This document shows, in pieces, positions 1 to 35,153 of a stretch of DNA of 35,153 nt (positions are counted from its first letter, which is position 1; every line of letters starts with the position of its first letter). The notes beneath the pieces were generated by a model that saw only the letters and a program-made list of their open reading frames with translations, had not been told where the DNA came from and made no database searches. The translations under genes and the position numbers were made by a program. Origin of the DNA: a virus; the IMG/VR virus record IMGVR_UViG_3300046012_000297, positions 1 through 35,153 of that record; one strand, given 5' to 3'.

Positions 1-1
1 T

Positions 2-283
2 TCACTTGCCCACGATGATGCCGTGTCTAGCCAGCACCCCTTCCACGATGGCCTCGATCCGCGCCTCGTCATGCTGGAGCTGCGCCGCCTGTTCCGGGCC
101 ATCGGTACCACGCGCCAGCTCGGCAACATGGGTGAGCCGCGCCACCGCCTCATCGTCGAGGCCGGCCAGGGCGTTGACGCAGAGGACGATGCGGTCGAAA
201 TCCCCAACGCCGACAGCAGTGCCGAGCGCCTTCTGAACGTAGCCCATTTTGCTGATGTTCCAGGGTTCGCCGTAGTCATTCAT
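2..283 (-). CDS. Small conserved phage protein, unknown function
   Basis: Complete 93-residue protein ending in TGA at the window edge. The start is the ATG at 283, whose ATGA overlaps the stop of the exonuclease gene upstream, so the pair is probably translationally coupled. The segment DRIVLCVNALAGLDDEAV (about residues 29-46) resembles a motif found in many small phage proteins of unknown role, usually written RIVACVNALAG. The C-terminal half is charged and helical-looking. No catalytic motif is seen. It follows the ERF/exonuclease pair, so a link to recombination is possible but only inferred. Confidence 0.75.
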   Translation of the reverse strand: MNDYGEPWNISKMGYVQKALGTAVGVGDFDRIVLCVNALAGLDDEAVARLTHVAELARGTDGPEQAAQLQHDEARIEAIVEGVLARHGIIVGK

Positions 284-1020
284 GGAATAACCTCTCCGGC
301 CAGCATGGCCATGATGTCTTCGGGCACGTCGATATCTCCCACCTTGACCGTCTTTGCGTTTAGCTCGGCATGGGTAGGAGGCAGTGCGGAGTTCCACTTC
401 GGCGCGCCCAGGCGTCGCAGGATTTCCTCCACCTCGGAATTGAGCCGGATAACCTCTTCCGTGATCTCCGCAATGTGGCCCTCGTCGCGAGGCAGCCGCG
501 CCTTAAAGAGGCGCAGCCCTTCCGGCAAGCGTGGATCGTAGCTGGCAAAGTCCCACCACTCGCGATCTGCACAAGCCATGTTCCATTGCATCTGGTGCTG
601 ATACTCTTCCGGTACTTGCCCAGCCATCATGTACGCGAGGTGAGTGGTGGTTTTGGGGCACTTCAACTCCAAGCCGCCAAGATCGCCCACAAGGCTGTCC
701 GGTGAGGCGCCGGAATAATCGAGCGTCGGATGGAGAACGAAACCGACCTGATCCGTCATTACCTCGTTCTGTAGTTCATAGGCGGTGCGGGCGAACTGCT
801 CTTGCTCTGTGCCCCACAGCATCTCCGGGCTGACATAGTGCTGCTCGCTTTGCCCGGTCAGTCGCTCCGCTACCAGTGCCATGCGGTAGTTGCGCCGATC
901 CGCGCTCTCTCCTCCGCGCTTGAGCACGGCCATCACATCGCAGATACGGGAGGCGGTGATGCGGCCCGATCTCACTGCCAGCCATTGCGCCGATCCCTGC
1001 TCGCACTCAACGGTTCGCAT
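280..1020 (-). CDS. YqaJ-type viral recombinase / lambda-like exonuclease
   Basis: 246-residue protein with the layout of the YqaJ/lambda-exonuclease family, which resects double-stranded DNA 5' to 3' for single-strand annealing recombination. Visible motifs are QGSAQWLAVRSGRITAS near the N-terminus (residues 8-24), an acidic helix with E72 and E74, then GASPDSLVG followed by LELKCP, giving the PD-(D/E)xK core D108, E118 and K120. Q141 and Q145 in the following QHQMQW segment match the usual downstream glutamine motif. Length is typical. Its start overlaps the end of the ERF gene by 14 bases and its stop overlaps the next gene by ATGA, so it sits in an operon with its probable annealing partner. 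Family assignment is strong; activity is inferred. Confidence 0.9.
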   Translation of the reverse strand: MRTVECEQGSAQWLAVRSGRITASRICDVMAVLKRGGESADRRNYRMALVAERLTGQSEQHYVSPEMLWGTEQEQFARTAYELQNEVMTDQVGFVLHPTLDYSGASPDSLVGDLGGLELKCPKTTTHLAYMMAGQVPEEYQHQMQWNMACADREWWDFASYDPRLPEGLRLFKARLPRDEGHIAEITEEVIRLNSEVEEILRRLGAPKWNSALPPTHAELNAKTVKVGDIDVPEDIMAMLAGEVIP

Positions 1021-1771
1021 TGAGCACCTTCCGTATCTTGTCCCGCGCCGCGATGAAGCTCTTTGCCGCCTCGCGGTCCTTTGCCGCCTCCGCTATTTTG
1101 TAGGCGCGGGCAAAGTAGGTTTGCAGTTCAGAGGTAGTGCGGGCGTTCTCCATGTAGGCGATGTGCTCGGTAACCTGCTCTTCGGGAACCGCGGCAGAGG
1201 AAGCTCCGTTGCCGTCGTCATCCGTATCGCCGATAGACAGGTTGAAGATCATCTTCAGTAGATAGCGCTGGCCGTAAGACATCGCCGCGCCGGTAGCGTG
1301 GGTCTTAGTCATCACGTCTCCGCCCTTAGCCCCCTTGCCATCTGACGGCATGTCCACCTTGTAGGTGCGGGTGTAGCCGGAGGAGTGCGAGGCATAGCAG
1401 AGCACGCGCACCGTGTCCGGCGGAGCATCGCCCGTGTCGAAGGAGAGCGCGAAACCCTCTTCGGTGTAGATGGGCCGCACCGCACCGTCCAGCTTCGAGT
1501 AAGTGGCGTAGCGGCTATGCGTCTGCGGGTTGGTGGCGTCCGTGCCGATACGCTTCATCCTGTTCTGCGCTCGACCCATGGCCTTATCGAAGGCCACTTT
1601 GGCCTCGTACTCGACCATCTCGCGTTGCAGCTTCGCTAGGCGCTCAATGGTGTCGATGCTCGCGCCTTGCATAATGGCCGACTGGATCAAGCTCATCGGC
1701 GTGATAACGGCGTCTTCGGTTGTCGCCAGCGCGGTGCCGTGCGGCGGTATCTTCTCCATTGCTGTTGCCAT
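1007..1771 (-). CDS. ERF-family single-strand annealing protein
   Basis: 254 residues. The signature of the ERF superfamily is clear: GAAMSYGQRYLLKMIFNL at residues 161-178, followed by the acidic stretch GDTDDDG at 181-187. The N-terminal part (about 30-130) carries the usual helix-rich ERF segment and SRYATYSKLDGAVRPIYTEEG. ERF proteins coat ssDNA and anneal complementary strands. The ATG at 1771 has AGGAG a few bases upstream on the minus strand. The overlapping exonuclease downstream completes a two-component phage recombination module, which may serve genome circularisation after infection or recombination-dependent replication. Confidence 0.9.
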   Translation of the reverse strand: MATAMEKIPPHGTALATTEDAVITPMSLIQSAIMQGASIDTIERLAKLQREMVEYEAKVAFDKAMGRAQNRMKRIGTDATNPQTHSRYATYSKLDGAVRPIYTEEGFALSFDTGDAPPDTVRVLCYASHSSGYTRTYKVDMPSDGKGAKGGDVMTKTHATGAAMSYGQRYLLKMIFNLSIGDTDDDGNGASSAAVPEEQVTEHIAYMENARTTSELQTYFARAYKIAEAAKDREAAKSFIAARDKIRKVLNANR

Positions 1772-1787
1772 ATCGTTCTCCTAACAG

Positions 1788-1928
1788 TTACAAAACTTTA
1801 TGCAGCGGGGCCTGGAAGCAAGCGGCTCCTTGCGTGCGCACGACAATGAGCCTCGATGGGCCGTTAGCCGCCGCTGCATTCCCCGTGTGGAGTGCCACCT
1901 CTGCACGGAAACTCAAAGCATCCTCCAC
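1788..1928 (-). CDS. Possible tiny protein (46 aa, GTG start)
   Basis: An open frame starts at GTG (1928), overlaps the end of the upstream membrane-protein gene in another frame, and stops with TAA just before the Shine-Dalgarno sequence of the ERF gene. It fills exactly the only non-overlapping gap in this part of the operon. The start signal is weak (GAGCAGGT just upstream) and no motif is recognised. The dense packing of neighbours makes it plausible, but the reading frame could be chance. Confidence 0.3.
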   Translation of the reverse strand: MEDALSFRAEVALHTGNAAAANGPSRLIVVRTQGAACFQAPLHKVL

Positions 1929-2164
1929 ACCTGCTCGGCCAGCAGCACCACTGCCAATGCCACCAGCGCAGCCCAGGCGGCAAAGTAGAGCATCGCGCAG
2001 GACACCACGCCCCAGCCGGCGATCCTGCTACGCCACGCGCTCCAACGGGGCTTGGGCTTTGCGGGCGTGAGCGTGATGCCGAGCTTGGCTAAGTAGTCGA
2101 GGTCGCTCATGGTCATCTCCGCGTAACTGCTGGACTCGATATAGGGGGCAACGTGGGGCGTCAT
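1913..2164 (-). CDS. Small predicted membrane protein
   Basis: 83 residues from the ATG at 2164, which has AGGAGA about 5 bases upstream and overlaps the previous stop as ATGA. The N-terminal half is soluble and ends in a basic patch (KPKPRWSAWRSR, about 40-51). A hydrophobic stretch of about 25 residues follows (GVVSCAMLYFAAWAALVALA and on), suggesting one transmembrane helix with the basic side in the cytoplasm. A longer frame upstream of 2164 is open but would overlap another small gene completely. Function is unknown; a role in superinfection exclusion or lysis cannot be told from sequence. Confidence 0.65.
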   Translation of the reverse strand: MTPHVAPYIESSSYAEMTMSDLDYLAKLGITLTPAKPKPRWSAWRSRIAGWGVVSCAMLYFAAWAALVALAVVLLAEQVWRML

Positions 2165-2316
2165 CTTTTCTCCTGTGCCTGCTTTGTCTCCACCAGAACG
2201 CAGGTTCCTACTTTGTGCATTAGCATCCCGGCGCCGCATTTTGGGCAGTCGAAATAAACCTGCACGGCCTTGTCCTCGATCTTCTGAAGCTCCTTGATTA
2301 CTTCTGCGACTGTCAT
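2161..2316 (-). CDS. Small phage protein with CPKCG motif
   Basis: 51-residue protein beginning MTVAEVIKELQKIEDKAVQV, a start style common among tiny conserved phage proteins. It contains CPKCG (residues 24-28) and one later cysteine, so a half zinc-ribbon is possible. It overlaps genes on both sides by ATGA, which fixes both ends. Function is unknown. Confidence 0.7.
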   Translation of the reverse strand: MTVAEVIKELQKIEDKAVQVYFDCPKCGAGMLMHKVGTCVLVETKQAQEKR

Positions 2317-2558
2317 AAAACGAACGCCTCCAGAATCAATATGGTCATGGCCACAGTGAACAGCACGCCCTTCCCCGTCTCGATTGCAACGATGCTCCAG
2401 AAGTTATTGGGTACGGTGATGTACTTGCCGCAGAGACAATCCACGACGCTCCCGGGCTCGTTGAAGCAGCGGCCGGTCCAGCCGACCAAGCGCGCATCCT
2501 CGAAGCTGTCGTGGTGCGCGCAGATCAGGTGCCGGAGGAGGCGAAGGTTGCGGCTCAT
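2313..2558 (-). CDS. Small Cys-rich protein with C-terminal membrane helix
   Basis: 81 residues. The N-terminal two thirds contain several Cys and His residues (LICAHHD, GRCFNEPG, DCLCGKY) that could bind a metal. The last 20 residues (KGVLFTVAMTILILEAFVL) are hydrophobic and look like a C-terminal membrane anchor. Both ends are set by ATGA overlaps with neighbours. The product is not recognised; a tail-anchored small protein is the most that can be said. Confidence 0.65.
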   Translation of the reverse strand: MSRNLRLLRHLICAHHDSFEDARLVGWTGRCFNEPGSVVDCLCGKYITVPNNFWSIVAIETGKGVLFTVAMTILILEAFVL

Positions 2559-2923
2559 ATCGCACCGCCGGACTGGAGCCAGAGGTCGATGCGCTGGCAG
2601 GCTTTCTCAGAGGCCCGCTGGGGTGTGTCGTCGGGGTTGCGGTTGAACTTGTAGGCTTCGCCAGTCCATTCAGAGGGGAGCAGTCGCGACGCCTTCGAAC
2701 AGGAAACCCCCAACCATCCTGCCCACTCGTCGAGGCCAGCCAGCCCCGCGCTCGCGTTGGCCGTCACGGCCTTGCTTCCCGACATGCGCGGGAGACAGAA
2801 CCCGTAGAGGCAGGCCTGCATTCCGCATATTTCGGATTGGTCGTACCTGTGCGGGTACTTGCGCAGCCGCGCCTTGAGCCACTCCATCTTTTTGATAGTG
2901 TCGGGATCGGCGATGGGCTTCAT
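2555..2923 (-). CDS. Hypothetical protein (122 aa)
   Basis: Starts at the ATG at 2923 (MKPIADPDTIKKMEWLKARL), where ATGA overlaps the stop of the upstream Cys-rich gene; longer open sequence upstream is rejected because it would bury two other genes. The protein is mixed charged and aromatic with four scattered cysteines and no catalytic motif I recognise. The segment WAGWLGVSCSKASRLLPSEWTG could form a short helix-turn-helix-like region, but this is weak. Its place in the early leftward operon suggests an accessory role. Confidence 0.65.
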   Translation of the reverse strand: MKPIADPDTIKKMEWLKARLRKYPHRYDQSEICGMQACLYGFCLPRMSGSKAVTANASAGLAGLDEWAGWLGVSCSKASRLLPSEWTGEAYKFNRNPDDTPQRASEKACQRIDLWLQSGGAI

Positions 2924-3117
2924 GCGGCCTCCGCGTGCTTGGGGCAGAGCGGCAGCAACTGCCGGGTGCCGGAGTCGTAGATAAATACGTCCACGCCAAA
3001 GATGCGCGGCATGGGGGCGTTGCAGCCGCCCTCCTGGCATAGGGTCATGCACGCATCGCACAGCGGGTAGCCGTCGGTCGGCTCTTCGCAGCATTGGCAC
3101 TCGTCGATGTATCTCAT
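2920..3117 (-). CDS. Small Cys-rich, probably zinc-binding protein
   Basis: 65 residues from the ATG at 3117. Three cysteine clusters are present: CQCC (8-11), CDAC (20-23) and CQEGGC (27-32), with a final LCPKH. Such paired cysteines suggest one or two zinc sites. Both ends are defined by ATGA overlaps. No family is recognised; DNA or protein binding is possible. Confidence 0.65.
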   Translation of the reverse strand: MRYIDECQCCEEPTDGYPLCDACMTLCQEGGCNAPMPRIFGVDVFIYDSGTRQLLPLCPKHAEAA

Positions 3118-3266
3118 TCGGATTCCTCCGTGCGCGAGTCGTTGCCGAGCCGACGCCAGCGGCAGGCAAAGCATAGGCAATCGTCCTCGTGCCCAATGCC
3201 GCGCAGTTCGCAGAACGCCAGCGTGGCCTCGATCAGCGTGGGAAAGGTGGCAGCGGGGCAGGTCAT
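3114..3266 (-). CDS. Tiny Cys-containing protein (50 aa)
   Basis: Short frame from ATG at 3266 to TGA at 3114, with ATGA overlaps at both ends. It reads MTCPAATFPTLIEATLAFCE, then an acidic stretch, then CLCFACRWRR, giving a CxCxxC cluster. The overlaps with both neighbours are the main support. A metal-binding peptide of unknown role. Confidence 0.6.
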   Translation of the reverse strand: MTCPAATFPTLIEATLAFCELRGIGHEDDCLCFACRWRRLGNDSRTEESE

Positions 3267-3514
3267 GCGCGCCTCCAGCGGACGCTAAAGTCGAACGGGC
3301 GAACGGCCATGCCGCCGTCAAAATCGCGCATGAACCGTACCGCCTTTTTCGGCAGTGTTCCGGCGTGATCGTCCGTAGATATGCCGCCCAGGCCGTCATC
3401 GATGGTGACGCAGGCACATGCTGTCGCTCGCTTGACAGCTAGAGCGATAGGGCAGTTTTCGATATCTTCCCGTTTACCCCGGCTGATATCGTCTTGCGTG
3501 ATGTGAATTTTCAT
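3263..3514 (-). CDS. Small conserved phage-type protein (83 aa)
   Basis: Begins MKIHITQDDISRGKREDIEN and continues CPIALAVKRAT. The pattern 'xTQxDIxxGxRxxxxxCPIALAxKR' is familiar from small phage hypothetical proteins, usually near early genes. The rest is mixed, with an aromatic-basic C-terminus (FDFSVRWRRA). Start and stop are fixed by ATGA overlaps on both sides. Function unknown. Confidence 0.7.
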   Translation of the reverse strand: MKIHITQDDISRGKREDIENCPIALAVKRATACACVTIDDGLGGISTDDHAGTLPKKAVRFMRDFDGGMAVRPFDFSVRWRRA

Positions 3515-3732
3515 TGCGCGCCCGCTTTCTCGCGCCGGTCGGCATCTGGATAAATGAGATCGAGCGGATGAAAGGGCACGTCATGCTCTTGGCCGTCCAG
3601 CCGAACGTGAACGTAATGGTCGTAAGAGGGTTTTCCCACGATCACGCCAGCCTTCTTGCCATCCTGCGACTTCACGCGCATCCCCACTTCGGGATTCACG
3701 CCGTAATACTGCTTCACGTATTCGTAGCTCAT
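3511..3732 (-). CDS. Small protein with SH3/KOW-like fold pattern
   Basis: 73 residues from the ATG at 3732. The segment VGMRVKSQDGKKAGVIVGKP, then YVHVRLDGQEHDVPFHPLDL, alternates short beta strands with glycines as in SH3-like or KOW-like barrels; this is pattern reading only. The longer upstream frame is rejected because it would cover the 25-residue membrane peptide. Both ends are ATGA overlaps. Role unknown. Confidence 0.65.
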   Translation of the reverse strand: MSYEYVKQYYGVNPEVGMRVKSQDGKKAGVIVGKPSYDHYVHVRLDGQEHDVPFHPLDLIYPDADRREKAGAQ

Positions 3733-3806
3733 CGTGACACCGCCATATTCCAGGCCCACGCCAGCAAGGCCAACACAAAGATGGGGAGAGCGATGAGGGC
3801 GATCAT
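3729..3806 (-). CDS. 25-residue membrane peptide
   Basis: Reads MIALIALPIFVLALLAWAWN then MAVSR: almost entirely hydrophobic, long enough for one membrane helix. It starts by ATGA overlap with the stop of the gene upstream and ends by ATGA overlap with the gene downstream, so it fits exactly into the overlap chain; that perfect fit is the main argument that it is a gene. It resembles tiny phage membrane peptides in general properties only. No function is assigned. Confidence 0.55.
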   Translation of the reverse strand: MIALIALPIFVLALLAWAWNMAVSR

Positions 3807-4192
3807 GCTGCACCCGCTTCGGAGTCGGCAGCCAGGATCGGCTCACAGCGCCACTCGACGATTTCCTTCACGCTCTCCGGGATAACTTCCGTGCGTACCA
3901 CGCGCTCACAGACGTTCTCGCGCGAGGTGTAGAAGCGGAGGCGCAACTGGCCGAACTGCCTGCTCAGCACGAAAGAATCGTCGTCGTATTCCTTTTCGCA
4001 CTTGCCGAGGTCGCGGGCGGCTTGCGCGATTTGCTCACGGGTCGCGCCATAGATCGTGACATCCGAACGGTAGGGGGCGGGTGTTGCCGGGTGGGCTTCA
4101 TACCAGTCGGCCAGCTCGCGCAGGCCGCGCACGAATTGTTGGGTTGGGGTTTCGGTGATCGAAACAGGCTGTGCTACTGTGTGTGTAACCAT
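3803..4192 (-). CDS. Hypothetical phage protein (129 aa)
   Basis: First gene of the tightly overlapped leftward set. ATG at 4192 has a perfect AGGAGG (plus-strand 4200-4205) 7 bases upstream, the strongest ribosome binding site in this arm, consistent with high entry of ribosomes into the chain of overlapping genes. The N-terminal part QFVRGLRELADWYEAHPATP looks like a helical segment seen in phage and actinobacterial hypothetical proteins. The rest is mixed alpha/beta without catalytic motifs. Function unknown. Confidence 0.75.
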   Translation of the reverse strand: MVTHTVAQPVSITETPTQQFVRGLRELADWYEAHPATPAPYRSDVTIYGATREQIAQAARDLGKCEKEYDDDSFVLSRQFGQLRLRFYTSRENVCERVVRTEVIPESVKEIVEWRCEPILAADSEAGAA

Positions 4193-4220
4193 GACTAAAC
4201 CTCCTAGCGGTTTGGTTATG

Positions 4221-4248
4221 AAGAGGCGCTCCTACCCGAGCGCCTCTT
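4221..4248. terminator. Perfect 11-bp inverted repeat, possible terminator
   Basis: AAGAGGCGCTC and its exact complement flank a 6-base loop; the stop codon of the HNH gene lies in the loop. On the plus strand it is followed by a T-rich stretch (TGTTTTG); on the minus strand no U-run follows. It lies between the HNH gene and the small-gene operon, so it could partially terminate or attenuate leftward transcription, or stabilise a processed 3' end. Confidence 0.4.
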
Positions 4249-4819
4249 GTGTTTTGCGGACTGCGTGAAACGTGAAGTTGGGGACGTGAAAAACTCCATG
4301 CAGCCGTTGCGCTAGGACGTCACGCGCAGCCGCGGCAAGGATGGGGCAGGGGAAAGTACGGGTGTAGTGCGGCTTCCTGCGGACGCTTACTGTCCCGTGG
4401 TAGCTGCCCTTGGTCCGACTGTGCACGCCAACGAAGCCGTGCTTCCCGGGCTTGCGGCGGACGTTTCTGGCGTTTCCGATGCGATCCGTCAGCCGCAAAT
4501 TGCCGCGTCTGCAATCGAGGGTGTTCCCGTTGATGTGGTCCACGATGGACCCTGCGGGAGCATTGAGGATTTCGCGATGGAGGAGGATGGTTCTGACCTT
4601 GCGACCGGGACCGGGGATAACGACTCCGCGGCGCGCATAAACCCCACGGCCCCTGTTCCGCACCATGGGCATGGCGCACCAGTTCAGGTGTCCGAAGCGG
4701 GCGAAGTCTTGATGATCGACTAGGGCAACGTGCCCCTGGGTGAGGGGAATTTCAACTACTGCACTGTTGGCGTTTTCGTCGGACCGTGTTTTAGGAACAA
4801 ACCGCACGGAACCGGACAT
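4232..4819 (-). CDS. HNH endonuclease with AP2-like DNA-binding domain
   Basis: 195 residues. The HNH core is visible as LHREIL (80-85), then VDHINGNTLDCRRGNLR (93-109), with D94-H95, N97 and N107 as likely active-site and metal-binding residues. Downstream, GFVGVHSRTKGSYHGTVSVR (128-147) and a following A-rich helix match the AP2-type DNA-binding domain often fused to phage HNH nucleases. Such enzymes are typically free-standing homing endonucleases; a role in host DNA breakdown cannot be excluded. It lies between tRNA-Arg and the early operon, transcribed in the same direction, a typical spot for a mobile insertion. The start ATG at 4819 is the only early start. Confidence 0.85.
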   Translation of the reverse strand: MSGSVRFVPKTRSDENANSAVVEIPLTQGHVALVDHQDFARFGHLNWCAMPMVRNRGRGVYARRGVVIPGPGRKVRTILLHREILNAPAGSIVDHINGNTLDCRRGNLRLTDRIGNARNVRRKPGKHGFVGVHSRTKGSYHGTVSVRRKPHYTRTFPCPILAAAARDVLAQRLHGVFHVPNFTFHAVRKTQEALG

Positions 4820-4864
4820 CTCGAATACCCTCTCGTCAACCTTTGTACTGCGCCCTGGGGGTAA

Positions 4865-4938
4865 TGCCCGCGGCCTGACTCGAACAGGCGGCCTAGAGGT
4901 TAGGAACCCCTCGCTCTATCCAACTGAGCTACGCGGGC
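4865..4938 (-). tRNA. tRNA-Arg(CCT)
   Basis: Full cloverleaf: acceptor GCCCGCG/CGCGGGC, D-arm GCTC...GAGC, anticodon arm AGGGG-TTCCTAA-CCTCT with U33 and anticodon CCU, T-arm GCCTG-TTCGAGT-CAGGC, discriminator A. No CCA is encoded, unlike the four-tRNA cluster at 13268-13668, suggesting a different origin. Its first base directly abuts the stop codon of the HTH gene, in the same direction as the integrase. tRNA-Arg genes are common integration targets, so this may be a captured or reconstituted attachment site; it would read AGG codons. Confidence 0.95.
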
Positions 4939-5145
4939 TCAGCTCGCCTTGCGAAACGTCGTAACTTTCCGGTAGCCGAGCTTGCTGGCGATACCGTCAG
5001 TCACTGGCGTTTTGCCCGTCAATACTTTGCTTAGAAAAGAAATGCTCACGCCAAGATCGCGGGCCAGTTGGCTCTGCGAACGGCTGTCACTGGCTCGCTT
5101 CTTTAGTTCCGCGAGCATCCTTTCGTGCGTGAGTTCCTTAACCAT
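4939..5145 (-). CDS. Small helix-turn-helix regulator
   Basis: 68 residues from ATG 5145. SQSQLARDLGVSISFLSKVL (residues 23-42) is a clear lambda-repressor-type helix-turn-helix: Q-LA--LGVS---LSKVL. No dimerisation or protease domain follows. The ATG overlaps the integrase stop by 8 bases (ATGGTTAA), so both are made from one mRNA, and its stop codon touches the first base of tRNA-Arg. A Cro-like regulator or excisionase substitute is plausible. An upstream in-frame start at 5181 would extend it inside the integrase gene and is less likely. Confidence 0.8.
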   Translation of the reverse strand: MVKELTHERMLAELKKRASDSRSQSQLARDLGVSISFLSKVLTGKTPVTDGIASKLGYRKVTTFRKAS

Positions 5146-6247
5146 GTCTAGTGTTGTAGCCCTTGGAGGAAACAGTGTCAAGAGTTATTTCACTTATTTT
5201 TTCAACAGGTCTTTTTTGCGGGATCGGATGGGGCGCTTCCAGGGCTTCGAGTGCGGCCATCTTGGTGTCGAATTGCTGGATCGAATAGCGGTCTTGCATG
5301 GCTTGCGAGATGTGGCCGGCAATCTCCTTGCTGACCTGGGGAGAGACAGCAGGATTGCTTAAAAGTTTTGTGATTGCTTGAACTCGGCAATCATACACGC
5401 GGAAGTGCGGAAGTCCAGCTTCTTTTCGGATGCTCTCGAAAGCCGAGCGGATCGCGGTCTGTGGCTCATCGAACAGCCATGGTCCGCCGTTGCTCCTGGG
5501 GCGATGAGGGAGGATGTATTGACTCTCTTGGTTCCCTCCAAGGGCTTCCCATCGGTCAATGATCCAGCACATCGAGTCGTAGCCTGCCCGGTTAAGCGGA
5601 ATGGTGCGGTCGCGGTAATCGTTCTTGGCCCCATCGCGCACGGTGACGCACTTGCGCTGCAAGTCCACATCCCGCCTGCGGACATGGCTCAGCTCCCCAA
5701 AGCCCATAGTCGTGGACAGCATGACGGTGATGCAGTGGGCGGCAAGCTGCCACTTCTTGCGGGTGAACGCCACGCGCCGTAGCCGGTCCTCTTCGTCCAC
5801 GGTGAGCGAATGCCCTGCCCGGTGCTTGGGTACCCGGAGCGGGCGATACAGCTCCTTCAGGCTCTTCCAGCAGCGAGCCTCCTGCATAACCATGCCCAGG
5901 ACGCCGATCTCGCCGTTGATCCGGTACCCGCCGGCCTTCGGGCGCCGGTAGTCCTGATAACCGCGCAGATTACCGATGTGGATGTCTTTTAGGGTGATCG
6001 TTCCGAAGAATGGAAGCAGAGCCTTGATCGCGCAGTCATAGCTGCGAATGGTATTGGGTTTGAGATAGCGGCGATGCTCCGCGAGCCATAGCGCAGAGGC
6101 TCGCGCAAAGGGAAGAGAGGACAGCTCTGATTCTTCCAAGGCACGTATACGCTCCAGTTCGCACAACTTACAGGCAATGTGCGGAATGGCGTGAAGGAGA
6201 GGGGGAAATTCCCGCAGCGTATGTATTGATTCCAAATCGTCTTGCAA
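5138..6247 (-). CDS. Tyrosine recombinase / phage integrase (divergent catalytic residues)
   Basis: 369 residues. The N-terminal core-binding region is about 45-135 (ASALWLAEHRRYLKPNTIRS). The catalytic domain follows: box I reads STTMGFGELSHVRRRDVD, where the usual T-G-M-R-x-G-E has Gly182 in place of catalytic Arg I. K208 (DGAKND) may be the catalytic lysine. Box II reads YDCR instead of HxxR, keeping Arg288 but with Tyr285 for His. GH at 311-312 and the nucleophile Tyr321 in DRYSI are present. The first possible start is TTG at 6247; a stop lies 30 bases upstream and no ATG occurs until far inside. Length and the intact frame suggest a living gene of a divergent clade, but reduced activity is possible. 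It mediates integration or excision if active. Confidence 0.88.
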   Translation of the reverse strand: MQDDLESIHTLREFPPLLHAIPHIACKLCELERIRALEESELSSLPFARASALWLAEHRRYLKPNTIRSYDCAIKALLPFFGTITLKDIHIGNLRGYQDYRRPKAGGYRINGEIGVLGMVMQEARCWKSLKELYRPLRVPKHRAGHSLTVDEEDRLRRVAFTRKKWQLAAHCITVMLSTTMGFGELSHVRRRDVDLQRKCVTVRDGAKNDYRDRTIPLNRAGYDSMCWIIDRWEALGGNQESQYILPHRPRSNGGPWLFDEPQTAIRSAFESIRKEAGLPHFRVYDCRVQAITKLLSNPAVSPQVSKEIAGHISQAMQDRYSIQQFDTKMAALEALEAPHPIPQKRPVEKISEITLDTVSSKGYNTRHG

Positions 6248-6321
6248 GGCAGTCTCTTTCGCAAACGCCCCACATTACGAGAGTGCAGGGCCAAAAGTAA
6301 CAATTAGTGGAGGGGAAATGC

Positions 6322-6349
6322 AGTACACAATGACACACCCGCACGTCAA
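6322..6349 (-). promoter_or_regulatory. Candidate promoter for the integrase operon
   Basis: On the minus strand, TTGACG (6349-6344), 16-base spacer, TGTACT (6327-6322), about 75 bases upstream of the integrase start. The -35 is 5/6 and the -10 is 4/6 to the sigma-70 consensus. The -35 lies in GGTTGACG, which resembles the repeats at 7276-7328, so the same protein might bind here. Confidence 0.4.
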
Positions 6350-6416
6350 CCGGATAGTTTTAGTTTGGGAAACCTAAGTAATGTCAGGGTAGTAACTAGG
6401 AGGGGTGGCGCGGGAG

Positions 6417-6608
6417 TTACGGCTGGCGACGGGGCTTCTGCGGGCAGCGGGCATGATGCAATCGCAGCTCCCGCGCGCCCAGGACGAGGCCGCAACGGGG
6501 GCAGGGACGGTCAACCGTGCGATAGGCGCGCTTCTTCTGCGACATCAGAGCGGCCGCAGACTTGACGAGCGCCGGGGGGATCGGCTTCTTGCAATAGGGA
6601 CAATGCAT
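6417..6608 (-). CDS. Small zinc-ribbon protein
   Basis: 63 residues from the ATG at 6608. It begins MHCPYCKKPIPPALVKSAAA, a start pattern seen in short bacterial zinc-finger proteins, and has a second pair CPRCG at about 36-40. The four cysteines could form one zinc ribbon. C-terminal residues are basic. It stands alone, with over 70 bases to each neighbour. Function unknown; nucleic-acid binding is plausible. Confidence 0.6.
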   Translation of the reverse strand: MHCPYCKKPIPPALVKSAAALMSQKKRAYRTVDRPCPRCGLVLGARELRLHHARCPQKPRRQP

Positions 6609-6690
6609 GTGCGACTTTCCGCCGGGTTACCTACCGGCCCCGGCTACCACGCCGGAGGCACCGCTTGCCGCTAGTACGGCGCGGCGGAGA

Positions 6691-7041
6691 CTAATAGCGA
6701 TCTGCGGGGATTGGGAGCGATTTTGCCCAGCGATCCGTGGCCTCATGCTCCGCCTTACGATCCGCGCGATCTTGCTCCTCGTTTGCCATCTCTTGATCGC
6801 CATCGATGTATGAGGAGTTAAAGCTCTTCGTCGCCGCATCGCCCTTGTAGGCCACGTTCTTGCGGGCCTGTGCCGTCGCTTCGATTACCGTGCTGGTGGG
6901 AATGTACGTGTAACGGTCGGAACGGGAGTCATGCGCCTGAGTGGCGAAGGCGGAAGGGGCATACTGGCGAACTGCATCGAGGGTTAAGGCTTCGTGTTGA
7001 CGGTTGGATGAGGCAAAGCGGGCATTGTGGAAAGAGTGCAT
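6691..7041 (-). CDS. Truncated DUF932-like protein
   Basis: 116 residues from ATG 7041, chosen because GGAG lies 6 bases upstream, whereas the ATG at 7053 has none. Residues about 1-55 (LTLDAVRQYAPSAFATQAH, then SRSDRYTYIPTSTVIEA) resemble the N-terminal part of DUF932 proteins of phages and plasmids, which normally run to several hundred residues. After residue 56 the similarity stops and the sequence becomes charged and low-complexity. This looks like a domain remnant fused to an unrelated tail, or a short variant; function is unknown. Confidence 0.55.
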   Translation of the reverse strand: MHSFHNARFASSNRQHEALTLDAVRQYAPSAFATQAHDSRSDRYTYIPTSTVIEATAQARKNVAYKGDAATKSFNSSYIDGDQEMANEEQDRADRKAEHEATDRWAKSLPIPADRY

Positions 7042-7088
7042 TGTATTCTCCATCGGCTGGTGGCCGTTGTGCTTCTGACTACCCTCCC

Positions 7089-7116
7089 ACCTTAGCACAA
7101 TGCTGCATGGTGTCAA
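7089..7116 (-). promoter_or_regulatory. Candidate leftward promoter
   Basis: On the minus strand, perfect TTGACA (7116-7111), 16-base spacer, TAAGGT (7094-7089). It lies about 48 bases upstream of the DUF932-like start and faces away from the rightward genes, so it could start the leftward arm. The -10 is imperfect. Confidence 0.45.
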
Positions 7117-7275
7117 GAATATTCTCTTAATCTTTGGTAACCTCTTCCGGCAAGGCGTGAGTAATGGTATGCAGGATACTTTAGTGTGCCGTTGTCAAGG
7201 GTAGAGTGCGTCGCAATTGAGTCGTAAGTGTACTTAGATGCTGAGCGGGCATCGAATCGCGCGGGGCGAGTCTTT

Positions 7276-7328
7276 TTGTCAACCTTAAGGCTTATCTTTG
7301 TCAACCGGGAGAGGATGGATTGTCAACC
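7276..7328. repeat. Three TTGTCAACC direct repeats, 22-bp period
   Basis: Identical 9-mers at 7276-7284, 7298-7306 and 7320-7328, each starting exactly 22 bp after the last, so all lie on the same face of the helix. The first and third extend to TTGTCAACCYYAAGG. On the minus strand each reads GGTTGACAA. They may be operators for a regulator or origin iterons; no -10 box sits at the right distance, so they are probably not simply -35 elements. Confidence 0.8.
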
Positions 7329-7484
7329 CCAAGGCCATTCCCTGCCCCAACCCCCTTGCGCCTTCGCCTTCTCTGCAACCGATGCAAGCGGCGCGCAAAC
7401 CAAGATGAGCGAGCCTGCGGCTTGGCAGCTCGGCCGCTCGGCCGCTCATGCGCCGATGGCCCGCGAATGGGCCCCGCTAGATTG

Positions 7485-7517
7485 GCAGGTCATCCGCAGG
7501 TGATTCGCAGGCGATCC
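7485..7517. repeat. Three imperfect 11-bp tandem repeats
   Basis: GCAGGTCATCC, GCAGGTGATTC and GCAGGCGATCC follow each other without gaps, with an 11-bp period close to one helical turn. They lie about 160 bp right of the 22-bp-spaced repeats in the same gene-free region. Possibly protein-binding sites; the match between units is 8-9 of 11. Confidence 0.55.
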
Positions 7518-8128
7518 GCGCGGATTGTCGGGAGCGATGCTGCCGGCCGGATTGTCGCCCGAACTGTGCAGCGATGCCCGAACCCCGACCGCTCGCGCCA
7601 GGCTGAGGGATGCGGCCCCAAGCTGCCGATGGCGCGCGCTATCTCCTTGCGCATCAGCAAGTTGTCGCTTGCAGCATGTCCGCGCCGGCCGAAGTTGTCC
7701 TCACCCCCGGGGGCGCGGCGGCTTGGACCTGTTTCAGCCCTGAATCGCGCGACAAAATAAAAATATTGTGGCGTGGAAATAATATGTAACAGAGGTGGTA
7801 TGAGAGAAAGAGGGCGCACGCTGGTTCTGCTGCGAATGCAGTGGTTTTGGCTGGATTACCGTTGCAGAGGCGTTTGAGCTACGCTGGCCTGGGAGAAGGA
7901 TGCTAGCCGTCTCCGGATGCTACGGGTCTGTCTCGCGACGGTCCCATCGTCACGGGTAGCAGCTCGTTTGTCGCTGTGTCCCCGCTCCCCAGTCCAAGCC
8001 TGAAGTGAGCAGCGCATCGGGTAGGAGCGCCGGCCACCGCAAGACACTAGAGGGAGTCCGCTCAAGCTTCTGGTGATCGGCGATAAGGATAGCACGGGAG
8101 AGCGCAGTGGTAATTGTGAGGAATTTAC

Positions 8129-8158
8129 TTGACGGATACGGCAACAGTAGCGTAATCA
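8129..8158 (+). promoter_or_regulatory. Candidate rightward promoter just before the XRE gene
   Basis: TTGACG (8129-8134), 18-base spacer, TAATCA (8153-8158). Transcription would begin at about 8164-8166, at the ATG of the HTH gene (8165). No Shine-Dalgarno sequence lies before that ATG, so a leaderless mRNA is possible, as for lambda repressor from its maintenance promoter. Confidence 0.4.
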
Positions 8159-8164
8159 AGAAAT

Positions 8165-8362
8165 ATGAGTGAGCACGCATCAATCTGGAAGAAGTGGCGG
8201 AAGAAGCATCTTCTGAGCCAGGACGATATGGCGCGGGCGGTGGGGTTGTGCCGCCGGACGATACAGGGGATCGAGAAGGGGGAGCACATCCCGATTTACT
8301 CGACCCAGCGGAAGTTCCGGGAATTGCGGGAGCGGTACGCGAGGGCAAGAAGTGGCGAGTGA
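8165..8362 (+). CDS. XRE-family helix-turn-helix regulator
   Basis: 65 residues. LLSQDDMARAVGLCRRTIQG and IEKG (about 17-40) form a typical XRE helix-turn-helix: S-x-x-x-M-A-x-x-V-G, R-T-I-x-x-I-E-K-G. The tail is short and basic, with no dimerisation domain. It is the first rightward gene, next to the repeat-bearing control region, so a transcriptional switch role (Cro-like) is a reasonable inference. The next gene overlaps its end by 11 bases. No ribosome binding site precedes its ATG. Confidence 0.8.
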   Translation: MSEHASIWKKWRKKHLLSQDDMARAVGLCRRTIQGIEKGEHIPIYSTQRKFRELRERYARARSGE

Positions 8363-8735
8363 CAAAGCAACAGAAATGACTATTCGCGCCGCGCGTGCTG
8401 CGCATGAGGCCAACCGCATCCTCTGTCTCGCGCTTGGGGACATATCACAGGCGCGCTGGGAAGATGCGCCCGAGTGGCAGAAGGGCAGCGCGATCAACGG
8501 CGTGCGGCTTATCGAATCGAACCCCGACACGACGGCCGAGCAGTCTCATGAATCGTGGCTCGAACAGAAGAGGCGCGAGGGCTGGAAGTATGGACCAGAA
8601 AAGAAGCCCTTCGCCAAAGAGCATCCGTGCTTCGTGCCCTATGGGCAACTGGACCCGGGACAGCGGCTCAAGGATGAGATGTTCGGTCTGGTTGTCCGGG
8701 CCACACTTGGGTTTACGACCGAACCCAAGGAGTGA
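8352..8735 (+). CDS. RyR-domain protein
   Basis: 127 residues from GTG 8352 (alternative ATG at 8376). The body matches the RyR domain found in phage and bacterial proteins and named after ryanodine receptors: AAHEANRILCLALGD, WEDAPEWQKGSAINGVRLI, SHESWLEQKRREGWKYGP, then EHPCFVPYGQLDPGQRLKD. This domain is frequent in phage genomes but its job in bacteria is not established; ligand binding, perhaps of a nucleotide, has been suggested. The GTG lies inside the end of the XRE gene, so translation may be coupled. Confidence 0.85.
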   Translation: MASDKATEMTIRAARAAHEANRILCLALGDISQARWEDAPEWQKGSAINGVRLIESNPDTTAEQSHESWLEQKRREGWKYGPEKKPFAKEHPCFVPYGQLDPGQRLKDEMFGLVVRATLGFTTEPKE

Positions 8736-8769
8736 GCGGCAAAAGTCGAAGTGTGCCTGGAGGCAGTGC

Positions 8770-8913
8770 ATGTGGATTCTCGTGGCAATCCTGATAGCAC
8801 TGGTCGCGGTGTTCGTCCTGCGGTCGTGGGAGCGGCGAGACGAATATGCCGGCAAAGCTTCCACCCGCAACGCCGAGCTGCTCAGCCGCGCGAAGGCCGG
8901 GGAGTTTGATTGA
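8770..8913 (+). CDS. Small single-pass membrane protein (47 aa)
   Basis: ATG 8770 follows GGAGG with 7 bases of spacing, a good ribosome binding site. It reads MWILVAILIALVAVFVLRSW then a charged cytoplasmic-type tail (ERRDEYAGKASTRNAELLSR). One N-terminal membrane helix with a basic end. It could be a small spanin- or holin-like peptide, but nothing specific supports that. The open frame upstream of 8770 is out of frame with the RyR gene and is not used. Confidence 0.6.
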   Translation: MWILVAILIALVAVFVLRSWERRDEYAGKASTRNAELLSRAKAGEFD

Positions 8914-8949
8914 TGGGCATAGGAAAGTATAGATGGGAGAGGAATAGAG

Positions 8950-9423
8950 ATGCCTGAAGATTTTGTGCGGGATGTGTGGGAACACGGCAAAGCGCAGAAG
9001 CGGTATGTAGTGCCGGAAGGGATGCTGAAGGCGGCCCTTGGCGAGAGGAATAGTCACCGCTCCATACATGATGACTTGGTTTCCATGAACGAGTTGCGGG
9101 GTGAGATCGAAGCCGCCCTGCGCTGGATGAAATTTCCAGATGCTGTAGACGACCTTACCCTTGACTCCTGTATGCAGTGGGTCTGCGCAAATGGCTACAT
9201 CAACCTGCGCGACCTGTTGCATGAATTAAAAGAATGGCGCGCTTTTAGGCGCATGTTCCTCGCGCCCCCGTCAGAAGAGTTGGAAGAGGAGAAATCTCTT
9301 CACGATCTCGTCTTCCTGTACGGCGAAAAGCCGAATTGGGGAAAAGCGAACGAGCGCATAATCGAAGCCTTCCGGCGTGGCCAGAACGCAGTGAAAGGAA
9401 CAACGAATGCCGACCGAGACTGA
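8950..9423 (+). CDS. Hypothetical protein with VVPEGMLKA motif
   Basis: 157 residues; GAGAGGAA lies before the ATG. YVVPEGMLKAALGERNS and, further on, EIEAALRWM are shared in spirit with the gene at 9805 (VVPDGMLKA ... IEAALLWL), so the two probably derive from one family. The C-terminal half is helical and charged, with LHDLVFLYGEKPNWGKANER. No enzymatic motif is visible. It overlaps the next gene by 17 bases. Confidence 0.7.
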   Translation: MPEDFVRDVWEHGKAQKRYVVPEGMLKAALGERNSHRSIHDDLVSMNELRGEIEAALRWMKFPDAVDDLTLDSCMQWVCANGYINLRDLLHELKEWRAFRRMFLAPPSEELEEEKSLHDLVFLYGEKPNWGKANERIIEAFRRGQNAVKGTTNADRD

Positions 9424-9808
9424 GATTGAGTCACCCCAGCCCCTGACCGATAACGAGATCAAGGACGGCATCGCGTATAAGGTTGCCGCGGCGGTGCGCG
9501 AGAGCCTGGACAAGACGTGCCACCTCTACGGCCACTCCTACCCCAAATTCAGGGCGGAGGTGCATATTCATTACTATCTCGATGACTTTGGCAGGATTGT
9601 CGAGGGGAACGTGGCAGCCGGAGTTTCCGAGGGCGAACTTGGGCCGGATGCGGTACAGGCGGATGTTGATATCGAGATTCCTCACACTCCGCCAAATCAG
9701 TTTCGCAGGGAGACGGAGCAGCCCATCCCAACGACGATTACCGCGCATGGGCAGGCGATGGAGAAGCGGTTGAAGTACGCGCCGAAGCGGGCGAAGGCAA
9801 GAGAATGA
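9407..9808 (+). CDS. Hypothetical protein (133 aa)
   Basis: Starts at ATG 9407 inside the previous gene, with AAGGA 7 bases upstream. The centre (YPKFRAEVHIHYYLDDFGRI) looks like beta strands; the end is lysine and arginine rich (EKRLKYAPKRAKARE). Its stop overlaps the next start by ATGA. No family recognised. It lies in the small-gene run before the terminase. Confidence 0.7.
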   Translation: MPTETEIESPQPLTDNEIKDGIAYKVAAAVRESLDKTCHLYGHSYPKFRAEVHIHYYLDDFGRIVEGNVAAGVSEGELGPDAVQADVDIEIPHTPPNQFRRETEQPIPTTITAHGQAMEKRLKYAPKRAKARE

Positions 9809-10089
9809 CCGGAGAGCTGGGCATGAGAGAGAAGCAGATTGTCGTTCCTGACGGGATGCTGAAGGCGGTCGAGAGACTCAATTATGGAGGATTCTCGCCT
9901 TCGACTGCGCACGAAGTTATCGAAGCCGCTCTCCTCTGGCTGGCGGAGAATCCAATTGTTCCGACACATGGGCAAGCGAAGTCTATGAGCCGTCGATTTG
10001 CCCTTGGCTCTTCGCTTGAACCCGATCAGGCAACCTGTGTAGCTGTTGGATGGCAGCACGAGATGTTCTATGCGCCGGAGCAGAAATGA
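9805..10089 (+). CDS. Hypothetical protein, VVPDGMLKA family
   Basis: 94 residues. The motif IVVPDGMLKAVERLNYGGFS, then VIEAALLWLAENPIVP, is shared with the gene at 8950 and is a form I associate with small conserved phage proteins. Coupled by ATGA to genes on both sides. It starts with the same 12 bases (ATGACCGGAGAG) as the next gene at 10086, a small duplication of the start region. Function unknown. Confidence 0.7.
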   Translation: MTGELGMREKQIVVPDGMLKAVERLNYGGFSPSTAHEVIEAALLWLAENPIVPTHGQAKSMSRRFALGSSLEPDQATCVAVGWQHEMFYAPEQK

Positions 10090-10343
10090 CCGGAGAGCAG
10101 GAGAGGCGGTTGCTGTTGGCGGCGGAAAAGCTGGCCGATGCCTTCGCCGTGCTTGCCGATGTCAGCCGAAAGCGTTTGGAGCTTGAGTTCCCGGCTCCGG
10201 GAGAGGTAGAGGATGCCGAAGTCTACCGCGCCGGAGAGGCGCGACAAGAACCGCAAAGCCCCGAGGAATACGAAGAGTTCGCCGGAGACGGCCCCGGACG
10301 ATTTGAAACCCTCCTCGCCAAAGCGAAGGCACAAGCTCCCTAA
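10086..10343 (+). CDS. Small acidic hypothetical protein
   Basis: 85 residues from ATG 10086 (ATGA overlap with the previous stop). The N-terminal half is helical (RRLLLAAEKLADAFAVLADV); the second half is strongly acidic (EVEDAEVYRAGEARQEPQSP and on). The last 131 bases overlap the following gene in another frame. Either both are translated, giving a long dual-coding overlap, or the following gene starts later. Confidence 0.55.
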   Translation: MTGEQERRLLLAAEKLADAFAVLADVSRKRLELEFPAPGEVEDAEVYRAGEARQEPQSPEEYEEFAGDGPGRFETLLAKAKAQAP

Positions 10344-10974
10344 GCCAACGAGCATCACCCGCGCCGACGCGGCTCTCGTGCGAATGGGCGTCGAGCGCGG
10401 GGATGTAGACCGATCCCCCAACATCTCCGGGATGCTCAAGCGCGTGCTCGGCTCCGCGCACAAGGCCATAGCCGCTCTGCGTTTCTCTTCCGACCCGGCG
10501 GCGATAGCCTTTGTCGAAACCTACGATGCGATTCCGGCGGATGACCGCGAATCGGTGCCGCTCGAAGCCATTTGCCTCAAGGCCAACGTGAGCGCCCCGG
10601 CGATTCTAGGGGCCACGCTCATGGCGGCCCGGCAGGTGCAAGCGCAGGAGAGCGCCCTGCGCGCCATCATCGCTCACCCCGATGTGGTCAAGACGACGAT
10701 CAAGACCTCGAAGCTGGTCGGCGGCGATAAGGACCGCAAGATGCTCCACGAGGCGGTAGGGTTCCTGCCCACCAAGACGGGCAGCAGCATCAACGTGAAC
10801 CTGCTCGGCGGCAACCCGCAGTACGCCCCGCAACGATCCGAAGATCCCGATGACGATGACGATACCGCGTTCATCGAGGCGTTCCCTTCGATCAATCACA
10901 AGCTCGAAGGCTGGTCGGAAAACAGGCGCAAATTGCTCTCCGGAGGCAAGCAGCCATCTACGCCGAGAGGGTAG
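10213..10974 (+). CDS. Candidate terminase small subunit
   Basis: 253 residues if the ATG at 10213 is used. The first 50 residues are basic, proline-rich and probably disordered; a folded helical part follows (SITRADAALVRMGVERGDVD to about residue 195), then the acidic patch DPDDDDD and a tail. The family is not recognised. The small-terminase call rests on position (directly before the large terminase), size, and a DNA-binding-like segment (VPLEAICLKANVSAPAIL) that could be a helix-turn-helix. The start is uncertain because the first 131 bases overlap the previous gene; an in-frame ATG at 10385 is an alternative. Confidence 0.5.
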   Translation: MPKSTAPERRDKNRKAPRNTKSSPETAPDDLKPSSPKRRHKLPKPTSITRADAALVRMGVERGDVDRSPNISGMLKRVLGSAHKAIAALRFSSDPAAIAFVETYDAIPADDRESVPLEAICLKANVSAPAILGATLMAARQVQAQESALRAIIAHPDVVKTTIKTSKLVGGDKDRKMLHEAVGFLPTKTGSSINVNLLGGNPQYAPQRSEDPDDDDDTAFIEAFPSINHKLEGWSENRRKLLSGGKQPSTPRG

Positions 10975-11042
10975 TTGAGAAAACCCTGGACGATTTTGCC
11001 GCCCGCGAGGGCTGGCGCCCGCAGGAGCACACGGTCGCCGAG

Positions 11043-13106
11043 GTGGACGAATTCTGCGCCTATATCGACTCGCTGGTGGACATGGACGCGAACAGCGTCA
11101 ACCGCTACTTTTCCTGGAAGCAGGGCAAACGCCCCAACGACAAGCGCCTGAAGTGGATCGAGCGGTGGGTGGAAAACGAGCAGTTTCTATGCTTCGCATC
11201 GGCGGAATACTTTGTCACCCGCTACGGGAGAATCCGCTCGGCGGAGGAGCGGATCATCAACTTCGAGTACCGCGATGCGCAGCGCATCTTTCACGCCATT
11301 CTGGCCGAGTCCGACCGCTCGCAGGTAGCGATCCAGATGTTTGTGTTGAAGTGCCGGCAATTGGGCGTCTCTACGGTGGTCGCGCTTTACTTCCTGCATC
11401 GCATTCTCTTTCGCCCCAACACCCATGCGGTCATGGCCTCGGTCCAGGCTCAACAGTCGGAAAAGCTGGGCAAGATGATCGACACCACCTGGACGCGCCT
11501 GCCCTTCTGGCTGCCTCCGGCAAAGACGATCCTGAAAGAGCGCGAACCGCAGTGGGCCAACGGATCGGCGCTGTCGATTCAGTCCGGCAACCAGGAAGTC
11601 GGCATCGCGCAAGGCTCGACGCCTACCTGCGTGCATATTTCCGAAGTCGGCGATTACAAGAGCCCGAAGCGAACCCTCGAAGAGGGCCTATTCCCCGCCT
11701 GCCATCCCACGTCAAGCCTGTTCCTGGTGCTCGAAGGCACGGGCAGCACCTCCTCCACGTGGCAGAAGGAGAAGTGGGATTTCTATTCCGCGAACTGGGG
11801 CAACGGAGGCCGCTTCCGGCCGGTGTTTATTCCTCCGGCGTGCGCCGGCGATCTCTACCCCCATCCCGACTGGATGCGGGGCAACCCCATTCCGGAGGCG
11901 TGGCGGCCGATGGAGGAGACGCGGAGGATGCAGCGGCGGGCAGAACTCTATGTGCGCTCGACCGACTATCTGTCCGCGGTGATGGGCGCCGGATGGGCGA
12001 TGGCCCGCGAGTACATGTGGTTTTGGGAGACGCGTTGGAAGGAGGCGGTGGCCTCGCATTCCGAGAAAACGTTTTTGTCGCAGTACGCGTGCTCTCCCGA
12101 GGAGGCGTTCCAGTCGAAGTTCGATCCGGTCTTTACGGATGAAACCATCGAGGTTGTGACGCGCGAGCGCGAGCAGGAGTACAAGGCATACGCCATTACC
12201 GGCAAAACCATTCTGATGGGCCAGGACAACGCGCCCTATCAGCCTGGCCCGGACGATATCGACTGGGACGCGCCGCGCGTGGAGCTTCACTGGGAGGCCA
12301 ACGACGGCAACTGCTATGACTGGGAGCTGGTGCCGCTCATGCCCTTTGACGATTCGGACGATGTGCGCTGCTTCGACAAGCTGCTGATTTTTCAGGAGCC
12401 GCAAGCCGGAGCAACTTATTCCGAGGGGATCGACACAGCGGATGGCCTGGGCCTGCCGAACGAGGACCGGTCAACCGTGAGCGTCCATATCGCGCGGCAG
12501 GGACGAGAGCGGGATGAGCAAGTGGCGGCCTTCACCTCGTTGCGGGTGAACTCAGCGCAAATGTCCAGGATCGCGGCGGCCATCGCGGTCTACTTCACGA
12601 CGGACGGCTCGGGAGGGATCACCTCGGCGAACCCGATGGGAATGCGTTTCATTACCGAGCAGATACGGAAAACGGGAGACGAGTGCCAGCTCCAGCTAAA
12701 GATCATGGGCTTTTACGACCACCACGTCATGCACTTTTACGACGAGAAGGGCAATATCGACCCGAACCGGGGCAACAAAGAGGGCTGGCGCACCTCCAGA
12801 TGGTCGCGCCCGTACCTGTTGACCAAGTTCGTGGAAGCGGTGACCGGGGGCTGGTTCAAGCCTAACTGCCCCATCCTGATCCGGCAGCTCAAGACCTTTG
12901 TGCGCAAGGAAAAGAACGGCATCTCCGAGATGGGCCACGAATCCGGCCAGCACGATGACAATATCTTCTCGAACGCGATGGCGTACCTGACCTCGCACGA
13001 TATGGAAAACACCGCTGCCCGCATGGAGGAGAAGTACCGGCCCAAGGAAGTGCCAAAAGGGCAGGTAGACACGCGCTGGGCCTCGAATAGTGTTTGCATT
13101 AGCTAG
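11043..13106 (+). CDS. Terminase large subunit
   Basis: 687 residues from GTG 11043. The ATPase half has KCRQLGVSTVVALYFLHR (103-120), the usual degenerate Walker A of large terminases, and VHISEVGDY (197-205) as Walker B with catalytic Glu201. The nuclease half has EGIDTADGLG (461-470) with Asp464 as first metal ligand and HDDNIFSNAMA (637-647) as the last acidic motif, so both domains look intact. It cuts and pumps phage DNA into the prohead. The frame remains open with coding-like sequence for 60 codons upstream, without ATG, GTG or TTG; GTG 11043 has no Shine-Dalgarno, while GGAGG at 10942-10946 is well placed for a non-standard ATC start at 10956. The true N-terminus is therefore probably longer. 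Confidence 0.93.
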   Translation: MDEFCAYIDSLVDMDANSVNRYFSWKQGKRPNDKRLKWIERWVENEQFLCFASAEYFVTRYGRIRSAEERIINFEYRDAQRIFHAILAESDRSQVAIQMFVLKCRQLGVSTVVALYFLHRILFRPNTHAVMASVQAQQSEKLGKMIDTTWTRLPFWLPPAKTILKEREPQWANGSALSIQSGNQEVGIAQGSTPTCVHISEVGDYKSPKRTLEEGLFPACHPTSSLFLVLEGTGSTSSTWQKEKWDFYSANWGNGGRFRPVFIPPACAGDLYPHPDWMRGNPIPEAWRPMEETRRMQRRAELYVRSTDYLSAVMGAGWAMAREYMWFWETRWKEAVASHSEKTFLSQYACSPEEAFQSKFDPVFTDETIEVVTREREQEYKAYAITGKTILMGQDNAPYQPGPDDIDWDAPRVELHWEANDGNCYDWELVPLMPFDDSDDVRCFDKLLIFQEPQAGATYSEGIDTADGLGLPNEDRSTVSVHIARQGRERDEQVAAFTSLRVNSAQMSRIAAAIAVYFTTDGSGGITSANPMGMRFITEQIRKTGDECQLQLKIMGFYDHHVMHFYDEKGNIDPNRGNKEGWRTSRWSRPYLLTKFVEAVTGGWFKPNCPILIRQLKTFVRKEKNGISEMGHESGQHDDNIFSNAMAYLTSHDMENTAARMEEKYRPKEVPKGQVDTRWASNSVCIS

Positions 13107-13227
13107 GACAAGGGGATATAGTCATTGACAATGAAGTTCGCCAGTCCAGTCACGACCTCAACACCGTCCGCATCAGCGGCGGAGGGGTGGCGTCTGGCGT
13201 AAACGAGAGTTTAGCTAGAAGTGCCAA

Positions 13228-13252
13228 CCCCCTCCCAGCGAGGGGGTTTTTT
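13228..13252 (+). terminator. Rho-independent terminator after the large terminase
   Basis: CCCCCTC, loop CCAGC, GAGGGGG, then TTTTTT. A perfect 7-bp GC stem with six T residues. It closes the terminase transcript, and the tRNA cluster starts 16 bases later, so the tRNAs must be transcribed by read-through or from an unseen promoter. Confidence 0.9.
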
Positions 13253-13267
13253 ATTGCTCGTCGAATT

Positions 13268-13356
13268 GGAAGGTGGCGCAGAACGGTCTGCAATCGGTCC
13301 TGAAAACCGTGCCATGGTGATGAGTCATGAGGGTTCGATTCCTTCACCTTCCGCCA
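13268..13356 (+). tRNA. tRNA-Ser(TGA), C33 variant
   Basis: Acceptor GGAAGGT/ACCTTCC, D-stem GCAG/CTGC, anticodon arm CGGT-CCTGAAA-ACCG, long variable region (class II), T-arm GAGGG-TTCGATT-CCTTC, discriminator G and encoded CCA. Class II shape and G73 fit serine. Position 33 is C rather than U, and there is no U at the normal position 8. It would read UCA. First of four tRNAs. Confidence 0.85.
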
Positions 13357-13360
13357 AGAA

Positions 13361-13417
13361 GGAGGCTCCCAATGAGGTTCGCGGCCTCTGGGTGAAAGTG
13401 GGGACGCCCTAGCCTCC
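13361..13417 (+). other. Nested inverted repeat between two tRNAs, possible tRNA remnant
   Basis: GGAGGCT (13361-13367) pairs with AGCCTCC (13411-13417), like a 7-bp acceptor stem. Inside it CCCA pairs with TGGG, and GAGG-TTCGCGG-CCTC forms an arm with a 7-base loop like an anticodon arm reading CGC, the same anticodon as the next tRNA. No T-arm is present and the element is only 57 bases. It could be a decayed tRNA or a processing structure. Confidence 0.4.
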
Positions 13418-13426
13418 GATGATTTT

Positions 13427-13502
13427 GGGCCTATAGCTCACATGGGAGAGCGCCGGTTTCGCACTCCGGAGGCAAGTGGTTCGATTCCACTTAGGTCCAC
13501 CA
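13427..13502 (+). tRNA. tRNA-Ala(CGC)
   Basis: Acceptor GGGCCTA/TAGGTCC contains the G3-U70 wobble pair that defines alanine tRNAs. D-stem GCTC/GAGC, anticodon stem CCGG/CCGG around TTTCGCACT (a U-U mismatch next to the loop), U33 present, anticodon CGC. T-arm AGTGG-TTCGATT-CCACT, discriminator A and encoded CCA. It would read GCG. Unlike its three neighbours it keeps U33. Confidence 0.9.
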
Positions 13503-13507
13503 GATGT

Positions 13508-13584
13508 CCGGGTATAGCGCAGCCTGGAAGCGCACTCCGCCTGGGACGGAGGGGTCGGTGGTTCAAATCCATCTACCCGGACCA
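13508..13584 (+). tRNA. tRNA-Pro(TGG), C33 variant
   Basis: Acceptor CCGGGTA/TACCCGG beginning with C1 as usual for bacterial tRNA-Pro. D-stem GCGC/GCGC, anticodon arm CTCCG-CCTGGGA-CGGAG with a perfect 5-bp stem, anticodon UGG, discriminator A, encoded CCA. Position 33 is C instead of U. It lies 5 bases after tRNA-Ala and would read CCA. Confidence 0.93.
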
Positions 13585-13592
13585 ACGCACGA

Positions 13593-13668
13593 GCCCGGTT
13601 AGCTCAGACAGAAGAGCGGCGGTCCTGTAAACCGATGGTCGCGGGTGCAACTCCTGCACCGGGCTCCA
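13593..13668 (+). tRNA. tRNA-Thr(TGT), C33 variant
   Basis: Acceptor GCCCGGT/ACCGGGC, D-stem GCTC/GAGC, anticodon arm CGGT-CCTGTAA-ACCG, anticodon UGU, T-arm GCGGG-TGCAACT-CCTGC, discriminator U and encoded CCA. Position 33 is C, and the T-loop has G where the conserved pseudouridine-55 would be. The anticodon arm differs from that of tRNA-Ser by one base. A Tyr(GTA) reading is rejected because its stem would not pair and the variable loop is short. Confidence 0.88.
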
Positions 13669-13731
13669 AAAATATTCCAAAAGCGCAACTCTTGCAGAAT
13701 ATATGAGCGAGTTGTGCTACGATTCCCTGCA

Positions 13732-14205
13732 ATGCACAACGCACAACTTGGCTCAAAAGAGCGAACCTGTGTCTATGTTGAATTGGACACCAAGCGAATT
13801 CTCGGCTTCGCGCCGGAATTTGTGCAGGCGGTGATTCCGGCAGGCATCCGCTATACCGAATACACCCTCGTCTCGGCGCGGGAGATTGAGCGGTGGGTGG
13901 GGCGCTACCGGGAGCAGCAGCAACGCGATGCCGAAGAGGCGAGTTACCGGCAATTGATGCGGGAAAAGGGATTCCGGGATGCGCTGAAGTCTTCCATTCG
14001 CGCCCGCAATTCTCAGGTCAACTTATTCAATCGAGAGCTAAACAACGTGCTCATCCGCCTGATGGATGAACGCTACGAGGCCATGCTCAAGGCGAAGGCC
14101 AAGCCGGAAGTCTTTGGAGCGGCGGAGGCGTGGGAAGCGGGCAAGGATGGAGAAGACGTGGCGCTCGAAAACCCTCTGCTTCGCTTGAGGCCGGAGAATG
14201 CCTGA
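13732..14205 (+). CDS. Hypothetical protein between tRNAs and portal
   Basis: 157 residues from ATG 13732. Upstream in-frame sequence runs into tRNA-Thr and is not used. The N-terminal third is beta-rich (TCVYVELDTKRILGFAPEFV); the centre is a long charged helix or coiled coil (ERWVGRYREQQQRDAEEASY). No family recognised. It overlaps the portal start by 8 bases, so it is part of the packaging/head operon. No Shine-Dalgarno is visible; instead GTTGTGC (13711-13717) can pair with GCACAAC (13734-13740), placing the start codon in a hairpin. Confidence 0.7.
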   Translation: MHNAQLGSKERTCVYVELDTKRILGFAPEFVQAVIPAGIRYTEYTLVSAREIERWVGRYREQQQRDAEEASYRQLMREKGFRDALKSSIRARNSQVNLFNRELNNVLIRLMDERYEAMLKAKAKPEVFGAAEAWEAGKDGEDVALENPLLRLRPENA

Positions 14206-16222
14206 GCCAAAGACGCCGGAATGGCAGGCCCCTCCGGTGGAGGCTACCGGGGAGCGGCGCAAGGGCTGGTTCGATGAACTGGTGCAGAACGGGGACCGCT
14301 GGAATCACTCCCAGATCGGCACGCGCGACATCAACGAAGACATCAAACTCCTGATCGGCCTCGACCAGGACAACGACCTCAAATCGAATACCCTCCAGCC
14401 CAACATCCGCACCTTTGTCGAGACCATTACAGACCTGCGGCAGATCGCCACGCTGGGATCGAAGGCGGAGCAGTTCAAGACCACGGTTGCCGCCTACAAT
14501 CACGCGCTCAAATATGTTTTCTGGGATTCGCATTTTGTGTGGAAGTCGCGCAAGGCGCTGCAATACGCCATGCTGGGCTGCGGCTTTCTCTGGACTAAGT
14601 TTTCCCGCGATCACTACGGCTGGGGCAAAGGGCGGATGGTATTCGATGCCCTGGGGCCGCTCGAAGTTTTGCCCGAGCAGCTTCCCCCGGACAACGACAT
14701 TCAGGGCTGCTATGCGGCCACGATCATGCGTGCGATGCCGATTGCAGAGGCCCATGCGCGCTTCCCGCAGTTCCAGGAGTGGCTGAAGCCTATCTCCCGC
14801 TACGACTGGACCAAATACAACACCCTGGGCGGGCCGCGGCTAGACTTCTGGGACCGCTGGCGCTTCGGGCGCGAGGGCAACGACTGGGACAACCGCTATT
14901 GCGAGTTGCGCTATCACCTGATCCGCGATCTGCGCATCAACGATACCGGGCGCACCCTGCAAATGGGGGTTGCCGGCACGACGTGGGGCTATACCGTCCC
15001 CTCGATGGGCGACCTGATCGTAACGACCAACCCCTTCAACGGCCTGCCCGAATCCAGAAAGGCCACGGAGGAGGATTGCCGGGTCTATCCGCAATTGCGC
15101 CTCGCCATCACTAGCCCATCCGTCCCGGTTCCGATGTACGACGATACCGGCTTCGACTGGCATGGAGAGATTCCCCTCGCGCAATACGATGTGAACGATT
15201 GGGCGTGGTCGGCGCGCGGCTACTCGGCAATCCGCAATGTGGCCGGACTGGCGAAGGCCCAGCGGGCGCGGCTGTCCGAGATCAACGAAGTTCTGGCGGT
15301 TCGCAAAGACCCGCCCACCGGCTACGACTACTCCTCCGGCGTGGCGCGGACGCAGATGGAGAAGCTCGACCTTCTGCGCGCTCAAGGCGTGCGCATCGGG
15401 CTCAAGGGCGACCCCAAGAAGGCGGTCGTTTCCGTGCTACCCGATTCGATCACGGTCGATGCCGACGATTGGAAAGCGCAGGAGTTTTACGACGCGGCCA
15501 TCAAGTCTTCGCTGGGGCTATCGGACATCGCATCGCTGCGCGACCTCAAGATGAACATGTCGGACCAGAACTTCGACAAATTTATCGAGAACCTGGGGCC
15601 GATGGCCAAAGGCATCGCGGTCAACATGTGGCGGGCGCACGGCAAGATCGCGCAGATGCTGAAATACAACATCGCGCAATATATTCCCGTGGACGAGCTG
15701 GTGAAGATGGTCGGCCCCGAAGGGGTCAGCCTCGAAACCTACGACAATGACCCGCTCTCGCTCATTCCCGGACGGCTGCCGGGGGAAGTGTCCTCCTCGG
15801 AATCGCGCTTCACGAAACGGCAGCGGGCGCAATGGTTTGTCGAGCAGCTCAACGTGGTATCGACACCGGCGCAGTTGCTCAACATCACCCAACAGCAGGA
15901 GAAGATGCTCTACATGTTCTTTCTGCAGAAGGGCGTGCCTATCTCCCGCTCCACCACCATGGAAAAGCTGGGCGTGCAGGGCTACGAAGTCGAGTACGAG
16001 AAGTGGAAGGCGGAGCAGATCGCGGAAGCGGAGTGGAAGCTCGAAGTCCAGGCTGTGCTTGCCGCGAAGACGAAGGAGTTGGGACTCCAGCCTCCGCCGG
16101 AGCAAGGTCCAGGCCAAGGCAAGGGCGGAGGGCGCCCGGCAACCGGAGCCAAGCCTCCCCATGCCGAAATGAAGGGCTCTAAAGACGGCAATGTTCGCGT
16201 AGTCAACTCGCAAAGCAAGTGA
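14198..16222 (+). CDS. Portal protein (by position and size)
   Basis: 674 residues. Portal proteins form the dodecameric ring at the head vertex through which DNA passes. The call rests on size, position between terminase and scaffold/capsid, and a sequence of alternating helices and short strands; characteristic parts are DDLKSNTLQPNIRTFVETIT near residues 58-77 and a glutamine/glycine/proline-rich C-terminus (PPPEQGPGQGKGGGRPATG). Similar overall arrangements occur in portals of short-tailed phages. The ATG lies in an 8-base overlap with the previous gene, with GAGG further upstream. I do not recognise a precise family. Confidence 0.75.
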   Translation: MPEPKTPEWQAPPVEATGERRKGWFDELVQNGDRWNHSQIGTRDINEDIKLLIGLDQDNDLKSNTLQPNIRTFVETITDLRQIATLGSKAEQFKTTVAAYNHALKYVFWDSHFVWKSRKALQYAMLGCGFLWTKFSRDHYGWGKGRMVFDALGPLEVLPEQLPPDNDIQGCYAATIMRAMPIAEAHARFPQFQEWLKPISRYDWTKYNTLGGPRLDFWDRWRFGREGNDWDNRYCELRYHLIRDLRINDTGRTLQMGVAGTTWGYTVPSMGDLIVTTNPFNGLPESRKATEEDCRVYPQLRLAITSPSVPVPMYDDTGFDWHGEIPLAQYDVNDWAWSARGYSAIRNVAGLAKAQRARLSEINEVLAVRKDPPTGYDYSSGVARTQMEKLDLLRAQGVRIGLKGDPKKAVVSVLPDSITVDADDWKAQEFYDAAIKSSLGLSDIASLRDLKMNMSDQNFDKFIENLGPMAKGIAVNMWRAHGKIAQMLKYNIAQYIPVDELVKMVGPEGVSLETYDNDPLSLIPGRLPGEVSSSESRFTKRQRAQWFVEQLNVVSTPAQLLNITQQQEKMLYMFFLQKGVPISRSTTMEKLGVQGYEVEYEKWKAEQIAEAEWKLEVQAVLAAKTKELGLQPPPEQGPGQGKGGGRPATGAKPPHAEMKGSKDGNVRVVNSQSK

Positions 16223-16233
16223 GGGCAAGAGAG

Positions 16234-16452
16234 ATGGACGTAGAGCAGATTCCCATTGCGGAAGTGGAGCAATTCAAAACCTACCGCCAAGTCATCAGGG
16301 CCGCGAGCGCGGTCGAACTGATGGAATATATTTCCGCGATGGATGCGGAGATCCGGGTGCGGAAGTTTACCGGGAAGTTGACAATCAACTGGAATCAGGG
16401 TGGAACGCGGCTCATTGTCGCCGAGCAAATCGCGCCGGAATTCTCTGAATAG
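16234..16452 (+). CDS. Small hypothetical protein after the portal
   Basis: 72 residues from ATG 16234, preceded by GAGGG with 8 bases of spacing; the GTG at 16219 is a less likely start. It begins MDVEQIPIAEVEQFKTYRQV, and ends in a short beta-like segment (KFTGKLTINWNQGGTRLIVA). Only 11 bases follow the portal stop. Last gene before the promoter/terminator region at 16484-16595. Function unknown. Confidence 0.65.
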   Translation: MDVEQIPIAEVEQFKTYRQVIRAASAVELMEYISAMDAEIRVRKFTGKLTINWNQGGTRLIVAEQIAPEFSE

Positions 16453-16483
16453 CAACTTTTTCTCCGCGAAAGCGAGAAAGCTA

Positions 16484-16512
16484 TTGACAAGAATCCGTTT
16501 CCACTCTCTAAT
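16484..16512 (+). promoter_or_regulatory. Strong sigma-70-like promoter
   Basis: Perfect TTGACA (16484-16489), 17-base spacer, TCTAAT (16507-16512, 5/6). The best-scoring promoter by eye in the window. It lies after the portal operon and before the capsid genes. A hairpin with a GAAA tetraloop, TTTCT/AGAAA plus CGC/GCG, lies just upstream at about 16460-16480. Confidence 0.75.
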
Positions 16513-16518
16513 CTCGAA

Positions 16519-16596
16519 CTAGAAGAGATTCGCTGCCGCCTCCTTTTGGAGCCTCTGCAACGCCTCACGACGAAAAGCGTCGTTGAGGCGTTTTTC
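16519..16596 (+). ncRNA. Possible short RNA or attenuated leader
   Basis: Bounded by the strong promoter and the terminator only about 50 bases later, this segment would give an RNA near 78 bases. It contains CTCC-TTTT-GGAG, a small hairpin, before the terminator stem. There is no start codon with a good ribosome site. It may be a small RNA, or a leader whose terminator sets capsid gene expression. Confidence 0.4.
16561..16595 (+). terminator. Strong rho-independent terminator
   Basis: CGCCTCA-CGACG, loop AAAAG, CGTCG, a bulged T, TGAGGCG, then TTTTT: 12 base pairs with one bulge. It lies about 28 bases before the polybasic protein gene, so capsid expression must pass it by read-through. Confidence 0.88.
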
Positions 16597-16622
16597 ATTT
16601 TGGAGCAAAAAAAGGAGCCATC

Positions 16623-16736
16623 ATGGCGAAGCGTAAGGGCGGATTCAAGGTCAAGGGCGTTTCCGAGAAGAAGGAGCACAAGCGTTCCCGGAAGTCGCAC
16701 AAAAAGGGTGGACGGAAGAGAAGCCACAAAAAGTAA
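16623..16736 (+). CDS. 37-residue polybasic protein
   Basis: ATG 16623 follows AAAAAAAGGAG with ideal spacing, one of the best ribosome binding sites in the window. The protein starts MAKRKGGFKVKGVSEKKEHK and ends KSHKKGGRKRSHKK; about half of its residues are Lys, Arg or His. It is the first gene after the terminator and is directly followed (TAA-ATG) by the next gene. A DNA-condensing head protein or RNA-binding factor would fit the charge; neither is shown. Too short for ordinary gene finders. Confidence 0.75.
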   Translation: MAKRKGGFKVKGVSEKKEHKRSRKSHKKGGRKRSHKK

Positions 16737-17000
16737 ATGGCTTCCTCCCCCATGCCGCAACCCGATAACCCGCAGGCAGGAGCGCCCCAACCCGGCGGCG
16801 CTCCGCAGGCGCAACAGGCGAATCCCCTCCAGGAAATGTTGGGGAAGGTCGCCATTCTTGCCCGTCAACTGGGCGTCCAGAACACAGTTATCCAGCCAGA
16901 AATGCAGCAGATTTCCGCCATCGCGGTACAGGCTTTGCAAAAAGTCTCGCAGGCGGCCTCCGGTCCAGCGCAGCCGATGTCGGCTCCGCCACAGCAGTAG
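16737..17000 (+). CDS. Pro/Gln/Ala-rich small protein
   Basis: 87 residues; the ATG comes immediately after the previous TAA. The first 30 residues are a low-complexity Pro/Gln/Ala segment, followed by helices (NPLQEMLGKVAILARQLGVQ and EMQQISAIAVQALQKVSQAA) and another Pro-rich end. Such helical low-complexity proteins beside scaffolds are common in phage head modules. A head-assembly accessory role is an inference from position. Confidence 0.65.
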   Translation: MASSPMPQPDNPQAGAPQPGGAPQAQQANPLQEMLGKVAILARQLGVQNTVIQPEMQQISAIAVQALQKVSQAASGPAQPMSAPPQQ

Positions 17001-17013
17001 GAGATAAGAAGCA

Positions 17014-17799
17014 ATGGCTTTTACGATTGACGACCTCGCCAGCGAACTTGGAATTGACGCCGCAACCCTGAAGCCCGATGCCAGGGCGAAGTGGAACGGC
17101 TACCTCACGGAAGCCGATACCAAGTACCAGCAGGCCACCACGGCGCAGAAGGATGCCGAAGCCAAGCTCAAGCAGGTGATCGAAGAGCAGAAGGTCATCG
17201 ATCAGAACATCTCGTCCTTCGGCATGACCGAAGCGAATGTGATCGCTCTCCGGGCCAACAATGCCGCAATGGAGGCGACCCTGAAGACTCTCAAATCGCA
17301 AGGACTCGACGTGAATATTCCCGAAGCTCCCGCGGCCCCCAAGCAAGATCAGTTCGACCCCACAAAATTCCAGCAGGACGTGAACCAGTCCTTGATCCTC
17401 GGCTTCGACATGAACAACCGCTACCAGCGGCTCTACGGTACGGCGATGCCCGATGATCTCTCGGTTCTCTTGCGGGAAGCTACTCAGGCCCGCCAGCCGC
17501 TTCAGCAGTATGTGGCCGCAAAGTACGACTTTGCCGGACGCGAGAAGTCGCAGCGCGAGGAAGCGCAGAAGAAGCATGACGATGGGATTCGCGCCGCTGC
17601 GGTGAAGGAGTACCAGGAAGCCCACCCGGTCACGCAGGGCAACCCCGAGCTTCAGCGCGGAGTTTCATCCAGGCATCCGCAGCTTGCCAAACCGCGCGAG
17701 GGCGCGGACGGAAAAACATTCGCCAACCTTCCGGCGCGGCAGAAGATCGCTCAATCGGTGGGGCGCACGCGCCAGGCTCTGGCGGCAAATCAGTCTTAA
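17014..17799 (+). CDS. Candidate scaffolding protein
   Basis: 261 residues, with AGGAG upstream of ATG 17014. Composition is that of phage scaffolds: mostly charged helix, a likely coiled coil at about 33-65 (DTKYQQATTAQKDAEAKLKQ and on), glutamine and alanine rich, and a basic C-terminus (ARQKIAQSVGRTRQALAANQ) that could touch capsid protein. It lies directly before the probable major capsid gene with an 17-base gap. Scaffolds direct prohead assembly and leave before DNA packaging. Sequence similarity to a known family is not recognised. Confidence 0.7.
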   Translation: MAFTIDDLASELGIDAATLKPDARAKWNGYLTEADTKYQQATTAQKDAEAKLKQVIEEQKVIDQNISSFGMTEANVIALRANNAAMEATLKTLKSQGLDVNIPEAPAAPKQDQFDPTKFQQDVNQSLILGFDMNNRYQRLYGTAMPDDLSVLLREATQARQPLQQYVAAKYDFAGREKSQREEAQKKHDDGIRAAAVKEYQEAHPVTQGNPELQRGVSSRHPQLAKPREGADGKTFANLPARQKIAQSVGRTRQALAANQS

Positions 17800-17816
17800 A
17801 GGAAGGGTAACGAACC

Positions 17817-19094
17817 ATGGCTCTACCCAACGATCCTCTCTATAACGAACGAGACGCGGCCAGCCGGGACTTGATCCGCTACGGCATCATCTACGATTGC
17901 TTTGGCACGAACTTCCCGCTCATGGGACTGCTCAAGCAGTCGGGAGCGACCGACATTCTCTTCCAGGGAACCGGAGTGGAGAATGCTTTCGTTTACGACT
18001 ACGCGAACGGTTCGGCCACCCAGCCGGGCTCGACCATCACCCCGCAGCGCAAGCAGATGGCGACCGACTCGAAGTTTGACGAGCGGTTCTATCAGGCCAA
18101 CCTGCCGGTGGAAGAGACGGTCTACAAGCTCTACAACGCGCCGGGCGACACGCAGAAATTCTCCCAGGACGATCTCGACACCTACTGTCTGACCAAGAAG
18201 ATCGAATCCATGCTGGAGATGGATGCCTACCGTCACGGCCAGCCATCCTCGGGCAACCCCGGCGGCTCGGCTTCGGGCGTTTCGGATGATCGCAGCGATT
18301 GCATGAACGGCTTCGATGAAGCGTTCAACAACGGTGTCGATTGCTCTCCCTTCGGCAACGTCTACTCGCTTTATGGCTACATCACCCGCAACGGGGTGAC
18401 CGGGCAAGCCTACAATTCAACGCCGTACTACTGCGGCACGGGCGCAGGGACAGCGGCATCGATCACCTGGCCGGTGCTCCAAGGCGCGCTGGCTCAGCTT
18501 TCGGTCGTGGGCGCGAGAGCCAAAGTGGGCTTTACCGGCCCCTTCGGCTGGGGCGCTCTGGCGGTTATGCTGCGCCAGTCCGCCGTGGTGCAACAGCTCA
18601 GCGTTACCGAGGGAACCGACTTCGGGTGGAGGAGCGTGAACTTCGGCGGCATCACCATCCACGAAGACCCGCTCTGCCCCTCTTCGGTGGCCTTCAACTA
18701 TCTTCCCGGCGGAAACCCGGCGGCCTACGGGACAACTTCCCCGGCCAAGTACCTGGACGGCGCGGGATCGAATACCAAGCTGGCCCCGTTCACTTCGCCG
18801 ACCTATACGGTCAACGGCGCGGCGGTGGCGGCGGGAACGCTCTCCCCGACCGGCTCGAACATTCCTTCGGCAACCACCATCAACCCCGGCGAGCTGCTGA
18901 TCTTCGCAGATCCGGAAGTGCTGATGATGACTCCGCCCAAGCCGGGTTCCGGCTGGGAGTGGGACACCCGCGAAGTGCCGATTCCGAACAATATCTCAAC
19001 CAACAACCGGTATCTGAAAGTGGCTACCAACCTGTGGACGCCGCAAGCGCCGCACGGCATGAGCATCTTCGGATTCAAGGGGGTAAGGAGCTAA
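17817..19094 (+). CDS. Probable major capsid protein
   Basis: 425 residues with AAGG about 10 bases before ATG 17817. It follows the scaffold candidate, and its size, mixed alpha/beta character and glycine/alanine-rich body fit a HK97-fold capsid subunit without an N-terminal protease or long delta domain. Features include VYDYANGSATQPGSTITPQR near residues 59-78 and an unusual number of cysteines. Next gene begins 2 bases after its stop with its own AAGGAG. The call is by context; no capsid signature is diagnostic by eye. Confidence 0.75.
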   Translation: MALPNDPLYNERDAASRDLIRYGIIYDCFGTNFPLMGLLKQSGATDILFQGTGVENAFVYDYANGSATQPGSTITPQRKQMATDSKFDERFYQANLPVEETVYKLYNAPGDTQKFSQDDLDTYCLTKKIESMLEMDAYRHGQPSSGNPGGSASGVSDDRSDCMNGFDEAFNNGVDCSPFGNVYSLYGYITRNGVTGQAYNSTPYYCGTGAGTAASITWPVLQGALAQLSVVGARAKVGFTGPFGWGALAVMLRQSAVVQQLSVTEGTDFGWRSVNFGGITIHEDPLCPSSVAFNYLPGGNPAAYGTTSPAKYLDGAGSNTKLAPFTSPTYTVNGAAVAAGTLSPTGSNIPSATTINPGELLIFADPEVLMMTPPKPGSGWEWDTREVPIPNNISTNNRYLKVATNLWTPQAPHGMSIFGFKGVRS

Positions 19095-19095
19095 C

Positions 19096-19926
19096 ATGCC
19101 GCAGGTACCCTTCACCAGCTTTTATCTTGGCCCTCTGGCGGTCTATCCGAGCAACACCGGGTTGCTAGACCCCATCACCGGCGCGCCGCAAAAAGGCGGA
19201 AACTTCAATCAGGGCGATTACTGCGACCTGAGCGCGAGCGATGCGAGGGTGTGGAACCAGCAATACTCCACAAGCCTCTATCCTGGCCGCTATCGCATCG
19301 TCGGTCTGTCTCCCAATGCGACTGCCGCCAACGTCCTACTGGGTATGCCTGCCGCATTAGCGCTGGGAACCTCGGTGGACAGCGTGGTTATCAAGACTGC
19401 AGGCTCCGGTCAGACTGCCGGAACCTACACCGTTGCCGCGAGCAGCGGCGCGGCAGTGATTCAGGTGGTAGTCGGCTCCGCAGGCACGGTCATCAGCGCC
19501 ACGGTGCTGAATGGCGGCGTCTACGCGACCGGCACGGTTCCGACATTCACGCTGGTTACCGGAGGAACGGTGGGAACCGTTCTCGCGCACATGAGCGTGA
19601 ACGAAAACCTGGTCACGAGCTGGGACTCTTCGGCGGTTTCGCTAACCAACGATCCGCGCGGTCTCTTCCTCGCGCCCGTAACCTCAACCCAGATTACGGC
19701 GGGGGCCTGGATCATCGTCCAGGAGCTGGGCGTCGCAACCGCGCTCGTGGCCACCGCGACAACCACGGCGGCGGGCTCGACTGCCTACGTGAGCGCCACT
19801 GCTGGGGTCATCACCACCAACGTGGGGACCGCATACTATCAGGCCACGCTGGGCAAGACCATCGACATCGCGGCCGCGGCCACATTGACGCGGCTCGAAC
19901 TTTCGCTGCCTGTGCGCCAAGGCTAA
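19096..19926 (+). CDS. Structural protein, possible capsid decoration
   Basis: 276 residues. The N-terminal part resembles a compact domain (TSFYLGPLAVYPSNTGLLDP); the rest is very rich in Thr, Ala, Val and Gly, typical of extracellular beta structure, with AGTYTVAASSGAAVIQVVVG. Shares this composition with the following gene. Its position right after the capsid gene with AAGGAG 5 bases before the ATG suggests a highly expressed head decoration or minor capsid protein. Not recognised by family. Confidence 0.65.
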   Translation: MPQVPFTSFYLGPLAVYPSNTGLLDPITGAPQKGGNFNQGDYCDLSASDARVWNQQYSTSLYPGRYRIVGLSPNATAANVLLGMPAALALGTSVDSVVIKTAGSGQTAGTYTVAASSGAAVIQVVVGSAGTVISATVLNGGVYATGTVPTFTLVTGGTVGTVLAHMSVNENLVTSWDSSAVSLTNDPRGLFLAPVTSTQITAGAWIIVQELGVATALVATATTTAAGSTAYVSATAGVITTNVGTAYYQATLGKTIDIAAAATLTRLELSLPVRQG

Positions 19927-19935
19927 GGGGGACGC

Positions 19936-20520
19936 TTGAACACCAGTTACGTGCAAGGCCAATCCGTCGAGTATGGCGAGTTCAAGCCCGCCCTGCTTAC
20001 CGGCAACGGGCCAGCTTCCTACTCCCTTGCGGCTGGGGACGTGATTTATAACCCAGCCTCGGGCGACTACATCAACTTCCCCTCCGACTGCATGACGCAA
20101 AGCGGGCTTTACTGCCTGAGCGCGTTTCCCGTCACGGCAGGACAGATCAGGGCAGGCGCTACCTCTCCCTCGCAATCGGGCTGGGCTTGGCGCTGGTTCA
20201 ATTCCGGATCGGGCGGAGTCTTGAGCGTGGCGCAGAACGTAGCCGGTTCCAGCATGGTGCCGGGGACTTACCCGCTTATCTTTTCCGGTAGCGGCGGCGC
20301 GGCGGGCTTTGTCACCGTGTTGACGGCTACCACCATTGCAACGCCGGTCATTACAGCCGCCGGGAGCTATGCATCCGCTCCTACCGCGACCGTGGCAACG
20401 GGGGGAACGCCAGTGACCTTGACAGTTACGGCAGCCCCGACAACCACGGGACAGGTAACGGCAGCAACGAATTTATCGGCACAGGTGGTACAGTTCGGGG
20501 CCATCGTAAGTCAGCTATAG
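19936..20520 (+). CDS. Structural protein with TTG start
   Basis: 194 residues. The only sensible start is TTG at 19936, with AAGGGGG just upstream; the first in-frame ATG would remove a quarter of the protein. Begins LNTSYVQGQSVEYGEFKPAL (Met in the product). The C-terminal half is Thr/Ala/Val/Gly-rich beta-like sequence (ITAAGSYASAPTATVATGGT) as in the preceding protein, suggesting related surface domains. The gene ends just before a terminator, which closes the capsid transcript. Function inferred from position only. Confidence 0.65.
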   Translation: MNTSYVQGQSVEYGEFKPALLTGNGPASYSLAAGDVIYNPASGDYINFPSDCMTQSGLYCLSAFPVTAGQIRAGATSPSQSGWAWRWFNSGSGGVLSVAQNVAGSSMVPGTYPLIFSGSGGAAGFVTVLTATTIATPVITAAGSYASAPTATVATGGTPVTLTVTAAPTTTGQVTAATNLSAQVVQFGAIVSQL

Positions 20521-20550
20521 GACGGCTGAAAAAGATTAGGTTTAGGCAGA

Positions 20551-20587
20551 GGGCGCGGCGCTTGAGGCGCTTGCGCCCCATTTTTTT
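20551..20587 (+). terminator. Terminator after the capsid genes
   Basis: GGGCGC (20551-20556) pairs with GCGCCC (20573-20578), with an inner GCGC/GCGC pairing, followed by CATTTTTTT. It lies 30 bases after the previous stop and 12 before the next ATG, so it may attenuate rather than end transcription. Confidence 0.75.
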
Positions 20588-20599
20588 GAGGGAGCGGGA

Positions 20600-21622
20600 A
20601 TGAGCTATTTCACTGTCGCCAAGGGCCTGACCGGCAAAGTGCCGGGAACCGCGCTCTCGCTCGCCCAGGAAGTGGTCCAGGATGGAATTGGCAAGATTTA
20701 CGATCAGGTGGATTGGTCGTTCCAGCGCGCCATCACTTACGGGCAATGGCTCTGTCCTGGGCAGGTCGCCAACACCGGAACCTTCACCGTTACCCCCTAC
20801 GTGAGCACGGTCATCGCGGATGCCACGGCCACGGCGGTGCTCGCGGCCTTGACCGCTCCTCCGTTGCTCACGACCTTGCAATTCCGCAATCCGGCCTATT
20901 CTATCTATAACATTGTCGGTTACGACACAACGACGCACGCGCCGTTTGCGACGTTGACGCTGGACCGGCCCTGGCTGGAACCTACCTCCGGGCCTGGCCA
21001 GCCGTACATGATCTACCAGAGCTACATGGTGGCCCCGGTCCAGGACTTCAGAAAGTTCATCGAAGTGCGCGATATGACCAACGCCGCCCCGCTCGATTTC
21101 TGGAGCTTGACCCAGGCCGACTTGGGCGTGATTGACCCGCAGAGGACCAACTTTGCCGATCCCTCTTATGTCGTGCCCGCCGGTGTCGATACGCGGCCCG
21201 GAACCTCGACGCCGGGGTGGCAGATGTTCGAGTTATGGCCGCAGCAATTGAGCAACCTCCCTTATTCCTTCAGCTACCGCCGGCGGGGCGTGGTGCCCGA
21301 AAGCTATAGCGATTTCCTGAACTCGACCGTTCCCTATCCGATCACCGAAGAGCTTCTGGAGTGGCGCTCGCTCGAAGTGCTCTATCAGTTCAAGGAAGCG
21401 CAAAAGGACAAGACAGAGGCGCGCGGATCGGGCGCGAATTGGCTGATGCTGGCACAGATGGCGGAGAAGGAATATGCCGCGGTTCTGGACAAGATTCTTG
21501 CAGTGGACGTGAACCTGAATGCCGAGATGGTGACCCATATCCGAGGGCGGCGCCCGATCAGCAATGCGCCCTACTCGAACCAGCTCGGCCAGCTACAGAT
21601 TGGCGGATTTCCGGAGCGATAA
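20600..21622 (+). CDS. Structural protein, probable neck/connector component
   Basis: 340 residues; GGGAG precedes ATG 20600. N-terminal SYFTVAKGLTGKVPGTALSL is followed by helical DGIGKIYDQVDWSFQRAITY, beta-rich middle, and a helical C-terminus ending HIRGRRPISNAPYSNQLGQL. Position between capsid and nozzle genes fits an adaptor or neck protein that joins portal and tail. No motif is diagnostic, so this is a context call. Confidence 0.6.
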   Translation: MSYFTVAKGLTGKVPGTALSLAQEVVQDGIGKIYDQVDWSFQRAITYGQWLCPGQVANTGTFTVTPYVSTVIADATATAVLAALTAPPLLTTLQFRNPAYSIYNIVGYDTTTHAPFATLTLDRPWLEPTSGPGQPYMIYQSYMVAPVQDFRKFIEVRDMTNAAPLDFWSLTQADLGVIDPQRTNFADPSYVVPAGVDTRPGTSTPGWQMFELWPQQLSNLPYSFSYRRRGVVPESYSDFLNSTVPYPITEELLEWRSLEVLYQFKEAQKDKTEARGSGANWLMLAQMAEKEYAAVLDKILAVDVNLNAEMVTHIRGRRPISNAPYSNQLGQLQIGGFPER

Positions 21623-21631
21623 GGAGAAACG

Positions 21632-21928
21632 ATGAGATTGATTCAAGTAACGCTGACGGCGGGCGCGACCCCCATTGTGGTCAAAGGCGTACAGCCCGCG
21701 AACTCGCTCCCCTTTCAATGGCTGGCCATCCAGAACAATGCCGCTCATGCCGTGCGCGTGGGAGATTCTACCGTCTCCGCGACCAAGGGCATCGCGATTG
21801 CGGCGGGGTCCACAACCACCCAACTTCCGCTGATCGTGAACCCAGCGCTCGAATACACCAGCGACCTCTACGAGTGGTTTCTGTTCGGGACGGCCGCCGA
21901 CATTATCGATGTCATGCTCTTGGACTAG
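21632..21928 (+). CDS. Small beta-rich structural protein
   Basis: 98 residues with AAGGAGAAACG before the ATG. It begins MRLIQVTLTAGATPIVVKGV and continues with alternating strands (QWLAIQNNAAHAVRVGDSTV). The pattern is like small phage structural proteins that form beta sandwiches and modify capsid or tail. Only 9 bases separate it from the previous gene and 8 from the next. Function inferred. Confidence 0.65.
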   Translation: MRLIQVTLTAGATPIVVKGVQPANSLPFQWLAIQNNAAHAVRVGDSTVSATKGIAIAAGSTTTQLPLIVNPALEYTSDLYEWFLFGTAADIIDVMLLD

Positions 21929-21936
21929 GGGAATGA

Positions 21937-23412
21937 ATGCCTGCCTTTTCATGGATCACGAACACGCAGGCCATCGCCGCGCTCGCGGGGCGGCTCGTCA
22001 ACTCGTCCTTCTGGACGAACGCGGAGTTGCAACTCTATCTCAATGACGCGCTGCGCACCTACAACGCGCTCACCGAGACATGGCGGCAGGAGTTCATCTT
22101 CACCGCGCAGGGCGCAGGCTGGAACAATCTCGGAACGATGAGCGGTTCGCCGCGGCTGCGTACCGTGACCGACGCCAACCTCTATACCCTCATGCAGTAC
22201 ATGCTCCTGGAGCCGCCCTCGGGCGCGGGTACGTGGACCGGGACATCGCAGTTCGATCTCGCCTCCTTCCAGTTCGCCTTGCAGAAGCGGCGTGATGAGA
22301 TGATCCAGGCGACATGCTGCAATATGGTCAACCTCTCGCCGCTGGCCACGACGCCGGGAACGCGGCGGAATCAGTTGGCCGATACCATCCTTGAGCCTCA
22401 CCGCATCCGCTTCCTGGGCGTCATGCTTTCGACGACCGGGACGGCGGCTTCTGGATCGAACGCGCTCACCCTTGTCCTCGCTACTGGAGCGGCTGCCGGA
22501 CAGATAGTGACCGGCGCAGGCATCCCAGTTGGAACCTACGTCCAGAGCATCATTGGACTCGTCGCCATCCTGTCGCAGCAGACAACCGCGGCGCTCTCGG
22601 CTACCGCCGTCCAGTTCTCGCAACCGGTCACGCTGACGCGGGAGGATACGCAGGCGTTCCAATACTTTGAGCCGAGCTATCTCCAGACCATCGCCCTGCC
22701 GATGTCGTGGTCGGTAGCCAGCGAGCCGCCCTTGGCCTTCGACGTGGACAATGCGCCCAACGTTCCGGGGACCTATGACGTTCTCGCCCTTCAGTCCGGT
22801 CCAACCTTTGCCCCTCCGGCGGCTACGCTGCTTGGGGTTCCGGATGACTGGAGCTGGGTTCTGCGCACGGGCGCGCTGGCGACCCTGCTGAGTGACGAAT
22901 CGGAGCGCACAGACGCTCCGCGAGCGCAGTATTACGCGCAGCGGTATGCCGATGGACTGAAGATGATGCGCGCCAGCAATTGGCTCTTGCAGGCGAACAT
23001 CAACGGGATTCCCTGCGACACGCCCTCGCTCTTCGAGATGGACTCCTACAGCCCCGAGTGGCAGGCAAGCGCGGTCTGGCCCTCTATCGTCAATGCTGGC
23101 ATGGACCTCATCGCAGCCACGCCGGCCGATTCCGAGACGGTCAGCGTAACGCTGGTGGGAAACCAGCCCATACCGGCCAGCGGCGGCGACTTTATCCAGG
23201 TGAGCCGCGATGCGTTCGATCAGGTGCTCAACTACGCGCAGTTTCTCGCCTCGCAGAAGCAGGGCGGCCAAGAGTTTCAGCGTTCGATGGAGCTGGAGAA
23301 GCAGTTTCTCGGCATGGTGAAGGAGCAGAACAAGCGCATCGAGAAGCTGGGCATCTTTACGGACGTGCTCTACAGCCAAGGGCGCCGAGAACAGGAATTG
23401 GTACCGCGATAG
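21937..23412 (+). CDS. Head-tail adaptor-like structural protein
   Basis: 491 residues; AGGGGAATGA precedes the ATG. The N-terminal helices (TNAELQLYLNDALRTYNALT) recall head-tail adaptor proteins, which dock under the portal. A beta-rich Thr/Ala insertion follows (about 165-225, GSNALTLVLATGAAAGQIVT), then more helix and a charged C-terminus (EKQFLGMVKEQNKRIEKLGI). A long antisense frame covers almost the whole gene and is an artefact of GC-rich codon use. Family not certain. Confidence 0.6.
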   Translation: MPAFSWITNTQAIAALAGRLVNSSFWTNAELQLYLNDALRTYNALTETWRQEFIFTAQGAGWNNLGTMSGSPRLRTVTDANLYTLMQYMLLEPPSGAGTWTGTSQFDLASFQFALQKRRDEMIQATCCNMVNLSPLATTPGTRRNQLADTILEPHRIRFLGVMLSTTGTAASGSNALTLVLATGAAAGQIVTGAGIPVGTYVQSIIGLVAILSQQTTAALSATAVQFSQPVTLTREDTQAFQYFEPSYLQTIALPMSWSVASEPPLAFDVDNAPNVPGTYDVLALQSGPTFAPPAATLLGVPDDWSWVLRTGALATLLSDESERTDAPRAQYYAQRYADGLKMMRASNWLLQANINGIPCDTPSLFEMDSYSPEWQASAVWPSIVNAGMDLIAATPADSETVSVTLVGNQPIPASGGDFIQVSRDAFDQVLNYAQFLASQKQGGQEFQRSMELEKQFLGMVKEQNKRIEKLGIFTDVLYSQGRREQELVPR

Positions 23413-23423
23413 GAGGAATGACA

Positions 23424-23528
23424 ATGAAACCGAAGCCAACGATGGTCATGCACAACTGCACATGCGTCTATGTTGCGAATGGCAAAGTATCCCAGCCGAA
23501 GCCTCTCCCCAAGAAAGGAAAGAAGTGA
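23424..23528 (+). CDS. Tiny basic protein (34 aa)
   Basis: ATG 23424 lies 7 bases after a perfect AGGAGG; an ATG six bases earlier is too close to it. It reads MKPKPTMVMHNCTCVYVANG and ends KPLPKKGKK. The CTC pair and the Lys/Pro-rich tail are its only features. The next gene starts one base after its stop. The strong ribosome site argues that it is made. Confidence 0.65.
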   Translation: MKPKPTMVMHNCTCVYVANGKVSQPKPLPKKGKK

Positions 23529-23529
23529 A

Positions 23530-23721
23530 ATGGCGGACAAATGGATTCAGGGAGCGCGCGAGGGAATGGAGCGCAAGGGTAGTGTAGGAAAGTTCGGCAA
23601 GGCCACCCCAAAGAAGATTGCCCGCATGAAGAAGAAGGGCGGAGTGGCCAAGAAGGAAGCCGTGTTTGCGAGCAATATGAAAAAGATCGCCCGCAAGCGC
23701 GCCGCGAGAAAGAGGTATTGA
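23530..23721 (+). CDS. Small Lys/Arg-rich protein (63 aa)
   Basis: From ATG 23530, with GGAAAG upstream in the previous gene. Strongly basic throughout: KATPKKIARMKKKGGVAKKE, then MKKIARKRAARKRY at the end. Together with the 37-residue polybasic gene at 16623 and the genes on both sides it makes a set of small basic virion-region proteins. DNA or RNA binding is a fair guess. Family not recognised. Confidence 0.7.
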   Translation: MADKWIQGAREGMERKGSVGKFGKATPKKIARMKKKGGVAKKEAVFASNMKKIARKRAARKRY

Positions 23722-23722
23722 G

Positions 23723-23977
23723 ATGGCGAACGCCGGAGAGCGGCTCGCTGCCGACGTAAAGGATGTTCCGGCGAAGACGCTGGACTCGCTGACCATGGGG
23801 CCGCAACGGCGCTCCCTCGGCAAGTGGGAAGACCAGAAGATCGCGTCCGCGAAGTCGGCATGGGATAACCAGTGGAATGAGGCCAAAGAGATTCTCGGAA
23901 CCAAGAACTCCTCGGCGCAGCCCAAAGATAAGGTGGGCAAGGCTCCGGCGAGGAAGAAGGCCGCGTACAAGCGATAG
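23723..23977 (+). CDS. Small charged protein (84 aa)
   Basis: Begins MANAGERLAADVKDVPAKTL one base after the previous stop. Helical and charged, ending in a Lys/Arg tail (KVGKAPARKKAAYKR) like its neighbour. Its TAG stop overlaps the GTG start of the nozzle-like gene (TAGTG), indicating coupling. Function unknown; a chaperone or assembly partner of the large tail protein is possible. Confidence 0.7.
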   Translation: MANAGERLAADVKDVPAKTLDSLTMGPQRRSLGKWEDQKIASAKSAWDNQWNEAKEILGTKNSSAQPKDKVGKAPARKKAAYKR

Positions 23978-26900
23978 TGGCATCCCAATACCAACGCGAC
24001 GCGAACGGCATCCGCCTGGACATTCAGGGTGGTATGTGCACCGCGCTGTCTCCCGATTTGCTGCCGCCGGGGAAGTACAGCTTTCTGCAGAATGTGCGCC
24101 GGTATCTGCATGGCCGCACGGTAGCCCGCGCGCCGCTTGGCTCCGATGTCCTGCCCTCCGCTCTTGCTTCCGGCCCCACATCCTTTATCCGGATGAACGA
24201 TGCGACGCCGGCCGGACCCGGCTCCGGGTTCGTGCTCATTCTGGGCGCGGCCGGTCAACTGTACGTCAACTCCACCTCCGTAGCGACCGGATTGACCGGC
24301 AACCCTCTTGGCTTCGTCACCTTTCGCCCCAACGCCAGCCCGCAGCCGTGGTGCTATACGGGGGACGGCGCGATGGGCGGAGTCACGCTGACCACCATCT
24401 CGCTCGAAACCGGATCGCCGACCACCTCGCCGTCGAACGGCATGAACAAGGTGCGCTCCGATGGCGTGATATGGAAGACGGGCATCGCCGAACCGCAGAC
24501 CGCGCCCTCGGTCACATTCATTGGCGGCGGCTCCGGCACGACGCAGATTTTCTATCGCTACGTCTATCGCTCCTCGGCAACCGGAGCACTCTCCAACCCA
24601 TCGCCCGAGTCGATTGCTGGGACCAATTCGCAGTCGAGCCCCGCGGAGACGGTTCTCGCTTCCGACTTCGCGACCAAGATCACCTTCAACGCCACGCAAT
24701 GGGCATTTGTGGGAACGCAATTGCGCACCACGGGCAGCGTCTCGCCGGGCACGATCATGGATTACGTGATCGCCCACAACTTCGGATTCTCCATCCCGGC
24801 GGGCGTGAATGTCGATGGGGTGCAGATCGACCTGAATTGGGTAGGCCAGAACGCGGGCACGGGCGTATTGAGCGGGGTTTCGCTCTACTATCTCGGAACG
24901 CCTTTGGGCACGGCCAAGTTTCCCGGAATTCCCAATCAATCCTTTATCGTGGACACGCTGCTCGGCGGCAACTCCGATACCTGGGGTGGAACGCTCACGC
25001 CCGCTATCGTCAACGACGCCAGCTTCGGATTCGGGGTCCAGATCACGACGCAACTGGTGGGCGGGAGCGACCGCTCCTTTCTCGACTACTTCACCATCAC
25101 GGTCTACTATTCCACGCAGAATGCCGATGTGACGCCTTCCGTCTCCTCCGATCCGCAGGTGAATAAGATCGATTACTACCGCATGGGCGGGGCGCTGGCG
25201 AGCTTTACCTATGTGGGGACGGGGCCGAATACCGCGACAGCATTCCTCGACCAATTGAGCGACTTGGCCGCCGTAGACAATCCGCTCCTTCAGTTCGACA
25301 ACTTTGAGCCCTTTCCCTCAATCGACATGCCGCAGGCTGGCGTGGTCAACGTCTCCGCCGGGGCGGTTGCCGGGACGATGGACGTTTCCTGGGTGAGCGG
25401 CAACACGTTCAATGTGCGCTGGCTTCCAGGGACCATCATCGTCATCGCCGGGGTGGCGTACACCTTCTATAACCGCCCATCGAGCACGACGGCGCTCACG
25501 GTGGTGCTCGACGCCAGCATGGTCCTGCCCTCCCCGACAACCAACCTGGCCTATGAGATTCAGGAGCCGGATCTGGCGGCACAGCCCTCCCCGGTCATCT
25601 GGGGTCCGACCCCGGACAATGGCGGCTCCTTCTACTTCGGCCTGGACCCGCTCAATACTGGAGACCTGCTCTGGTCGAAAGGCAACAACTTCGATTCGGC
25701 GCCCGACACGAACCGGCAGGCGGTGACCTCTCCCTCCGAGCCGTTGCAAAACGGAACGATCACCTCGGAGCTGAGTACGGTATTTTCGACGGAGCGGCTC
25801 TGGCTCATCTATCCCAACTTTGCCGACGCCTTGGCAACGATCACAGGCGTGATAGGCCAGCAGTGGACGCTGATTCAATCGGCGGCAACCCGCGGCCTAT
25901 ATATGCGCTACGCCCTCGACGCGCTGGGAAGCCGGATCGCGTGGCGGGCCAAAGACTGTATCGCCATGTCGATGGGCGGCGGGCCGGAGCAGTCGATTAC
26001 CGATGACATCTATAATCTCTTCCCCCATGAAGGCTTCGCGCCATCGCCCGTGACCATCGGCGGCTTCACCGTGCATCCTCCGGACGACACGAAACCGAAT
26101 GCGCAGACGGTCAAGATTGCGCCCGGCTATATCTTCTATAACTATCAGGACACCACGGGAACGCCGCGCACGCTGGTTTATGACATTGAAGGCAAGGGAT
26201 GGGTTGTCGATACTTATAGCCCCACGGTGAACTGCCATCTCTGGGCGGTGGGAGCGGTAGACCTTCTGCTCGCCGGATGCACGGACGGCACGGTACGGGC
26301 ATTGGCCGCCGGGGGCGCGGAAACCGCTACCGCGGTTCTGGCCACCCGGAGCGAGAACGGCGGCGACTCCCGCGCCTTCAAGCGGATCGGGGATGTATTC
26401 GTCAAGGCACTCGTCACCTCCTCGAATCCCGTTACGGTGGCCCTGTGGCAGACGCGGCTGACCATTGCGCTGAGCGGGTTCTCCCCAACCTCGCTTGCCG
26501 GGACAGGCTCATTGCTGCCCTACGTGATCGACTTCACCTCCGGATTCGGCGATGACCTGGACGATATTGCAGCAGTCTTCTCGTGGCCGCTGGGCAATGG
26601 CAACATCCTCGACCTCTGGCAGCCGGATTGGCTGAGCCTGCCGGAGTCGATTCAGGACAGGCCGACCGATTGGGACGATTGCGGGGTGCCGGGAAACAAG
26701 CTGATTCGCGGCATGATTATCGAGATCGACACCCTCAACGCCGCCAAGGCATTGCAGGTAGAGCGCAGCGACAGCGACACTTTGATATCCCCCGATCAGA
26801 CCTCGATTACCGCCAATGGGCAGACGCTGACGCCGTTCACCTTTGAGCCGTTTACCGCGCACCTTCTGCGCATTGTCACGACGGATGGCGTGCCCTGGCG

Positions 26901-27891
26901 GATCTGGGGGGTGAAGTGGATCGTCGATCCGTGGCCCGACTACACCCCGCTATTCAGCGCGTGGTCGAACCTGGGGACGGATGGGGCCAAGTATCTCCGC
27001 GGCCTGGTGATCCCGATGGACACCAACGGAAGCGCGGCCAACTTCAAGATTCTCACCTCGGATGGCGGGAGCGTCAGCTTCTCGGCCACGACCCCCACTG
27101 CCAAGAAGACGCCCGTAGCCTTCGCATTCACGCCTCCCATTGTTGCCCATGAGGTGCAGATTCAGTGCGAATCGAATGCCGCTTTGTGGACTTCCGAGGT
27201 GAAGTGGGACTTCGATCCTTATCCCGAGATCATCCCCGAGTACACCCCCATCATGGAGATTGGAGGGCCGGACAACAAGTTCGTGCAGGGAGTGAAGCTC
27301 ATTGGGGACACGGGCAATGCAGCGGTGGCCTTTCAGGTGCTCTATGACGGCGGGCAGACCGGCCCGACCTTTACCGGAACATTCAACGGCAAGCAGACTC
27401 TAGTATTCTCCTGGACGCCATTTTTGGCGCACGATATCCAGCTCGTTCCCCAGGCCAATGCGCGTATCTGGTGGGGCGGGGTTGGGCAGGGAACAAGCGA
27501 ATGGGTATTTCAACCCTTCCCCGAGTCGCAGAAGCTGTGGCAGACGGAGCTTACCTCGATAGGCGGTAACGGCTGGCAGCACATCCGCGAACTGAATGTC
27601 GAGTATCTATCGACGGCGGAAATCACTCTCGCGTTCACGGTCGATACAGGGAACGGCAGTATTGCGCCAGCAAGCATCACCATTCCCTCATCGAGTGGAG
27701 CGCAGGCCAAGTTAAAGCTGGAGCCGACCGCGAACAAGTGGAAGCTGCTGGCCATGGGAGCGACCTCGACCGCGCCATTCAGCCTCTTTGTCGAAGGCGT
27801 GGAGGTGAAGGCGAAGATGTGGGGGGCGGCGGATGCGTACCGGCTGGCCCATCCCTTCGGCGGACCCAGTAAGGCGGAGGCGACGGTATGA
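23977..27891 (+). CDS. Large tail nozzle-like protein (1304 aa)
   Basis: Starts at GTG 23977. The N-terminal part (GIRLDIQGGMCTALSPDLLP, then LQNVRRYLHGRTVARAPLG) is the style of nozzle or tail-stabilisation proteins of short-tailed phages (T7 gp12, P22 gp10 type), built on beta-propellers with repeated LYV/WYT strands. From about residue 880 four degenerate repeats of some 97 residues follow; the shared core is (K/Q)xxRGxxIxxDT, at about residues 909, 1006, 1102 and 1202. Between them are W-V-K-W-I-V-D-P-W-P-like strands. These repeats look like jelly-roll or carbohydrate-binding modules and may extend the nozzle or touch the cell surface. It overlaps the fibre gene by ATGA. Confidence 0.7.
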   Translation: MASQYQRDANGIRLDIQGGMCTALSPDLLPPGKYSFLQNVRRYLHGRTVARAPLGSDVLPSALASGPTSFIRMNDATPAGPGSGFVLILGAAGQLYVNSTSVATGLTGNPLGFVTFRPNASPQPWCYTGDGAMGGVTLTTISLETGSPTTSPSNGMNKVRSDGVIWKTGIAEPQTAPSVTFIGGGSGTTQIFYRYVYRSSATGALSNPSPESIAGTNSQSSPAETVLASDFATKITFNATQWAFVGTQLRTTGSVSPGTIMDYVIAHNFGFSIPAGVNVDGVQIDLNWVGQNAGTGVLSGVSLYYLGTPLGTAKFPGIPNQSFIVDTLLGGNSDTWGGTLTPAIVNDASFGFGVQITTQLVGGSDRSFLDYFTITVYYSTQNADVTPSVSSDPQVNKIDYYRMGGALASFTYVGTGPNTATAFLDQLSDLAAVDNPLLQFDNFEPFPSIDMPQAGVVNVSAGAVAGTMDVSWVSGNTFNVRWLPGTIIVIAGVAYTFYNRPSSTTALTVVLDASMVLPSPTTNLAYEIQEPDLAAQPSPVIWGPTPDNGGSFYFGLDPLNTGDLLWSKGNNFDSAPDTNRQAVTSPSEPLQNGTITSELSTVFSTERLWLIYPNFADALATITGVIGQQWTLIQSAATRGLYMRYALDALGSRIAWRAKDCIAMSMGGGPEQSITDDIYNLFPHEGFAPSPVTIGGFTVHPPDDTKPNAQTVKIAPGYIFYNYQDTTGTPRTLVYDIEGKGWVVDTYSPTVNCHLWAVGAVDLLLAGCTDGTVRALAAGGAETATAVLATRSENGGDSRAFKRIGDVFVKALVTSSNPVTVALWQTRLTIALSGFSPTSLAGTGSLLPYVIDFTSGFGDDLDDIAAVFSWPLGNGNILDLWQPDWLSLPESIQDRPTDWDDCGVPGNKLIRGMIIEIDTLNAAKALQVERSDSDTLISPDQTSITANGQTLTPFTFEPFTAHLLRIVTTDGVPWRIWGVKWIVDPWPDYTPLFSAWSNLGTDGAKYLRGLVIPMDTNGSAANFKILTSDGGSVSFSATTPTAKKTPVAFAFTPPIVAHEVQIQCESNAALWTSEVKWDFDPYPEIIPEYTPIMEIGGPDNKFVQGVKLIGDTGNAAVAFQVLYDGGQTGPTFTGTFNGKQTLVFSWTPFLAHDIQLVPQANARIWWGGVGQGTSEWVFQPFPESQKLWQTELTSIGGNGWQHIRELNVEYLSTAEITLAFTVDTGNGSIAPASITIPSSSGAQAKLKLEPTANKWKLLAMGATSTAPFSLFVEGVEVKAKMWGAADAYRLAHPFGGPSKAEATV

Positions 27892-29546
27892 CCACGGCCC
27901 TCCAGACGTTTTATCCTAAGATCGCCGCCGATGTGCCGTGGGAGGTGCGGCAACATCTTCAGTTGATTTACCAGAAGCTGAACAACCACGCTCAGGCCAT
28001 CGTTTCGCTGCCGACCGGGAACACGACCACGAACATTACCGAAGTGAATCAATCCACCTCGGGCGGGGGCGGAGGGGGCGGCAGCACTCTTCTCGGATTG
28101 GGCGGTGTCAACAACCAGACCGGCGTTACCGCGTACACCACGCAAAACTCCGATGGCGGCATCCTTATTATCCTCAATGACGCCTCAGCCATTGCGGTGA
28201 CGTTGAATGTGGGCGTGTCGGTTCCTTGGATGGCCTTCATCTCGAATCAAGGCGCGGGCACGGCGACACTGACCCCGCAGTCGGGAACGATCACATATCC
28301 GGGCAATCCGGGAGCGGCCTCGATGCCCCTGCTATCGGGCTACACCGCAATGGTGGCCTTCGACGCGACAAACTTCTGGGCGTGGGCGGAGCCGATGACC
28401 CCGCTCAATACGCCAGCTATATCCCACGAATGGCTGAATAGCTATAACTCGACTACGGGGGCTTTCACGCAGACGCAGCCCGCGTTTACGGATATCAGCG
28501 GCATCGCGCAGGTTGCGCAGGGGGGAACGGGCACGGCCACGCCCTCGCTGGTAGCGGGAACCAACGTAACCATCACGGGTAGCTGGCCGGACCAGACGAT
28601 CAACGCAAGCGGAGGAGGCGGCGCTACTCCGGTTTTCTCGCGGGCCATCTTCACGGCGGCACAGCGACCCTTGGGCAGCGTGTTCCAGAACACTTCGGCC
28701 TTCCCGCTGATCGTGATGTATGTCGATAGCGGAACGCTGGCGGCGGCCAAGGGATTTACCGACGCTTCCGCAACTCCAACCACTCAGGTATGGGGATTGC
28801 AAAGTTTCTCCGGTTCGGGGTTTCAGCCCGCGGCGTTTGTGGTGATGCCGGGGAATTTCTACAAGATCACGGGCGCCACCTTCGGAGCATGGTCAGAGTT
28901 CACGTTCAACACCGGCACTTGGACATCGAGCGGCAACTTATCCGGCTCCAGGACGCTCGGGACCGCGGCGCAGAACACCGGCACGGGTTTCATGCTGGTG
29001 CAGGTATTCACGACCAACACGACCGCGACGAACTCGCTCGCCGTCTTCGTGGACAGCGCAAGCACGCCGGTGGTGCAAACCTTTCAGCAGCAGACGATCA
29101 TCACGACGGGCAATTCTGTCTTATTCCTGGTGCCGCCTAGCTACTTTTACAAGGTGACGAATACCGGCACGGGCACGATTGCAAGCTGGATCGAATACTC
29201 TTCGGCGATTGCCTGCACGGTATCGGCCAACCTGTTCACGGCCCCCGCCACGCGGAGCACGACCGTGAGCAGCGCCACGCCACCCATTGCGTATTCCGTT
29301 CTCAACAATTCCAACAAGTGCAAGTGGGTTGCGGTCGGCATCACCAACACTGCAGCCGGAACGATCATCACCCAGGGCGACACGAACGTTCCCCCGCTCT
29401 TGGCGCAGTGGGAAATGTCGCAGGCGGTGAGCGGCACGCAGCCGGTGTCTGGCATTGGCCTGCACTTGCCCAACGAATTCCTGGCTGCGCGGCACGACAC
29501 GGGAACCAACACCAATACTTTCTGGTACGAGTACGCGCTGGGATGA
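27888..29546 (+). CDS. Tail fibre / receptor-binding protein
   Basis: 552 residues. A helical N-terminus (about 1-40) is followed by a seven-glycine linker (residues 59-65), then beta-rich sequence with DISGIAQVAQGGTGTATPSL and AGTNVTITGSWPDQTINASG, wording typical of phage tail fibres. The C-terminal half has three degenerate repeats starting near residues 250, 352 and 456, each ending in an aromatic F/W-x-E-Y/F strand (AWSEF, SWIEY, FWYEY). Repeat divergence would suit receptor recognition. Overlaps the gene before and after by ATGA. Confidence 0.8.
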   Translation: MTTALQTFYPKIAADVPWEVRQHLQLIYQKLNNHAQAIVSLPTGNTTTNITEVNQSTSGGGGGGGSTLLGLGGVNNQTGVTAYTTQNSDGGILIILNDASAIAVTLNVGVSVPWMAFISNQGAGTATLTPQSGTITYPGNPGAASMPLLSGYTAMVAFDATNFWAWAEPMTPLNTPAISHEWLNSYNSTTGAFTQTQPAFTDISGIAQVAQGGTGTATPSLVAGTNVTITGSWPDQTINASGGGGATPVFSRAIFTAAQRPLGSVFQNTSAFPLIVMYVDSGTLAAAKGFTDASATPTTQVWGLQSFSGSGFQPAAFVVMPGNFYKITGATFGAWSEFTFNTGTWTSSGNLSGSRTLGTAAQNTGTGFMLVQVFTTNTTATNSLAVFVDSASTPVVQTFQQQTIITTGNSVLFLVPPSYFYKVTNTGTGTIASWIEYSSAIACTVSANLFTAPATRSTTVSSATPPIAYSVLNNSNKCKWVAVGITNTAAGTIITQGDTNVPPLLAQWEMSQAVSGTQPVSGIGLHLPNEFLAARHDTGTNTNTFWYEYALG

Positions 29547-30055
29547 GGATGCTATCGCTATTGCTTCTGCTGGCTACGGCCGCTCACGCTGCCGCGGCGC
29601 GGTACCGCCATGACAGCGTTGCGGTGCTGAACGATCTCCGCGCCACTCCGGGGGCGGCGAACGCGCGGCTGGGCAAGGATGAGCTTTGCGCGGCATCGTT
29701 CCGCACGGCGGCATACCGCAGAGTCAGCGCCAGCCTGAAGCGTAAGGTCTGCACGGAGTACGGCATCGCGGCGAAGGATTGCACGGGGCGGAAGTACGAA
29801 ATCGACCACCTTATTTCTCTGGAATTGGCAGGCTCGAATCAGATCGAGAATTTGTGGCCTGAGATGTACTTGCCCCACGGCGGAGCGAAGCAGAAGGACA
29901 TCGTGGAGAACGCGCTGCATCGCATGGTATGCGCGGGAACGATATCTCTGCCCGAAGCGCAGAGCTGCATCGCTCAGGATTGGTATGCCTGCGCGAAACG
30001 GCACGGGATTCGGACAGAGATAGGGCCGCGCCGTAAAACTTTGAAGGCGCAATAG
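29543..30055 (+). CDS. Exported HNH nuclease
   Basis: 170 residues. The first 19 residues (MRMLSLLLLLATAAHAAAA) are a clear signal peptide with a likely cleavage after AHA or AAA. The core motif is YEIDHLISLELAGSNQIENL, with D88-H89 and N99, the form of HNH nucleases of the IDH(I/L)xxLExGGxNxxxNLWP type; VENALHRMVCAGTISLPEAQ follows as in that family. Six cysteines (49, 70, 80, 130, 142, 150) suggest disulfides outside the cytoplasm. It is coupled to the fibre gene by ATGA. A periplasmic or secreted nuclease inside a virion operon is unusual: it might degrade DNA at lysis, act on competing phage DNA, or be a moron for the lysogen. Confidence 0.85.
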   Translation: MRMLSLLLLLATAAHAAAARYRHDSVAVLNDLRATPGAANARLGKDELCAASFRTAAYRRVSASLKRKVCTEYGIAAKDCTGRKYEIDHLISLELAGSNQIENLWPEMYLPHGGAKQKDIVENALHRMVCAGTISLPEAQSCIAQDWYACAKRHGIRTEIGPRRKTLKAQ

Positions 30056-30094
30056 GATACAGGAGTAGAATCACGGCAAGCAAGGGAGGATATC

Positions 30095-30649
30095 GTGTTT
30101 GGAATCGACCAAGGGCCGTCCACGCAGGAGAATACGCAGTACGGCAACCTCACCTCTACCTCTGGTTTCGCGGCCAATGCGGGCGAAGGCGACCTGACGG
30201 CAAGCAGCGACTTTATGAAAAGCATCCTCTCGGGCGACCCGGCGAAGATCGGGCAGGTGCTCGGCCCGCAAATCAGGGCGATTCAGGGCCAGGGCCAGCA
30301 AAAGAAGCAGACGCTGGCGCAGTTCGGCAACCGGGGCGGCGGGACAAACGCGACCGCGCAGACCATCGGCGACAATACGCGCTCCAGCATCAACGATATG
30401 ATTAGTTCGCTCACCGGATCGGCGGTATCCGGCCTCAACAACACAGGCCAGAACCTGCTCGGCATGGGCATGAGCGGCTTCGGGACGGCGTTTGGCGAGG
30501 CCAACACCATGCAGCAACAGCGGGCGGCAAAGTGGAACGACATCTTTAGCAGTATTGGGGACACCGCCGGTATGGTGGCTGGGTTCCCAGGAATCGGCAA
30601 GGGCCTGTCTCAGGGCCTGGATTCTGTTGCGGGAGCCTTCGGGAGCTGA
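30095..30649 (+). CDS. Virion-internal / ejection protein candidate
   Basis: 184 residues from GTG 30095, with AAGGGAGG 6 bases upstream. Rich in Gly, Ser, Gln and Asn; helical stretches (FMKSILSGDPAKIGQVLGPQ) alternate with glycine-rich parts, one of them (GLNNTGQNLLGMGMSGFGTA) membrane-friendly. This resembles small ejection proteins of short-tailed phages (roles like T7 gp14 or P22 gp7) in size, composition and place before two larger internal proteins. No sequence family recognised. Confidence 0.6.
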   Translation: MFGIDQGPSTQENTQYGNLTSTSGFAANAGEGDLTASSDFMKSILSGDPAKIGQVLGPQIRAIQGQGQQKKQTLAQFGNRGGGTNATAQTIGDNTRSSINDMISSLTGSAVSGLNNTGQNLLGMGMSGFGTAFGEANTMQQQRAAKWNDIFSSIGDTAGMVAGFPGIGKGLSQGLDSVAGAFGS

Positions 30650-30650
30650 T

Positions 30651-32138
30651 ATGGCGAATCCTATCTTTGCCGAACGCGCCCAAGACCTGCAAAACCAACG
30701 CTGGCAGACTCAGGACCAGGACCGGCAGCAATCTCTCGCGCCGCTCTCGCAAGCCCTGCAAGCGCAGCGGACCCGGCTCGCGCTCTACGCCGATCCCAAC
30801 GATCCGACCAAGCCTCTTGCCGGAAAAGAGCAGGAATACTCGGCAGCGCACGACGCGACTGCAGACATTATCGGCAAGATGCGGATGATTCTCCATCCTC
30901 CTCCGCCCGAAGACCCGCACGGATTGGGCTACCTAGCCGACCGGGCGCTCGACAAGCTGCACATCGCCCGCGATCTGGCCCATCATGCGCGGGAAGTGCA
31001 ATCGAACAAGGTCAACCGCTACTACCAGCAGGGCAATGACCAAGTAGCCGCTACAGTCCAGGCCACTCCGGTGAATCCGATTCTGCAGAAGGTTGGGGAG
31101 GCCGAGCAGGCGGGAGCAACCCCGGAGCAGGTGGGCGAGCTGCGCAGGGAGCAGATCAATCCACTGGCGGCCAAGGAGAAACCCGACCTTAAGCTCTACC
31201 GTCTGCCCAATGGCGAGACGCAATATTATGACGCGGCAGACCCGCAATCCCACCCGCCGGGAGCGCAGGCGGTTGTTCCGGGAAGCTCCTCGACCAAGCC
31301 TGAAGTGGAGCCGCTGGAGAAGGCGGGAGTGCCTTACGGGGTGAAGACTCCGGACGGAAAGGTTTACCTCGCCAGCCAAATGAACGATCCGAAGACCCCG
31401 CCGGAGGTCAAAGAGACGTGGAACGTGCTGTCGAAGGCCCTCAAGGACAAGACGGACGCGGAGGAGAAGAAGCGGCAGGAGGAATGGGCGGAACTCGAAA
31501 ATCGGCAGCAGAAATCGCTTGCGGCGGCGAACCAGCGGGCCATCTACACATTCCAGAACATGCTCTCGATGAATGCGGTGCGCCCAGCGCAGGCGATGAT
31601 CGCCAAGCAGCAACAGCAGTATTACGGCGCGAAGGATTTGCAATCGAAGATGCAATCGCTCATGCCGGCAGCCCTAGGAGGAAACCAGCAAGCGCAAGTG
31701 GCCATCCTGGCCGACCATATCGCCATGACGACGCACCAGCCGGGAGCGGCCATGCGGCCCACCAAGGCGCTCTTCGATGAAGCGGCCGCCTCGCAGCCCT
31801 GGCTAGAGAAGATCACTAAGAACTTCGATCAAGACGGCGTTCTCTCGGGCGTCGTGCTCAGCCCGGAGCAGATTCAGAACATGGTCAGCCTGGCTCCGGT
31901 CGTGACCGCCTCTGAGCTGGATACGCTCCAGCAGATGCAGGCATCGTTCGGGGACGTGCTGAATCCGACGCCCGCGCAGGAAGTTCCGCGCACGCCGGTT
32001 ACCCCGAAGGCGAAGCTGCTGAGAAGCGGCAAGCGGGTTTCGGTCAGGCAGGCGATGAGTATGCCGCAGAACAAGGGCAAGACGGAAGCCCAAGTGCGCG
32101 CCGATATCCAGGCACACCATTATCTGGCGGTACCCTAA
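30651..32138 (+). CDS. Virion-internal protein candidate (495 aa)
   Basis: ATG 30651 is one base after the previous TGA; longer frames upstream lie inside the previous gene. Almost entirely helical and rich in Gln, Ala and Lys, with likely coiled coil at about 250-300 (KDKTDAEEKKRQEEWAELEN). The last 45 residues include SGKRVSVRQAMSMPQNKGKT, a type of C-terminal motif I associate with phage structural proteins. It overlaps the next gene by one base (TAATG). An ejection-channel role is inferred from context. Confidence 0.65.
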   Translation: MANPIFAERAQDLQNQRWQTQDQDRQQSLAPLSQALQAQRTRLALYADPNDPTKPLAGKEQEYSAAHDATADIIGKMRMILHPPPPEDPHGLGYLADRALDKLHIARDLAHHAREVQSNKVNRYYQQGNDQVAATVQATPVNPILQKVGEAEQAGATPEQVGELRREQINPLAAKEKPDLKLYRLPNGETQYYDAADPQSHPPGAQAVVPGSSSTKPEVEPLEKAGVPYGVKTPDGKVYLASQMNDPKTPPEVKETWNVLSKALKDKTDAEEKKRQEEWAELENRQQKSLAAANQRAIYTFQNMLSMNAVRPAQAMIAKQQQQYYGAKDLQSKMQSLMPAALGGNQQAQVAILADHIAMTTHQPGAAMRPTKALFDEAAASQPWLEKITKNFDQDGVLSGVVLSPEQIQNMVSLAPVVTASELDTLQQMQASFGDVLNPTPAQEVPRTPVTPKAKLLRSGKRVSVRQAMSMPQNKGKTEAQVRADIQAHHYLAVP

Positions 32139-35100
32139 TGGGCGAGACAGACCCTTACGCATCTATTGCCACGCCCGCCGTTCCGCAAGGCGACAGTACG
32201 CCGAAGCCTCTGAATACCTATCAAAATCCGGAGGATGAGCCGGAATCTGTTGCCTATGCATTCAATCAGCAATGGGCCAAGCCCGGACCATATCTGACCA
32301 CTCTTCCTCCCGCAGATGAAACCAGGTTCCAGCAGTGGGTGAAGGACAATAAGGTCAACTGGCGCGATTCGGAGCGCGGCTACGACATGCGCGGATTCTG
32401 GAAAGGTGCGCAGTCCGGAGACCCGGACGCATCGACAGGAATCAACCCCGTCGATCATAAGCTGCATTTCTCCGACAAGTGGAAGACGCCCTATGATGCG
32501 ACATTCTCGAACGAATCGATGTATGCCACCCATGACGCCCCGCACTGGGTAGGCGACGAGTCGCAATGGCCAGCACTTGTTACGCATGATGGGCGGGTTG
32601 TGGTTCCAGGTAAGACTTCCGCTACCCCGGCAAGCAGCGCCGATCCCTATGCTGCGATTGCGCAGGATGCGTCCAATTCCACTGCAACCCCCGCTCCCGC
32701 GCAGCCGGACTACACCTCGAATCCGCATAGCGAAGGGCTGTACGAGATGGCTGGCCCCTCGGGAACCATCAGCGTTCCCTATAGCAAGGTGCCGGGCGCG
32801 ATCCAGGGCGGCTATTCGATGGGCGCGGTTCCGCTCAAGCGGTACAGCAATGATTTGCGGGCACAAGGAAAGCCATCCCTGACCGAACGATACGAAGCGG
32901 CGGTAGACCCCTACACCCGCATTGAGCCTCACCAGATGCCGCACTCCGCCGCCGATGTAGGGCGCGAAATAGAAAAGGGGGTAGGCAATATCGGCGCTGC
33001 CGGCTTGAGCGTAGTCCTGCATCCCGAAGACACGGCTACCGGAATCGCATCAACCGCTTTGCGGGCAACTCCAGTGGGAATGCTGGCCGATCAGTTGCGC
33101 GGTAAGCCAACCGTGGGGCAGGAGACGGCGGATCAATTGGTGCATCATCCGCTTGAAACCGCCGAATCCCTCATTGGGCAAACCGCCGTGCTCGATACGC
33201 TCGCTCGCGCGCCGGGAACGGCTACGAGCAAGCTGCGTAGCATTCGGGCGAAGTACGCTCCGCGCGCGGTCGAGATAGCAGGCGAGAAGATTCCTGTTGC
33301 CGTGGGCGAGGCCGAACCCGATAGCGCGGCGGGGCGTACACAAACGGGGCTCAAGCGTTCCGGCGCTGGCAACGCAAAATTCGAGAAGCTGGAAGGCGCG
33401 CAGCAAGAGGCTACCAAAAACGCGATTAAGAATACCGCGCAGCAAGCCTCGGGATTTATCGGGCCAATGCAGGAAGAGGCCGGGGGCGTCGTAGACGACG
33501 CAGCTACGGCATCCTTTACCAAGGCCGCGCCCCTCTACGACAACCTAGACAATTCACTGGCAACGGTCCCCGACAGCTTTCAAGGTGTATCGAAGATCGT
33601 CCAGGACGCCATCGGCAAGGCGCGTAAGCTGGGCGTCAATGTTGCAGATGAGACGGGCGACATTAGCAAGATCAGGCCCGACAAGGATGGGTCTATCCAG
33701 TGGGGCGGGACACGTATTTCCAGGGAGACGCACCCCGAACGCTGGCAGAAACTGGTAGACGAGGGAATCATTGACGATTCGGGCAATAGCACGCCACTGA
33801 GGGCGTATCGGATGGTGCGCTCGCAGCTCCTGAAGATGCAGCGTTCCGCTACGGACGGCGCGACCCGGTTTGCTATCGGGAACGAAGTCAAGAGCATGGA
33901 CGCGAATATCGACGCCGCACTCAAGGGAACAGGGCTCGAAAAGAGCTGGTCGGAGGCCAACCGGCTCTGGCGGGAAGGTCATGCGCGGATCGAGGTGGCG
34001 AATGCGATCAAGGATGCGACCAAGGGCACCCCCGCATCGGCCCAAGCTCCGAATCTAAGCAAGGTACCCACAAAACTTCAGGGGGCAAGTCTTGTCGGCA
34101 AGCTGAATACCCTTGCGGATGATGGCGTGCTGCAGGACGCATTTACTCAGGATCAGATCAAGAATCTTCGCCAGGCGGCCGATATTCTCGACCGAATCCA
34201 GAAGACCCCGGTGGGCAAAGGTTCCGGCGAGTCGATGTCATTTGCTCGCGGATTGACTCATGCGGTAAGGGGATTCAGGGGTCCGGTGATCGGCGCGGGC
34301 ATCGGTGCGGGGGCAGAGCTTCTATCAGGCGGGTCTATTCTCCGCGGAGCGGAGATGGGCGCCGGAATTGGCTTTATCCTGCAATCCATCGGCGAACGCT
34401 CATTGGTCAGCGTAATGACCAAAACGGAAGGCGTTGAGGCCCTGAAAGCGGTGGAGTCGGCAAAGACTCCCGCAGAATTGCATACGGCTATCGCTGCGCT
34501 AGCTGCCGCTGGAAATACTGTTTCTGGCCCGAAGACGCAGCAACTCCGGAAAAAGAGCGCAGAGATGCGTAGCGGAGCTCCTTTATCCATCGGGACAGAT
34601 ACTGGAAATTCAGGGGAGCCGCCCTCCGGCAATAACGCGACAAGGCTTCTACCCGAAGGCGCGGAAGCTTCCCTGCCGCCAGAGGTGCAGCGCATCGCCG
34701 ACGCCCTGAATGTTCGCTATGTCCCTGGACAGCCATCGACGGCCCCGAATGGCCAGGGAGTCATCGCATCGGTAGAGGCCCACGATCCGAATACGGTCGA
34801 GATCAACGATCCGGCGCGCTTCGAGCAGGCCCCGACACAGATCATCGGCCACGAGGACACGCATCTGTGGCAAAACAACCTGCCGGGTCCGCTACAGGCG
34901 AAGGCTCTGCCGGACAACCCCCGCGACCCGTACAACATTTCCGATATCGACGAGTTGCGGAAGAAGGGATACACTCTGGCAACAATTCCACGGGAGCAGG
35001 CTGCCGTCATCGTGCAACGCTACATCGCGAATCCCGAAGAGCGCAAGCGGCTTCAGCCCTGGATCGACGATATGGGGAAGATCGGGATGTCTACAGTAGA

Positions 35101-35153
35101 GGGCACGGAGCCAGATCAAGAAGGAATCAACACGACGCCCAGGCCGCCGCTTC
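32138..35153 (+). CDS. Giant virion protein with HExxH motif, cut by window edge
   Basis: At least 1005 residues; no stop before the window ends. The N-terminal region has GYDMRGFWKGAQSGDPDAS and a segment like DATFSNESMYATHDAP (about 81-135), a domain I associate with large phage virion proteins. The middle is helical; GPVIGAGIGAGAELLSGG and EMGAGIGFIL (715-745) form a glycine-zipper hydrophobic stretch that could insert in a membrane. HEDTH at 905-909, within QIIGHEDTHLWQNN, is the HExxH zinc-peptidase signature. A protein ejected into the cell, with membrane-active and protease parts, would fit. Starts with TAATG overlap. Confidence 0.7.
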   Translation, partial: MGETDPYASIATPAVPQGDSTPKPLNTYQNPEDEPESVAYAFNQQWAKPGPYLTTLPPADETRFQQWVKDNKVNWRDSERGYDMRGFWKGAQSGDPDASTGINPVDHKLHFSDKWKTPYDATFSNESMYATHDAPHWVGDESQWPALVTHDGRVVVPGKTSATPASSADPYAAIAQDASNSTATPAPAQPDYTSNPHSEGLYEMAGPSGTISVPYSKVPGAIQGGYSMGAVPLKRYSNDLRAQGKPSLTERYEAAVDPYTRIEPHQMPHSAADVGREIEKGVGNIGAAGLSVVLHPEDTATGIASTALRATPVGMLADQLRGKPTVGQETADQLVHHPLETAESLIGQTAVLDTLARAPGTATSKLRSIRAKYAPRAVEIAGEKIPVAVGEAEPDSAAGRTQTGLKRSGAGNAKFEKLEGAQQEATKNAIKNTAQQASGFIGPMQEEAGGVVDDAATASFTKAAPLYDNLDNSLATVPDSFQGVSKIVQDAIGKARKLGVNVADETGDISKIRPDKDGSIQWGGTRISRETHPERWQKLVDEGIIDDSGNSTPLRAYRMVRSQLLKMQRSATDGATRFAIGNEVKSMDANIDAALKGTGLEKSWSEANRLWREGHARIEVANAIKDATKGTPASAQAPNLSKVPTKLQGASLVGKLNTLADDGVLQDAFTQDQIKNLRQAADILDRIQKTPVGKGSGESMSFARGLTHAVRGFRGPVIGAGIGAGAELLSGGSILRGAEMGAGIGFILQSIGERSLVSVMTKTEGVEALKAVESAKTPAELHTAIAALAAAGNTVSGPKTQQLRKKSAEMRSGAPLSIGTDTGNSGEPPSGNNATRLLPEGAEASLPPEVQRIADALNVRYVPGQPSTAPNGQGVIASVEAHDPNTVEINDPARFEQAPTQIIGHEDTHLWQNNLPGPLQAKALPDNPRDPYNISDIDELRKKGYTLATIPREQAAVIVQRYIANPEERKRLQPWIDDMGKIGMSTVEGTEPDQEGINTTPRPPL

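Follow-up and report, generated by a model that had tools for sequence, protein, structure and literature searches.

Cytidine at position 33 in three of four clustered tRNAs of a GC-rich phage, a recurrent variant of phage tRNAs

Introduction

Position 33 is among the most conserved bases of tRNA, its uridine (U33) makes the U-turn, and why phages carry tRNA genes is a long-standing question. Here we ask why three of the four tRNA genes clustered in one phage encode cytidine at this position (C33). The stretch analyzed, hereafter "the window", is a 35,153-base IMG/VR record with a GC content of 0.60, i.e., a fragment of an integrase-bearing phage that encodes a terminase, a RecE-like exonuclease, an Erf-like annealing protein, and an integrase.

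Results

Genomic context of the tRNA cluster

The features on which the analysis draws are, in order along the window:

4865..4938, minus strand: tRNA-Arg(CCU), U33, without encoded CCA (ARAGORN; Rfam 63.7 bits); adjoins the integrase gene
5138..6247, minus strand: tyrosine integrase (Pfam PF00589, 1e-9; phrog_1 integrase, 7e-28)
11043..13106, plus strand: large terminase subunit (phrog_5989, 1e-13), directly upstream of the tRNA cluster
13226..13248, plus strand: terminator-like hairpin with a T tail, between terminase and first tRNA (two overlapping forms of one hairpin)
13268..13356, plus strand: tRNA-Ser(UGA), loop CCTGAAA (C33), CCA encoded, apparently diverged (from the sequence; Ser model, 47.3 bits)
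13427..13502, plus strand: tRNA-Ala(CGC), loop TTCGCAC (U33), U31-U39 mismatch (ARAGORN; Rfam 58.2 bits)
13508..13584, plus strand: tRNA-Pro(UGG), loop CCTGGGA (C33), every stem paired (ARAGORN; Rfam 56.6 bits, no non-standard pair)
13593..13668, plus strand: tRNA-Thr(UGU), loop CCTGTAA (C33), G27-A43 mismatch, unusual D loop (ARAGORN; Rfam 51.6 bits)
13732..14205, plus strand: small gene, start set by eye, inside the ORF at 13645-14205

The nearest named relatives of the window terminase are those of the Tunturiibacter phages Tunturi_1/2 (30% identity over 95%), which suggests a host among the Acidobacteriota. Adjacency to the integrase gene and the missing CCA indicate that tRNA-Arg(CCU) is probably the attachment-site tRNA of a temperate phage. 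For the terminator-like hairpin, shuffled sequences give an expectation of 0.8. Six IMG/VR relatives, all fragments, encode terminases with 57–66% identity to that of the window, and none of the six carries a tRNA cluster between the terminase and the next gene; one record has a single weak tRNA elsewhere. A likely counterpart of the small gene, itself without a match in the family search, lies directly 3′ of the terminase in five of the six (similarity judged by eye), while in the window the cluster separates the two. The cluster was thus either gained in the window phage or lost in its relatives, and since they lack it the six are of no use for judging C33 conservation. Searches for further relatives with the 674-aa protein that follows the cluster, with the integrase, and with nearby DNA returned none.

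Three C33 tRNAs, one of them fully regular

Direct reading of the anticodon arms (Ser, TCGGT-CCTGAAA-ACCGT; Pro, CTCCG-CCTGGGA-CGGAG; Thr, GCGGT-CCTGTAA-ACCGA), together with ARAGORN and Rfam, confirmed the central claim of a preliminary description of this locus, i.e., C33 in tRNA-Ser(UGA), tRNA-Pro(UGG), and tRNA-Thr(UGU), and likewise U33 in the tRNA-Ala(CGC) of the cluster and in tRNA-Arg(CCU). The uridine with which an elongator tRNA makes its U-turn is therefore missing from Ser, Pro, and Thr. The identity of the Ser gene required separate support: ARAGORN makes no call at 13268-13356, and Rfam returns only a tRNA-Sec match of 36.5 bits, below the gathering threshold of 47. It does reach 47.3 bits (E 2e-9) with a model derived from 23 tRNA-Ser genes of phages, for which reason we take this tRNA to be real, if apparently diverged; two other C33 phage Ser genes reach 89.9 and 70.6 bits with the same model. 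The missing ARAGORN call suggests that gene finders may overlook such tRNAs.

The remainder of each molecule is more uneven than first described. The stems, said to be intact, are so in tRNA-Pro, but the outer anticodon-stem pair 27-43 is unpaired in Ser and Thr, and encoded CCA, found in all four tRNAs of the cluster, does not extend to tRNA-Arg(CCU). Pro thus folds into a fully paired cloverleaf, Thr and Ala have one non-standard pair each, and Ser has its outer anticodon pair open. By eye, the conserved elbow bases (G18 G19, U55 C56) are normal in Pro and Ala; in Thr the usual G18 is missing and G replaces U55 in the T loop. Visible decay elsewhere in the C33 tRNAs, named in the preliminary description as counting against its reading, is accordingly present in Ser and Thr and absent from Pro. 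Because the U33 tRNA-Ala has a U31-U39 mismatch, such irregularities are not limited to the C33 tRNAs.

The Ser and Thr arms share a 15-base core that differs by a single anticodon base, from which the set had been proposed to derive by copying of one arm between the two genes. This step proved unnecessary, and we hold it to be the least credible of the explanations considered: the arm of a bacterial tRNA-Thr(UGU) (genome G172) equals that of the window Thr except at positions 32 and 33, U33 phage tRNA-Ser(UGA) genes have the same CGGT/ACCG stem, and Pro, with a different stem, also has C33.

Frequency and structural soundness of C33 in phage tRNAs

In two IMG/VR samples drawn blind to base 33, 1,435 distinct parsed tRNAs comprised 1,406 with U33, 22 with C33, 5 with A33, and 2 with G33 (the IMG/VR matches listed are not random draws; the counts of these samples, those of the loci found via a C33 tRNA-Pro, and the pooled U34 counts keep distinct sequences only). 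The C33 share of 1.5% (22/1,435) is matched by seven other conserved sites, which change at 0.9–2.2% in the same sample, so that position 33 does not on average stand out from the other conserved positions of phage tRNAs. C33 rises with GC content, from 5/1,075 tRNAs in loci below a GC of about 0.45 to 17/360 in loci at or above it.

In structure, C33 tRNAs are roughly as intact as their U33 counterparts. A search for tRNA-Pro(UGG) with CC at 32-33 gave at least 120 IMG/VR matches, many of which are not tRNAs; among the matches listed, 36 distinct sequences are ARAGORN-called C33 tRNA-Pro, 81% of them without an unpaired stem position. Across three samples, unpaired stem positions (dots in the ARAGORN bracket line, usually two per open pair) averaged 1.36, 1.0, and 0.29 in C33 tRNAs, against 0.98, 1.33, and 1.34, respectively, in U33 tRNAs; A33 and G33 tRNAs (7, 2, and 2) were degenerate, with 4–6 such positions.

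These data bear on whether the window tRNAs are turning into pseudogenes, with C33 as one of several lesions. The missing ARAGORN call for Ser, the further irregularities of Ser and Thr, and the rarity of the ACA, TCA, and CCA codons in the window are what decay would predict. However, Pro is fully paired, CCA is retained, and three of the four tRNAs share one substitution at one position, which is not a pattern of random decay. Moreover, C33 recurs in structurally sound phage tRNAs, which makes simple decay an unlikely cause of C33 itself; the earlier judgment that decay was less likely thus stands for the substitution and needs qualifying for Ser and Thr. Overall, we regard decay of the cluster as improbable.

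Two further occurrences were seen among phages: Mycobacterium phage I3 (L378) has C33 in both tRNA-Val(CAC) and tRNA-Val(GAC) (14492-14565 and 17301-17373), and tRNA-Met(CAU) genes with the loop CCCATAA (C33) lie at 3758 of locus L067 and 3291 of locus L081, the former initiator-like by eye. An initiator role was discarded for the window C33 tRNAs, none of which is Met.

Near absence from bacterial chromosomes

We then compared phages with bacterial genomes. One exact class-I pattern matched 4 C33 and 116 U33 tRNAs in the general phage sample, among the matches listed. In the phylum of bacterial genome G001, the C33 form of this pattern was found in 0 of 299 genomes, while by our own summation the U33 form gave 173 matches in 40 genomes; scaling the latter to 299 genomes (about 1,290 U33 expected) gives p = 5e-5 for the absence of C33. 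It is hence unlikely that the window phage infects a host with C33 tRNAs, given the absence of the pattern from these 299 genomes of one phylum.

Across 84,980 species genomes, the tRNA-Pro C33 pattern matched four times. One match, contig MEIF01000040.1 (L367), is binned in a MAG of Gammaproteobacteria AqS3 but is phage-like (holin, DNA methyltransferase), and three of the four tRNAs in its 8-kb stretch (Thr, Ala, and Pro) have C33. Another lies near a sub-cutoff integrase match. In two Veillonellaceae MAGs with similar sequences (L369, L370), the pattern matches a C33 tRNA-Pro(UGG) whose anticodon stem is fully paired; ARAGORN reports no C33 tRNA there. The U33 form occurs in 26/40 and 14/149 genomes of two phyla, a comparison in which the two patterns also differ at base 32 (C being fixed in the C33 form). 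C33 is therefore almost, although not wholly, absent from bacterial chromosomes.

A conserved C33 in phage tRNA-Ile(GAU)

The average rate conceals one isotype in which C33 is common. Among the 80 listed of 120 IMG/VR rows in an Ile scan blind to base 33, 34 were C33, 45 U33, and 1 A33 (30, 40, and 1 distinct tRNA-Ile(GAU) sequences, respectively). In general scans, Ile(GAU) made up 52 of 93 C33 tRNAs vs 3 of 114 U33 tRNAs with the same arms; this pattern sample draws its C33 tRNAs from two scans and its U33 tRNAs from a single scan, covers matches listed only, and requires at least four anticodon-stem pairs, by which 7 C33 and 2 U33 tRNAs were dropped. In bacteria, the C33 form of tRNA-Ile(GAU) was found in 0 of 120 genomes and the U33 form in 5 of 21 (p = 3e-6 for the absence after scaling).

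The loop CCGATAA (C33) is present in 11 of 11 chosen isolates (L498-L508), a figure that expresses conservation inside the group and not frequency, as the isolates were reached by two C33 Ile queries (ten picked from 40 spread rows, one from the 12 best rows). They span Straboviridae, Demerecviridae, Schitoviridae, Vequintavirinae, Kleczkowskaviridae, and others, and include Aeromonas phage 65.2, Klebsiella phage IME260, Vibrio phage River4, and Stenotrophomonas phage Paxi. Stems and acceptors vary among the 11 while the loop is constant, 10 of the 11 have no unpaired stem position, and all other parsed tRNAs in the short stretches around them are U33. Isolates with U33 tRNA-Ile(GAU) also exist, in four rows among isolates fetched for other reasons, including one phage with two such tRNAs.

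With base 33 masked, a tree of the Ile tRNAs requires 16 or more changes among its 106 rows, although 76 bases resolve little and this count has no shuffle control. Base-33 labels of nearest neighbors agree in 71 of 89 cases vs 47.4 in shuffles, in a set whose counts are biased against C33 because reused loci are missing from the listing. Since about two in five listed rows have C33 and the base is conserved in the chosen isolates, tRNA-Ile(GAU) goes beyond what weakened constraint would give, and selection for C33 is probably the better reading of this isotype.

Co-occurrence of C33 within loci

In loci found via a C33 tRNA-Pro, 32 of 283 other tRNAs were C33, about three times the GC-matched expectation by our arithmetic on GC bins; the count leaves out the 36 C33 tRNA-Pro used for ascertainment, and the pooled association set drops all TGG tRNAs of these loci. 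Clustering of C33 in unbiased loci was weak after GC matching (p 0.04 and 0.09). For the window, at least three C33 among four tRNAs has P = 4e-4 at the rate in GC-rich phage loci (17/360), and 5e-3 at the 32/283 rate of phages already holding a C33 tRNA-Pro; the ARAGORN-called genes only (two of three C33) give P = 6e-3 at 17/360. All three values overstate the surprise, because the window was selected for its odd appearance.

Within the C33-tRNA-Pro loci, including L367 and INPHARED loci, tRNAs with UGN anticodons were C33 in 8/30 cases vs 28/250 for others (p 0.037, one of several post hoc tests). All UGN tRNAs are C33 in three stretches with three of them each: Ser, Pro, and Thr in the window, Ser, Ala, and Pro in that of L071, and Thr, Ala, and Pro in that of L367. 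This pattern gives a hint of a common target. The U33 tRNAs of the C33-tRNA-Pro loci depart from consensus more often at U55 (6%) and A58 (5%) than those of the unbiased sample (0.9% and 1.1%), which favors a general looseness of tRNAs in these loci.

Coherent C33 sets would also arise, without loss of the U-turn, if an enzyme edited C33 to U33 after transcription and so left an ordinary tRNA, for which C8-to-U8 editing in Methanopyrus tRNAs is a precedent. Many phages, however, have one C33 tRNA among U33 ones, and we consider editing very improbable.

Several sequence correlates were considered and set aside. C33 shows no tie to U34 or the cmo5U34 class (U34, 25/956; non-U34, 36/987; OR 0.71, p 0.2), and carry-over from a C33 Ile to other GAN tRNAs of the same locus is unsupported (1/30 vs 14/546). 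A purine at 35 accompanies C33 in 44 of 61 pooled tRNAs (within-locus shuffles, 30.8; 0/5000 reach 44), still so without Ile (OR 2.1, p 0.011), and in 72/93 C33 vs 56/114 U33 tRNAs of the pattern sample (p 3e-5); we do not rely on this link, as it is gone from the pattern sample once Ile(GAU) is removed (20/41 vs 53/111). In the pooled tRNAs, and uncorrected for many tests, C33 is more frequent with C36 (OR 2.3, p 0.004) and in family boxes (OR 1.7, p 0.048) and less frequent with A36 (OR 0.38, p 0.03).

Codon boxes matched by the cluster

The isotypes of the cluster coincide with the full set of four codon boxes whose second base is C, i.e., Ser, Pro, Thr, and Ala, and all four anticodons have G35. 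In the 5,811 codons of 11 window ORFs, codons of the NCA type make up little of their boxes (TCA 3%, CCA 7%, and ACA 7%), while TCG (39%), CCG (49%), ACG (41%), and GCG (44%) are the first or second commonest within theirs. NCG codons are readable by U34 and C34 tRNAs; if U34 wobbles to G, the cluster would serve common codons.

Possible escape from tRNA-cutting defenses

Another explanation is that C33 removes the U33 read or cut by host defenses (PrrC, RloC, other HEPN nucleases, Cas13a, or MazF-like toxins), such that phage tRNAs outlast cut host tRNAs. PrrC and RloC are described as cutting 3′ of U33 (PMC2610378), and LshCas13a as cutting mainly at the first anticodon nucleotide, its preferred targets being Lys, Glu, Gln, and Thr(UGU) tRNAs (PMC11042736). 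Phage tRNAs reportedly restore infection in the face of PARIS, retron-Eco7, and PrrC. Thr(UGU), one of the three window C33 tRNAs, is a described target of Cas13a and PARIS (PMC11042736, PMC12409363). The near confinement of C33 to phages, its frequency in phage tRNA-Ile(GAU), and the co-occurrence among UGN tRNAs are likewise consistent with escape.

The isotypes mostly do not match the targets, however. C33 is not enriched on U34, as the odds ratio above indicates; Lys(UUU), which PrrC and PARIS classically target, accounts for 4/93 C33 vs 11/114 U33 tRNAs; and Thr(UGU) for 8/93 vs 36/114, i.e., without enrichment. The source passages drawn on here do not name Ile(GAU), the main C33 isotype, as a target of PrrC, Cas13a, or PARIS, and among the papers listed by a search of the open-licence PMC literature no nuclease cutting this tRNA at 33 was apparent. 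Since C33 does not follow U34 and the isotypes mostly mismatch the targets, nuclease escape is possible but unproven for the window, a serious candidate to which we nonetheless give distinctly less than even confidence. For phages more widely, and above all for Ile(GAU) and the UGN sets, we consider it possible, if somewhat doubtful, that C33 is selected because some host nuclease family reads or cuts U33 while the U-turn tolerates C.

Discussion

The substitution of C33 for U33 is recurrent, nearly confined to phages, and spares the rest of the tRNA. For the window cluster we tentatively favor, at a little under even confidence, weakened selection on the supplementary tRNAs of a GC-rich phage under T-to-C pressure, which we place slightly ahead of nuclease escape. 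The four tRNAs would be real and probably working supplements for the boxes with C as second base, with expression, charging, decoding, and the cause of their retention inferred; under T-to-C pressure, three of them would have passed from U33 to C33, as opposed to a single dedicated adaptation. By analogy with other U-turns, in which cytosine is established to fit, decoding would be expected to survive, perhaps weakened. That C33 tRNAs are structurally intact and recurrent argues that they still work.

Weakened constraint fits the C33 rate near that of other conserved sites, the GC trend, and the irregular Ser, Thr, and U33 Ala of the cluster. Counting against it are the 34 of 80 listed Ile(GAU) rows, the C33 co-occurrence, the UGN sets, and the rare NCA codons.

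Known systems offer partial parallels. Eukaryotic initiator tRNA has C33 and thus exemplifies the base in a functional tRNA, while the window tRNAs include no Met or initiator. Phage tRNA-Ile(GAU) with the loop CCGATAA shares with the window tRNAs a C33 in an otherwise intact phage tRNA, but there it is widely conserved and stands alone among U33 neighbors, whereas in the window C33 is shared by three tRNAs, none of them Ile. Mycobacteriophage I3 (Bixzunavirus), which we take to belong to cluster C1, has C33 in two Val tRNAs, as the window has in Ser, Pro, and Thr. Mycobacteriophage tRNAs with altered anticodon loops, a feature shared with the window, have been proposed to escape nucleases (van den Berg et al. 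2023, PMC10264068); the argument there rests on comparison with an established host and the VapC targets in it, unlike the one here, and the main-text passages of it drawn on here contain no mention of "position 33" or "U33". T5 tRNAs are described as resisting the PARIS nuclease AriB, and these phage variants, Thr(UGU) among them, stand in for the host tRNAs that have been cut; AriB cuts the anticodon stem (C40-A41) and T5 resistance is reported around there, whereas the window change is at 33 (PMC12409363).

The window cluster thus belongs to a recurrent phage tRNA variant of which we found no description in the open-licence PMC literature, i.e., no account of cytidine at 33 of phage tRNAs, which is not proof that it is unpublished. 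Avoided by bacterial chromosomes yet kept by phages, as in those Ile(GAU) rows, C33 is a single-base handle on the role of phage tRNAs, and the contrast between C33 and U33 would set a cost in decoding against protection from tRNA-cutting defenses.

What the first reader, a model, noticed from the sequence alone, without database searches (positions are those of the whole stretch)
29543..30055. Exported HNH nuclease inside the virion gene operon
A signal peptide, six cysteines and an intact HNH core in a gene coupled to the tail fibre. Phage HNH enzymes are normally cytoplasmic. It could clear extracellular or periplasmic DNA, block entry of rival phage DNA, or be carried in the tail tip.
Basis: partly seen in the sequence, partly recalled or inferred. 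Interest (0 to 1): 0.62.

Follow-up and report, generated by a model that had tools for sequence, protein, structure and literature searches.

The report
Exported phage DNA-cutting enzyme gene
A temperate virus of an unidentified bacterium carries, squeezed between two virus-particle genes, a gene for a DNA-cutting enzyme built to be shipped out of the bacterial cell; hundreds of uncultured phages carry relatives, but what it is for has not been tested.

Summary
The gene at 29543-30055 is real: 170 aa, overlapping the fibre gene by ATGA, with a Sec-type signal peptide, exactly six mature cysteines and a His-Me/HNH-like core. Nearly all members start with a signal peptide, lipobox or membrane anchor; cysteine numbers are even in 99 of 102, in matched pairs. 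One correction: H112, which completes the textbook H-N-H by spacing, is not conserved; the first-turn helix position is H/R/K (K116 here), and K118, D119 and E122 are invariant.

The gene is accessory. Nine related contigs with the same gene order lack it at this site. In unrelated phages it sits at other late-operon sites (TerL-portal, tail chaperone-tape measure, head-tail adaptor) or near ribonucleotide reductase. Most likely it is a late-expressed exported DNase that digests DNA outside the cytoplasm, around lysis (inferred). Blocking rival phage DNA is a live rival; virion carriage has no support. Exported phage DNases have a precedent in streptococcal Spd1/Sda1.

The parts
29543..30055 (+). 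exported HNH-like (His-Me) nuclease gene, 170 aa
   Evidence: homologs in at least 298 viral contigs and in bacterial genomes
29543..29590 (+). predicted signal peptide MRMLSLLLLLATAAHA, cleavage after AHA (residue 16) or AAA (residue 19, to 29599)
   Evidence: sequence; hydrophobic N-terminus shared by the family, 47/55 viral homologs vs 87/433 control genes
29795..29935 (+). beta-beta-alpha metal core: E86 D88 H89 (29798-29809), N103 (29849-29851), helix 115-131 with K116, K118, D119, E122 (29888-29908)
   Evidence: invariant columns; AlphaFold2 pLDDT 91.6 with strands 85-89 and 104-108 and helix 115-131
29687..29992 (+). six cysteines 49, 70, 80, 130, 142, 150; predicted pairs 49-130, 70-80, 142-150
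   Evidence: co-occurrence and even counts across 102 homologs; the pairing itself is inferred
29543..29546 (+). ATGA start/stop overlap with the fibre gene; no plus-strand promoter-like site found nearby
27888..29546 (+). fibre-like gene: N-terminal ~250 aa conserved in related phages, C-terminal ~300 aa without a detected relative
30095..30649 (+). conserved virion-block gene that directly follows the fibre gene in most related phages
23977..27891 (+). large tail-block protein used to find related phages
11043..13106 (+). terminase large subunit
   Evidence: PHROG phrog_5989 E 1e-13
5138..6247 (-). integrase (temperate phage)
   Evidence: PHROG phrog_1 E 7e-28

Best explanation
The gene encodes a Sec-exported, disulfide-stabilised endonuclease of the His-Me (beta-beta-alpha metal, HNH-like) fold. 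It is an accessory (moron-type) gene inserted between the fibre gene and the next virion-block gene of a temperate phage. Having no promoter-like site of its own and overlapping the fibre gene, it should be made with the late genes (inferred), cross the inner membrane, lose its signal peptide, form up to three disulfides and act on DNA outside the cytoplasm. The role I think most likely (about 40%) is digesting host DNA spilled at lysis and other extracellular DNA, so that virions disperse and are not trapped. Shown by sequence: the gene, the export signal, the family, the core residues, the accessory status and (for phage homologs) purifying selection. Inferred: catalysis, final location, timing and benefit.
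For: Export: signal peptide, lipobox or membrane anchor at the N-terminus of nearly all homologs (control). Oxidised fold: even Cys counts in 99/102, matched pairs. Nuclease: invariant E86, D88, H89, N103, K118, D119, E122; confident model, with Cas8f-HNH (Z 5.1), NucA (3.4), Rhs2-CT (3.0) and pyocin AP41 (2.5) among its weak matches; weak HNH, HNH_5 and Endonuclea_NS_2 Pfam matches in many homologs. Accessory: absent from syntenic relatives, while the same query found 43/43 positive-control records. Late context: virion block here; TerL-HNH-portal, HNH-TerL, tail chaperone-like gene-HNH-tape measure and head-tail adaptor contexts elsewhere. Selection: dN/dS 0.09-0.27 in most phage pairs. Soluble form: by a simple rule only 4 of 55 viral homologs show a lipobox, against 23 of 80 bacterial ones.
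Against: No activity, localisation or expression data. The third HNH position is Lys here, so catalysis is not assured. Fold matches to solved structures are weak (Foldseek best E 0.82). Some homologs lie downstream of ribonucleotide reductase genes, which is not a late-lysis setting. A few viral homologs look lipid- or membrane-anchored (L014, L019, L024, L026), which fits a cell-surface or periplasmic role better.
Confidence: 0.5

Rival explanations
1. Periplasmic superinfection exclusion: the exported nuclease cuts DNA of rival phages (or plasmid and transforming DNA) as it crosses the periplasm.
For: Periplasmic location expected in a diderm host; the disulfide-bonded design; anchored forms in some homologs; the phage is temperate (integrase).
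Against: No promoter-like site of its own was found and it overlaps the fibre gene, so it is probably not expressed in the lysogen, where exclusion matters most. Many phages are thought to shield their DNA during ejection (general knowledge). No PADLOC match.
Confidence: 0.22
2. Cell-benefit or nutrient role: it breaks down extracellular DNA to nucleotides for the infected cell or lysogen, as bacterial relatives may do.
For: Relatives are sporadic exported proteins in many bacteria, including Patescibacteria; four phage homologs lie near a gene family that appears to be ribonucleotide reductase small subunit.
Against: Late-operon position in this phage and several others leaves little time for nutrition.
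Confidence: 0.15
3. Virion-borne nuclease carried in the tail or ejected with the DNA.
For: Neighbours are virion genes.
Against: The signal peptide would remove it from the cytoplasm, where virions assemble; absent at this site in nine related contigs with the same virion genes; no fixed neighbour in other phages.
Confidence: 0.06
4. Selfish or homing-type insertion, or a decayed passenger with no function.
For: Inserted gene at a variable site; a different HNH gene, homing-like by eye, sits nearby in relative L175.
Against: Signal peptide and disulfide pairs make no sense for a homing enzyme; purifying selection in phage homologs; conserved core.
Confidence: 0.07

Closest known systems
Streptococcal prophage-encoded extracellular DNases (Spd1, Sda1 and relatives)
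   Same: Phage-encoded, secreted DNases; Spd1 was proposed to thin DNA at lysis (Broudy et al. 2002 as cited in PMC2658872; Korczynska et al. 2012 is cited in PMC11596691). That they are beta-beta-alpha metal enzymes is general knowledge.
   Different: No sequence match found. Those are known as virulence cargo, whereas this gene sits between fibre and virion-block genes and belongs to a disulfide-paired family of many uncultured phages.
Unnamed exported HNH-like family on bacterial chromosomes and plasmids (annotated 'hypothetical protein' or 'HNH endonuclease')
   Same: Same family by sequence: 24-39% identity to plasmid copies, same invariant residues and N-terminal export signals.
   Different: Bacterial copies are more often lipoproteins (23/80 vs 4/55), some have an extra C-terminal domain, and some plasmid copies are followed by a small gene shared between plasmids.
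Extracellular NucA-type DNA/RNA non-specific endonucleases
   Same: Exported His-Me fold; weak structural (Z 3.4) and Pfam Endonuclea_NS_2 similarity.
   Different: Different sequence and size; weak matches only.
Cytoplasmic phage HNH enzymes of the packaging module (for example GVE2 HNHE, PMC5304195, listed)
   Same: Same broad fold class; some homologs of the present family also lie next to TerL.
   Different: Exported, cysteine-paired, no PHROG match.

Membership tests
Exported HNH-like family defined here (alignment A4) | TPG motif, invariant C49/C130, R59, ExDH, N103, KDxxE, W147 | tested here: met
Exported HNH-like family defined here (alignment A4) | N-terminal export signal | tested here: met
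   (heuristic; no SignalP)
Exported HNH-like family defined here (alignment A4) | even, paired cysteines | tested here: met
Textbook HNH (PF01844) | profile match above the Pfam cut-off | tested here: not met
   no match for P0001; only weak matches in 68/102 homologs, best E 0.0021
Textbook HNH (PF01844) | H-N-H triad with a conserved third His | tested here: not met
   H112 column is His in 12/102; helix column H66/R19/K9
His-Me (beta-beta-alpha metal) fold | beta hairpin plus helix carrying DH and N | tested here: inconclusive
   model has strands 85-89 and 104-108 and helix 115-131; solved-structure matches weak, best Z 5.1 to Cas8f-HNH
Spd1/Sda1 prophage DNases | sequence or fold homology | tested here: inconclusive
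   not among PDB sequence matches or the listed fold matches
Spd1/Sda1 prophage DNases | secreted and DNase-active | not testable with these tools
   needs a bench assay
Known anti-phage defence protein (PADLOC) | profile match | tested here: not met
   no match in 102 members
Phage virion protein | conserved with the virion genes in related phages | tested here: not met
   absent in nine relatives at the same site

The most novel reading that the evidence does not exclude
A widespread family of phage-encoded periplasmic nucleases, not found in cultured-phage records, that cut incoming DNA of competing phages in the periplasm: superinfection exclusion at the DNA-transit step.
Probability: 0.2. 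Interest if true: 0.7.

Novelty: new variant of a known kind. Interest (0 to 1): 0.42.

Why it matters
Phage nucleases are usually read as cytoplasmic tools for packaging, homing or host-DNA breakdown. Here is a coherent exported family in at least 298 uncultured viral contigs, without a hit in about 50,700 phage records by five queries and without a named profile. If active, it would show that many environmental phages act on DNA outside the cell's cytoplasm, affecting lysate DNA, gene transfer or phage competition.

Tried and rejected
Direct single-sequence scan of viral contigs and tblastn of INPHARED with five family members found nothing; the profile scan was needed. PADLOC: no match. A cassette shared with the fibre C-terminus: rejected, no viral relative of that segment was found and no fibre match beside other copies. 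Recent acquisition by base composition: no GC step. A conserved partner or immunity gene: none shared across phage contexts beyond close relatives. An RNA structure at the start: none (z 0.81). Literature terms for exported or secreted HNH phage nucleases gave nothing describing this family; two key Spd1/Sda1 structure papers were not held. Host assignment: the gene product 17817-19094 has a 35% relative in one Acidobacteriaceae MAG but none in 396 genomes of the phylum at E 1e-20; host left open. PDB families absent from the fold lists are not taken as excluded.

Full report
WHAT IS THERE. The window is a 35,153-base IMG/VR virus record. The ORF at 29543-30055 gives a 170-aa protein whose ATG overlaps the stop of the upstream gene (ATGA). 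No plus-strand promoter-like site was found around it, and GC content does not change there. The phage is temperate: integrase at 5138-6247 on the minus strand, RecE-like exonuclease, Erf-like annealing protein, and a terminase large subunit at 11043-13106. The gene lies about 16 kb downstream of TerL, in the plus-strand virion block.

WHICH FAMILY. The protein alone matches nothing in Pfam, PHROGs, NCBIfam or PDB sequences and nothing in about 50,700 phage records. Plasmid searches did find relatives (38 records, best E 3e-18). In Acidobacteriota 17 of 396 genomes carry one, so the family is sporadic in cells. Four further family members also had no INPHARED match. In BFVD, three uncultured-phage proteins, two named only 'HNHc domain containing', match the model.

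EXPORT AND DISULFIDES. Nearly every homolog starts with a hydrophobic export signal (there the start codon giving the most hydrophobic N-terminus was chosen, so a control was needed). With one rule applied to homologs and to other genes on the same contigs, 47 of 55 viral homologs pass against 87 of 433 controls, and 75 of 80 bacterial ones pass. Several failures still look like signal peptides to the eye, so the rule is strict. The six cysteines all lie after the signal peptide. C49 and C130 are invariant; C70/C80 and C142/C150 mostly come and go together; 99 of 102 members have an even number in the core. This is what disulfide-bonded extracytoplasmic proteins look like. The rows are related, so this is not 102 independent events.

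THE CORE. Invariant residues over 102 members include C49, R59, E86, D88, H89, N103, K118, D119, E122, C130 and W147. H89-N103 has the textbook HNH spacing. H112 would complete the triad by spacing, but that column is His in only 12 members, and the model puts it before the helix. The first-turn helix position is H, R or K (K116 here). I take D88/H89/N103 with the helix residues K118-D119-E122 as the likely active-site set (inferred). The AlphaFold2 model is confident (pLDDT 91.6). Its solved-structure matches are weak: Cas8f-HNH Z 5.1, NucA 3.4, Rhs2-CT 3.0, pyocin AP41 2.5. They agree with a His-Me nuclease but do not prove it. Many homologs give weak matches to HNH, HNH_5 and Endonuclea_NS_2.

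ACCESSORY STATUS. The large tail-block protein 23977-27888 led to 12 related viral contigs. Across them the order 14198, 17014, 17817, 19096, 19936, 20600, 21937, 23977, fibre N-terminus, 30095 is kept as far as each contig reaches. In the nine that span the site (L175, L176, L178-L184) no HNH homolog is present, and in most the fibre gene abuts the 30095 homolog; L178 and L179 look like the same phage. A profile search of all 12 records found none, while the same query found all 43 positive-control records. The fibre C-terminal half also has no detected relative. So this is a variable slot, and the nuclease is cargo in it.

OTHER PHAGES. Homologs sit at different sites: TerL-HNH-portal (L027), HNH-TerL (L025), upstream of a head closure gene (L053); tail chaperone-like gene-HNH-tape measure in a prophage-like region of a Bryobacteraceae MAG (L094, the closest copy in a bacterial genome, 55%), and near a head-tail adaptor (L187). 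Among 14 non-redundant records with a detectable TerL, 7 have the homolog within 5 kb on the same strand (my count). Others lie near ribonucleotide reductase, endolysin, holin or exonuclease genes. No partner gene is shared widely. On the tree the virus/cell label needs 13 changes against 34 for shuffled labels, with at least 3 forced by well-supported branches: phage clades with some exchange with cells. dN/dS is 0.09-0.27 in most phage pairs and 0.50 in one.

HOW IT MOST LIKELY WORKS. Made with late proteins, exported by Sec, oxidised, and active on DNA outside the cytoplasm. Because lysis follows soon after late expression and most phage forms look soluble (4 of 55 with a lipobox against 23 of 80 bacterial ones), I favour digestion of DNA spilled at lysis, as was proposed for Spd1 (Broudy et al. 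2002, cited in PMC2658872). Blocking rival DNA in the periplasm comes second. Virion carriage has no support. These roles are inference.

NOVELTY. Exported phage DNases exist (Spd1, Sda1), so the kind is known. A distinct, disulfide-paired, profile-less family spread over hundreds of uncultured phages is a new variant. No paper describing it turned up in the searches made, which cover open-licence papers only.

Noticed in passing
8352-8735 (+): Small protein with a Pfam RyR domain (E 8.6e-11); viral homologs (45% identity) sit on L046 and L076, contigs that also carry the exported HNH family.
   Followed up: partly
L184:14101-15021: In a related phage the same slot after the fibre gene holds a fibre-like ORF that itself seems to start with a signal peptide (MRFTVFSVLLAFCLPCVGQ).
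   Followed up: no
L175:5705-6865: A 386-aa ordinary Cys-rich HNH (homing-like) gene is inserted just upstream of the fibre gene in a related phage.
   Followed up: no
L003:3648-3968, L006:3630-3953, L008:3518-3916, L012:3488-3883: Bacterial plasmid copies of the nuclease are followed by small genes that are homologous between plasmids (L003-L006 E 3e-8; L008-L012 42%): possible inhibitor or immunity proteins.
   Followed up: partly
L047, L051, L070, L072: The exported nuclease lies downstream of a gene family of 361-377 aa, probably ribonucleotide reductase small subunit, directly or after one further gene.
   Followed up: partly
L043:7848-10682: A 944-aa viral putative lipoprotein carries the HNH-like domain near its N-terminus.
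   Followed up: no
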